Source: an uncultured Desulfobacterium sp.
GTDB taxonomy: Bacteria; Desulfobacterota; DSM-4660; Desulfatiglandales; Desulfatiglandaceae
Direction: 5' to 3'
Length of the DNA: 43,612 bases
Assembly (NCBI GenBank): GCA_900258555.1
Contig: LT984855.1
Coordinates: forward strand, 953,993-997,604
The position numbers and the translations under genes were made by a program. This document shows positions 1-43,612 of the stretch, piece after piece; the first letter of the stretch is position 1, and each line of letters begins with the position of its first letter. The notes below the pieces were generated by a model that was not told the DNA's origin, did not search any database, and saw only the letters and a program-made list of their open reading frames with translations.

Positions 1-162
1 TTCTCCTTTTTTTTAATTGGTTTGTCGTAAAACCCTTATAAAGGAAAAGCGCCTTTTTTTCGACAAGTTATAATTTTACACAAAAGATTTTACACTACCG
101 ATAAAATTGCGGGTTTCAGCAACCATAATCAAGTTCACATTTTGGTTTTCTTATGGATCTAC

Positions 163-191
163 TTGACAGCATTCTTCGCTACACGTAAAAT
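163..191 (+). promoter_or_regulatory. sigma70 promoter of the abiE operon
   Basis: A perfect -35 box TTGACA and a -10 box TAAAAT are separated by exactly 17 bases, and the predicted start of transcription lies just upstream of the AbiEi reading frame. The nonamer ATTTTACAC occurs twice, 14 bases apart (73-81 and 87-95), and its near-complement CGTAAAAT overlaps the -10 box. These could be antitoxin binding sites, since AbiEi antitoxins are known to repress their own promoter. That role is inference. Confidence 0.65.
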
Positions 192-231
192 AATTGCGTG
201 TTTTTGAATGAAATGTCAAAATGGATCAATA

Positions 232-1038
232 ATGAAGCTAAGGTCTTTTTTCCGCACACATCCTGTTTTTACCATCGAGGAGTTTACCGGTTTCCTGTCG
301 TCCGATGGAACTTATAACATAAGAACACGGGAATCTCTTCTTGACTACCATGTAAAGGCGGGTAATATTGTGCGCGTACGCCGTGGGCTCTATGCATCTG
401 TGCCCGCCGAGGCCTCACCGGAAAACTTTCCACTAGACCCGTTTCTTCTTGCCGGCAGACTGGCTAAGGACGCTATTCTGGCTTACCACACGGCGCTGGA
501 GGCACATGGCAAGGCATATTCGGTGTACGAACGCTTCACCTATCTTGCCAGCAAACCCATGCGCCTTATAACCTTTAGGTCTCATTTGTTCAAAGGGACA
601 AGATTTCCAAAGGCTCTCGTGCGAAATAATGCGGAATCTTTTGACGTGATGCAAACAGACCGTTCGGGAATGGAAATACGCATAACCGGACTTGAGAGGA
701 CATTAGTAGATGTTCTAAACCGCCCGGACCTGTCGGGCAGTTGGGAAGAAATATGGCGGTCCTTGGAGACCATTGAGTATTTCGATCTCGACAAGGTCAC
801 GCAATACACATTGCTCCTGGAAAATGCCACTACTGCGGCTAAGGTTGGGTTTTTCCTAGATCAGCACAGGGAATCTCTGATGGTAGAAGACACCCATTTG
901 AAGGCTTTCCACGATCTTAGGCCGCGCCGACCACACTACATGGAGCGAAGCCGACGCAAATTCGGTCGCTTAGTCTCTGCTTGGAACCTCGTTGCCCCTG
1001 AAGAAATCCTCTATCGGTCATGGGAGGAATCTCTGTGA
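232..1038 (+). CDS. abiEi: AbiEi-type antitoxin / transcriptional repressor
   Basis: This is the first gene of a type IV toxin-antitoxin pair. AbiEi proteins repress the operon through an N-terminal winged helix and counteract the AbiEii nucleotidyltransferase toxin through the C-terminal domain without a stable complex. The N-terminus (KLRSFFRTHPVFTIEEF, then a helix-turn-helix followed by VRRGLYASVP) is typical of the family, as is the middle segment AKDAILAYHTALEAHG. The frame is open from an ATG at 208, but the ATG at 232 is preferred: it gives the usual MKLRxFFRTHPVF start, has a GGA 8 bases upstream, and lies further from the predicted transcription start. The gene overlaps the toxin gene by 19 bases, so the two are translationally coupled. 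Family assignment is confident. Confidence 0.85.
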   Translation: MKLRSFFRTHPVFTIEEFTGFLSSDGTYNIRTRESLLDYHVKAGNIVRVRRGLYASVPAEASPENFPLDPFLLAGRLAKDAILAYHTALEAHGKAYSVYERFTYLASKPMRLITFRSHLFKGTRFPKALVRNNAESFDVMQTDRSGMEIRITGLERTLVDVLNRPDLSGSWEEIWRSLETIEYFDLDKVTQYTLLLENATTAAKVGFFLDQHRESLMVEDTHLKAFHDLRPRRPHYMERSRRKFGRLVSAWNLVAPEEILYRSWEESL

Positions 1039-2003
1039 GGATATCCTCTGAAATGCTGATCAGCCAGGCGGAGGCTACATGTTTCCGAACGGATGTTTTG
1101 GAAAAAGTCGGTCATCTGATCCATCTGCTTGAAGCTATGCGCAGCCATCCTTTCTTGAAGGAAAGGTTAGCACTGAAAGGTGGTACTGCCCTGAACCTTT
1201 TTATTTTTGATGTGCCCCGCCTTTCAATCGATATTGATTTGAACTATGTAGGTGCGCCTGGTCGCGAGAATATGCTCGCGGAACGCCCTAAGGTCGAGGC
1301 GGCTTTGCAGGCGATATTTTCCCGTGAAGGGTTTACGATCAGGCGCATGCCCGGCGATCATGCCGGGGGAAAGTGGCAACTTCGTTATCAGAGTGCAAGC
1401 GGCCAAGGAGGCAACCTTGAAGTAGATATCAGCTTCATGTTTCGTGTTCCCTTGTGGCCGTTAAAGGTCATGACCTCGCAACCGGTCGGCATCTGGCAAG
1501 CAACCGGTATTCAGGTGATGGACATCCACGAACTTGCGGCGGGGAAACTCGCAGCACTTCTTTCGCGAAAGCAGGCGAGGGATCTTTTCGATTGCAGTCA
1601 TCTTTTCCGAAGCGGCGCGCTTGAGCCAAGACGACTGCGCTTGGCATTTGTCCTATATGGAGCTATGAATCGACGGGATTGGAGAACCGTCGCCAATGAC
1701 GAACCGAGCCTGGACGTTAAGGAATTCGAACAAAAGCTTCTCCCCACGTTGCGGTTAAAAGGTGTTGATGCAATGAACACAACTTCGTTCATGAAGGGGC
1801 TTATTGAGGACTGTCAGCATGGGCTGGCGGCATTATTCCCTTTCACGTCAACGGAAATAGAATTCCTGGATCAATTGCTGGCCAAGGGAGAAATTGTTCC
1901 AGAATTGTTGACTGCCGATAAGGACCTGCAGGATCGTATCAGGAGACACCCCCTACTTGAATGGAAGGCGCTAAATGTGCGGGAGTTTATAAAAAATCGA
2001 TAG
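1020..2003 (+). CDS. abiEii: AbiEii/AbiGii-type nucleotidyltransferase toxin
   Basis: The protein has 327 residues and is the toxin partner of AbiEi. The family has a DNA polymerase beta-like nucleotidyltransferase fold; characterised members transfer nucleotides to tRNA and arrest growth, and some protect against phage. The catalytic signature is present: KGGTAL at residues 53-58 and the acidic pair D71-I-D73-L. A further conserved segment is at about 160-190 (MDIHELAAGKLAALLSRKQARDLFD). An alternative GTG start lies 15 bases downstream of the ATG used here. The last 12 codons and about 200 bases of downstream DNA recur at 4941-5324, so the 3' end marks a recombination border. The gene itself looks intact. 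Confidence 0.88.
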   Translation: MGGISVRISSEMLISQAEATCFRTDVLEKVGHLIHLLEAMRSHPFLKERLALKGGTALNLFIFDVPRLSIDIDLNYVGAPGRENMLAERPKVEAALQAIFSREGFTIRRMPGDHAGGKWQLRYQSASGQGGNLEVDISFMFRVPLWPLKVMTSQPVGIWQATGIQVMDIHELAAGKLAALLSRKQARDLFDCSHLFRSGALEPRRLRLAFVLYGAMNRRDWRTVANDEPSLDVKEFEQKLLPTLRLKGVDAMNTTSFMKGLIEDCQHGLAALFPFTSTEIEFLDQLLAKGEIVPELLTADKDLQDRIRRHPLLEWKALNVREFIKNR

Positions 2004-2208
2004 GTAATTGATACCTCTCTTTATTTGCATTCGTCAAATCCCCCCTCCTCAAAATCTTCAGGTCCATCTTGAAAAACAATGTCATCCAAGTCATCCAAGT
2101 CACCATTCTTTGTGATATAACTTTGTGATATAAGGATGTTATGCATGATGACTTTCTTTTTACAATGTCATCAATGTCACCCGGTCCGGATTTTTTGGGG
2201 TGACATAG
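1968..2208 (+). repeat. Duplicated block, copy 1 (abiEii tail plus downstream DNA)
   Basis: The last 36 bases of abiEii and the roughly 196 bases after it are repeated at 4941-4976 and 5139-5324. The tail copies differ at two positions. The downstream parts share long identical runs around 'cattcgtcaaatc', 'ttgaaaaacaatgtcatcc' and 'atgcatgatgactttct'. Within the block GTCACCC and GGGTGAC form a 7-bp stem near the end. No gene is seen in 2004-2283. Confidence 0.8.
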
Positions 2209-2283
2209 AAAGTTAGAAGATTATCTCTGGCAGAGGCGCAGAGGCCGCAGCGGGATAAAGTTTAATAACAGTTCAGCTATTAA

Positions 2284-2726
2284 CTACTTCTTGAGAATGT
2301 TGTTGAGCAGAGGGGAAGATGGTCTAGTAAAAGGATTAACCACAGTCACACCTCTCCAAATAAAACCGCTTTGCAAATCTTCACTCAAAAGAATGCGACA
2401 ACGGTTTTCCGCGGAAACCGCCATAATTAATGCGTCCCAGATCTGCAGCCCGTGATCAACTGTCAGATCCATGGCGGCCTGGTAAGCCGACCAGGATGAA
2501 TCAGCAACTTCAAAGGTATCGGCCCAACTCATTATTGCCTCGCGTGCAAGACCTCCCGTTTTGCCTTTCCGGTAAGAACACGAAAAAGCTCCCCCAAAAT
2601 TTGTGCGGGCAGCAGGACAAGTTCAGCAGGCAATTTTTCTATCAGACGGATAGCGCCGGCACAGCGGCGCGCGTCTCCGACACTTTCGGCATAGGCAAGT
2701 ATATTTGTATCCAGGGCTATCCGCAT
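2284..2726 (-). pseudogene. PIN-domain (VapC-like) toxin, frameshifted
   Basis: Two overlapping reading frames on the minus strand together make one PIN-domain ribonuclease of about 145 residues. The upstream piece (2532-2726) has the N-terminal motif ALDTNILAYAE with the first catalytic Asp. The downstream piece (2284-2532) has the central motif LQIWDALIMAVSAENRCRILLSEDL with further acidic residues. The first frame stops at 2532. Homology continues in another frame across LAREAIMSWADTF, which places the shift at about 2552-2565, in a run of As and Gs. The start overlaps the Phd-type antitoxin gene by 10 bases, the usual antitoxin-toxin arrangement. The toxin is probably inactive unless the shift is a sequencing error at a homopolymer. 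Confidence 0.75.
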
Positions 2727-2965
2727 GATGATTCATCATATAGTTCGTCACGGGTCCAATTTCTGGCCCCGGTCGCGACCTGGGCTTTTAGACGGGATAA
2801 CAGATGCTTCTTCAGGGCATTCCTTTCAAAAGTTACTGAAGAAACAGAAGTGATTTTTGCCACAGGTTTGCCTCTTGATAGAATCATAACCTCTGATCCA
2901 TTCATAACATCCCGCAATAATTTAGAAAATTCGCGATTCGCATCAGTTGTTGTAATGCTTCTCAT
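2717..2965 (-). CDS. Phd/YefM-family antitoxin
   Basis: The 82-residue protein starts with the typical Phd/YefM DNA-binding N-terminus: SITTTDANREFSKLLRDV followed by VMILSRGKPVAKI. The C-terminal part normally wraps around and inhibits the cognate toxin, here the frameshifted PIN protein encoded directly downstream with a 10-base overlap. A strong promoter with a 17-bp palindrome over the -10 region lies upstream, as expected for autoregulation by such antitoxins. With its toxin broken, this gene may survive as an orphan antitoxin. Confidence 0.85.
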   Translation of the reverse strand: MRSITTTDANREFSKLLRDVMNGSEVMILSRGKPVAKITSVSSVTFERNALKKHLLSRLKAQVATGARNWTRDELYDESSCG

Positions 2966-2986
2966 TAAATCGCCCCATAATTAAAG

Positions 2987-3030
2987 GTAGTTTTTAAAAC
3001 TACTTTAATTAGATGAGCGTCTATTGTCAA
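2987..3030 (-). promoter_or_regulatory. Promoter and palindromic operator of the phd-PIN pair
   Basis: Read on the minus strand, TTGACA (3025-3030) and TAAAGT (3002-3007) are 17 bases apart. A perfect 17-bp palindrome, GTAGTTTTTAAAACTAC (2987-3003), overlaps the edge of the -10 box and lies 22 bases upstream of the antitoxin start. Position and symmetry fit an operator bound by the antitoxin dimer. Confidence 0.65.
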
Positions 3031-3086
3031 ATTTATTCTTAAGGAAAAGGAAACTCAACTATTAAATGTCTTTATCGGAAAACAGC

Positions 3087-3245
3087 TTAGTTGTAAACCT
3101 GTTGTTCCCCTTTGACGACAAGACGGGCAATTCGAGGTATGGCGTGTTTTCCGTTCTCTCCGTTCACTGTTAAATTTTCTCCGAGGAAGGCCTTGCGCGC
3201 TATAGCGAGCGAGGGCACTGTGTCGATAATGATTTGCCTTTGTCC
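3087..3245 (-). pseudogene. C-terminal remnant of an unrecognised protein
   Basis: The minus strand carries an open frame of 52 codons without a start codon, bounded upstream by several stops. The translation looks like real protein sequence, with segments such as DTVPSLAIARKAF, LTVNGENGKHAIP and RIARLVVKGEQQVYN. I do not recognise the family. It is most simply read as the surviving C-terminus of a deleted gene, in keeping with the surrounding debris. The plus-strand frame over the same bases is judged a shadow. Confidence 0.3.
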
Positions 3246-3332
3246 CTATTTCTACTACGTTACAAGAAACCCTTGCATTTTTAACCTTAAATGGTGTAAA
3301 TTGGGACTTAAATTTAACTTTTAAGGATAATA

Positions 3333-4508
3333 TTGCGAGATACCATGAGGCAAACGATGGAGAAATTCACTGAAAGATACTTTAACGCTCCCTCTGACAG
3401 TTTTTTTATATTCGGCCCAAGAGGTACCGGCAAGTCTACGTGGCTCAAAAAAAAATTTCCTGACGCCTATCTCATTGACCTGCTGGACGACAGCACATTT
3501 AGAAATTATGTCGCACATCCGGACCGGATTAAACAAATTGTTAAGGCGAATCCACAGACAAGGCGCTACATTATTGACGAGGTACAAAAAGCACCGGCGC
3601 TTCTGGACAGTGTCCACAGTCTGATCGAAGAATACAAAACCCATCAATTTATCATGACCGGATCCAGCGCCAGGAAACTGCGCCGTGGTGGCGTGAACCT
3701 GTTGGCGGGGCGCGCCCTGTTAACCCATTTCCATCCATTTATGGCGGCCGAGTTGGGCGCGGCTTTTTCGCTGTATACGGCGCTCACCAATGGCCTTATT
3801 CCTTTAATCTTGTCGGCAAACGCACCGGAAAAGGCCTTGGCAACATACATTGCCCTCTACCTTAAAGAAGAAGTCAAGGAAGAGGGATTGGTAAGGGAAA
3901 TCGGTCCCTTCGCCCGCTTTTTGGAAGCCATCAGTTTTTCTCATGGCAGCATCTTAAACCTCAGCAATATAGCAAGGGAATGTCATGTTTCCCGAAAGAT
4001 TGTCGAGAACTATGTATCGATTATTGAAGACCTATTGCTGGGATATAGGCTTCCAGTCTTTACTAAGCGTGCCAGACGCGCAATGACTGCACAGCCAAAA
4101 TTTTATTTATTTGATGCTGGAGTTTACTATCATTTACGACCCAAGGGACCGCTTGACCGCCCTGATGAAATTGGTGGAATGGCCCTGGAGGGCCTGGTCT
4201 TGCAACATCTCAAAGCCTGGTGCGATTACTCCGACGACCACACAGAGTGTTATTTCTGGCGGTCACGGGGTGGCTCTGAGGTCGATTTCGTTTTGTATGG
4301 TGAGAATCATTTTCACGCGATTGAAGTTAAGAACACAAAACAAATTCACCCTAATAACCTTAGAGCACTTAAGACCTTCCTGGCCGATTACCCGGAAGCC
4401 AATGCCACTTTATTATATGGAGGGACAGAAAAGCTGATAGTTGATGGTATCCTCTGTTGGCCGCTTGAAGATTTTCTTCTTCAACTTACTCCGAACCAAT
4501 GGCCGTAG
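3333..4508 (+). CDS. AAA-type ATPase with DUF4143 domain
   Basis: The 391-residue protein has a Walker A loop GPRGTGKST (28-36), a Walker B-like IIDEVQKAP (81-89) and a sensor-like FIMTGSSARKLRRG (about 107-120). This is the layout of the AAA_14/DUF4143 family, whose C-terminal part contains a winged helix (SNIARECHVSRKIVENYVSIIEDLLL) and a PD-(D/E)xK-like patch (RGGSEVDFVL, then HAIEVKN). The function of these common accessory ATPases is unknown; they are frequent in genomic islands. A TTG start with AAGGA six bases upstream is used; ATG codons follow at 3345 and 3357. It stands alone between two groups of gene remnants. Confidence 0.85.
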   Translation: MRDTMRQTMEKFTERYFNAPSDSFFIFGPRGTGKSTWLKKKFPDAYLIDLLDDSTFRNYVAHPDRIKQIVKANPQTRRYIIDEVQKAPALLDSVHSLIEEYKTHQFIMTGSSARKLRRGGVNLLAGRALLTHFHPFMAAELGAAFSLYTALTNGLIPLILSANAPEKALATYIALYLKEEVKEEGLVREIGPFARFLEAISFSHGSILNLSNIARECHVSRKIVENYVSIIEDLLLGYRLPVFTKRARRAMTAQPKFYLFDAGVYYHLRPKGPLDRPDEIGGMALEGLVLQHLKAWCDYSDDHTECYFWRSRGGSEVDFVLYGENHFHAIEVKNTKQIHPNNLRALKTFLADYPEANATLLYGGTEKLIVDGILCWPLEDFLLQLTPNQWP

Positions 4509-4536
4509 ATTCAATTTCCAATACGATAATGAAGCA

Positions 4537-4945
4537 TCAGTGTGTTTTGCAGCCGCTCGACGGGCAATGGCAGATTTCGACGGTTATATGGACGATCCCA
4601 ATTTTACTCGGCAGCAAATTGTAGTAATCATCTATGCCATGCGGGCTGGAAGAAACAAAAGCGGCTTCCGCTGCGTATATCTCAGGTTCTATAGCCCATA
4701 CATGAAGGTCTGATATCCGGCCATCGTATACGCACTCGAGGGTCTTTCTGACTTCTCCATAGAAAGCCGCAAGAGCCGCAGGCGTTCTCATATCGAGCAA
4801 AATATGTGCAGAGAAACACAAGAGCACCCGCGATGACCGGGTCACAATGGCCGACGCGTGGCTGCCCATGTGAAGGCCATCGGCCAGGAGAGCCACCGAG
4901 CCAAACATGATATCAGCCGCTATTTCAAGCTGATGCTGATGCGTT
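4537..4945 (-). pseudogene. Cation diffusion facilitator (DmeF-like) with internal deletion
   Basis: The minus-strand frame joins the first membrane segment of a CDF transporter (MFGSVALLADGLHMGSHA, with the metal-binding HxxxH) directly to the C-terminal cytoplasmic domain (LLDMRTPA, then ISDLHVWAIEPEIYAAEAAFV and VHITVE). About 150 residues with the other transmembrane helices are missing, since intact DmeF-type exporters have roughly 300 residues. The frame continues upstream of the ATG at 4908 through a His-rich stretch (THQHQLEIAADI) up to 4945. There the sequence changes abruptly into the duplicated abiEii tail. The product cannot be a functional exporter. Confidence 0.75.
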
Positions 4946-5324
4946 AAGTGTGCGGGAGTTTATAAAAAATCGATAGCTATTTAATAAATGGGTATGGGCG
5001 ATAAGGATTGGAACTTTATTGCCCTGTCGGGCTCAGTGAAATCCTCTGTGAGAACATATGTGATAAAAATGTCCAAAATCCGCCAACATGTTGAAAATAG
5101 GGGTTACATCTGGTCTGACCATAAGTCATGCCAGATGTAACCTCTCTTGATTTGCATTCGTCAAATCACACCCCTCCTAAAGATCTTCAGGTCCCTCTTG
5201 AAAAACAATGTCATCCAAGTCACCCAAGTCAGCATTCTTTGTGATACGAGAATGTTATGCATGATGACTTTCTCTTTTCAATGTCATCAATGTCACCCTG
5301 TCTGGATCTTATTTGGTGACATAG
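4941..5324 (+). repeat. Duplicated block, copy 2, with a 162-bp insert
   Basis: Bases 4941-4976 repeat the last 36 bases of abiEii and 5139-5324 repeat the DNA downstream of that gene. In this copy the two parts are separated by about 162 bases with no counterpart in copy 1. The copy begins exactly where the dmeF-like remnant ends. No gene is seen here. Near its end GTCATC-AAT-GTCACC and GGTGAC-ATAG-GATGAC form an interrupted palindrome (5284-5330). Confidence 0.75.
5102..5142. repeat. Perfect 12-bp inverted repeat
   Basis: GGTTACATCTGG (5102-5113) and CCAGATGTAACC (5131-5142) flank a 17-base loop. The right arm runs into the start of the duplicated downstream block, so the hairpin marks the end of the 162-bp insert. 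It could be the end of a small mobile element. No run of Ts follows, so a terminator is less likely. Confidence 0.5.
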
Positions 5325-5420
5325 GATGACTTTGTTTTCTTAATGTCACCATGTATAACTATTTGATTTCACGTATTTTGATTTCCTTAGTGATATAGAT
5401 GACTTTGTTTTTTCATCAAG
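5263..5420 (+). repeat. Iterated 'GATGACTTT...AATGTCACC' modules
   Basis: The nonamer GATGACTTT followed by a T-rich stretch occurs at 5263, 5325 and 5398, and also at 2147 in copy 1 of the duplicated block. In three of the four cases it is followed by AATGTCA and then a GTCACC element. Spacing is about 60-75 bases. The stretch 4977-5454 contains no gene I can support. Confidence 0.5.
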
Positions 5421-5454
5421 CTACAAACTCGGCGTCGTCACCTGCACAGAACAT

Positions 5455-5901
5455 ATGTCCAAATCTCATCAAAAGCATCTTGAGTGGACACCTTCCATGA
5501 TTATCCGCTGGGCAGAAAAAAACAGCCCCAAAACCCGTAACGAGGGCAAACACATTATTGAAAGCAGGCCTTATCCAGAATAAGACTTCCGTGCTTGCTT
5601 AGGCATTATGCGCTTGGCAGTGCACGAGGTCCTCATCATTGACGATTTTGGCCTTGCGCCTATGTCTGCCGCTGGGCGAGGGACCATATGAAGGTCGAAG
5701 AAGACAGGCACGACCTTGTCTATACCATCCTGAAGAGCCAGCTCCCCCATCGAGCTATTGCATGAAAATATCCGAAATCCCACGATCGCTGACGCCATCA
5801 TGGGCCGTATCGTACACGATATCCACAAAATCTTCCCAAAAGGGGATTCTATGAAAAAATTACATTCAAACTTGACTAAAAATCAGAAAAAAAGAAAATA
5901 G
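5455..5901 (+). mobile_element. IS21-family relic (istA-istB deletion fusion)
   Basis: One frame from the ATG at 5455 reads as the C-terminal part of an IstA transposase (HLEWTPSMIIRWAEK, then HIIESRPYPE, stop, DFRACLGIMRLA), where a Gln codon has become TAA at 5581. Without a frame change it runs into the ATPase core of IstB (VHEVLIIDDFGLAPMS). Shifted frames then give EDRHDLVYTILKSQLP and NPTIADAIMGRIVHDIHK, the IstB C-terminus, ending at 5901. At least one stop, two frameshifts and a deletion removing the istA-istB junction make it inactive. No terminal inverted repeats were recognised. Confidence 0.75.
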
Positions 5902-6051
5902 AATTTAGACCAGCATCGTTTCGCTCCGATTTAACCCTTCGGGGAGTGGCGAAATCCTCTGGATTAGAGTGGCGATTTTGCCGGAATACGCACCTATTTC
6001 ATAAGAGTTGGGGGTTGTTCTTTTTCTGTACCCTTCCCTTTCGGCATAATC

Positions 6052-6103
6052 ATATGAAAGTTGGACAAAATCGCTTTTAAACGATTCTGTCCAACTTTCA
6101 TAT
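6052..6103. repeat. Long perfect inverted repeat, possible terminator
   Basis: ATATGAAAGTTGGACA (6052-6067) and its exact complement (6088-6103) form a 16-bp stem, extended by AATCG/CGATT with one mismatch around an 8-base loop. No T-run follows on either strand. Part of the left arm, GTTGGACAAAAT, recurs on the other side of the hicBA pair at 6959. No gene is seen between 5902 and 6242. Confidence 0.6.
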
Positions 6104-6158
6104 CTCAGCCCTGAGTTCTTGATTTAAAAGCAAGTAGTTTGGTATAAATATTGCCTGG

Positions 6159-6204
6159 TTGACAAAAACATTTAAAGGAAATTAGATTAATAACCGAAGG
6201 TTAT
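6159..6204 (+). promoter_or_regulatory. Promoter and operator-like palindrome of hicBA
   Basis: TTGACA (6159-6164) and TAGATT (6183-6188) are 18 bases apart. Directly downstream lies the perfect palindrome ATAACC-GAA-GGTTAT (6190-6204), 39 bases ahead of the HicB-like start codon. Autorepression by the antitoxin is usual for such pairs. The -10 box matches the consensus at four of six positions. Confidence 0.5.
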
Positions 6205-6242
6205 AGGTAGGAAATCAATCCTAAAACAGCGTAGGTGAAATT

Positions 6243-6596
6243 ATGAAAAGTAGTATGACTTTTAATATCTTGGCCAAGAAAAAGGGAGGGGAATGGATTG
6301 CTCATTGCCTTGAATTAGATATTGTCGCAACAGCCGAAAGTCTTCCTAAGCTGGAAAAGGACATGTTTGACCTAATAACTACGCAAGTTGATTATGCTTT
6401 TACAAACAATAACCTGTCAAACCTTTATCACCCTGCCCCGCCTGAAGTCTGGAAAGAGTTTTATGCATGCAAGAACCATGAAGAAAAAGAAATCGAAATA
6501 AAACAATCGGTTAAAGATAAAACTGATCTACAAACCTTTGTCCCACCCTGGATTATTACAAAAACATGTCTAGCCCAAGAGAATACGAGTGCCTAA
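6243..6596 (+). CDS. HicB-like antitoxin (DUF1902-type fold)
   Basis: The 117-residue protein begins with the partial RNase H-like fold of HicB antitoxins: MTFNILAKKKGGEWIAHCLELDIVATA, the strand-strand-helix core in which the 'W.AhCleLdi' pattern is typical. It is followed by a helix (LPKLEKDMFDLITTQVDYAF) and a charged tail of lower conservation. A HicA-like toxin frame overlaps its 3' end. A palindrome upstream fits autoregulation although no separate DNA-binding domain is obvious. The order antitoxin-toxin is reversed relative to E. coli hicAB but is known in this subgroup. Confidence 0.65.
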   Translation: MKSSMTFNILAKKKGGEWIAHCLELDIVATAESLPKLEKDMFDLITTQVDYAFTNNNLSNLYHPAPPEVWKEFYACKNHEEKEIEIKQSVKDKTDLQTFVPPWIITKTCLAQENTSA

Positions 6597-6825
6597 GGGT
6601 TCGCTCTAATACAGAGAGCTTATAAGACGGCTGAAGCCTTATGGCATTGTGGTCCTTGAAAAAAGAGGTAAAGGATCAGAGAGGATTTTACTAAAGCCTG
6701 ACGCTGCCGGGTCAAGGCAGGGGCCTCAATATCCTATAAAATGCCATGGCGACAACACAGAGATAACGGTCCCTGTGATAAATGCAATTTTGAGAAGATT
6801 CGATATCAATGATTTTTGGGATTAG
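6566..6825 (+). pseudogene. HicA-like toxin, frameshifted near its start
   Basis: An ATG at 6566, overlapping the end of the HicB-like gene, opens a frame (MSSPREYECLRVRSNTE) that stops at 6623. A second frame without a usual start codon begins after a stop at 6607 and runs to 6825. It contains the HicA-type dsRNA-binding core: ELIRRLKPYGIVVLEKRGKG, SERILLKP, then GPQYPIKCHGDNTEI and AILRRFDINDFW. The two join naturally in the short dinucleotide repeat ACAGAGAG at about 6611-6618, so a small indel explains the break. This toxin is therefore probably off, unless the AG repeat is variable in the population or was misread. Confidence 0.6.
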
Positions 6826-6869
6826 TCAGGCTATAAGCGTTCGATAAGGAGAAAGGCTTCATATCATAG

Positions 6870-6891
6870 GCCGCCCGAGGGCGGCTTTTTT
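6870..6891 (+). terminator. Rho-independent terminator
   Basis: GCCGCC-CGAG-GGCGGC followed by six Ts. It lies 45 bases after the end of the HicA-like frame and ends the hicBA transcript. Confidence 0.85.
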
Positions 6892-6941
6892 ATGTTCGGA
6901 GACCTGCCAGGCGCGGTGTCAAAAAAGCAACCCGTATTCTT

Positions 6942-6970
6942 TTAAAAGTTGGACAATGGTTGGACAAAAT
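6942..6970 (+). repeat. Direct repeat flanking hicBA
   Basis: AAAGTTGGACA and GTTGGACAAAAT occur in tandem here. GTTGGACAAAAT is identical to 6060-6071, inside the long inverted repeat on the other side of hicBA. The toxin-antitoxin module of about 0.9 kb is thus flanked by the same 12-mer in the same orientation. Confidence 0.45.
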
Positions 6971-6994
6971 TAGTTTTTCCCATTTTTTGGCAAT

Positions 6995-7023
6995 AAAAAA
7001 GGACTTTCGAAAATCGAAAATCC
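6995..7023 (-). terminator. Terminator of the tRNA-Leu transcript
   Basis: On the minus strand GGATTTTCG and CGAAAGTCC form a 9-bp stem (one G-T pair) with a 5-base loop, followed by six Ts, 11 bases after the tRNA 3' end. Confidence 0.75.
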
Positions 7024-7034
7024 TCAATTATTTC

Positions 7035-7123
7035 TGGTGCCTGAGACGGGAATCGAACCCGTACAGAGACTAAGCTCCGAGGGATTTTAAGTCCCTTGCG
7101 TCTACCAGTTCCGCCACCCAGGC
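7035..7123 (-). tRNA. tRNA-Leu (anticodon UAA), CCA encoded
   Basis: The minus strand starts with GCCTGGG and ends with CTCAGGCACCA, forming the acceptor stem with encoded CCA. The T arm GGGTTCGATTCCC, a long class II variable arm and an anticodon stem GGGA/TCCC with loop CTTAAAA (anticodon TAA) are all present. The total length is 89 bases. Its 3' end faces the accessory region at 1-6900, the usual orientation for island integration at a tRNA gene, but no second copy of the 3' end was found in the window. Confidence 0.95.
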
Positions 7124-7152
7124 TTGTTGACGTGATACATCCCGGTTCAATT

Positions 7153-8289
7153 CTAACGATTAGGCAATGAAACCGCTTTATTCCTGATTAAAGGGGCGCC
7201 TTCTGTGGCCCTTTTCGCAGGATCTTCTCCAACGGCCCTGCCAAACACCCCTATCTCGACTGTCGGCTGGACCTTGTCATCTGTGGAAATAATTATCTTT
7301 CCCCTTATATACTCTTTATCAAATTTTTCATTCATTGTCACCTTAACAATATATTCAACTCCCTCTTTTACCGTCACGACCTCGGTCTTGAGATCTGGTG
7401 TTGTTGCGCTTACATTGAGGAGCTTGAATGTTACATCGGATACAGCCCTCAGCCTTACCGATCTTTCATATTTCCCACCTTTTTTGAATACGCCGAATGC
7501 CAGATTATCCGGAAAGACCATAATGTCTCCCATGACCTCTCCATAAATAAAAACAGGCAATTCTTTCATCTTCTCATGGCTGGTCTTGATGTTTATCTGT
7601 TCTCTGAACCTGCCCACATTAATGTCCGGCGAGACCATAACCTTGATCCGTTTTTCCGTCTTATTATCCTTGGGTGGCAAGGTCTCTATCTCAGTAATTA
7701 TATTTTTGTTGTTTGAAGATACAGATAATATTTCTGTCTTGTCTTTGTCATTACCGATCAGTGTTACATATTGCGGAAGGGGTGGGACTCCCCTTTTCAG
7801 TCGCCCGAAGTTGATCCTGTCAGGGGTGGCTGCCAGACTGACCTGAATATCGGCTGTAACCTTCAAGCTGATGGAAGGGTTGTCAGGATCATCACAGTTT
7901 ACTGTGATCGCCTGCGTCTTTTCACCGGACTTCAAGGCCGTCTTGAATGTGATATGGATCTTTCCTTCCCCTCCCGGGGGAATCTCCTTGGCTGATGCCA
8001 AGGCCGCGGTACAGCCTCAGCCGGCCTTTACATCTTTGATGTGGAGATTTGCAGCTCCTATATTTTTAAAGACAAAGGTATGTTCGAGTGTTGTCTGCTG
8101 AGATACCTTTCCAAAATGGTGGGTCATTTCATCGAACTGGATCTTGGGAGCGCCCTGGGGAGCGTTTGGTATCGCACTCGTACCAATATTAGCTGGTTGC
8201 TCGGCGCTGATCACCTCTGAGATGCAAAGACCAATTCCAAGTACAGAAATCAAAAGAAATCTAACGGATAACGACACTAGATGGCTCAT
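7153..8289 (-). CDS. DUF1573 domain protein with in-frame UGA (candidate selenoprotein)
   Basis: Two adjacent minus-strand frames are one gene interrupted by a single in-frame TGA at 8017-8019; read through, it gives 378 residues. Residues 1-28 form a signal peptide. A DUF1573 domain (KIQFDEMTHHFGKVSQQTTLEHTF, FKNIGAANLHIKDVKAG) follows, and the family's conserved Cys-Gly-Cys-Thr reads UGA-Gly-Cys-Thr at 91-94. It continues normally with PPGGEGKIHITFKT and two more immunoglobulin-like domains to residue 378. DUF1573 proteins are probably exported beta-sandwich proteins of unknown role. The UGA replaces exactly the first motif Cys, the frame beyond is intact for 287 codons, and a strong hairpin follows the UGA. 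These points favour selenocysteine, while a recent nonsense mutation remains possible. The ATG has no clear Shine-Dalgarno sequence except GGGGGG 16 bases upstream. Confidence 0.7.
7986..8003 (-). promoter_or_regulatory. Hairpin downstream of the in-frame UGA (bacterial SECIS candidate)
   Basis: In the mRNA the perfect hairpin CCUUGGC-AUCA-GCCAAGG begins 13 bases after the UGA, so its apical loop is about 20 bases away. That is within the range known for bacterial SECIS elements. Against this, the loop AUCA lacks the G commonly found at the first or second loop position. Confidence 0.4.
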
Positions 8290-8328
8290 TAGTCAACAAC
8301 CCCCCTAAGATGCTGTTATAGTTAAAGA

Positions 8329-8357
8329 ACGATAGATTAATACACTTCCTGTGTCAA
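8329..8357 (-). promoter_or_regulatory. sigma70-like promoter of the DUF1573 gene
   Basis: On the minus strand TTGACA (8352-8357) and TATCGT (8329-8334) are 17 bases apart. This places a transcription start about 35 bases upstream of the DUF1573 ATG. It suggests that the gene is transcribed separately from the TPR gene upstream. Confidence 0.5.
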
Positions 8358-8384
8358 GATCAAAGACACCCGGAAATATTGCCA

Positions 8385-9329
8385 TTAAAATCTCAATGTC
8401 AATGCCAGGCCCATTGCATTGCTGCCGGCTACTATCATACCTAGATCAAACCTGTCTCTAAGGCCCTTAATAAAGTCATCACTTACCTTCCTGTTATATT
8501 TATATGCCCCATTTACTGCACTATAGATGTTCCCGGCATACCACCCTACCTCAAAGACCGTGAAGATACTCCCGAGGGCGTAATGGTCTTTATGAAAAGA
8601 TTCAGCCGCCGCCCATATAAAAATACCGTTTAAGACAAACGCCACCGATGCATCACGATAACGTCCAACATATGCATGTCCCATGCCAGGGACGAGACCG
8701 GCAAGGAGCCCGGCATATCGCGGACTTTTTAGGGGAAGCATTTCTCCCTTAAGACACTGCTCTGAAAGGTCTGACGAACTTTCATAAAATGGACTTTCCC
8801 TCTCTACTCGATTAAAGATCGTGGATGCCTCCCGCCATTGTCCTTCTTTCATCTTGGTCCAGGCCAGGCGATAGACTGCATGATTTTTTAAGCCAGCTTG
8901 TTCATCTCTTTCAATAACCTGACCAAAATAGTATTGCGCCTCATCGAAAATCCCTTGCTGATAATAGGATTCCCCGATCAACAACAAGGCTTGACTTGGC
9001 TCTGGTCCTTCAGCATAGGAATTGATAATCTTAAATAAGACATCCCTAGCCTTCTCAAATTGCCTGTCATTAATATAACATACCCCGATAAGCAGCCGGG
9101 CCTTCGGCGTATTCCCATCATTAGGAAAGAAATGGATGAATCTTTCAAATTCCGTCACGGCGCGATTATATTCATTCCTTTCCATCAAGGCACGGGCAAA
9201 ATCAAACTGGCTTACACTGTCAATGACTATCTGTTCTGAAAAGGCATGGGAGACTATTGTAAGCAGAAAAACTAGACCAAAAATAGAGAGTGATAAGATC
9301 CTATTTATCAACGGCCTTACCTCGGTCAT
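8385..9329 (-). CDS. TPR-repeat protein with signal sequence and membrane segments
   Basis: From the chosen ATG (MTEVRPLINRILSLS) the protein has 314 residues. It has an N-terminal hydrophobic signal, tetratricopeptide repeats at about 35-170 (FDFARALMERNEYNRAVTEF, ARLLIGVCYINDRQFEKA, ALLLIGESYYQQGIFDEA) and a C-terminal part with hydrophobic segments (AGLLAGLVPGMGHAYVGRY, ASVAFVLNGIFIWAAAES). The pattern PGxGHxYxGRYxDA recalls small membrane proteins of the YidD/TM2 neighbourhood. The frame is open further upstream to 9413, but this start follows the signal peptide and overlaps the YidD-type gene by 29 bases, indicating coupling. The function is unknown; a role at the envelope is likely. Confidence 0.7.
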   Translation of the reverse strand: MTEVRPLINRILSLSIFGLVFLLTIVSHAFSEQIVIDSVSQFDFARALMERNEYNRAVTEFERFIHFFPNDGNTPKARLLIGVCYINDRQFEKARDVLFKIINSYAEGPEPSQALLLIGESYYQQGIFDEAQYYFGQVIERDEQAGLKNHAVYRLAWTKMKEGQWREASTIFNRVERESPFYESSSDLSEQCLKGEMLPLKSPRYAGLLAGLVPGMGHAYVGRYRDASVAFVLNGIFIWAAAESFHKDHYALGSIFTVFEVGWYAGNIYSAVNGAYKYNRKVSDDFIKGLRDRFDLGMIVAGSNAMGLALTLRF

Positions 9330-9726
9330 ACCACCAGAAATCGTTGTTTTCAACCGGATCGAGGACAAGAAACCTTCCGCCATAATATACGCTGGGGGAG
9401 ACAGAGGCCTCATCAGCCTCGTGAATCAGGCGATCAGCTGTCATCAGCCATCCCACCAAAAGGCCATGTTCCTTAAAGGCTGAAATACTGTAGGAAGAAC
9501 AAGACGGAAGGCTTGGGCACCTGTCACTGTCTACTGAAGAAATGTATTTTTGAAAGGCCGACACCACCCACACGCCTATATTGTAATCCTCCTCTTTCTG
9601 TTCTGCTTTCTGTCGTACCCCGCGATCAAATCCCGGACTGCCCGGATACCTCCAATGGCTTTGTGCGCAACCGGAACATATGAAAAACAAAGTAAGAATA
9701 AAAACAGGGCATTTGACAATATTCAT
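9301..9726 (-). CDS. YidD-domain lipoprotein
   Basis: The 141-residue product starts with a lipoprotein signal (MNIVKCPVFILTLFFICSGC, lipobox ending in Cys). A YidD (DUF37, membrane protein insertion efficiency factor) domain follows at about 50-105: VSAFQKYISSVDSDRCPSLP and SCSSYSISAFKEHGLL. It keeps the conserved Cys residues and the C-P-S-x-x-x-C-S-x-Y pattern. Ordinary YidD is a small cytoplasmic-side protein encoded near yidC and rnpA, so a lipoprotein form paired with a TPR gene is unusual. The frame extends nine codons upstream to 9753, but the inner ATG gives the better signal peptide. Confidence 0.7.
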   Translation of the reverse strand: MNIVKCPVFILTLFFICSGCAQSHWRYPGSPGFDRGVRQKAEQKEEDYNIGVWVVSAFQKYISSVDSDRCPSLPSCSSYSISAFKEHGLLVGWLMTADRLIHEADEASVSPSVYYGGRFLVLDPVENNDFWWYDRGKAVDK

Positions 9727-9771
9727 ACGTACCAGCTGGGATAAATTTGTCATTGTCGGTCATTGCGTAAG

Positions 9772-9800
9772 TTGACACCGCCCGTTCATGCTGTTAACAT
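9772..9800 (+). promoter_or_regulatory. sigma70 promoter of the type II secretion operon
   Basis: TTGACA and TAACAT with a 17-base spacer lie in the 198-bp gap between the divergent yidD-like gene and gspF. The predicted 5' leader is about 115 bases long. Confidence 0.55.
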
Positions 9801-9924
9801 TGAACCTTAAGCTGAATAGCTTTTTGCTGAAAAGAAGTGTATGCCTTTTACCATATTACTACAAAGAATGCTATCAATAATCGCTGGTAGTTTACAAGGT
9901 TTCTAAGAGCTTCTTTATCGCGCT

Positions 9925-11154
9925 ATGCCCGTATTCGAATACAAAGCCCTGGACAAGTCAGGCAAGACCACTAACGGTATTGTTGATGCCGACAGCGCCG
10001 TTGGGGCAAGGCAAAAACTGAGAGGAACCGGCCTCTTTCCGGTCGAGGTAAGGGTAACCGCCTCCAAGACCAAGGAACAGGAAGGCCCTGCCCAGACATC
10101 TCTCTCCACACTCTTTCAAAGGATCAAACCGGCTGAACTCTCTGTTATGACACGTCAATTGTCCATTCTTCTGGGTGCCGGGGTAACCCTTGTCGCTTCA
10201 CTTGACACCTTGATTTTACAGATTACAAACCCGCTGTTTAAAAAAATATTGGCCCAGGTCAAGGAATCGGTCAATGAAGGAAACAGCCTGGCATTCACCC
10301 TTTCAAAACACCCAAAGATATTTTCCCAGATATATGTCAATATGGTGAGGGCCGGTGAGGCGTCCGGTTCTCTTGACCTGGTCTTGGAGCGTCTGGCCGA
10401 GTTCGGTGAACGTCAAGAGATCATAAGGGGCCGCTTTAAGGCGGCCATGGCCTATCCGACCGTAATGCTTTTTATAGGAACCGCCATCCTCTTCTTCCTG
10501 GTCACGTTTATTGTTCCTCAAATCGCTGGTATTTTCAAAGACTTAAAACAAACCCTACCAGTTCCTACCCTTATACTTATAGCAATAAGCGGTTTTTTGA
10601 AATCCTTTTGGTGGCTGATCCTGATGTTGATTGCCGGAATCATAGTGTTGCTGCGGCAATTGGTAAAGACCCCTAAGGGCAGATACGTATGGGATAAGAT
10701 CATACTGACCACTCCGATGTTCGGTGACATTAACGTCAAGATGGCTATGGCGCGGTTCGGCAGAACACTTGGCAGCCTGGTCCAAAACGGCGTCCCCCTG
10801 TTGTCCGCCCTTGAGATCGTCCGAAATATTGTCAATAATACACTTATCGCCAAAGATATTGATGAGGCTATGGAAAAGATAGGAGAGGGAAAAAGTCTGG
10901 CTGCGCCCCTTTCCCAAAGCCGTTGGTTTCCGCCGATAGCCATTCAGATGATAGCCGTTGGAGAGCAGAGCGGGGAACTGGAAAGGTTGCTCAACAAGAT
11001 TGCAGATATCTATGAGGGAGAGACAGAATCCAAGGTCATGGCGTTGACCGCAATGCTTGAACCCCTAATGATCCTTTTTATGGCTATCAGCGTGGCATTC
11101 ATCGTCTTTTCCATACTGCTGCCCATATTCGAGATAAACCAGATGGTCCATTAA
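9925..11154 (+). CDS. gspF: Type II secretion inner-membrane platform protein GspF
   Basis: The 409-residue protein begins MPVFEYKALDKSGK, the usual GspF start. It has the two T2SSF domains (about 70-195 and 270-395), each ending in membrane segments: AAMAYPTVMLFIGTAILFFL, the block at about 215-245, and MILFMAISVAFIVFSILLPIF at the C-terminus. Conserved motifs include QLSILLGAGVTL, MVRAGEASGSLD and IAVGEQSGELERLL. GspF forms the inner-membrane platform with GspC, L and M and is thought to couple the GspE ATPase to pseudopilus growth. It opens the cluster behind a sigma70 promoter, and its length is normal. Confidence 0.96.
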   Translation: MPVFEYKALDKSGKTTNGIVDADSAVGARQKLRGTGLFPVEVRVTASKTKEQEGPAQTSLSTLFQRIKPAELSVMTRQLSILLGAGVTLVASLDTLILQITNPLFKKILAQVKESVNEGNSLAFTLSKHPKIFSQIYVNMVRAGEASGSLDLVLERLAEFGERQEIIRGRFKAAMAYPTVMLFIGTAILFFLVTFIVPQIAGIFKDLKQTLPVPTLILIAISGFLKSFWWLILMLIAGIIVLLRQLVKTPKGRYVWDKIILTTPMFGDINVKMAMARFGRTLGSLVQNGVPLLSALEIVRNIVNNTLIAKDIDEAMEKIGEGKSLAAPLSQSRWFPPIAIQMIAVGEQSGELERLLNKIADIYEGETESKVMALTAMLEPLMILFMAISVAFIVFSILLPIFEINQMVH

Positions 11155-11283
11155 ACCGTTGTCAAGCTATTAGCCGTTGGCTATCAGCACTTAGCTTTAA
11201 TGAATATTTCTACAACACATATTTATATCATCCACTAAGGATACACAGGTTTAAAAACTTTTTTTGGAACAAGGAGAAACCAA
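11155..11283 (+). repeat. Gap with short palindromic repeat (gspF-gspG)
   Basis: The 129-bp gap contains 'agctattagccgttggctatcag' broken into TTAGCC-GTT-GGCTA and further TTAGC units. This is one of several low-complexity repeat types that fill gaps in this operon. The gspG ribosome binding site AAGGAG lies at the end. Confidence 0.4.
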
Positions 11284-11742
11284 TTGGCAATGCATAGAGA
11301 CAATTCATACGAGAGGGGTTTTACTCTCCTGGAAATTATGGTGGTGGTGGTAATCCTTAGTATCCTGGCCCTGTACGTTGGTCCCAAGATAATAGGCAGG
11401 CCGCAGGAGGCCAGGATCAATGCAACCAGGATGCAGATTCAGAGCATGGAAACCGCCTTAAAGATGTATAAACTGGATAACGGCGTTTACCCCTCTACGG
11501 AACAGGGTCTGGATGCCCTTGTTCAACCGCCGGAGGTCGGACAGCTTGCCAAGACGTGGAGAAAGGGGGGATATCTGGAAAAGGCCCAGGTCCCGAAAGA
11601 TCCCTGGGGAAACGATTATGTCTATCTGTGTCCGGGCGTAAACAATCAGGACGGTTTTGATCTGATGTCTTATGGGCCTGATGGCCAACCCGGAGGAGAA
11701 GACGAAAACGCGGATATCAACAACTGGGATGTGCAACAGTGA
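11284..11742 (+). CDS. gspG: Major pseudopilin GspG
   Basis: The 152-residue precursor has the prepilin signature RGFTLLEIMVVVVILSILA, with Glu at position +5 after the cleavage site. The GspG-specific C-terminal region follows: ETALKMYKLDNGVYPSTEQGLDAL, DPWGNDYVY and the calcium-site loop DLMSYGPDGQPGGEDENADINNW. GspG is the main subunit of the pseudopilus that pushes folded substrates through the secretin. A TTG start with AAGGAG seven bases upstream is used; an ATG lies two codons further. The prepilin peptidase needed for processing is not in the window. Confidence 0.96.
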   Translation: MAMHRDNSYERGFTLLEIMVVVVILSILALYVGPKIIGRPQEARINATRMQIQSMETALKMYKLDNGVYPSTEQGLDALVQPPEVGQLAKTWRKGGYLEKAQVPKDPWGNDYVYLCPGVNNQDGFDLMSYGPDGQPGGEDENADINNWDVQQ

Positions 11743-11757
11743 CGGTTTAGCCAGGTA

Positions 11758-12267
11758 ATGTCCAGGAATACCAAAGGTTATACCCTTATCGAACTGATTG
11801 TGGTAATGGTATTGATAGGACTGGTCTTTTCTCTTGCCGCCCCCAGCTTTCGAGATGTTGTCCTGACTGATAACCTTAAGGCCACTACCAGAAAACTGAT
11901 TGGTCTGATAGATAACATAAGAAATGAGGCAATAGAGCAACACACAGATCAAATAGTATTTTTTGACCTTGAAAAAAACAGTTACTGGTATGGACCTGCT
12001 GACATGACCGAGGAGGGGGAGGAATTATACCGCAAGAAGAATACCCAGAAACTCCCCAGCGGCGCTCGACTTACAGAGATATGGACAATGGGTAGCAAAA
12101 TAAGGGACGGTGAGCCCACTATCCGCTTTTTCAAAAACGGTTACAGCCAGCAATCCGCCATACATATTAAAGAGGAAAGAGGCAAGAGGGAGTTTACCCT
12201 TGTAATAAGGCCCTTCCTTCCCGGGGTCAAGGTAGTTGAACATTATTTTGAGTTTGATGAATCCTGA
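11758..12267 (+). CDS. gspH: Minor pseudopilin GspH
   Basis: The 169-residue precursor shows the methylation motif KGYTLIELIVVMVLIGLVFS near the N-terminus, followed by SLAAPSFRDVVLTDNLKATT. A GspH-type beta-rich domain ends with FTLVIRPFLPGVKV. Minor pseudopilins form the tip complex and prime assembly. The stop codon overlaps the gspI start (tgATGA), so translation is coupled. Confidence 0.9.
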   Translation: MSRNTKGYTLIELIVVMVLIGLVFSLAAPSFRDVVLTDNLKATTRKLIGLIDNIRNEAIEQHTDQIVFFDLEKNSYWYGPADMTEEGEELYRKKNTQKLPSGARLTEIWTMGSKIRDGEPTIRFFKNGYSQQSAIHIKEERGKREFTLVIRPFLPGVKVVEHYFEFDES

Positions 12268-12674
12268 TGAATGTAAAAACTCGCCAAGCGTGCAGATTAC
12301 AAACAGGCTTTACCCTCTTGGAGGTAATGGTGGCAATGGCCATCATTGCCATTACGCTCATTGCAGTCTATGATTCACAGTCCGCCAGCGTTTCCAGGGC
12401 GAGCGAGGCAAAATTCACTGTAAAGGCCTCACTTTTACTCCAAAAAAAGATGGCCGAGATAGAGATGATGAATGCGGAAGATATCTCTTCTGATTCCGGT
12501 GACTTTGGCGATGAGTTCCCCGGCTTTTCCTGGAGGATTGACGTGGAAGAGTCTTCGATTGATATCATTGAGGACCTGTCAGTCCCATTAAAACAGATAG
12601 ATCTGACAATATCCTGGGGCGAAGATGAATTGTACTCCTACAATATGAGGCAATATCTTTTTTCTCCTGAGTGA
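12267..12674 (+). CDS. gspI: Minor pseudopilin GspI
   Basis: The 135-residue precursor has the prepilin motif TGFTLLEVMVAMAIIAITLI with Glu+5. The GspI signature follows: ASEAKFTVKASLLLQKKMAEIEM, then PGFSWRIDVE and LKQIDLTISW. GspI nucleates the tip together with J and K. It overlaps both neighbours by a few bases. Confidence 0.93.
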   Translation: MNVKTRQACRLQTGFTLLEVMVAMAIIAITLIAVYDSQSASVSRASEAKFTVKASLLLQKKMAEIEMMNAEDISSDSGDFGDEFPGFSWRIDVEESSIDIIEDLSVPLKQIDLTISWGEDELYSYNMRQYLFSPE

Positions 12675-13402
12675 CCCTTATTATCATGACTTCCTTCAAC
12701 ACTAATGATTTCAAGGGATTTACCCTGCTGGAGGTCCTGATAGCGATCTTCATACTGGCCATTATCCTATCAACAATCTATGCCTCGTTTTCCGACACAA
12801 TCAAAAATATAACTTATGCCGAATCTCAGGCCGATACCTTCCAAATGGCCCGTATAGCCCTGGAACGGATTCAGGATGATCTGGAATGTACCATGGCGCT
12901 TGAAGAGGAAAACGGCGAAGACAAGGATGAGGATAAAAAAGAGGAAACAGTTTTTTTTGGCAAAGAGGAGGATATTTACGACCGACGTGCGGACTTTATG
13001 ACTTTTTTTTCCTCCAAACACCTTTGTCTGGATGATGAGGACAACTATACGGGCAAGGCGCGGATAACCTATTATGTTTTAAAAAATGAAGATGAGGAGG
13101 GAGATCAAGAAGGTCTTATCCTGTATCGCGCTGATACCCCGGCCATCCTGAGCGCCCCTGAACCCAAGACCGGAGGGTTAATCCTCTGTGACAGGCTTTA
13201 TTCTGTTAACTTTACCTTTTATGATGCCGATGGTGATAAATATGAGAGGTGGGATTCCACCTCGGAGGACACAGAGGGAAAGCTGCCTGCAATGGTTTTA
13301 ATCAAGCTTGAATTTATAAACGAATTAAACCCTGAAGAACCGCTTAGATTCGAAACAGCAGTCGCCTTGCCAATGGCCAAGGCCGGCGACGATAATATGT
13401 AA
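12671..13402 (+). CDS. gspJ: Minor pseudopilin GspJ
   Basis: The 243-residue precursor carries KGFTLLEVLIAIFILAIILS. The GspJ pattern ARIALERIQDDLECT comes next, then an unusually acidic stretch (EEENGEDKDEDKKEETV at about 75-92) and a C-terminal beta region. The annotated start is a GTG overlapping gspI by four bases; an ATG at 12686 is an alternative. GspJ forms the tip complex with GspI and GspK. Confidence 0.92.
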   Translation: MTLIIMTSFNTNDFKGFTLLEVLIAIFILAIILSTIYASFSDTIKNITYAESQADTFQMARIALERIQDDLECTMALEEENGEDKDEDKKEETVFFGKEEDIYDRRADFMTFFSSKHLCLDDEDNYTGKARITYYVLKNEDEEGDQEGLILYRADTPAILSAPEPKTGGLILCDRLYSVNFTFYDADGDKYERWDSTSEDTEGKLPAMVLIKLEFINELNPEEPLRFETAVALPMAKAGDDNM

Positions 13403-13414
13403 TGGAAGGTTGGT

Positions 13415-14386
13415 ATGCCTCTTAAACGTCTTTTCATGGATAACCGCGGCTTTGCATTGATCATCACCATTATGATCTTAAGCCTCATCGTTCCAATGAC
13501 GCTTGATTTCAATACCACCACCATGCACTACAAGGTGTCGTCTGCTAACCTAAAAGACGGCGCCATTGCTTCCTCTGTTGCAAAGTCCGGGTATAACCTT
13601 GCGCTCGCCATCCTGTTTTCAGACTCTTCATCATCTGATTTTGACTCTCTTCATGAACCATGGGCTGATCGGGAGATACTCGCCTCCGCTGGTTCCTCCA
13701 TGTTTACAGATGCAAAACTTCAACTGATTATCGTTGATCAATCCGGAAAAATTAACATCAACAGCCTGGTTGATGAGCAGGGGGCCCCGAACACTGCCCA
13801 CATATTCGTGCTTAGGCACCTCATGGAATTAGAGGAATTCGGCATTGAGGAAGGGGTGACGGGAGATATCGTCAATTCCATACTCGATTGGATAGATCCG
13901 GACGATGACACAACCGAAGAACAGGGCCATGGCGCTGAAGATTCATATTATCAGGGCCTAAGAGAACCATACCATTGTAAAAACGGCCCGATTGAAACAC
14001 TTGATGAATTGCTCATGGTCAAAGGGATGACAAAAGAGATATTTTCCAGGATCGCAAGATACTTGACAATTTACGGGGATGGCAAGATCAACATCAATAC
14101 CGCCGAAGAGCCGGTCATAATGTCTCTTTCCGAAGACATTGATATTGAAATAGCTGCCGCGATCATAGACTTCCGTAATGATGAAAAAAATGATCTGAGC
14201 GAGCCGGGTTGGTATAAGAATGTGCAGGGCATGGGCGAACTTTCCATTGATGAATTGATCACTACGGCAAGCACCCACTTTGAGATAATCTCAACCGGTC
14301 TCAAAGGCGTCGCAGAAAAGACAGTTCGTGTGATGGTGGAGCGAGACCAGGATGAACTGCGTGTACTGTCATGGAAAACCGGATAA
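13415..14386 (+). CDS. gspK: Minor pseudopilin GspK
   Basis: The 323-residue protein has the GspK-type N-terminus RGFALIITIMILSLIVPMTL. As is typical for GspK, it lacks Glu at +5. The large alpha-helical domain contains DQSGKININSL, VNSILDWIDPDD, YQGLREPYHCKNGPI and ETLDELLMVKGM, followed by DGKININ. GspK caps the pseudopilus tip. A GGAAGG ribosome binding site precedes the ATG. Confidence 0.94.
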   Translation: MPLKRLFMDNRGFALIITIMILSLIVPMTLDFNTTTMHYKVSSANLKDGAIASSVAKSGYNLALAILFSDSSSSDFDSLHEPWADREILASAGSSMFTDAKLQLIIVDQSGKININSLVDEQGAPNTAHIFVLRHLMELEEFGIEEGVTGDIVNSILDWIDPDDDTTEEQGHGAEDSYYQGLREPYHCKNGPIETLDELLMVKGMTKEIFSRIARYLTIYGDGKININTAEEPVIMSLSEDIDIEIAAAIIDFRNDEKNDLSEPGWYKNVQGMGELSIDELITTASTHFEIISTGLKGVAEKTVRVMVERDQDELRVLSWKTG

Positions 14387-14623
14387 AATTTAGGGCTAAT
14401 GCTGCCGTTGTATGGAATAGCTGAAAGATATGCGCCATTGCAAAACTGATTCCCACCCCACCCCTGCCCGCTCGCACCCGGAGTTTTTGAGAGATTACTA
14501 TGCAGCATTCTAATTTCTTGAGTTTACTGAATTTGTTGTGTTATAAAGGTAAATCTTGCCAATTATAAATTCTAAATTGCGCCTGAACGCAAAGGCCGTT
14601 AAGGTGGCGAATAGTTACAGACG
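14387..14623 (+). repeat. Gap with degenerate repeats (gspK-gspL)
   Basis: The 237-bp gap has no supported gene. It holds a C-rich stretch, the AATT-type unit 'ttataaattctaaattgc' and a piece resembling 'ctaatgctgccg'. There is no clear terminator, so gspL is probably reached by read-through from upstream. Confidence 0.3.
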
Positions 14624-16135
14624 ATGCCCGGAAAGATTTTAGGTCTTGATATAGCAGATAATGAGATAGCAGCGGTGCAGGTGGTCAGCACCTTAAAGGG
14701 CTACCAGGTCACGGCCTGTGCCACAGCCGGTATCGAGGGCGAAGGCGGACTTGACAATGCCCTTAAACTGCTTTTTGACAATACGGACCTTAAGAGCGAT
14801 ATCTGCCACACCTCGATTTCTTCAGAGCATGCCTCATTCAGAAATCTGATCCTTCCTTTTAAAGACACCAAGAAAATCAAACAGACCATTCCATTTGAAA
14901 TAGAGGCGATGGTTCCTGTCCCGATCGAAGACATGATAGTTGATTTTTCTATTATCAGCCGTTCAGAAAGCACAGAGATATTGGCCGCCTCTGTGAATAA
15001 GGCCGTTATCTCCGAACATTTGGACAGGTTGCGTTCCCATGGCCTTGATCCTGATATTGTGGATATAAGATGTGCACCTTTGGCCGCATGGTTGCTCAGG
15101 CAAAAAGATACTGGAGAAAATGGAATATTGCTCAATATTGACGGGACTAAAGGGACTATTGTCCTTTTCCATCAAAGACGCATTGTGCTGATCCGTAGAT
15201 TTTCCAATAACGGCGGATACACCAGCCCTGCGGTTTCTGATTCAAGCGATGGCAATGACTCTATTCTTCAGATTCCCCCTGGGGATGTAGTGCCTTATTA
15301 TCAGTCTTTGGGTAGAATCATCCAAAATACCCTGCATGGGTTTTGCGTCCACCAAAGCAAGGAAATCCTGCCTGAAAAAATCTATATTGCCGGCAATGGC
15401 CTCTATATTAAAGAGGCATCGGAATTGCTGGGAAGATTAATGGGCATCGCTGTTGAGCAACTGGATTTTGGCCGAGATGAAAGGCTTTTTTTTGACAAAG
15501 ATATCTCCGGGGCCTTCAGACCGGACTTGATGGCCAATGCCCTTGCCCTGGCAGTCAGAGATGCCAGACAGGACATGGGGTTTAATTTCAGAAAAGACGA
15601 ATTTGAAAAGAAAAGACATTATTTTGGTACAAAAAAAGAGATCAAAACCGCATCAATATTTTTAATTGTGCTTCTCTGCTTCCTGGCAACGGATTTTGGT
15701 GTAGACTACTACTTTGTCAAAAAAAGATGCGAGGCACTGGATCAACAGATAGAGGCAGTCTTTAAAGAGACGTTCCCTGATGTAAAACGGATCGTGGATC
15801 CGGCAAAACAGATGAAGGTGGAGATCAACAAATTGAAGGAGTCATCCGTATCAGGACCTTCAATAACAGCCAATACCACAGTGCTGGCCATGCTGAAGGA
15901 TATCTCGGAAAAGATCCCTGACTCCCTTGATGTACACATAGCCAGGATGGTCCTTGATGCAGATGCGCTTAGGATCTCAGGCACAACAGACACATTTAAT
16001 ACGGTGGACAAGATAAAAAACAGCCTTTCCTCCTCTGATTGTTTCAGCGCGGTCACCATAAGTTCGGCCAAACTGGACAGGACGGGAAACAAGGTCGAAT
16101 TTGAGGTAAAGCTGGAAAGGGGCGCCAACAAATGA
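14624..16135 (+). CDS. gspL: Type II secretion protein GspL / PilM-like
   Basis: The 503-residue protein starts with an actin-like cytoplasmic domain (MPGKILGLDIADNEIAAVQV; about 1-330) including KQTIPFEIEAMVPVPIEDM, typical of GspL and PilM. A single membrane helix lies at about 342-365 (ASIFLIVLLCFLATDFGVDY), followed by a periplasmic ferredoxin-like domain. GspL recruits the GspE ATPase to the inner-membrane platform. The stop overlaps gspM by four bases. Confidence 0.92.
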   Translation: MPGKILGLDIADNEIAAVQVVSTLKGYQVTACATAGIEGEGGLDNALKLLFDNTDLKSDICHTSISSEHASFRNLILPFKDTKKIKQTIPFEIEAMVPVPIEDMIVDFSIISRSESTEILAASVNKAVISEHLDRLRSHGLDPDIVDIRCAPLAAWLLRQKDTGENGILLNIDGTKGTIVLFHQRRIVLIRRFSNNGGYTSPAVSDSSDGNDSILQIPPGDVVPYYQSLGRIIQNTLHGFCVHQSKEILPEKIYIAGNGLYIKEASELLGRLMGIAVEQLDFGRDERLFFDKDISGAFRPDLMANALALAVRDARQDMGFNFRKDEFEKKRHYFGTKKEIKTASIFLIVLLCFLATDFGVDYYFVKKRCEALDQQIEAVFKETFPDVKRIVDPAKQMKVEINKLKESSVSGPSITANTTVLAMLKDISEKIPDSLDVHIARMVLDADALRISGTTDTFNTVDKIKNSLSSSDCFSAVTISSAKLDRTGNKVEFEVKLERGANK

Positions 16136-16647
16136 GACTTGCAAGAAGAGAAAAAGTACTGGTGGCGCTGGCTGGTTCTGTAATCATAATCCTTATTATT
16201 TTCCATTTTATTGTTTTTCCGGTCTTTGAAAACAGAGATCGCCTTAGACAAGGGTTAAAGGCAAAAAAGGCGACACTGGATGAAATGATAGCAATGAGCG
16301 CTGAGTACAAGACCATCAAGGGTAATTCTCAGGGCCTTCAGGATATCTTATCCAGACGCGACAAAGGGGCCACACTCTTTTCCTTTCTCGAAAAAGAGGC
16401 CGACAGTGCTGATATCAAAAGCCATATCAAGTACATGAAGCCCTCTGTTTCGCAGGGTACCGGGACTTATAAAGAATCAGTAGTGGAAATGAAACTGGAG
16501 GCAATCACCCTTAAACAACTTGTGGCATACCTGTACCGCATAGAACGCCCGGAGGATGTCATAGGAGTGAAGAGGATCTCCATAAAAGAAAACACCAAAG
16601 AAGAGGGGTATCTGGACACTATCTTGCAGGTGATGACACTTGAATAA
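16132..16647 (+). CDS. gspM: Type II secretion protein GspM
   Basis: The 171-residue protein has a short basic N-terminus (MRLARREK), one membrane helix (VLVALAGSVIIILIIFHFIV), a coiled-coil segment (RLRQGLKAKKATLDEMIAMS) and a small periplasmic ferredoxin-like domain. It partners GspL. Its start overlaps gspL by four bases. Confidence 0.9.
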   Translation: MRLARREKVLVALAGSVIIILIIFHFIVFPVFENRDRLRQGLKAKKATLDEMIAMSAEYKTIKGNSQGLQDILSRRDKGATLFSFLEKEADSADIKSHIKYMKPSVSQGTGTYKESVVEMKLEAITLKQLVAYLYRIERPEDVIGVKRISIKENTKEEGYLDTILQVMTLE

Positions 16648-16768
16648 GGGGTTTCTGAATTAAAAGTTCATTCAGACACAATTTTGAATTCTTAATTGCG
16701 AATATTGAATTGAAAAGAAATATGATCCTTATACCATATGACGTGCACCGTGTACCGTTAATTTACTC
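16648..16768 (+). repeat. Gap with degenerate repeats (gspM-gspC)
   Basis: The gap carries AATTTTGAATTCTTAATTG-type units followed by 'accatatgacgtgcaccgtg' and 'taccg'. The same word types reappear in the gap at 19233. Confidence 0.4.
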
Positions 16769-17674
16769 ATGACCAAAATATACTACACCATATTTAACAT
16801 CATAGCCTTTGCCTTAATCGTTTATACAGGTGTGGATATATTTTTCAACATCACCCGCTCCCGTGTCGCCCAGGAAAGCACCAACGGCGCTGCCACAAAC
16901 CATTCTCCGGAGGCCGGGCAAAATAACAGGCGATCTTTAAGTGATTTTGATATAGTTACAGAAAGAAATCTATTCGGATCCCAGGAGAAGGCCTCTTCGG
17001 AGCTAAAGGCTGAGGAGCTTGAAAATATTGCCATGACCACCCTGAAGGTGACCTTGCTGGGCACAGTCTCGGGGGATCAGCAAAGCTCCAGGGCAGTCAT
17101 TGAAGATTCGACAAAAAAGACGCAGGCCCTTTATAAAGTCGGAGACAGCATTCAGGATGCGGTTATAAAGATGATATTGCGCGGAAAGGTGGTCCTGAGG
17201 ATCGGGGATAAGGATGAGATGCTCGCCATGCCTGAGCCGTCTTCAACAGAGGAGTATAAAGGACCGTTCATTCCTGGCCAGATGCCAGGCCCCATGTCTG
17301 GCCCTGCGGCGGGCCGGATGCCCGGAGGAATGTTTCAGCAAGGGCCTGAAATGGCTTCAACCATTACAATCAACCGCGCTGAGTTGGCCGAGCCTGCCAA
17401 TGACCTCAACCAGGTCCTTGCAAACGTGCGTATTCAACCCCATTTCAAAAACGGTAAGACTGATGGGTTAGCGATCAGCAGTATCAGAAGGGGTGGAATC
17501 TTTTCCAAGCTGGGTTTGAGAAACGGAGACATACTCCAAAACGTAAACGGCAATGCCCTTGCCAGTCCTGATGATATACTGTCCTTGTATGAGAGTCTAA
17601 AGACAGGGGATCAGGCATCCATACAGATAATCAGGATGGGCAGACAAAAGACCATGAACTATACACTCAGATAA
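16769..17674 (+). CDS. gspC: Type II secretion protein GspC with PDZ domain
   Basis: The 301-residue protein has an N-terminal membrane helix, the HR domain (FDIVTERNLFGS, TTLKVTLLGTV, AVIEDSTKKTQALYKVGD) that contacts the secretin, and a Pro/Met/Gly-rich linker at about 168-195. A C-terminal PDZ domain follows (GLAISSIRRGGIFSKLGLRN, GDILQNVNG). GspC links the platform to GspD and helps select substrates. Its place after gspM rather than at the operon start differs from the enterobacterial order. Confidence 0.92.
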   Translation: MTKIYYTIFNIIAFALIVYTGVDIFFNITRSRVAQESTNGAATNHSPEAGQNNRRSLSDFDIVTERNLFGSQEKASSELKAEELENIAMTTLKVTLLGTVSGDQQSSRAVIEDSTKKTQALYKVGDSIQDAVIKMILRGKVVLRIGDKDEMLAMPEPSSTEEYKGPFIPGQMPGPMSGPAAGRMPGGMFQQGPEMASTITINRAELAEPANDLNQVLANVRIQPHFKNGKTDGLAISSIRRGGIFSKLGLRNGDILQNVNGNALASPDDILSLYESLKTGDQASIQIIRMGRQKTMNYTLR

Positions 17675-17678
17675 CGCC

Positions 17679-19232
17679 ATGTATGCATCGTTTTTTGGGT
17701 TTAAGGAAAATCCGTTCAATTTAACGCCCGATCCAAGGTACCTTTATCTGAGCCACTACCACAAGGAGGCGCTTGACCATCTGCTCTACGGTGTAAATGA
17801 GCGAAAGGGCTTTATTGCCATAACAGGCGGCATAGGCACCGGCAAGACAACGCTGTGTCGTGCCTTTCTGGATCAACTGGACAAATCCGTAAAGAGTGCC
17901 CTTATATTCGATTCATACATCTCAGACCTGGAACTCCTCAAGGCGGTAGACCTGGAGTTCGGCATTGATATGAAGCCGGGCGACCTCAGCAAAAAGGACT
18001 ATATTGATGCACTCAACCATTTTCTCCTGGACAATTTCAGTAAGGGCGGTAATGCCCTGCTCCTGGTGGACGAGGCCCAGAATCTCTCCCATTCTGTCCT
18101 TGAGCAGATGCGTATGCTGTCAAATCTGGAGACGGAAAGGGAAAAGCTCATTCAGATCATCCTGGTAGGTCAGCCGGAACTAAAAGAGGTCCTGGCAGCG
18201 CCTTCATTAAAACAGTTGGATGAACGCATTACAGTGCGTTACAATCTAAGCCCTCTGGATTACAAAGACCTGAAGGGTTACGTGGAACATCGTCTGGTAG
18301 TGGCGGGGAACAGGGGCGAGCTTAAATTCTCCAAGAACGCATTAAAAAAGATCTTTGCTTACTCACAGGGCAATCCCAGAAGGATCAATGCGGTCTGTGA
18401 CAGGGCGCTCCTTATTGCATACGCCCAGGAAAAACACACAGTAACACGGCAGATGATCCAAAAGGCCATTGAGGAAATCCGCGGGGGCACCATCTCAGGC
18501 AGGACTGCGGGCATATTTTACAAGAAGGGCCTTGGACAGGCATTTTTTCTGATCCTGATCATTGCAGCAGGGCTTGCAGGATGGACGCAGAGGACTAATA
18601 TCTCCCAGATGTTCATTAAAGAACCGGAAGTCAAGACCATAATCAGGACCATACATGTCCCGCGCAGACCCACTGAGCCTGAAAAAAAGGTGTCAAACCT
18701 TTTTTTGGACGAGCAGGCCAGTCTTGCGAGCCTTTTCAATCTGATTAACGGAGGCAAAAAACCGAAGGATCTGCTTACTGGTGAAATACACCTTGACCTT
18801 GTCTCATTAGAAGTCGGACCGGAATATTCCATGAGGTTTACAAGGCCGTATCGTATACAGCTTACCAGAGATCTTCCTCACACGCTATATCTCCTGGTAA
18901 GTAAACAAACAGGAAATTCCTGTACTATCATTGATTCAGAGGGAAAGGAACAGGACGTAAGTAAAAATTTTATTCAAAGAAACTGGGGACATTACATTTC
19001 ATGGTTTTTCCCTTACACAGACAGTGATATAGATTTGAAAAAGGGGATGTCATCCCCCAAGGTTCTTGAGGTCCAGATGATATTGCAAAAAAATGGATAT
19101 CAGGTTAAGGCCAGCGGAATTTTTGACGAATTAACACTTAATGAGATAAAGAGGCTTCAAAAGGACTTCGGCCTGATCGCTGACGGCATAATCGGGCCAA
19201 AGACAAGGGCTTTGTTATATTTGATGGGATGA
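17679..19232 (+). CDS. gspA: ExeA/GspA-type AAA ATPase with peptidoglycan-binding domain
   Basis: The 517-residue protein begins MYASFFGFKENPFNLTPDP, the hallmark of ExeA/GspA. It has Walker A GGIGTGKTT (about 48-56), Walker B LLLVDEAQNL (about 127-136), a membrane helix at about 285-303 and a PG_binding_1 domain at about 440-515 (LEVQMILQKNGYQVKASG, DGIIGPKTRALL). In Aeromonas ExeA with ExeB inserts and assembles the secretin through the peptidoglycan. The gene follows gspC by only four bases and is followed by a GspB-like gene. Confidence 0.92.
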   Translation: MYASFFGFKENPFNLTPDPRYLYLSHYHKEALDHLLYGVNERKGFIAITGGIGTGKTTLCRAFLDQLDKSVKSALIFDSYISDLELLKAVDLEFGIDMKPGDLSKKDYIDALNHFLLDNFSKGGNALLLVDEAQNLSHSVLEQMRMLSNLETEREKLIQIILVGQPELKEVLAAPSLKQLDERITVRYNLSPLDYKDLKGYVEHRLVVAGNRGELKFSKNALKKIFAYSQGNPRRINAVCDRALLIAYAQEKHTVTRQMIQKAIEEIRGGTISGRTAGIFYKKGLGQAFFLILIIAAGLAGWTQRTNISQMFIKEPEVKTIIRTIHVPRRPTEPEKKVSNLFLDEQASLASLFNLINGGKKPKDLLTGEIHLDLVSLEVGPEYSMRFTRPYRIQLTRDLPHTLYLLVSKQTGNSCTIIDSEGKEQDVSKNFIQRNWGHYISWFFPYTDSDIDLKKGMSSPKVLEVQMILQKNGYQVKASGIFDELTLNEIKRLQKDFGLIADGIIGPKTRALLYLMG

Positions 19233-19411
19233 AAGGACGTTTCAAGGTTCAGAGTTCACAGTTCAAGGTTGAAGAAAGAAAAGATATTAAATGATATGAT
19301 TGATCAACTTTGTATCATGATTTTTATACCAAATGCTGGGTACCGTATACTGTACCCCCTAAACCATGAACTATGAACCGTGAACTTTGAACTTTGAACC
19401 GTTATTAACAT
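19233..19411 (+). repeat. Inverted array of degenerate GTTCA units
   Basis: The left side (19241-19272) reads as repeated 'ttcaaggttcagagttcaca' units. The right side (19362-19402) contains the reverse-complement type 'gaactatgaaccgtgaactt', giving a long imperfect inverted repeat. The middle contains 'gggtaccgtatactgtaccc'. No gene is present. Confidence 0.6.
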
Positions 19412-20110
19412 ATGAGTTACATTCACAAGGCATTAAACAAGGCGCAGAGAGATAAGGACACCCTTAACCAGGAATATGAGGGTTTGCTGTCACCCCGTGG
19501 AAAAAGAAGGGGGCTTTTTTCACTTAAAGGGGCATTGTGGATATCGGTTATTCTATGTGCCGGGGCTGTGGGATATTATCTGTGGTTTTTTCCAAAGGCC
19601 CACCCACCTGCTGATGTAAAAGAGGAAAAGACGGATAAACCTTTGCCGACTCCCGCCCATAAGCGCCCTGCTGAGACGGCCTCTATGCCGGGTAAGGAAG
19701 TGATGACAAAAACAAAGGTCAACCCGAAGGTGCTTTATGAAAAGGCCAGGGGCTTATACAAGAGAGGGAGTATAAATGAGGCAAAACAACTTTATGAGAA
19801 TGTTATCAAGACAAACCCGAATTACCCGGATGCGTTAAACAACCTGGGCGTAATATACATGCACGAAAAGAACTATGAAGCGGCTGAAAGCTCATTTAAT
19901 AAGGTCATTGCCATCAGGCCAGGATATGTGGACCCTTATTATAATCTGGCATGCGTCTGTGCCATGAAGGGTGAGAAAGAAAAAGGCATTGACCATTTAA
20001 AAAAGGCAATTTCACTCAACAGGGAAGTTATTGACTGGGCCAGGGCTGACGCAGATCTACAAAACCTCAAAGGAATGCCTGAATTTGAAACCCTGATCAA
20101 ACCCAATTAA
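19412..20110 (+). CDS. GspB-like TPR protein
   Basis: The 232-residue protein starts MSYIHKALNKAQRDKDT, like GspB/ExeB proteins. It has one membrane helix at about 36-56, a Pro/Lys-rich linker, and tetratricopeptide repeats at about 105-205 (ARGLYKRGSINEAKQLYENV, NLGVIYMHEKNYEAAES, NLACVCAMKGEKEKGI). Lying between the ExeA-type gene and gspD, it probably serves in secretin assembly, with TPRs in place of the usual C-terminal domain. The role is inferred from position. Confidence 0.75.
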   Translation: MSYIHKALNKAQRDKDTLNQEYEGLLSPRGKRRGLFSLKGALWISVILCAGAVGYYLWFFPKAHPPADVKEEKTDKPLPTPAHKRPAETASMPGKEVMTKTKVNPKVLYEKARGLYKRGSINEAKQLYENVIKTNPNYPDALNNLGVIYMHEKNYEAAESSFNKVIAIRPGYVDPYYNLACVCAMKGEKEKGIDHLKKAISLNREVIDWARADADLQNLKGMPEFETLIKPN

Positions 20111-20130
20111 CCTGAAAAACTACGAGGCGA

Positions 20131-22350
20131 ATGAAAATGATATTCAAATCCGAGACAAGATACGCCTTCTGCCTGTTTCTTATAGGGCTGTGGTTGTTGA
20201 CAGGCAGTTCTATCGCCCTTGGCGCCCGTGTCGCAGGCGAAGAAGGCGCAAGCCCTGTTTCATCCGGACCCGGCCAGATGATCAAGCCCAAGATGCCGCC
20301 GGATAAGGCAGAAAAGCCCATTCCACGGGCTTTACAGACAAGGCCTGTTGAGCAGGAAAGCGTCAAAGACAAGATTGAAAATAACGAAAATGGCGAGCAG
20401 ATTCAGGATAAAAAGCCGGATAAGGAAGAAAAGTCTGATGAGCGTTATGTAACTATTGATTTTGATAATGTGGATATCGCTATATTCATAAAATTTATGA
20501 GCGAGCTGACCGGTAAAAATTTTGTGGTTGATAAAGGGGTTACCGGAAAGGTGACGGTTATCTCCCCCACCAAGATATCAGTGGATGAGGCCTATGAAGT
20601 CTTTGAATCAGTTCTGGAGGTCTATGGTTTTGCAAGCATCCCTGCCGGCGATATCGTAAAGATAGTGCCTGCAGCAACCGCCAAGTCAAAGGATATTGAA
20701 ACACTGCTGAGAAAGGAGGCAGCATCCCCTGATGATAAGATAGTAACGCAGTTGATCCCCTTGAAATACGCTGACCCCGTGGAAGTCAAAAAGGTCTTTG
20801 ATCCCCTGGTATCAAAAAACAGCCTTATTGTCCCTTATGCACCTACGGATACATTGATTATCACTGATGTCCTTTCAAACGTGAGACGTCTTTCAAAAAT
20901 CATTCAAGAGATTGATGTCGAGGGAGTTGGAGAGCAGATATCGGTCATCCCCCTTGTAAATGCAACAGCATCTGTACTTGAAAAATCATTGAGCGCTATT
21001 TTTCAGAGGGGAGCTGTTAAGGCACCGGGCCAGGCTGCTATAGAAGGCACTGTAAAGATAACCTCGGACGAAAGGACCAATTCCCTCATCGTATTCGCAT
21101 CTGAAAACGATACACGAAAGGTCAAAGAACTTATCAAACTCCTGGACACGGATATCCCACGCGGTGAAGGAGACATACATGTATATTACCTCCAGAACGG
21201 CAGCGCTGAGGATATGGCCAATGTGTTAAAGGCCATCCCCACGGATCAGAAGGACGAGGCGGCCAAGGGGAAGGTCCCTGTGGTATCCAAAGATGTCCAG
21301 ATAGTGGCGGACAAGGCCACAAACTCATTGGTCATCACGGCCAACAAGGCTGATTACCTTGTCCTTGAAAGTGTTATCAAAAAATTGGATATCATAAGGC
21401 GTATGGTCTACATCGAGGCCCTTATAATGGAAGTGGGTGTCAAGAAGAGCTTCAATATCGGCGTGGAATGGAAGATGGGGAAGCAAAATATCGGGGATTT
21501 TGGAGGCAAAAATGTAGGTGGATTCATAGGGTCCACTTCGGCGACCAGTACTCTCCCTGATACAAGCACAAGCAGTTCGTCCGGTACTGACAGTACAACG
21601 GCTACAAGCAGTCTCAGTATGCCTTCCGGATTTGCCTTCGGGGTGCTGGGTGAGGGCATCCAAATCGGCAGAATAACCTTCCCCAGCATTGCTGCCGTTG
21701 TCAACGCCTATGAAAGCGATTCGGACGTGAACATCCTCTCGACCCCGCAGATTATGACTACGGATAACGAAGAGGCGGAGATTGTGGTGGCAAACAATAT
21801 CCCCTATTTGACACGGAGGGATGAGGGTTACAGGTCCAGTTCTACCGCTGTTGATTATCCCTATAGCGGTTACAGCAACTATGAGTTCAAGGACGTGGGT
21901 GTAACACTCAATATCACCCCCCAGATAAACCAGGAGAGGTTTGTAAAGCTAAAGATCTCCCAGGAAATATCTCAGGTGAAAGAGGTAAAGACTGAGGGAC
22001 TGCCGACCACACTGAAGAGACAGGCAAAGACAGTGGTAATCATAAAAGACGGACAGACAGTGGTAATAGGGGGGCTGATTGACGAGACATTGAACAAGAG
22101 CGATTCAAGGGTGCCATGCCTGGGTACAATCCCGGGAATCGGCCAGCTCTTCAAGTCGTTTTCCACCTCAACTGATAAGACAAACCTCTTTATTTTCATT
22201 ACCCCTCACATTGTTGAAAATCCGGAAGAGGCCAAAGAACTCTATGAAGGGAAAAAAGAGGAGTTCAAAGGGGTAACTGAAGGTACAATCAACCTGTACG
22301 AAGAACCGGGATCGAACGACAAAAATAAAGTCATTCAAGAAATAGAATAG
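20131..22350 (+). CDS. gspD: Type II secretion outer-membrane secretin GspD
   Basis: The 739-residue precursor has a signal peptide, a charged low-complexity region (about 35-105), the N0 domain (YVTIDFDNVDIAIFIKFMSE), three N1-N3 modules (LIPLKYADPVEVKKVFDPL, ISVIPLVNATASVLEKSL, IHVYYLQNGSAEDMANVL) and the C-terminal secretin barrel. The barrel includes VNILSTPQIMTTDNEEAEI, a Ser/Thr-rich insertion at about 465-495 and VPCLGTIPGIGQLFKS. It forms the outer-membrane channel for folded exoproteins. No pilotin gene is adjacent. The length is normal for the family. Confidence 0.97.
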   Translation: MKMIFKSETRYAFCLFLIGLWLLTGSSIALGARVAGEEGASPVSSGPGQMIKPKMPPDKAEKPIPRALQTRPVEQESVKDKIENNENGEQIQDKKPDKEEKSDERYVTIDFDNVDIAIFIKFMSELTGKNFVVDKGVTGKVTVISPTKISVDEAYEVFESVLEVYGFASIPAGDIVKIVPAATAKSKDIETLLRKEAASPDDKIVTQLIPLKYADPVEVKKVFDPLVSKNSLIVPYAPTDTLIITDVLSNVRRLSKIIQEIDVEGVGEQISVIPLVNATASVLEKSLSAIFQRGAVKAPGQAAIEGTVKITSDERTNSLIVFASENDTRKVKELIKLLDTDIPRGEGDIHVYYLQNGSAEDMANVLKAIPTDQKDEAAKGKVPVVSKDVQIVADKATNSLVITANKADYLVLESVIKKLDIIRRMVYIEALIMEVGVKKSFNIGVEWKMGKQNIGDFGGKNVGGFIGSTSATSTLPDTSTSSSSGTDSTTATSSLSMPSGFAFGVLGEGIQIGRITFPSIAAVVNAYESDSDVNILSTPQIMTTDNEEAEIVVANNIPYLTRRDEGYRSSSTAVDYPYSGYSNYEFKDVGVTLNITPQINQERFVKLKISQEISQVKEVKTEGLPTTLKRQAKTVVIIKDGQTVVIGGLIDETLNKSDSRVPCLGTIPGIGQLFKSFSTSTDKTNLFIFITPHIVENPEEAKELYEGKKEEFKGVTEGTINLYEEPGSNDKNKVIQEIE

Positions 22351-22395
22351 GCGGCGGGACAATTGTTTTAATTTAGGCATCTTAGGCACTTCTTC

Positions 22396-24084
22396 ATGAA
22401 ACAACTGGGAGACATACTATCAGAGATTTGCGGCCTTTCCGAACAGACCATCAGTGAGGCCCGCAGAATAAAAGATGAAAAGGGGGGACGCATCGGGGAG
22501 ATCCTTATCCGGCAGAAGGCCATCCTTGAGGCAGACCTGTTGAAGGCCCTGGGTATTCAGTTGAATTTGCCTTTCAGGTCAACACTCCCCACTGATCAGT
22601 TCAGTACGGAGTTCACGGAAAAAATCCCGATCCAGTTTCTTAAGAAATACATGATGGTGCCGGTGATAACTCCGAATGAGAGCTTTATTGCAGTAAATGA
22701 CCCCTTAGTGTTTCAACCCCTTGACGACATCCGTCTTCTCCTTGGCCTTACGGATTCAGATGTAGTGATTGCGCCCTATTCCGCCATACTCTCCGCCATC
22801 AATTTCGCCTATGACATGAGGAGCGACTCTGCGGCCCAGGTCATCGAGGGCATGCACGAAGAAGACACAGACCGGATATTTTCAGAAATACGTGAGACAG
22901 AGGACCTGCTCGATGACACCAGCGACGCCCCTATTATCAAGCTGGTCAACCTGATGTTCTCTCAGGCCGTAAAAGACGGTGCGAGCGATATCCACATCGA
23001 GCCCTCACAGCACAGGCTGAACATCAGAAGCCGTGTGGACGGCATCCTCTACAATATGCTCTCGCCACCCAAACACATCCAGGCTGCGCTAACCTCACGT
23101 ATAAAGATCATGGCGGATCTTAACATAGCCGAAAAAAGGCTCCCTCAGGACGGCAGAATCGAAATCAAGATAGCAAACAAGAATATTGATATCCGTGTTT
23201 CTACCCTACCGACCTCCTTTGGCGAGAGGGTGGTTTTGCGTCTCCTGGATAAGTCCAATGTCCTTTTAAGGCTTACCGATATAGGTATGCCTGAAGACAG
23301 GCTCAAGGAATTCAACAGACTGATCAAATCCGCACACGGGATCATACTTGTTACAGGACCGACCGGAAGCGGAAAGACCACGACCCTATATGGGGCGCTA
23401 TCAATAATCAACCACACGGATATCAATATCATTACAATAGAAGACCCGGTTGAATATCAGATAGAGGGTATAGGCCAGATTCAGGTAAATCCAAAGATAG
23501 ACCTTACTTTTGCAAGGGGCTTAAGGTCAATCGTGCGGCAGGACCCGGATGTAATCCTTGTAGGAGAGATAAGGGACCTTGAGACCGCAGAGATCGCCAT
23601 ACAATCCGCTCTTACCGGCCATCTGGTGTTTTCCACCCTTCACACAAACGATGCTGCAAGCGCGGTTACTCGCCTTATTGACATGGGGATAGAACCATTT
23701 CTGGTCACATCTTCAGTGCTGGGCATAATGGCTCAGAGGCTTGTAAGGGTGATATGTAAACAGTGCAAAGAGTCATACCAGCCTGACGAAGAGTCCCTGA
23801 TGAGCATCGGGGTCACGCCTGAAATGGCGGAGGGAAAAAAGATATATCGCGGCAGAGGTTGCCCTGACTGTCTTAACACCGGGTACAAGGGCAGGACAGG
23901 CGTATTTGAGCTGATGCTCCTGGATGATGAAATCAAAAACCTGATCCTGAAGACCTCAGACGCCAATGCCATCAAACGCAGGGCCGTTAAAAACGGCATG
24001 ATAACCCTGCGTCAGGACGGGGCCAGAAAGGTCTTTGAAGGTATTACCACGATCGAAGAGGTCTTCAGGGTTACCCAGCAATAA
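22396..24084 (+). CDS. gspE: Type II secretion ATPase GspE
   Basis: The 562-residue cytoplasmic ATPase powers pseudopilus assembly. The N-terminal T2SSE_N/MshEN-type domain (GRIGEILIRQKAILEADLLK) is followed by the catalytic core: Walker A GPTGSGKTTTLYG at about 320, the Asp box ITIEDPVEYQ, Walker B VILVGEIRDLETAE at about 385 and the His box GHLVFSTLHTNDA. A zinc-binding CxxC...CxxC module (CKQC, CPDC) lies at about 453-491. All catalytic elements are intact. It closes the operon, 45 bases after gspD. No clear terminator is visible before the convergent gene at 24126. Confidence 0.97.
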   Translation: MKQLGDILSEICGLSEQTISEARRIKDEKGGRIGEILIRQKAILEADLLKALGIQLNLPFRSTLPTDQFSTEFTEKIPIQFLKKYMMVPVITPNESFIAVNDPLVFQPLDDIRLLLGLTDSDVVIAPYSAILSAINFAYDMRSDSAAQVIEGMHEEDTDRIFSEIRETEDLLDDTSDAPIIKLVNLMFSQAVKDGASDIHIEPSQHRLNIRSRVDGILYNMLSPPKHIQAALTSRIKIMADLNIAEKRLPQDGRIEIKIANKNIDIRVSTLPTSFGERVVLRLLDKSNVLLRLTDIGMPEDRLKEFNRLIKSAHGIILVTGPTGSGKTTTLYGALSIINHTDINIITIEDPVEYQIEGIGQIQVNPKIDLTFARGLRSIVRQDPDVILVGEIRDLETAEIAIQSALTGHLVFSTLHTNDAASAVTRLIDMGIEPFLVTSSVLGIMAQRLVRVICKQCKESYQPDEESLMSIGVTPEMAEGKKIYRGRGCPDCLNTGYKGRTGVFELMLLDDEIKNLILKTSDANAIKRRAVKNGMITLRQDGARKVFEGITTIEEVFRVTQQ

Positions 24085-24125
24085 ATGGGAAGGCCCTGAT
24101 TCCTGCGAAGTTCGAAATCGTTATG

Positions 24126-24875
24126 CTACGCGGGTTGAATTTTTTCCCTGAAATTTTCAATCTGATCAGCATCACCCATCACTGCTACTTTATCACCATT
24201 GGTAAAGCAATAGTCTACGTCGGGATTAGAAAGCACCCTGTCATTGTTTATTATTCCCACCACGGAAACTCCGGTTTTGCTTCTTACCGCCAGATCCTTA
24301 ATTGTTCGGCCGATAAACGGGCTGTTTTCAGGGAGGGCAATCCATGTCAATTCCAACAGGTGCCTTGCCGGTTGCAGCAGAGAAAATGAGGTTGAATGGG
24401 AATTTACCTCATAGAGCGGGGCGTAAAATTCGTGGCGGACCTGATCTGTGAATTTTATCAGTTCTGCCGGTGGAATATTCAACAGGGACAAGGTCTGCCG
24501 AGTGATTTCCAGTCCTCCTTCGAACTCAGGATAGATAACGTTTTCAATTCCCAGTTCACGCAAGGTCTGCATCTGCTCCATCCCTTCTGTTCTGGCCACG
24601 ATATTTAACTGAGGCTTGATCTTCCGTGATTGAACGATGATATCTTTCGCAATGATCGCCAAAGGGGTCGTGATGACAAGCAATTTTGCACCTTCAACGT
24701 TGGCCGCCTCCAGGACTATCGGCTGGCCGGCGTCTCCATATACAGTGGGAAATCCCTTTTCTTTTAAGCTATCAATCTGCTGAAAATTGATCTCGATTAC
24801 CACAAACGGGACTCGAAGGATTTGTAAGACCTGCGCTACATAAGATCCTATTCTCCCCCCTCCTGCGATTACCAC
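24126..24875 (-). CDS. C-terminal half of a split KefB/YbaL-type antiporter (TrkA_N-TrkA_C)
   Basis: The 249-residue frame starts at a GTG inside the nucleotide-binding motif HVVIAGGGRIGSYVAQVL of a TrkA_N (RCK) domain and ends with a TrkA_C domain (FIGRTIKDLAVRSKTGVSVV, then NGDKVAVMGDADQI). The same frame is open further upstream (STIPERDINIPLNGLHD) until an inserted IS200-derived element. It therefore began as the regulatory half of the exchanger encoded at 25177-26436. Such RCK domains gate K+/H+ antiport in response to NAD(H) or other ligands. It might still be made as a separate subunit, but more likely the gene is broken. Confidence 0.75.
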   Translation of the reverse strand: MVIAGGGRIGSYVAQVLQILRVPFVVIEINFQQIDSLKEKGFPTVYGDAGQPIVLEAANVEGAKLLVITTPLAIIAKDIIVQSRKIKPQLNIVARTEGMEQMQTLRELGIENVIYPEFEGGLEITRQTLSLLNIPPAELIKFTDQVRHEFYAPLYEVNSHSTSFSLLQPARHLLELTWIALPENSPFIGRTIKDLAVRSKTGVSVVGIINNDRVLSNPDVDYCFTNGDKVAVMGDADQIENFREKIQPA

Positions 24876-24925
24876 ATGATCGTGAAGTCCGTTTAAAGGG
24901 ATATTAATGTCCCTTTCAGGGATGG

Positions 24926-25212
24926 TTGAAATCCCTCGCCTTTAGGCGAAGAAAAGTTAATACATGTCGCTATGCGACGTTATCAACTGGGTGCCCATAC
25001 CAAAACAGACCTCAAAGTCCACCAAATCTGGCTTCACAAATATCTGAAGCGCGGAATGGCTGGTGCGGTGGCGATACGGACTCGTGATGTTTTGCACGGA
25101 CGAAATGATCTAGCAATATTTTCAAAAGCAAGAAGGGGAGCCGATTCCTGATGATAGTCGATTTGAAATCGACCCCTCATAAAACCCCTCGACTTATAGT
25201 CGAGGGTGGTTT
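24926..25212 (+). mobile_element. Non-autonomous IS200/IS605-family derivative inserted in the antiporter gene
   Basis: The element is about 285 bp. Near its left end is the hairpin TCGCC-TTTA-GGCGA (24936-24949), and at its right end the hairpin CCCTCGAC-TTATA-GTCGAGGG (25186-25206), as in IS200/IS605 elements. A frame from 24972 encodes the TnpA N-terminus (MRRYQLGAHTKTDLKVHQIW). After an internal deletion the C-terminus ([16 protein letters not shown]) appears in another frame, ending at 25182. About 80 residues, including the catalytic Tyr region, are missing, so it can only move in trans. Insertion without target duplication is usual for this family; exact ends are estimates. Confidence 0.75.
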
Positions 25213-26436
25213 AGTTGTCTGGAGGGATTCATGCTTGAAGTGTCTTTTTCGAACTGCATAGATGGGAGTTGTCAGACCTGATATAAATGGAGTCAAAACC
25301 ATGGTGATAACCGCGGTGCTGAGCATTAGCGCATACAGTTCATTACTGATGGAATGGGTCTTAAGTCCCACCTTGGCCAGCACAAAAGAAAACTCCCCTA
25401 CCTGGAAGAGCCCCAGACCAACGGCAAGGGGAATGACATTGCCGTAACCGAACAACTTAGCCAGTGTTCCGAAAATTATCCCCTTGCCGATAATAATCAG
25501 CGAAACCAGCAGCAAGACCGTTTTCAGATTGGCAGCAATAAAGGCTGGATCAAGCAACATACCTATTGACACAAAGAAAAGCAGGCCGAATACATCACGC
25601 AATGGAATGATTTCACTCAGGGCCTGATGACCGTATTCGGATTCGCTCAAAACAATACCGGCCACAAAGGCGCCGAAGGCGAATGAAAGCCCGAAAAGAT
25701 ATGTTGCATACCCGACCCCCAGGCCTATGGCTGTTACCGCAAGCAAAAAGAGTTCCCGGGAATTCCACCTGGCAATGTAGGAAAAAAGCCTGGGGATGAT
25801 CTTTGTCCCGATATAAACCATCAGGGCAAGAAAGCAGGCGGCCTTTAAAGCAGCCCAGCCCAGCATGGGTAACCCCGTCGTCGGATTACTCAGTTGGGGC
25901 AGGATGATCATCAGAGGGATCACGGCCAGGTCCTGCACTATCAGCATACCGATCATAACATGGCTGGAAAGGGTGCCCAGCAGGCCCCGATTCATAAGGG
26001 TCTTTAAAATGATCATGGTGCTGGAGAGACTAATTAATGCCCCAACCCAGAGAGAGGCTATCTTCTCAAAACCAAGCCACCGGCCGATAGCGAACCCGCA
26101 GGCAATGGTCAGGAGCATCTGTATCGGAGTGCCGATTAATGCGATGTTGCGAACAACCAGAAGCTTTTTGAACGACAATTCCAGGCCAAGGGCGAAAAGC
26201 AACAGGGCCACCCCGATTTCTGCCAGCAATTCAATATCATGTATTTCTGTGACAGTAACTCCGCCTGTATAAGGGCCGACCACCACGCCCGCCAGGATAT
26301 AGCCGAGCACAAGTGGCTGTCTCAATTGTTGTGCAATCAGGCCTCCAAGTAATGCAGCCACAACTATGATTGCAATATCAGCGGTTATTCCCATAAAACA
26401 GACCTTGGCATTGATTCCCGCTAGGAAATTATGCAA
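25177..26436 (-). CDS. N-terminal half of a split KefB/YbaL-type cation/proton antiporter
   Basis: The 419-residue frame is the Na_H_Exchanger (CPA2) membrane domain with about 12 hydrophobic segments. It includes [76 protein letters not shown] and [18 protein letters not shown]. Its last 14 residues ([11 protein letters not shown] and neighbours) come from the right end of the inserted IS200-type element, which supplies the stop codon. Intact relatives continue into TrkA domains, here found at 24126. Without them, regulation of ion exchange would be lost. Confidence 0.8.
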
Positions 26437-26603
26437 AAACTTAAAAAAAGGGTTATACCGAAAAGATAGCTAATATATTTAAATTTACCCCTTATTGCAA
26501 CCCCTTGGCTAAAAACTTGAATACACACCTCAGAGCCACATTGCTTTTTTATGGCGAATACCTGGAAATATCTTGATTATTAGCATGTCTTAATACAACC
26601 TAA
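26437..26603 (+). other. Intergenic DNA without recognised features
   Basis: AT-rich DNA between the antiporter start and a transporter remnant. I see no gene, hairpin or clear promoter here. Confidence 0.3.
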
Positions 26604-26861
26604 AAGTCACAGGATGCAGACCTGATTATCACAGGTTTCAGGGGCGAGGCTGTCAGGAAATTGAAGAGGGACCTTTTCAGCGGCTATGACGGGGTGGGCA
26701 ATATTCTCTTTGTAAATACAAAAAAGGAAATTGACATCCTCCCTGCTGAAAAAGAAACAACCATTAGAAATGGAGAGGAGCAGAAAGAGACATCAGACAA
26801 TATTACAGGTGCAATTGAAAACAATACCAGCCAGAAAAACGATGAGAGTAATCAGGTCTGA
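26604..26861 (+). pseudogene. C-terminal remnant, tentatively of an SLC12-like permease
   Basis: An 85-codon frame lacking a start follows a stop at 26601. It reads SQDADLIITGFRGEAVRKLK, then GYDGVGNILFVNTKKEIDIL and a charged tail. The arrangement 'aDLii.GfR... GYd..gniLfVnt.keIdi' resembles the cytoplasmic tail of bacterial cation-chloride cotransporter-like permeases. That resemblance is from memory and tentative. The N-terminal membrane part is absent. An internal ATG at 26661 could produce a 66-residue peptide, but I regard the whole as a remnant. Confidence 0.35.
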
Positions 26862-26909
26862 TATTGGTTTTTACAAGTTCGGCATCAACACCCAAAAGGA
26901 GGAAATCCA

Positions 26910-28118
26910 ATGGCTGATTTTTATCAAACCGGAATAGTGGCCACACTGCACCGCTTGGGAGACGGTGGAACCGAAAAGATTATGGAGGATTTGATAGAAT
27001 ATAGCCGTCATCGGCCTGTTGCCCTGGTATTGCCGTCCCTTGGATCGGAATTGGAACAGCCCGCTCTTCACGGAGTTGTAAAGGAATTGAAAAAGGCCCT
27101 TTTCATCAAACAGATTATCCTTTCCATGAACCGTACTGATGAAAAGCAGTTTCGCCAGGCAAAAGATCTTTTAGGAGAGCTCCCGCAAGAGTCCACCATT
27201 GTGTGGAATTCCGGTACCCGCATCCAAGCGGTTTTTGAGAAGTTAACAGAAAGCGGCCTTGAGATCGGAGAAGATGGAAAGGGGCGGAACTGCTGGATGG
27301 CCTATGGCTATATTCTGGCATGTGAACAATGCGATGTTATTGCATTGCACGACTGCGATATTTTGAATTACAGTCATGAGTTAGTTGCAAGGCTTTGCTA
27401 TCCTGTGGTCAATCCATCAATTGATTTTGAATTCTGTAAGGGGTATTACGCCCGCGTTTCCGACAGGATGCACGGCCGCGTCACCCGTTTACTGTTCACG
27501 CCTTTAATCCGTGCCTTATGGCAGATCGTCGGCTATCAGCGTATCCTCCATTTTTTTGACAGCTTTCGCTATCCTCTGTCCGGAGAATTCGCCATGAAGA
27601 CAGATCTGGCCCGTATTAACAGGATTCCGAACGACTGGGGACTGGAAGTCGGAATACTCTCAGAAATCTATCGCAATTGTGCACTCCAACGGGTTTGTCA
27701 GGTGGATATATGCGACAATTATGAGCATAAACATCAGGAGCTATCCCATGATGACCATCAAAAGGGATTAATGCGAATGACCCTGGATATAACAAAGGCC
27801 CTGTTTCGCGTTCTGGCGGCCGAAGGCATGCTTTTGACACATGGAATACTCAATACCCTACTATCTGCATATGTAAGGACCGCCGAGGATACAATCACCA
27901 GGTACAGCGCTGATGCCAAGATCAATGGCCTGTTTTTCGAAAGGCATGAAGAAGAGATGGCAGTCCACGCCTTCGTGGAGGCAATCAGAATTGCCGCGCA
28001 GAATTTTATGGAAGACCCCCTTGGGGCGCCCCAGATTTCCAATTGGAAACGAGTCACCTCAGCCTTACCGAATTTTCTGGAGGAACTTAAGTGTGCAGTT
28101 GACGAAGACAATGCGTAA
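26910..28118 (+). CDS. gpgS: Glucosyl-3-phosphoglycerate synthase-like glycosyltransferase
   Basis: The 402-residue GT-A protein resembles GpgS-type synthases, which transfer glucose from a nucleotide sugar to 3-phosphoglycerate. Visible features are GIVATLHRLGDG at the nucleotide-binding start, a long variable helix, the metal-binding D-x-D motif in ALHDCDI (148-150) and a conserved block PLSGEFAMKTDLARINRIPN followed by DWGLEVGILSEIY. It has an AAAGGAGG ribosome binding site. The next gene, nine bases on, encodes a glycosyl-phosphoglycerate phosphatase, so the pair should make glucosylglycerate (or mannosylglycerate), a solute used against salt stress. The choice of sugar is inferred from family resemblance. 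Confidence 0.8.
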   Translation: MADFYQTGIVATLHRLGDGGTEKIMEDLIEYSRHRPVALVLPSLGSELEQPALHGVVKELKKALFIKQIILSMNRTDEKQFRQAKDLLGELPQESTIVWNSGTRIQAVFEKLTESGLEIGEDGKGRNCWMAYGYILACEQCDVIALHDCDILNYSHELVARLCYPVVNPSIDFEFCKGYYARVSDRMHGRVTRLLFTPLIRALWQIVGYQRILHFFDSFRYPLSGEFAMKTDLARINRIPNDWGLEVGILSEIYRNCALQRVCQVDICDNYEHKHQELSHDDHQKGLMRMTLDITKALFRVLAAEGMLLTHGILNTLLSAYVRTAEDTITRYSADAKINGLFFERHEEEMAVHAFVEAIRIAAQNFMEDPLGAPQISNWKRVTSALPNFLEELKCAVDEDNA

Positions 28119-28141
28119 TAAGGGCCTTGAGTATAATCAAC

Positions 28142-28987
28142 ATGCTTTTAAAAAACAATAATAGACAATTTGTTATATTCAGCGATATTGACGGTACATT
28201 TCTCGATCATTTTTCTTACTCTTTTGAGGCCCTTCTTCCCGCACTCCGGGTAGTAAAGGATAATAAAATTCCATTGGTCTTCTGTTCAAGCAAGACCCGT
28301 AAGGAAATAGAGGCACTGCGCAGAGAGACCGGCATTCAAGATCCTTTCATTGTGGAAAACGGCGGGGCAATTTTCCTGCCGGATGATTATTTCGACTTTG
28401 ATGTAGAAAACGCCGTGCACAAAGATTCTTACTCAATAATCGAGCTTGGGGTATCATATGATAAACTTGTGGATGTATTACACAGGTGTTCCGATGCAGC
28501 CGGTGCGCCCGTTATGGGTTTTTCAGATATGACGGTTGAGCAGGTTGCAGAGGAATGCGGCCTTCCCTTGCCACAGGCGGAGTTGGCAAGGCAACGTGAA
28601 TATGATGAGCCTTTTAAAATCCTTACGGAAGAACCTGCAGTTATCTCCAGGCTGGAATCTTTAATCGTCCAGAACGGATTTCGATGTCTGCGCGGAGGAA
28701 GGTTCTTTCATATAACGGGCAGTAATGACAAAGGGCTTGCGGTTTCTAAGATGACTGAGCTTCTCGAAAAAGCTTATGGCCCCATTATCTCAATTGGAAT
28801 AGGCGATAGCAGAAATGACCTTGAGATGCTTTTAAATGTCCGTGTTCCTATCATCGTGAAAAGATTTCACGGAGAGCATGATCAGGATATCCTGGCGCGA
28901 ATTCCGAATATCAATCTGGCTGATCATATCGGTCCTGCTGGATGGAATGAAATGGTATTAAAGGCTTTGGCCCAAATCCACTGTTAG
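28142..28987 (+). CDS. Mannosyl/glucosyl-3-phosphoglycerate phosphatase
   Basis: This HAD-superfamily protein of about 281 residues has motif I FSDIDGTFLD (Asp15 nucleophile, Asp17), motif II VFCSSKTRKEIEAL, the MPGP-family block PFIVENGGAIFLP, and motif IV ISIGIGDSRNDLEML. It removes the phosphate from the glycosyl-phosphoglycerate made by the preceding enzyme, giving the compatible solute. The frame is open from a TTG at 28127; the ATG used here directly precedes the usual N-terminus. Confidence 0.85.
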   Translation: MLLKNNNRQFVIFSDIDGTFLDHFSYSFEALLPALRVVKDNKIPLVFCSSKTRKEIEALRRETGIQDPFIVENGGAIFLPDDYFDFDVENAVHKDSYSIIELGVSYDKLVDVLHRCSDAAGAPVMGFSDMTVEQVAEECGLPLPQAELARQREYDEPFKILTEEPAVISRLESLIVQNGFRCLRGGRFFHITGSNDKGLAVSKMTELLEKAYGPIISIGIGDSRNDLEMLLNVRVPIIVKRFHGEHDQDILARIPNINLADHIGPAGWNEMVLKALAQIHC

Positions 28988-29030
28988 TTCAAGGACATCC
29001 TTACCTGCCATACAGAAAAGGCAAGGAAAC

Positions 29031-29172
29031 ATGATTTTCTATAACAAGACGCTGACCCAGAACTTTATGGCCAATCTGTTGGGTAATGCACCACAATGGG
29101 TATAAACTATGTATCGTCGCCTTTCTGGATGCGCTTACAATTATGGAAATCGGTCTTGTGAGTCAAGGCTAA
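29031..29172 (+). pseudogene. nhaB Na+/H+ antiporter remnant with large internal deletion
   Basis: A start codon with AAGGAA upstream opens MIFYNKTLTQNFMANLLGNA-PQW, like the N-terminus of NhaB (NFLGNAPxWYK), and stops after 18 residues. In another frame directly afterwards comes VAFLDALTIMEIGLVSQG, which resembles the NhaB segment around SAFLDALTVVAV. Well over a hundred residues between the two pieces are gone. The match rests on two short but characteristic motifs in the right order. Confidence 0.5.
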
Positions 29173-29517
29173 ACGGCATTCATTAGTATACCGTCCGAGA
29201 TTGGCTATTATTACCACATTAAGAGTAAGGCTCAAACCTCTCAAGACCGTAAGTTGGGGGCATAATGATCCCTTGCCAAAAAAACTTGACAGCAGGGGAT
29301 CTTGCTGGTTTATAGTTGCGGATATTGTATTTATACTGTCGGGTCTGGAGATGGCAACCATCTCTAGAGGGTAGCTTTCTTAGACATTATATATATTGCT
29401 AAGAAGGCTGGATTGTCGGGCCACAATCTGAGCGATCAGTTTGTGGCTTTTTTTGTCTTAGGCAAAACGCAATACATAAAAATTTCTATTGACATGGTAA
29501 ACCACCACGGGGCGGCC
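29173..29517 (+). other. Intergenic DNA before the OpgC-like gene
   Basis: No gene is supported here. TTGACA at about 29288 is followed after 18-19 bases by TTATAGT, a possible promoter for the OpgC-like gene. The hexamers GGATTG and GGCTTTT further on give no clear structure. A minus-strand frame at 29107-29361 has no recognisable motif. Confidence 0.3.
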
Positions 29518-30954
29518 ATGAATTTCTTTGCGGATATCCTGCGCAACCTTTCGCGTTTTAAGAGAATATTCCCCGCGTTCAGTATACTTCCTGTCTCAGA
29601 AAAGCACTGCCGGACCAGGGAGCCGGGCGCTCAATCTAACCGGACAGGGAGGGATCACGTTATTGACCTCTGGCGCGGCCTTGCGCTGATCAACATGGCG
29701 TGGGTGCATCTGGTCGGAAACCAAATAGGAGCAGGCAGCACGCTTGAGGCCTGGATCGGGGAACATCTGCGTTTTGCAGCAGGGGCCTTTGTATTTATCG
29801 CAGGCCTGAGCGTCGCCAAGGTGTTCGGAAAAGCCCTAGACCGGGGCGGACTGGAAGGCAGGGCGGCGCGCGCCTGGCTGTTTCGACGCGCTTTGCTTCT
29901 GCTCGTAATTGACCGGGCACTCGCGGTCGCAATGGGAATAATCAGTCGTTGGCGTATGTTTCTGCCCGGGGGTGAAGATCCGCAGGCACCCCTGTGGCCA
30001 TTAGCTGTGTTCGGGGAGGCAGGCGTCACTGGCGGGCTCCTATGCTTATATGCGCTGTTACTCGGCTTTACTCCTGCACTGGCAGCGATCAAACGACGTT
30101 GCGGGATCAGTATTGTCATCGCGTTAAGCATAACCTTGTATATCGCCGCTCAATATGCTGACCGGATATTTCACTGGCCTCCCTGGACCTTTCCGGTTGC
30201 ATTCTGGCAGCCGTTTTTTGTGGCGGGCTTTCTTTCAACGCCAGTTTTTCTGCGTATCCGTGAGGGTAGCACAGGCCGGATGGCAATGTGGGCCGCAGTA
30301 TCAACTGTGGCGTTTTTTGCGCTTTTGGTGGCACGGCGCTATGGGACTGTAACAGGCTGGGACTTCACAAAGGTACCTTTGCGGCCTGCCGAACTCCTGC
30401 GCTATGCGATCACGATTCAATTTGTGTTTGCATGGTCTATGCTCGCATATGAGCATGTTCCTGTCCTGCGCCGGATGGCAGGATGTTTCTGCCTTTGCGG
30501 CCGGTATAGTCTGTTGGTCTATTCAGCTCACCTGTTTATTGAGGTGCCGATCGTGGAATTCGCCTTGACCATAGGCATGTCGCCAGCCGGTGCGAGCATG
30601 CTCCTTGTCCTGGATGCGGCTGCTTTGGTATTGGTCGCGGCGGCGCAGCGTGTCGGACAACGCGCCGCTATGCCGGGGATTGTACGGGCCGGAGCGCGCC
30701 TATGGCTGCCGAGGCCCGCTATCGTCGCAATCGCCTGTGTGCTCGCATCGGCCCAATCACTGCGGGCAATTCAGATTCTGTCTCCGTCCGTCCTCCAATT
30801 ACAAGCGATAGTGGATGAGCCATTTGATCCCAATGCAGAGGCTTCCGACAGTGTTGAACCGGCCTCTGACGATGAGATAAATCCTGAACCCTTTGAAATT
30901 CCGGATGAAGCGCCGATACCCGAATCACCTATTGCAGAGACCCTGGACGCCTGA
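29518..30954 (+). CDS. OpgC-like integral membrane acyltransferase
   Basis: From the chosen ATG the protein has 478 residues; the frame is open to a TTG at 29413 and an ATG at 29494. The OpgC domain starts at about residue 45 (RDHVIDLWRGLALINMAWVH) and has about ten hydrophobic segments to residue 430, including GAFVFIAGLSVAKVFGKAL, RRALLLLVIDRALA and LCGRYSLLVYSAHLFIEVPI. The C-terminal tail is very acidic and Pro-rich. In other bacteria OpgC succinylates osmoregulated periplasmic glucans. No glucan synthase gene (opgGH) is near, so the substrate is unknown. The coding sequence is clearly richer in G+C than its surroundings, a possible sign of transfer. Confidence 0.75.
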   Translation: MNFFADILRNLSRFKRIFPAFSILPVSEKHCRTREPGAQSNRTGRDHVIDLWRGLALINMAWVHLVGNQIGAGSTLEAWIGEHLRFAAGAFVFIAGLSVAKVFGKALDRGGLEGRAARAWLFRRALLLLVIDRALAVAMGIISRWRMFLPGGEDPQAPLWPLAVFGEAGVTGGLLCLYALLLGFTPALAAIKRRCGISIVIALSITLYIAAQYADRIFHWPPWTFPVAFWQPFFVAGFLSTPVFLRIREGSTGRMAMWAAVSTVAFFALLVARRYGTVTGWDFTKVPLRPAELLRYAITIQFVFAWSMLAYEHVPVLRRMAGCFCLCGRYSLLVYSAHLFIEVPIVEFALTIGMSPAGASMLLVLDAAALVLVAAAQRVGQRAAMPGIVRAGARLWLPRPAIVAIACVLASAQSLRAIQILSPSVLQLQAIVDEPFDPNAEASDSVEPASDDEINPEPFEIPDEAPIPESPIAETLDA

Positions 30955-30978
30955 TTTGGAAATAAGCAAAAAGAAATA

Positions 30979-31485
30979 ATGAGGTTAATGTTCGAAAGAC
31001 CAATCAGATACTACTACTTGCGATTCATTCGCCTCAAAGGCGAGCCTAACGAACTAGCTGCCGGGATGGCGTTTGGAGTCTTCAGCGGCATGATGCCGAT
31101 TCTGCCTTTTCAGATTGCACTGGCAGTCTCCTTGAGCCTCCTTTTTAAAGGCAGCAAGATAACAGCAGCCCTGGGCACCTGGGTTAGCAATCCTTTAAAC
31201 TGGTACTTTCTATACTACTACAGCTATAAACTGGGTGCATTCATATTGCGGCTTCCAGAGCAGAATGCGATATTTTCTTCCGTTATGATGGCCATTCGAT
31301 CCGGCGAAGACGCAATGGCTATTGCGGGCAAAATCACCGAGGCAGGGGGATTTGTCATTCCAGCCTTTCTTGTGGGAGGGCTGGTGATGGGCACTGCTGC
31401 CGCCTTACCGTCTTATTTCATTTTCTTACGAATTTTCAGATGCATAAGGCACTGGCGTGAAGCAAGAAAAAGAATCAGGAATTGA
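30979..31485 (+). CDS. DUF2062 membrane protein
   Basis: The 168-residue protein has the DUF2062 pattern: GEPNELAAGMAFGVFSGMMP, then PFQIALAVSLSLLFKGSKIT and GTWVSNPLNWYFLYYYSYKL, and a final membrane segment. The family is found in many Gram-negative bacteria, sometimes beside glycosyltransferases or envelope genes, and has no established function. It follows the OpgC-like gene by 24 bases and is probably cotranscribed with it. Confidence 0.85.
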   Translation: MRLMFERPIRYYYLRFIRLKGEPNELAAGMAFGVFSGMMPILPFQIALAVSLSLLFKGSKITAALGTWVSNPLNWYFLYYYSYKLGAFILRLPEQNAIFSSVMMAIRSGEDAMAIAGKITEAGGFVIPAFLVGGLVMGTAAALPSYFIFLRIFRCIRHWREARKRIRN

Positions 31486-31570
31486 CGCCGGCAATCCTTA
31501 TGTAACCATAAAAGGAAAAGTGAGATATAGAAATAACCTGAACACTGAATGCAACAGGCAGTACATAAGT

Positions 31571-32578
31571 ATGAAGGCACGCAATAAACTCTATTTCTCC
31601 GTTATCGTTATATCACCTTTCGTGATCACATGGATGCACCATTGGCTTTACAAAGGGTACTCTCCTCCCATCGTTCTGGAGGAGATTTACTACGTTCCTC
31701 TTTTTTTGGGGATTTTCCGGTACGGTCTCAAGGGTGCACTTTGGACTTACGGGCTTGTCTCAGTGGCATACCTTCCATTTTTCTTTGGGGTGTGGGCCAC
31801 CACGTGGCTAACAGTATTGGATCGGTGCCTGCATCTGCTCTTTTCAGGAATCTTCGCCTTTCTTGCAGGATTCCTCATTAGTCGCGAGAGGCGACGCCAA
31901 AGACAGACCGAAAAAGACCGATATCTTGCAGGCCTCGGGCAGGTTGTAACGACGATCGTTCACGACCTGAAAAACCCACTGATCACCATCTCGGCTTTTG
32001 CCAAACGCATCCACGAGGGCAAAGGTGATGAGGGCAGAGCCGTACATGCCATCTGGGATTCCGCTCAAAAAATGCAAAACATCGTTGAAAGCACACTGGA
32101 CTTTGCTAGACCGATTCACCTGGACATCAAAGAGGAGGATCTTACATGCCTCATGAACCGGGTATTTCATTCCTGCAAGATAAAAGCCGAACAAAGCGGG
32201 GTGACCATTTCTCTGAAGGTATCCGGTGAGCCACTAATTATAGCAATAGATAGCCGGAATATGGAAAGGGCGCTCTCGAATCTGGTTGACAATTCCATTG
32301 AGGCATCCAGAGTGGGACAGGGTGTCGTCATCAGCGCTGAAAAAGGGACTGACCATTTTGTCATAAAGGTCACCGATACGGGGATGGGCATGGATCGGGA
32401 AGTCCTGGAAAATGTTTTTGTTCCGTTCTACACGAAAAAGCGCAAAGGCACCGGGCTCGGAATGGCTATAGCGAAAAAAATCGTCGAAGGGCATTCCGGC
32501 AAAATCACCATCGAGAGCCTTGTCGGGCATGGCACGGAAGTCATCGTGGAGTTGCCTTCCCAGCCCTTACCCAAGTAG
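31571..32578 (+). CDS. Orphan membrane histidine kinase
   Basis: The protein has about 335 residues. Four hydrophobic segments (about 7-110) form a small membrane sensor with no periplasmic domain. A HisKA domain follows with the phosphorylated His131 in TIVHDLKNPLI. The HATPase domain has the N box LVDNSIEAS, G1 DTGMGMD, F box FVPFYTKK and G2 GTGLGMAIAKKIVEGH. No response regulator lies next to it. The frame is open from 31457, but the ATG at 31571 is followed directly by the first membrane segment. Confidence 0.88.
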   Translation: MKARNKLYFSVIVISPFVITWMHHWLYKGYSPPIVLEEIYYVPLFLGIFRYGLKGALWTYGLVSVAYLPFFFGVWATTWLTVLDRCLHLLFSGIFAFLAGFLISRERRRQRQTEKDRYLAGLGQVVTTIVHDLKNPLITISAFAKRIHEGKGDEGRAVHAIWDSAQKMQNIVESTLDFARPIHLDIKEEDLTCLMNRVFHSCKIKAEQSGVTISLKVSGEPLIIAIDSRNMERALSNLVDNSIEASRVGQGVVISAEKGTDHFVIKVTDTGMGMDREVLENVFVPFYTKKRKGTGLGMAIAKKIVEGHSGKITIESLVGHGTEVIVELPSQPLPK

Positions 32579-32762
32579 GTGCTTATTCCAATGTTTATCT
32601 TAAACAATGCAAAGGATGTTTATGGATGAAGGTCATTGTCTTTGCGCTGCTATTTGCTATCGGCCTTCTCAAAAATAATGATTCAAGCATTTGATTGATA
32701 ATGAATTAATATGAAGCCTACTTTCCTATAACCAACCTAACTCGGCAAATAGTGAGGTAATT
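32579..32762 (+). other. Intergenic DNA with a 22-codon hydrophobic frame
   Basis: A short frame at 32626-32694 encodes MKVIVFALLFAIGLLKNNDS and two further residues. It may be the leftover signal peptide of a lost gene, and I would not call it a gene. A GAGGTAA ribosome binding site for the next gene is at the end. Confidence 0.25.
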
Positions 32763-33425
32763 TTGTTAAGCGAAATAAGACAAACAGCCAGGCTAAGGTA
32801 TAAGGTGTTTTTTCCTCCCGAACATACGCCGGCAGATAAGATACCCCTACTCTTTTTTCTTCATGGATCCGGCGAACATACCGGCAATGTGACAATAGAT
32901 CAGGCAATTGCGAGATATGGACCTCTGAAAAATGATCAATACACCCAAAAAGCAGTCGGAGATCGATTTATTATCGTATTTCCTCAGTTGCCTGCTCCAG
33001 GGGGAAATATATGGGGCGCTTATGATTATGATATCATAGAGATCGTGGAAGAAGCCTGGAATAAGTACGGCGTGGATGTTAAAAGAACATATCTGACAGG
33101 CTTCAGCTTTGGCGGCAATGGTGTACTTAGCATCGCATCAAAGCAGCCTGACATCTGGGCCGCACTCTGGCCGGTTGACCCCACTCAAAGACCATTACCA
33201 AAATTGAAACTGCCAATGTGGTTGAGTCTTGGAGAGCGATCCAGAGGCAAAGATGCTGAGATGACACTCAGAAGGTTGGGATTTCAGGAGGTGAAAAAAG
33301 AAAATAACGACCCAAACGGTACACATCTATATGCAGACTATGGAGAGAACCATTTAGAAACCGGCGAGTCAGCATACAGAGATAATAGAATCTACAATTG
33401 GCTGCTTAACAATCGGCAACAATAG
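32763..33425 (+). CDS. Alpha/beta-hydrolase, esterase/PHB-depolymerase-like
   Basis: The 220-residue protein contains the strand and oxyanion segment PLLFFLHGSGEHTG (about 28-41), the nucleophile elbow GFSFGG with Ser115, and a C-terminal catalytic His candidate in GENHLETG (His197). This is the dienelactone-hydrolase/phospholipase-carboxylesterase type of small esterase. It starts at a TTG with GAGG eight bases upstream; no ATG is available near the N-terminus. No signal peptide is evident, so it probably acts in the cytoplasm. The substrate is unknown. Confidence 0.75.
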   Translation: MLSEIRQTARLRYKVFFPPEHTPADKIPLLFFLHGSGEHTGNVTIDQAIARYGPLKNDQYTQKAVGDRFIIVFPQLPAPGGNIWGAYDYDIIEIVEEAWNKYGVDVKRTYLTGFSFGGNGVLSIASKQPDIWAALWPVDPTQRPLPKLKLPMWLSLGERSRGKDAEMTLRRLGFQEVKKENNDPNGTHLYADYGENHLETGESAYRDNRIYNWLLNNRQQ

Positions 33426-33455
33426 GCACTAAAATCAATTGCGTGAAGGTATCCC

Positions 33456-34316
33456 GTGGGCCGCATCCACATTCGTTCAGAAATTTTGTTGATTACCATT
33501 TCGGCAATTATCTTATCTGTATTGGCCGCCTGCATCAGACAGCAGGCCTCTTACATCCCTACATCCCAACATGAAGCAGAAGCTTTGCCGCCTGAAACTA
33601 GCTGTGAACAGCACTATCCTCCATCAACAGGGCCATTGGTGATCAATAAGCAACTCTTAAGTCTTCCTTCTCCTAAAAACACCGCCCATGAGGTCGCTCC
33701 CCTTGAAACACTGTGGCGCATCTCAAAGATGTATGATGTCCCTGTGCAGCAGATTTGTGCGGTCAACCAGATCAAACCGGAAGACACCTTGAGGATAGGT
33801 CGGAAACTCATCATACCCAATGCCAGTGCTTTGCGGCACGTAATTGCATTGTATCCCAGTTCCAAATGGGAATATATTGTCATCCATCATACCGCAACTG
33901 ATATCGGAAATGCCTGCTTAATCGATCGGGGTCACCAAGACCGTGGGTACTGGCGAGGACTGGGCTATCACTTTCTGATTGATAACGGCACCCTCGGAAA
34001 AGGAAATGGACAGATTGAAGTGGCCCCCAGGTGGATCAAACAGCAAAATGGGGCACATTGCATGGCTGACCGTATGAATGAAAAGGCGATCGGCATCGCC
34101 CTTGTGGGCAATTTTAATGTCAGTCTGCCGACCGAAGAGCAAATGAAATCCCTGACATATCTTGTCGATGCACTGCGCGGTTATTATCGGATTCAGGCGG
34201 AAAACATTATTGGTCATGGTGAGGTTAAGGGCACTGCCACGGATTGCCCTGGCCGCCTATTTCCCTGGTCATACCTAAGGCCTTCGGCTGAAGGCCTCGG
34301 GAATATTAACCGCTGA
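33456..34316 (+). CDS. LysM-containing N-acetylmuramoyl-L-alanine amidase lipoprotein
   Basis: The 286-residue precursor starts at a GTG with GAAGG upstream. A signal peptide ends in the lipobox LAAC. A LysM domain lies at about 78-122 (VAPLETLWRISKMYDV, IKPEDTLRIGRKLIIP), followed by an Amidase_2/PGRP domain from about 135. That domain has zinc ligands in YIVIHHTATD, in IIGHGEVKGTATDCPG (His and Cys) and the fold segment YHFLIDNG. It should cleave the peptide stem from peptidoglycan glycan strands in the periplasm, in cell-wall turnover. Catalytic residues appear complete. Confidence 0.87.
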   Translation: MGRIHIRSEILLITISAIILSVLAACIRQQASYIPTSQHEAEALPPETSCEQHYPPSTGPLVINKQLLSLPSPKNTAHEVAPLETLWRISKMYDVPVQQICAVNQIKPEDTLRIGRKLIIPNASALRHVIALYPSSKWEYIVIHHTATDIGNACLIDRGHQDRGYWRGLGYHFLIDNGTLGKGNGQIEVAPRWIKQQNGAHCMADRMNEKAIGIALVGNFNVSLPTEEQMKSLTYLVDALRGYYRIQAENIIGHGEVKGTATDCPGRLFPWSYLRPSAEGLGNINR

Positions 34317-34521
34317 GTCAGATTTGCCAAACAGATCCTTCGGCTTGGGGGACGAGAGAGAAATTTTGAGGAGGCAGTCCAAGATATCTAAACATCTGCA
34401 TCTTAAAGTTATTATCACGAACGAATTGTTGAAAATAAACGGGAAGCAGGTTATGCTCGGTACCGGCAAACGGCAGTTACCGGACAGACTACGACCGAGG
34501 TAAGCAAAAGATTTGAATAAC

Positions 34522-34938
34522 ATGATTGTCGAAAACATTTTTGTTGAGGTCTCCGTTATTTTTGGCCTTGTTACCTTGATAGGAATAGTGGGTCAAAAAT
34601 TGCGTCAACCCTTAATCATCATGTTTATTGCAACGGGTATTTTGGCCGGCCCCGCAGGACTGGGAATCATACAAAGCCATGATCAGATCGAGTTGCTTGC
34701 TGATATGGGGATTGCACTTCTACTTTTCATTGTCGGCCTCAAACTCGATTTACATCTGATCCGCGCCACCGGTCCAGTCGCTTTGGCTACAGGCCTGGGG
34801 CAGATCATCTTCACTTTGCTCATTGGGTTCGGAATCGCAATAGCTCTGAAAATGTCGTTCCTTAGCGCAGCTTATGTATCGGTTGCGCTAACGTTTTCAA
34901 GTACAATTATTTACATTAAAAGGCATTGGCAAAATTGA
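34522..34938 (+). pseudogene. Truncated cation/proton antiporter (CPA2 family)
   Basis: The 138-residue frame matches the first four or five membrane segments of a KefB-type antiporter: GIVGQKLRQPLIIMFIATGI, ELLADMGIALLLFIVGLKLD and AAYVSVALTFSSTII. Homology stops abruptly at 34910, where family members continue with VKLLSDK and seven or more helices. The next bases belong to a minus-strand transposase-like tail. The frame therefore ends in foreign sequence (YIKRHWQN). A transporter this short should not function. Confidence 0.7.
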
Positions 34939-35038
34939 ATTTTCTCCAACGATGCACGATAGTGGATGCATTGATTTCCTTACTGCCCAACAAAATTCTT
35001 TCCTTCAGTTCCTGTTTTGAATTGATGCGAATATGTTT
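34916..35038 (-). mobile_element. C-terminal remnant of a transposase, IS630-like
   Basis: The minus strand holds a 40-codon frame ending at 34916: HIRINSKQELKERILLGSKE, then INASTIVHRWRKF. This resembles the end of IS630-type transposases (RVxSKxELxxRI...EINxxPVVxRW). It abuts the truncated antiporter within six bases. No terminal repeats were seen. The assignment is from motif memory and moderate. Confidence 0.4.
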
Positions 35039-35051
35039 TAGGAGAATAACT

Positions 35052-35537
35052 ATGAAAAAAACCATTTTCCTTGCTTACTTGGCTCTTTTGTCAGCAGCTT
35101 GCTTTTTGTCTCCCCATCCTTTACAGGCCGAAGGCTTGGCTGACTTATCAAACGGCCAGGCTGTCTATGTCCCGGCGTATTCCCATATTTACAGTGGCGA
35201 CCGTGAAAGTCCTTTCTTACTGACTGTAACGGTCAGCATCAGAAATATTGATCTGAAAAATACGATCAAAGTCACGGCAGTTGATTATTACGATACAAAG
35301 GGTGATCTTCTGAAAAAATTTATGAATACACCGGTTACCTTAAGGCCCCTGGAATCAATGCGCTATGTTATACCAGAAAAAGATAAATCCGGGGGTTCCG
35401 GCGCCAATTTTATTGTTAAATGGAAATCCGACAAATTGGTTAATCCACCCATTGTTGAGACAGTAATGATCGGGACACAGTCTCAGCAGGGCATTTCCTT
35501 CACCTCTAGAGGTCAAGCTATTACTAAGCCAGAGTAA
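35052..35537 (+). CDS. DUF3124 exported protein
   Basis: The 161-residue precursor has a signal peptide (MKKTIFLAYLALLSAACFLS, cleavage probably after LQAEG). Its DUF3124 domain includes GQAVYVPAYSHIYSG, LLTVTVSIRNIDLKNTIKV and RPLESMRYVIPEKDKSGG, then SGANFIVKW. It should be a periplasmic beta-sandwich protein; the function is unknown. A TAGGAG ribosome binding site precedes the ATG, so this start is preferred over the longer frame from 34926, which runs through transposase debris. Confidence 0.85.
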   Translation: MKKTIFLAYLALLSAACFLSPHPLQAEGLADLSNGQAVYVPAYSHIYSGDRESPFLLTVTVSIRNIDLKNTIKVTAVDYYDTKGDLLKKFMNTPVTLRPLESMRYVIPEKDKSGGSGANFIVKWKSDKLVNPPIVETVMIGTQSQQGISFTSRGQAITKPE

Positions 35538-35630
35538 AAATCTGTGCCAAACCTCGGTATAGGATACAATGACAAAAAAGTACGGCGGATTATGCCGGGA
35601 ATTATAACTCATAGTATTGGCCGACATTGA

Positions 35631-36812
35631 ATGAAATCCATCAGCCCCAAAATGACCAGACTTTTCACAGAATTCATCCGAAGCGAGCAGGCTTCGGGGG
35701 TCATTCTCATGGCATGCACTGTCATCTCGATTGTCATTGCCAATTCCACCCTAGGAAAGGCCTTCCTGGATTTCTGGCAACTCAAGATGGGTTTCGATAT
35801 CGGTGGTCTTCAATTGAAATTCAGCCTGGGGTATTTGATTAACGATGGATTGATGGCTGTTTTCTTTTTATTGATCGGTTTGGAAATAGAAAGGGAATTG
35901 TATATCGGCGAGTTGTCTAAGTTGAAGCATGTGGCGTTACCAGTCTTTGCCGCCGCCGGCGGTATTGCAATGCCTGTGCTCATTCACTTTCTATTCAATC
36001 GTGGCACTGAATCGCAGGGGGGTGCCGCTATTCCCATGTCCACGGATATTGCCTTCGCTTTGGGCGTAGTGGCGCTTTTGGGCAATAAGGTTCCTGTAGC
36101 CATTAAAATTTTTCTCACCGCCTTGGCCATCATAGACGATTTAGCAGCAATCATAATTATTGCTTTCTTTTACGTGGGAAATTTTTCTTTATTATATCTT
36201 ATTCTCGCCCTGGGGATATTTGCCGGCTTGCTGGCGTTGAATCGCATGGGCTCGCGTCGGCTTCCCTTGTATCTGATCCCCGGTTTGGTAATGTGGTATT
36301 TCATGCTCAAATCAGGGGTTCATCCCGATCTGACCGGCGTTCTGCTGGCCTTTGCAATTCCTTTCGGGCAGGGAGAAAGAGAATCGCCGTCGTACAGGCT
36401 GCAACATTTTCTGAATATGCCGGTCGCATTTATAATTATGCCGCTCTTTGCACTGGCAAATACTGCTATCATACTGAAGGGCAACTGGATTGAAGGCCTT
36501 GCAACATTAAACAGCATAGGCATTATAGCTGGCTTGTTCATAGGCAAACCCCTGGGAGTTGTCCTGTTCTCCCTCGCCGCGATCAAATTTCGTCTGGCCA
36601 AGTTTCATAAGGGGGTGTTCTGGCGTCACATCATAGGGGTCGGTTTCCTGAGCGGGATAGGGTTTACCATGTCAATCTTCATCACCCTATTGGCTTTTGA
36701 CAATCCTGAAGTTGTACAGAATTCCAAAATTGCCGTTATGCTTAGTTCGCTGCTGGCAGGAACGACGGGATACCTGATTTTAAATAAGCAGCGATCTGAT
36801 ACGGCTATTTAA
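35631..36812 (+). CDS. nhaA: Na+/H+ antiporter NhaA
   Basis: The 393-residue protein has the length and about 12 membrane segments of NhaA. Visible family motifs are SEQASGVILMACTVISIVIA, the helix LINDGLMAVFFLLIGLEIER, the sequence PMSTDIAFALGVVALLG and the Asp pair IIDDLAAIIIIA, which binds Na+ and protons. GIGFTMSIFITLLAF lies near the C-terminus. NhaA exports Na+ in exchange for protons and protects against salt and alkaline stress. It is the only antiporter in this window that appears intact. Confidence 0.96.
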   Translation: MKSISPKMTRLFTEFIRSEQASGVILMACTVISIVIANSTLGKAFLDFWQLKMGFDIGGLQLKFSLGYLINDGLMAVFFLLIGLEIERELYIGELSKLKHVALPVFAAAGGIAMPVLIHFLFNRGTESQGGAAIPMSTDIAFALGVVALLGNKVPVAIKIFLTALAIIDDLAAIIIIAFFYVGNFSLLYLILALGIFAGLLALNRMGSRRLPLYLIPGLVMWYFMLKSGVHPDLTGVLLAFAIPFGQGERESPSYRLQHFLNMPVAFIIMPLFALANTAIILKGNWIEGLATLNSIGIIAGLFIGKPLGVVLFSLAAIKFRLAKFHKGVFWRHIIGVGFLSGIGFTMSIFITLLAFDNPEVVQNSKIAVMLSSLLAGTTGYLILNKQRSDTAI

Positions 36813-36994
36813 TCACCTTGATTTTGATTGTTGCGGATTCAATTTCAGCCGATTGTTAGCCCAACCTCGCCAGTTTTGAAAAGCAAACGGGAAAATTTAG
36901 TGATTTTTATAGGGTAGGAAACTATAGGTTTTTGAAAACAGGAGGGTGAAGATTCTAAGTATTTGAAAAACCGATGTAGTGAAGACCAACTCTA

Positions 36995-37022
36995 TTGACA
37001 CATTTTGTCGGCCACTTATAAG
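36995..37022 (+). promoter_or_regulatory. sigma70 promoter of katG
   Basis: TTGACA and TATAAG (five of six matches) with a 16-base spacer lie about 80 bases upstream of katG. Within the 291-bp gap from nhaA nothing else is evident; no OxyR or PerR site was recognised. Confidence 0.6.
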
Positions 37023-37076
37023 TTAAACAGAAAGATAGGCACCAAAGCGCTATATTCATAGCAGCACGGTGCATAA

Positions 37077-39299
<2,223 letters not shown>

Positions 39300-39755
39300 T
39301 CGTAGCATAAACGTTTTCGAGGGCCTTTTAAGCGGATTTTGAACTGAGGATCATATGCTCTGGAAGTGATAACTACCAGGAATTGAAGTATATATTGAGC
39401 GCTCAACAGAGGGCATTAGCAATATATGAAGGCGGCGTTTCATTCCAATCAGAAACGCCGCCACTTCTTTAGGCTCCGCCGCTGAAAAAGAAAATTTCAC
39501 CCTATCCTGGAAATATTTTTTTTAGGCTATTCTAACGAGTCCTTTAGCAAACTCTCACTGCCGATAAAAAATTTTTAAATAAACAGGTTCATAGACCGAA
39601 ATTACCGCAAAGATGGATAAATAGTTTCCATTAAATAGTATTTTTTTATCCATTTATAGTGGTAAAATTTTACATATAAGCAAATTAAAATTTTTTATAA
39701 AAGCCAACTGATTGAAATATGTTTATTTTTTAAAATAAGCCAACAAAAATACATA
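39300..39755 (+). other. Gene-free AT-rich DNA after katG
   Basis: Apart from the katG terminator at 39431 this stretch holds long A/T runs and no gene. Confidence 0.4.
39431..39470 (+). terminator. Terminator downstream of katG
   Basis: GGCGGCGTTTC and its exact complement (11-bp stem, 10-base loop) are followed by ACTTCTTT. The stem is very strong while the T-run is imperfect. Confidence 0.75.
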
Positions 39756-39771
39756 TGGCATATTTTTTGCA
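39756..39771 (+). promoter_or_regulatory. sigma54 (RpoN) promoter
   Basis: TGGCATA-TTTT-TTGCA matches the -24/-12 consensus TGGCAYR-N4-TTGCW at every position. The predicted transcription start is about 12 bases downstream, roughly 250 bases ahead of the PilZ gene. Its transcript would be either a long leader or a small RNA. An enhancer-binding protein site was not recognised. Confidence 0.65.
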
Positions 39772-39977
39772 CATTTAAAATCATTGAATTTTTTACATTC
39801 CGTTGATTTTTGGTCTATAAAGTGCCGATTTATGCGTATGAGCTGGCATCATCGCAGACCGACAATCTCCAATTCCTTCACGATGATCAAGATCAACAAG
39901 ACATCTTTATAATCCCATGGATTATTAAGATCGACCCTGCGAAAGTAATAAGGTAGTAAATTATAAAATATTAACTC

Positions 39978-40014
39978 AGAAGGGACAATAATGTCCTCTT
40001 CTTGGTGTTTTTTT
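39978..40014 (+). terminator. Hairpin with T-run upstream of the PilZ gene
   Basis: AGAAGGGAC and GTCC-T-CTTCT pair around a 6-base loop with one bulge; TGGTG and seven Ts follow. It could end a small RNA of about 230 bases from the sigma54 promoter or act as an attenuator for the PilZ gene 18 bases downstream. Confidence 0.4.
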
Positions 40015-40031
40015 AACGCCTAAGCTGCTTC

Positions 40032-40382
40032 ATGCCAAACATGGAATTATCCGGATTAGATAGACGAAAGATGGAAAGATTTTCCCTGCAGCTCTCAGCT
40101 AGAGTTTGTGCAGCGAGCGACATACAGAAAAATCCGTATTTAAAATTATGCACAAGTAATATATCTGCGTGCGGCGCATATTTTGAGACAAAAAAACAAT
40201 TTTCTGTAGGAACCAAGGTTAAAATTGAAATCATACTGCCCGCAGACAGACTTACTAATTTTGGTGGCAGAAAATCACGGATACATCTTTCTGGATCTGT
40301 TGCAAGAATTGATGATAACGGTATGGCTCTCAATTTCGATAGAAGCTACAATATCATACCATATCGTCTAAATATACACTGA
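40032..40382 (+). CDS. PilZ domain protein (c-di-GMP receptor)
   Basis: The 116-residue protein is a single PilZ domain. The c-di-GMP-binding loop RRKMERF (RxxxR type) is followed by the second motif in SNISACGAYFET (N-x-S-x-x-G variant of D/NxSxxG). The end of the domain is GSVARIDDNGMALNFD. Both key motifs are present, so binding is likely. It probably acts as a small adaptor in surface behaviour or secretion. No clear ribosome binding site is seen at either ATG (40032 or 40041). Confidence 0.8.
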   Translation: MPNMELSGLDRRKMERFSLQLSARVCAASDIQKNPYLKLCTSNISACGAYFETKKQFSVGTKVKIEIILPADRLTNFGGRKSRIHLSGSVARIDDNGMALNFDRSYNIIPYRLNIH

Positions 40383-40573
40383 AGTGATGACACGTTAATC
40401 AAGCTTTAATAACACGGTTAAACATATGGCCACAAAGGACTTCATTAGAGTATCTAATTTAATATTAACAAAATACGCAGCCGATTTTGTAATCATATTA
40501 ATTTCAATATGCTTTCTATTTATATTGACACTACCAACTCTTAAATGAGTTACACCTAAAAGGGGAATACACG

Positions 40574-41260
40574 ATGGAACCGACATTGGAATCAAGCGCT
40601 AAAAATATATTACCGGAAGTCAATATCCATATTGTAGGAAGAAATATGCTTCAGAACCAACTTCTTCTTTCATTTCTTAAAAATGAAATAGGTGCAGACG
40701 GGACCTATGTCCCAACGGTCAGGGAAGCAAGTCTTACAGGTGGGGCAGAAAATATGCCTACAAATTTTCTTGTTATTGACACCAAGGACGTTGAGATCGA
40801 TAAGCTTTGGTATGAAATTGCCCTTTGGAAAAAAGAAGTTTCAGGAAATTGCTATTTAGCCCTGTTTAATGTTGAACCAAAATTGAAAATAGAAAAAAAA
40901 GCAATGTCAATGGGGATTTGCGGCATTTTTTATAACAACACCAGCCTCCACACAATAGCTAAAGGTGTTTCAGCAGTTTTAAAAGGAGAATTATGGTATT
41001 CGAGAGAATCCTTGAAAAGATGCTTACTGGAGATAAGACCCCTTTTAAACTATAATGAACCACATCTTAACACATATCTGACCCTTCGTGAGGTTGAAAT
41101 ACTTACCCTCATAGCCTCAGGGTATGGCAACAAGGCAATAGCCGATCATCTTAATATCAGCGAGCATACTGTAAAAACACATATTTACAATATCTACAAA
41201 AAATTAAGGGTATCTAATAGGCTTCAAGCGTCGCTGTGGGCAGCAAAAAATTTATCATAG
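40574..41260 (+). CDS. LuxR-family regulator, VpsT/CsgD-like
   Basis: The 228-residue protein has an N-terminal receiver-like domain without the usual acidic pair (VNIHIVGRNMLQNQ). Its C-terminal LuxR-type helix-turn-helix reads TLREVEILTLIASGYGNKAI, then ADHLNISEHTVKTHIYNIYK. At residues 141-144, just before the linker, is WYSR. This is close to the W[FLM][TS]R motif by which VpsT binds c-di-GMP. Taken with the neighbouring PilZ gene this suggests a c-di-GMP-responsive regulator, which is inference. An AAAAGGGGA ribosome binding site precedes the ATG. Confidence 0.8.
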   Translation: MEPTLESSAKNILPEVNIHIVGRNMLQNQLLLSFLKNEIGADGTYVPTVREASLTGGAENMPTNFLVIDTKDVEIDKLWYEIALWKKEVSGNCYLALFNVEPKLKIEKKAMSMGICGIFYNNTSLHTIAKGVSAVLKGELWYSRESLKRCLLEIRPLLNYNEPHLNTYLTLREVEILTLIASGYGNKAIADHLNISEHTVKTHIYNIYKKLRVSNRLQASLWAAKNLS

Positions 41261-41921
41261 GAGCAGCAAAATAAAAACTAGATATAATATAAAAGCTAAT
41301 CAGAGATGTGAAGGTTCATAGCACTGCCTCATATTCATTTCTATTCTGTTCCATCGGCAATTTTACATTTTGCTCTTCACACTTCCGCCTCTCTATATTT
41401 AATCCTGCATATTAATTTTCTATTTCTTTGGTTAACTTGATTCCGGCATTACACTCATCATATTTGTAGAACCTTCTTCATATGAGTTGTTTTCAATGAT
41501 TTAGGTTAGTCGTTTGACTGTTATGATTTTAACTGACTTTTACAGGTGCAGAATTGATAACCTAATAATATATAAGAGTCAATTAACAGAACACTACTAC
41601 TAATGTATTAGACATTTCGTTTTCCATACTATCAATATTAAGACTTGATTTGTACATGTATAAGTGACTAATAATAATTATATTGTATTAATTCAGTACG
41701 AATATGTGAGACATTTATGCTGCTTAGATATCGCCTCACAGGTTGCCCTACTATTCACAATATTTATAAGCCGAGTCTTAAGCCTGACAATGCTTCTTTA
41801 TAAAGTCTTAAAGTGATGTTATTATCACATGCTATCTGATTGATATTATAATGGCTTTTTATCAACCATAGAAGACAGTTCGCGACAAGTGTTTCTAACT
41901 TCACATAGAACATAAGTTACG

Positions 41922-42095
41922 ATGAGTGATTCCATGTATCACAATATCGTTAAAAGAATGGAAATGCAGAAGCAAAGATTTCTAAAAGCATCTGATTGGG
42001 CCGCAATATTCATTGAACATTATAATAAGTATCAAGCAAATATTATTTTTGTGTATAACTCTAATCTTTTTCTAATACCATTATGTCATCAGTAA
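41922..42095 (+). CDS. Possible small protein of 57 residues
   Basis: An ATG-initiated frame encodes MSDSMYHNIVKRMEMQKQRF, then a middle part with SDWAAIFIEHYNKY, ending in a hydrophobic stretch (NIIFVYNSNLFLIPL). There is no good ribosome binding site and no recognised family. In such AT-rich DNA a chance frame of this length is possible, so the call is weak. Confidence 0.2.
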   Translation: MSDSMYHNIVKRMEMQKQRFLKASDWAAIFIEHYNKYQANIIFVYNSNLFLIPLCHQ

Positions 42096-42369
42096 ATAAT
42101 GCAAAAATACGATGCATTACCGATTGATCATTGAGCAGTAAGGTCTTAAATATTAAAATCATATTCTTATCGCTTTTATCATAACAGGCTCAATTTGAAT
42201 TGCAGTGTTCAGTATTAAGATTCAACCAAACACTTGCTTCTAGATCGCTACCATTATTCTTGTTCACATCGCGATTCAAATTGATTGCAGATTTTAAATG
42301 CGGCTGATCATTCCGCTAGTTTCACAAATTTTGAGTCAGAGGGCTAAGCAACATATTATTAACCTTAAT

Positions 42370-42402
42370 GCGGTTGAAAAACTCAACCGCTCTTCCGCAA
42401 AG
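42370..42402 (+). promoter_or_regulatory. Structured leader: hairpin followed by CCGCAAAG
   Basis: GCGGTTGA-AAAAC-TCAACCGC is a perfect 8-bp hairpin, and CCGCAAAG follows four bases later. The order hairpin then CGCAAAG recalls the first half of GEMM (c-di-GMP-I) riboswitches. The required second helix and flanking conserved bases were not found, so the identity is open. It lies about 95 bases before the start of the secreted-protein gene. Confidence 0.25.
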
Positions 42403-42495
42403 AAAGGGGGTGATTAAACGTTTCGGATTTTAAGTTATTTCAACTCAACGTGGATGGCCTTTATTAATAAATCTAAGCAACAAGGAGACTATTTT

Positions 42496-43320
42496 ATGAA
42501 AACATTGAATAAGTTATTAGTTGCAGCAATTTTTGTTCTTTTGTCCGCACCGGCCTGGGCCGGCAACATCCCTGAATTTGATGCTGTAGGGTGTGATAAC
42601 CAGAATTTTTTTGCTATCACAAATGCCGCCCAGCATGTGCCTGTAATTATAAATAATATAGGTCCCCGTGGTCCGATTAACAATTACAGTGCATTCAATA
42701 ATGAATATTTTCACCAAACTGCCGGGCAATTGTTTCCAGACCCATGCTTTCCTCAAATAAGTAGTGCGCTGACTGATGTCTATAATGAAGCTGTTTACGA
42801 ATGGAGAATTGTTTTACAGATGAAGCCTGAAAGTGACATCAATCTGAACATCTATGACTGTATATTAAAGCACAATGAATACAATATCTTTACTGCAGCT
42901 GAACAGTCTGGGCGCTATCGGGCTCCTTGGGGACAGCTCTTTTTCCTGCCTTCAGCCAATCCAAGTGTAACCGTAACAGCATCGCCTGGTCCGTATGCAA
43001 CTCCTGGTTTTATGACTCCTGTAATTCTGGACGCCAGAACAATGCCGGGACTTAACATAGTCGCTCTCAATGATATCCTTTATACCTCAAAGGCCCATTG
43101 GGAGGAAGGCATTGTAATGGTTCTTCCTGAAACAGGTACACTGAACAGTTCAGGCCAGACTGTTTATAATCTGAAGCAAGGTGATGTAATTACAACTACA
43201 GTAACAATTCCTGCTAATAATACGGCTGATATCAGATACGGTCAGGATAATGTTATACTGAAGTACATCGGTATAATTGGAACCTGGTACTATGGAAATG
43301 CGTGCCAAACGCCTGGCTAA
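42496..43320 (+). CDS. Secreted protein of unknown family
   Basis: The 274-residue precursor has a clear signal peptide (MKTLNKLLVAAIFVLLSAPA, cleavage after AWA). The mature part has four Cys residues (in VGCDNQ, DPCFPQ, YDCILK and NACQTP) that could form two disulfides. It is rich in Asn, Thr and Pro and predicted to be beta-rich. AAGGAG precedes the ATG at 42496; the longer frame from 42454 adds 14 residues before the signal and is less likely. I do not recognise the family. An exported substrate of the type II system is possible, but only by context. Confidence 0.75.
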   Translation: MKTLNKLLVAAIFVLLSAPAWAGNIPEFDAVGCDNQNFFAITNAAQHVPVIINNIGPRGPINNYSAFNNEYFHQTAGQLFPDPCFPQISSALTDVYNEAVYEWRIVLQMKPESDINLNIYDCILKHNEYNIFTAAEQSGRYRAPWGQLFFLPSANPSVTVTASPGPYATPGFMTPVILDARTMPGLNIVALNDILYTSKAHWEEGIVMVLPETGTLNSSGQTVYNLKQGDVITTTVTIPANNTADIRYGQDNVILKYIGIIGTWYYGNACQTPG

Positions 43321-43333
43321 CCTTTTGTTACCT

Positions 43334-43352
43334 GGGGGGCTATAGGCCCCCC
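43334..43352 (+). terminator. GC-rich hairpin, probable terminator or attenuator
   Basis: GGGGGGC-TATAG-GCCCCCC, 7-bp stem, followed by TAAAATCTTCTT. The T-run is weak, so partial read-through into the next small gene is likely. Confidence 0.55.
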
Positions 43353-43391
43353 TAAAATCTTCTTAGAAGTATAAAAGGGAGGAGGCACTTC

Positions 43392-43598
43392 ATGTCTCAT
43401 AAAATCAGGATTGCGTCAGTATTAATTGTAATTTTATTAATTATTGTGACTGCCATCTTTTTAATAAAGAAACAAAAAGTGTCTTCCAATAAGGATAACA
43501 GCGGTACTGTAAATGACGCCGCATCGCACATTTGTGTGGGTGCCCCCAATATGTTGTGGTCGGATTATTGTTTTTCTGACCGGAATGAGTTAGCGTAG
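43392..43598 (+). CDS. Small single-pass membrane protein
   Basis: The 68-residue frame starts at an ATG preceded by GGGAGGAGG, a very strong ribosome binding site. It has one membrane helix (IRIASVLIVILLIIVTAIFL) followed by a short Lys/Ser-rich linker and the segment HICVGAPNMLWSDYCFSD. The sequence after the linker resembles the start of a periplasmic binding domain (ICVGAPN...), so the stop at 43596 might result from a frameshift in a longer gene running past the window. That is speculation. Confidence 0.5.
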   Translation: MSHKIRIASVLIVILLIIVTAIFLIKKQKVSSNKDNSGTVNDAASHICVGAPNMLWSDYCFSDRNELA

Positions 43599-43612
43599 TT
43601 TCAAGGCGATGA

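Follow-up and report, generated by a model that had tools for sequence, protein, structure and literature searches.

The minus-strand gene at 7153–8289 of the window (the whole stretch of DNA analyzed, 43,612 nucleotides) very probably encodes an exported DUF1573 selenoprotein of the OS_HP2 type, with three Ig-like domains and the UGA at codon 91 read as selenocysteine (Sec). At the sequence level, this reading is supported by a UGA that lies in frame and is conserved at one exact position, by a coding pattern that is maintained before and after it, and by the full Sec machinery of the genome.

Two minus-strand open reading frames, 8017–8289 (90 amino acids) and 7153–8001, lie in the same phase, and the TGA at 8019–8017 is their sole separator. 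The downstream frame was counted from its first TTG but is open from 8016. After the TGA, 287 family-like codons follow with no other in-frame stop before the gene end, and the read-through product has 378 residues. Its DUF1573 domain (PF07610, residues 50–147) scored 92 bits, compared to the Pfam gathering cut-off of 26.1. The UGA corresponds to residue 91, the first Cys of the DUF1573 Cys-Gly-Cys-Thr motif, which would thus read Sec-Gly-Cys-Thr. The gene therefore shows the UGC arrangement: a UGA within the reading frame takes the place of the first Cys of the CGC motif and is followed by family sequence. An earlier note, made from the window's letters alone, had described the single TGA between the two frames, its place in the motif, and the 287 open codons with normal family sequence; all three were confirmed.

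The gene was compared with that of UBA5623 (DIKH01000199.1, Desulfobacteraceae bacterium), the sole other sampled genome of the genus. The two DNAs share 72% identity, and the UBA5623 DUF1573 gene carries TGA at the identical codon. Across the 250 codons that follow the TGA, the differences numbered 38 at first, 30 at second, and 102 at third positions, a distribution that argues for a translated reading frame under purifying selection. Conservation of the coding type was observed on both sides of the TGA. The gene order PilC-YidD-TPR-DUF1573 is common to both genomes. In the window, the gene for a TPR/YbgF-like envelope protein (8385–9413) lies upstream on the same strand, followed by that for YidD, a membrane protein insertion efficiency factor (9301–9753, minus strand), and both are conserved in the genus. 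A tRNA-Leu(TAA) gene (7035–7123, minus strand) is located directly downstream and has no part in recoding.

The view that the TGA is a sequencing error or arose recently by nonsense mutation, so that the gene is broken or split, has nothing in its favor beyond the TGA itself and is extremely unlikely. The earlier note had kept this alternative in view, to be recognized by TGT or TGC in a close relative or by missing selB and selC. UBA5623 has TGA at this codon, with purifying selection after it, and both selB and tRNA-Sec are present in the genome of the window. Dozens of genomes also carry TGA at this site, and this independent occurrence refuted the alternative.

The wider sample comprised 99 genomes, the window's own and relatives from its order and phylum. 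DUF1573 genes with an in-frame TGA were found in 69 of the 99, and four held only TGA-free copies. As the earlier note had proposed, homologues were aligned at the site. The TGA fell exactly at the aligned Cys position in 57 loci examined, and TGC or TGT stood there in three others. The Gly-Cys after the TGA belonged to the search pattern and is thus not independent, whereas the surrounding family sequence lay outside the pattern. Cys-containing homologues aligned at the UGA were those of loci L032, L033, and L096 and the L018 paralogue from the window's own genome; the TGC/TGT homologues are continuous genes. Since the same TGA occupies one site in dozens of genomes, chance or decay is no explanation. 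Position-specific conservation across relatives is, on these alignments, strong evidence for recoding, and the hairpin of the window gene alone is weak evidence.

Several genomes (G004, G036, G008, G020, G022, and others) carry two to four UGA-DUF1573 copies. In locus L050, a thioredoxin/DsbA-like frame (282–719, minus strand) lies beside the UGA-DUF1573 gene and starts with Pro-Tyr-Cys right after a stop codon; it is possibly another candidate Sec protein, of the UxxC type.

We searched the genome of the window (5.4 Mb, 28 contigs, 98.9% complete) for the Sec genes, as the earlier note had advised, and all were found. They were selA (627 bits), a canonical selB (382 bits), selD carrying its own TGA, and selC, a tRNA-Sec that scored 72 bits and has G73 as its discriminator. 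TGA was also present in several FlpD genes. The earlier objection that no Sec machinery lies in the window therefore falls away, as selA, selB, selD, and tRNA-Sec lie elsewhere in the genome. Among the 69 genomes with UGA-DUF1573, 63 gave a selA match above the cut-off. The six without a full-score selA are drafts of 63–92% completeness, and two of them hold selA fragments. G004 (92% complete) has four UGA-DUF1573 copies and no selA match. G088 (91% complete) has neither selA nor a strong selB match, and its DUF1573 is in the Cys form.

In the proposed mechanism, SelD would make selenophosphate and SelA would turn Ser-tRNA-Sec into Sec-tRNA-Sec, which SelB would bring to the UGA, aided by the hairpin that lies some 20 nt further on. 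In the protein, Sec-Gly-Cys would stand where Cys homologues have Cys-Gly-Cys. For the window gene, both the Sec insertion at UGA 91 and the use of the hairpin by SelB are steps that we infer.

The SECIS-like hairpin (7986–8003, minus strand) starts 13 nt downstream of the TGA, in agreement with the earlier note. It consists of a 7-bp stem (CCTTGGC at 8003–7997, GCCAAGG at 7992–7986) and a 4-nt loop (ATCA, 7996–7993) that starts 20 nt after the UGA. These values fall within the published constraints on bacterial SECIS elements, namely a stem of 4–16 bp, a loop of 3–9 nt, and a spacing of 16–37 nt (PMC13188914). The 40-nt stretch alone folds moderately better than its shuffles (z = -1.8). The bSECIS rule expects a G within the first two loop positions, and some bacterial elements fail the bSECIS consensus (PMC13188914). 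This consensus G is absent from both the window loop and the same-genus loop (CTCT). In the three nearest relatives, the stems have 6–7 bp, the loops are CTCT, TTCG, and TCATTT, and the loop starts 16–20 nt after the UGA.

Only 15 of the 58 best hairpins of the DUF1573 family have the loop G, compared to all eight SelD and FlpD sites of the window's genome, whose GG-loop hairpins are unlike those of DUF1573. Thus, the earlier observation that the usual G is missing holds for the window but loses its force as an objection, since most hairpins of the family lack it. Among 41 main-type relatives, a 7-pair stem at columns 13–19/29–35 had 86% of its cells paired, compared to at most 50% when the stem was slid. 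Covariation in these relatives was modest: 1 of 500 shuffles was as high on percent paired, and 13 to 35 of 500 were as high on the other four measures. RNAalifold retained only three pairs of the family hairpin. Given this modest covariation and the three retained pairs, we describe the hairpin only as SECIS-like. The rarity of the loop G suggests that the DUF1573 family may have a distinct class of SECIS-like element.

An AlphaFold2 model of the read-through product (mean pLDDT 86.8) showed a helix at the N-terminus, followed by three beta domains of the Ig-like type. The hydrophobic N-terminal helix is predicted to be an export signal or anchor. Residues 90–93 (Gly-Sec-Gly-Cys) form a turn between strands 82–89 and 94–98 of the first Ig-like domain. 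The matches from a fold search were of the generic Ig-like kind only, and their TM-scores were low. In a sequence search of solved structures, only 2qsv, an uncharacterized Porphyromonas gingivalis protein, was clear (E = 3.9e-6), and this sequence relative aligned over just one Ig-like domain. Because one Cys of a Cys pair is replaced, the Sec-Gly-Cys pair probably acts in the cell envelope as a selenylsulfide/thiol redox site. Near the gene in some main-type relatives, a Rex-like regulator or flavin reductase-like gene was named by eye from its sequence.

The position of the UGA within this fold also bears on whether it is a true stop, with a short product of 90 residues made alongside a long one that is re-initiated or rarely read through. 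A TTG is present after the UGA. In addition, a portion of truncated product is to be expected, as Sec insertion does not usually go to completion. However, the UGA interrupts the first Ig-like domain between strands 82–89 and 94–98, which would leave neither half with an intact fold, and the TGC/TGT homologues are continuous. Such a two-product gene is hardly credible.

A second tRNA with a TCA anticodon was found in the window's genome. It has discriminator U73 and a mismatched T stem, and it adjoins a second selB (303 bits). The selC* opal tRNA-Cys-like gene, followed by the divergent selB*, occupies 7912–10011 of locus L018 (minus strand), at about 1451911–1454010 of contig C1 (1.452–1.454 Mb). 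The pair fits the selC* tRNA-Cys/selB* pair of Mukai et al. 2017, as reviewed in PMC7609411, which assigns to such tRNAs a Cys-type identity and a SelB* of their own. Most of the other selB*-bearing genomes have a tRNA of this type beside that gene. SelB* and SelB share 59 of the first 100 alignment columns but only 13–15 columns per block in the C-terminal part, which would bind a hairpin. A Cys-form (TGC) DUF1573 paralogue is located just upstream of the selC*/selB* region (L018 11115–11852, minus strand), and a sigma-54-type regulator gene, named by eye, lies between them. In relatives, a recurring neighborhood of selB* comprises genes for 2-hydroxyglutaryl-CoA dehydratase of the D type, a BadF-type activase, and SelD-like and TusA/DsrE-type (YedF-like) proteins (L153 862–4166, minus; L156 5710–8826, plus; L147 3673–4974, minus; L148 4003–6093, plus). 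No clear UGA target was found among the genes around selB* in relatives, which were only machinery or metabolism, e.g., SelD, YedF/TusA-like, and HGD-D with its activase.

Given this pair, one alternative is that selC* (U73) and SelB* insert cysteine at the UGA, either constantly or when selenium runs short. In support are the adjoining selC* and second selB in the window's genome, the Cys-type character and dedicated SelB* given for such tRNAs in PMC7609411, the contrast between the DUF1573 hairpin and the GG-loop hairpins at the SelD and FlpD sites, and the nearby Cys-form DUF1573 gene. Against it, selB* was found in only about 12 of the 99 genomes (the window's and about 11 relatives). UGA-DUF1573 showed no association with selB*, occurring in 9 of the 12 genomes with selB* and 60 of the 87 without it (Fisher p = 1.0). 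In 18 genomes of at least 95% completeness, UGA-DUF1573 occurs without selB*, and the window-type relatives G085 and G046 gave no selB* match. Cysteine decoding is therefore unlikely, and dependence on selC*/selB* as the main explanation was rejected by co-occurrence across the 99 genomes. It is equally doubtful that, in genomes with both systems, the UGA is ambiguous, giving Sec through SelB when selenium is available and, under scarcity, Cys through selC*/SelB*, in which case SelB* would be the factor that recognizes the unusual hairpin. Since selB* is not associated with the gene across relatives, the best reading for the window gene is that the ordinary Sec system suffices. The selC*/selB* pair could also act on the window UGA in this genome.

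The earlier note had called the gene a candidate new selenoprotein, without counting DUF1573 among the established selenoprotein families. The machinery and the conserved site uphold the selenoprotein, but the family is already known, and the window gene is a new, somewhat unusual member of it. A 'DUF1573 domain-containing protein, motif UGC' is among the listed prokaryotic selenoproteins (PMC9312934; PMC13188914), and the entry in PMC9312934 credits it to a 2007 study of Olavius algarvensis symbionts. In addition, NCBIfam NF041425 is named 'OS_HP2 family (seleno)protein'. The window protein matches 96 of its 98 model positions (E = 5.2e-27), and its 94.1 bits lie just below the curated cut-off of 100, compared to 123.7 for the Cys paralogue of the same genome. 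The window protein is therefore classed as a DUF1573 selenoprotein that lies near NF041425 without strictly belonging to it.

As far as the tools show, what is new within this analysis is the high frequency of the Sec form in the order, the atypical family hairpin, and the selB* association test. The Sec form is the usual DUF1573 form in this order, often with several copies per genome. DUF1573 hairpins mostly break the SECIS-finder rule, so these genes are easily annotated as two fragments. Furthermore, the co-resident selC*/selB* makes the question of what this pair decodes directly testable.

The selC*/selB* system is present in the window's genome as a separate UGA-reading pair and is without association with UGA-DUF1573. 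Compared to the reviewed DUF1573 UGC selenoproteins, the window protein has the identical domain, Sec-Gly-Cys motif, and site. It differs in its three Ig-like domains and in the distance from the motif to the Pro-Pro-Gly-Gly segment, which is one residue longer than in most relatives.
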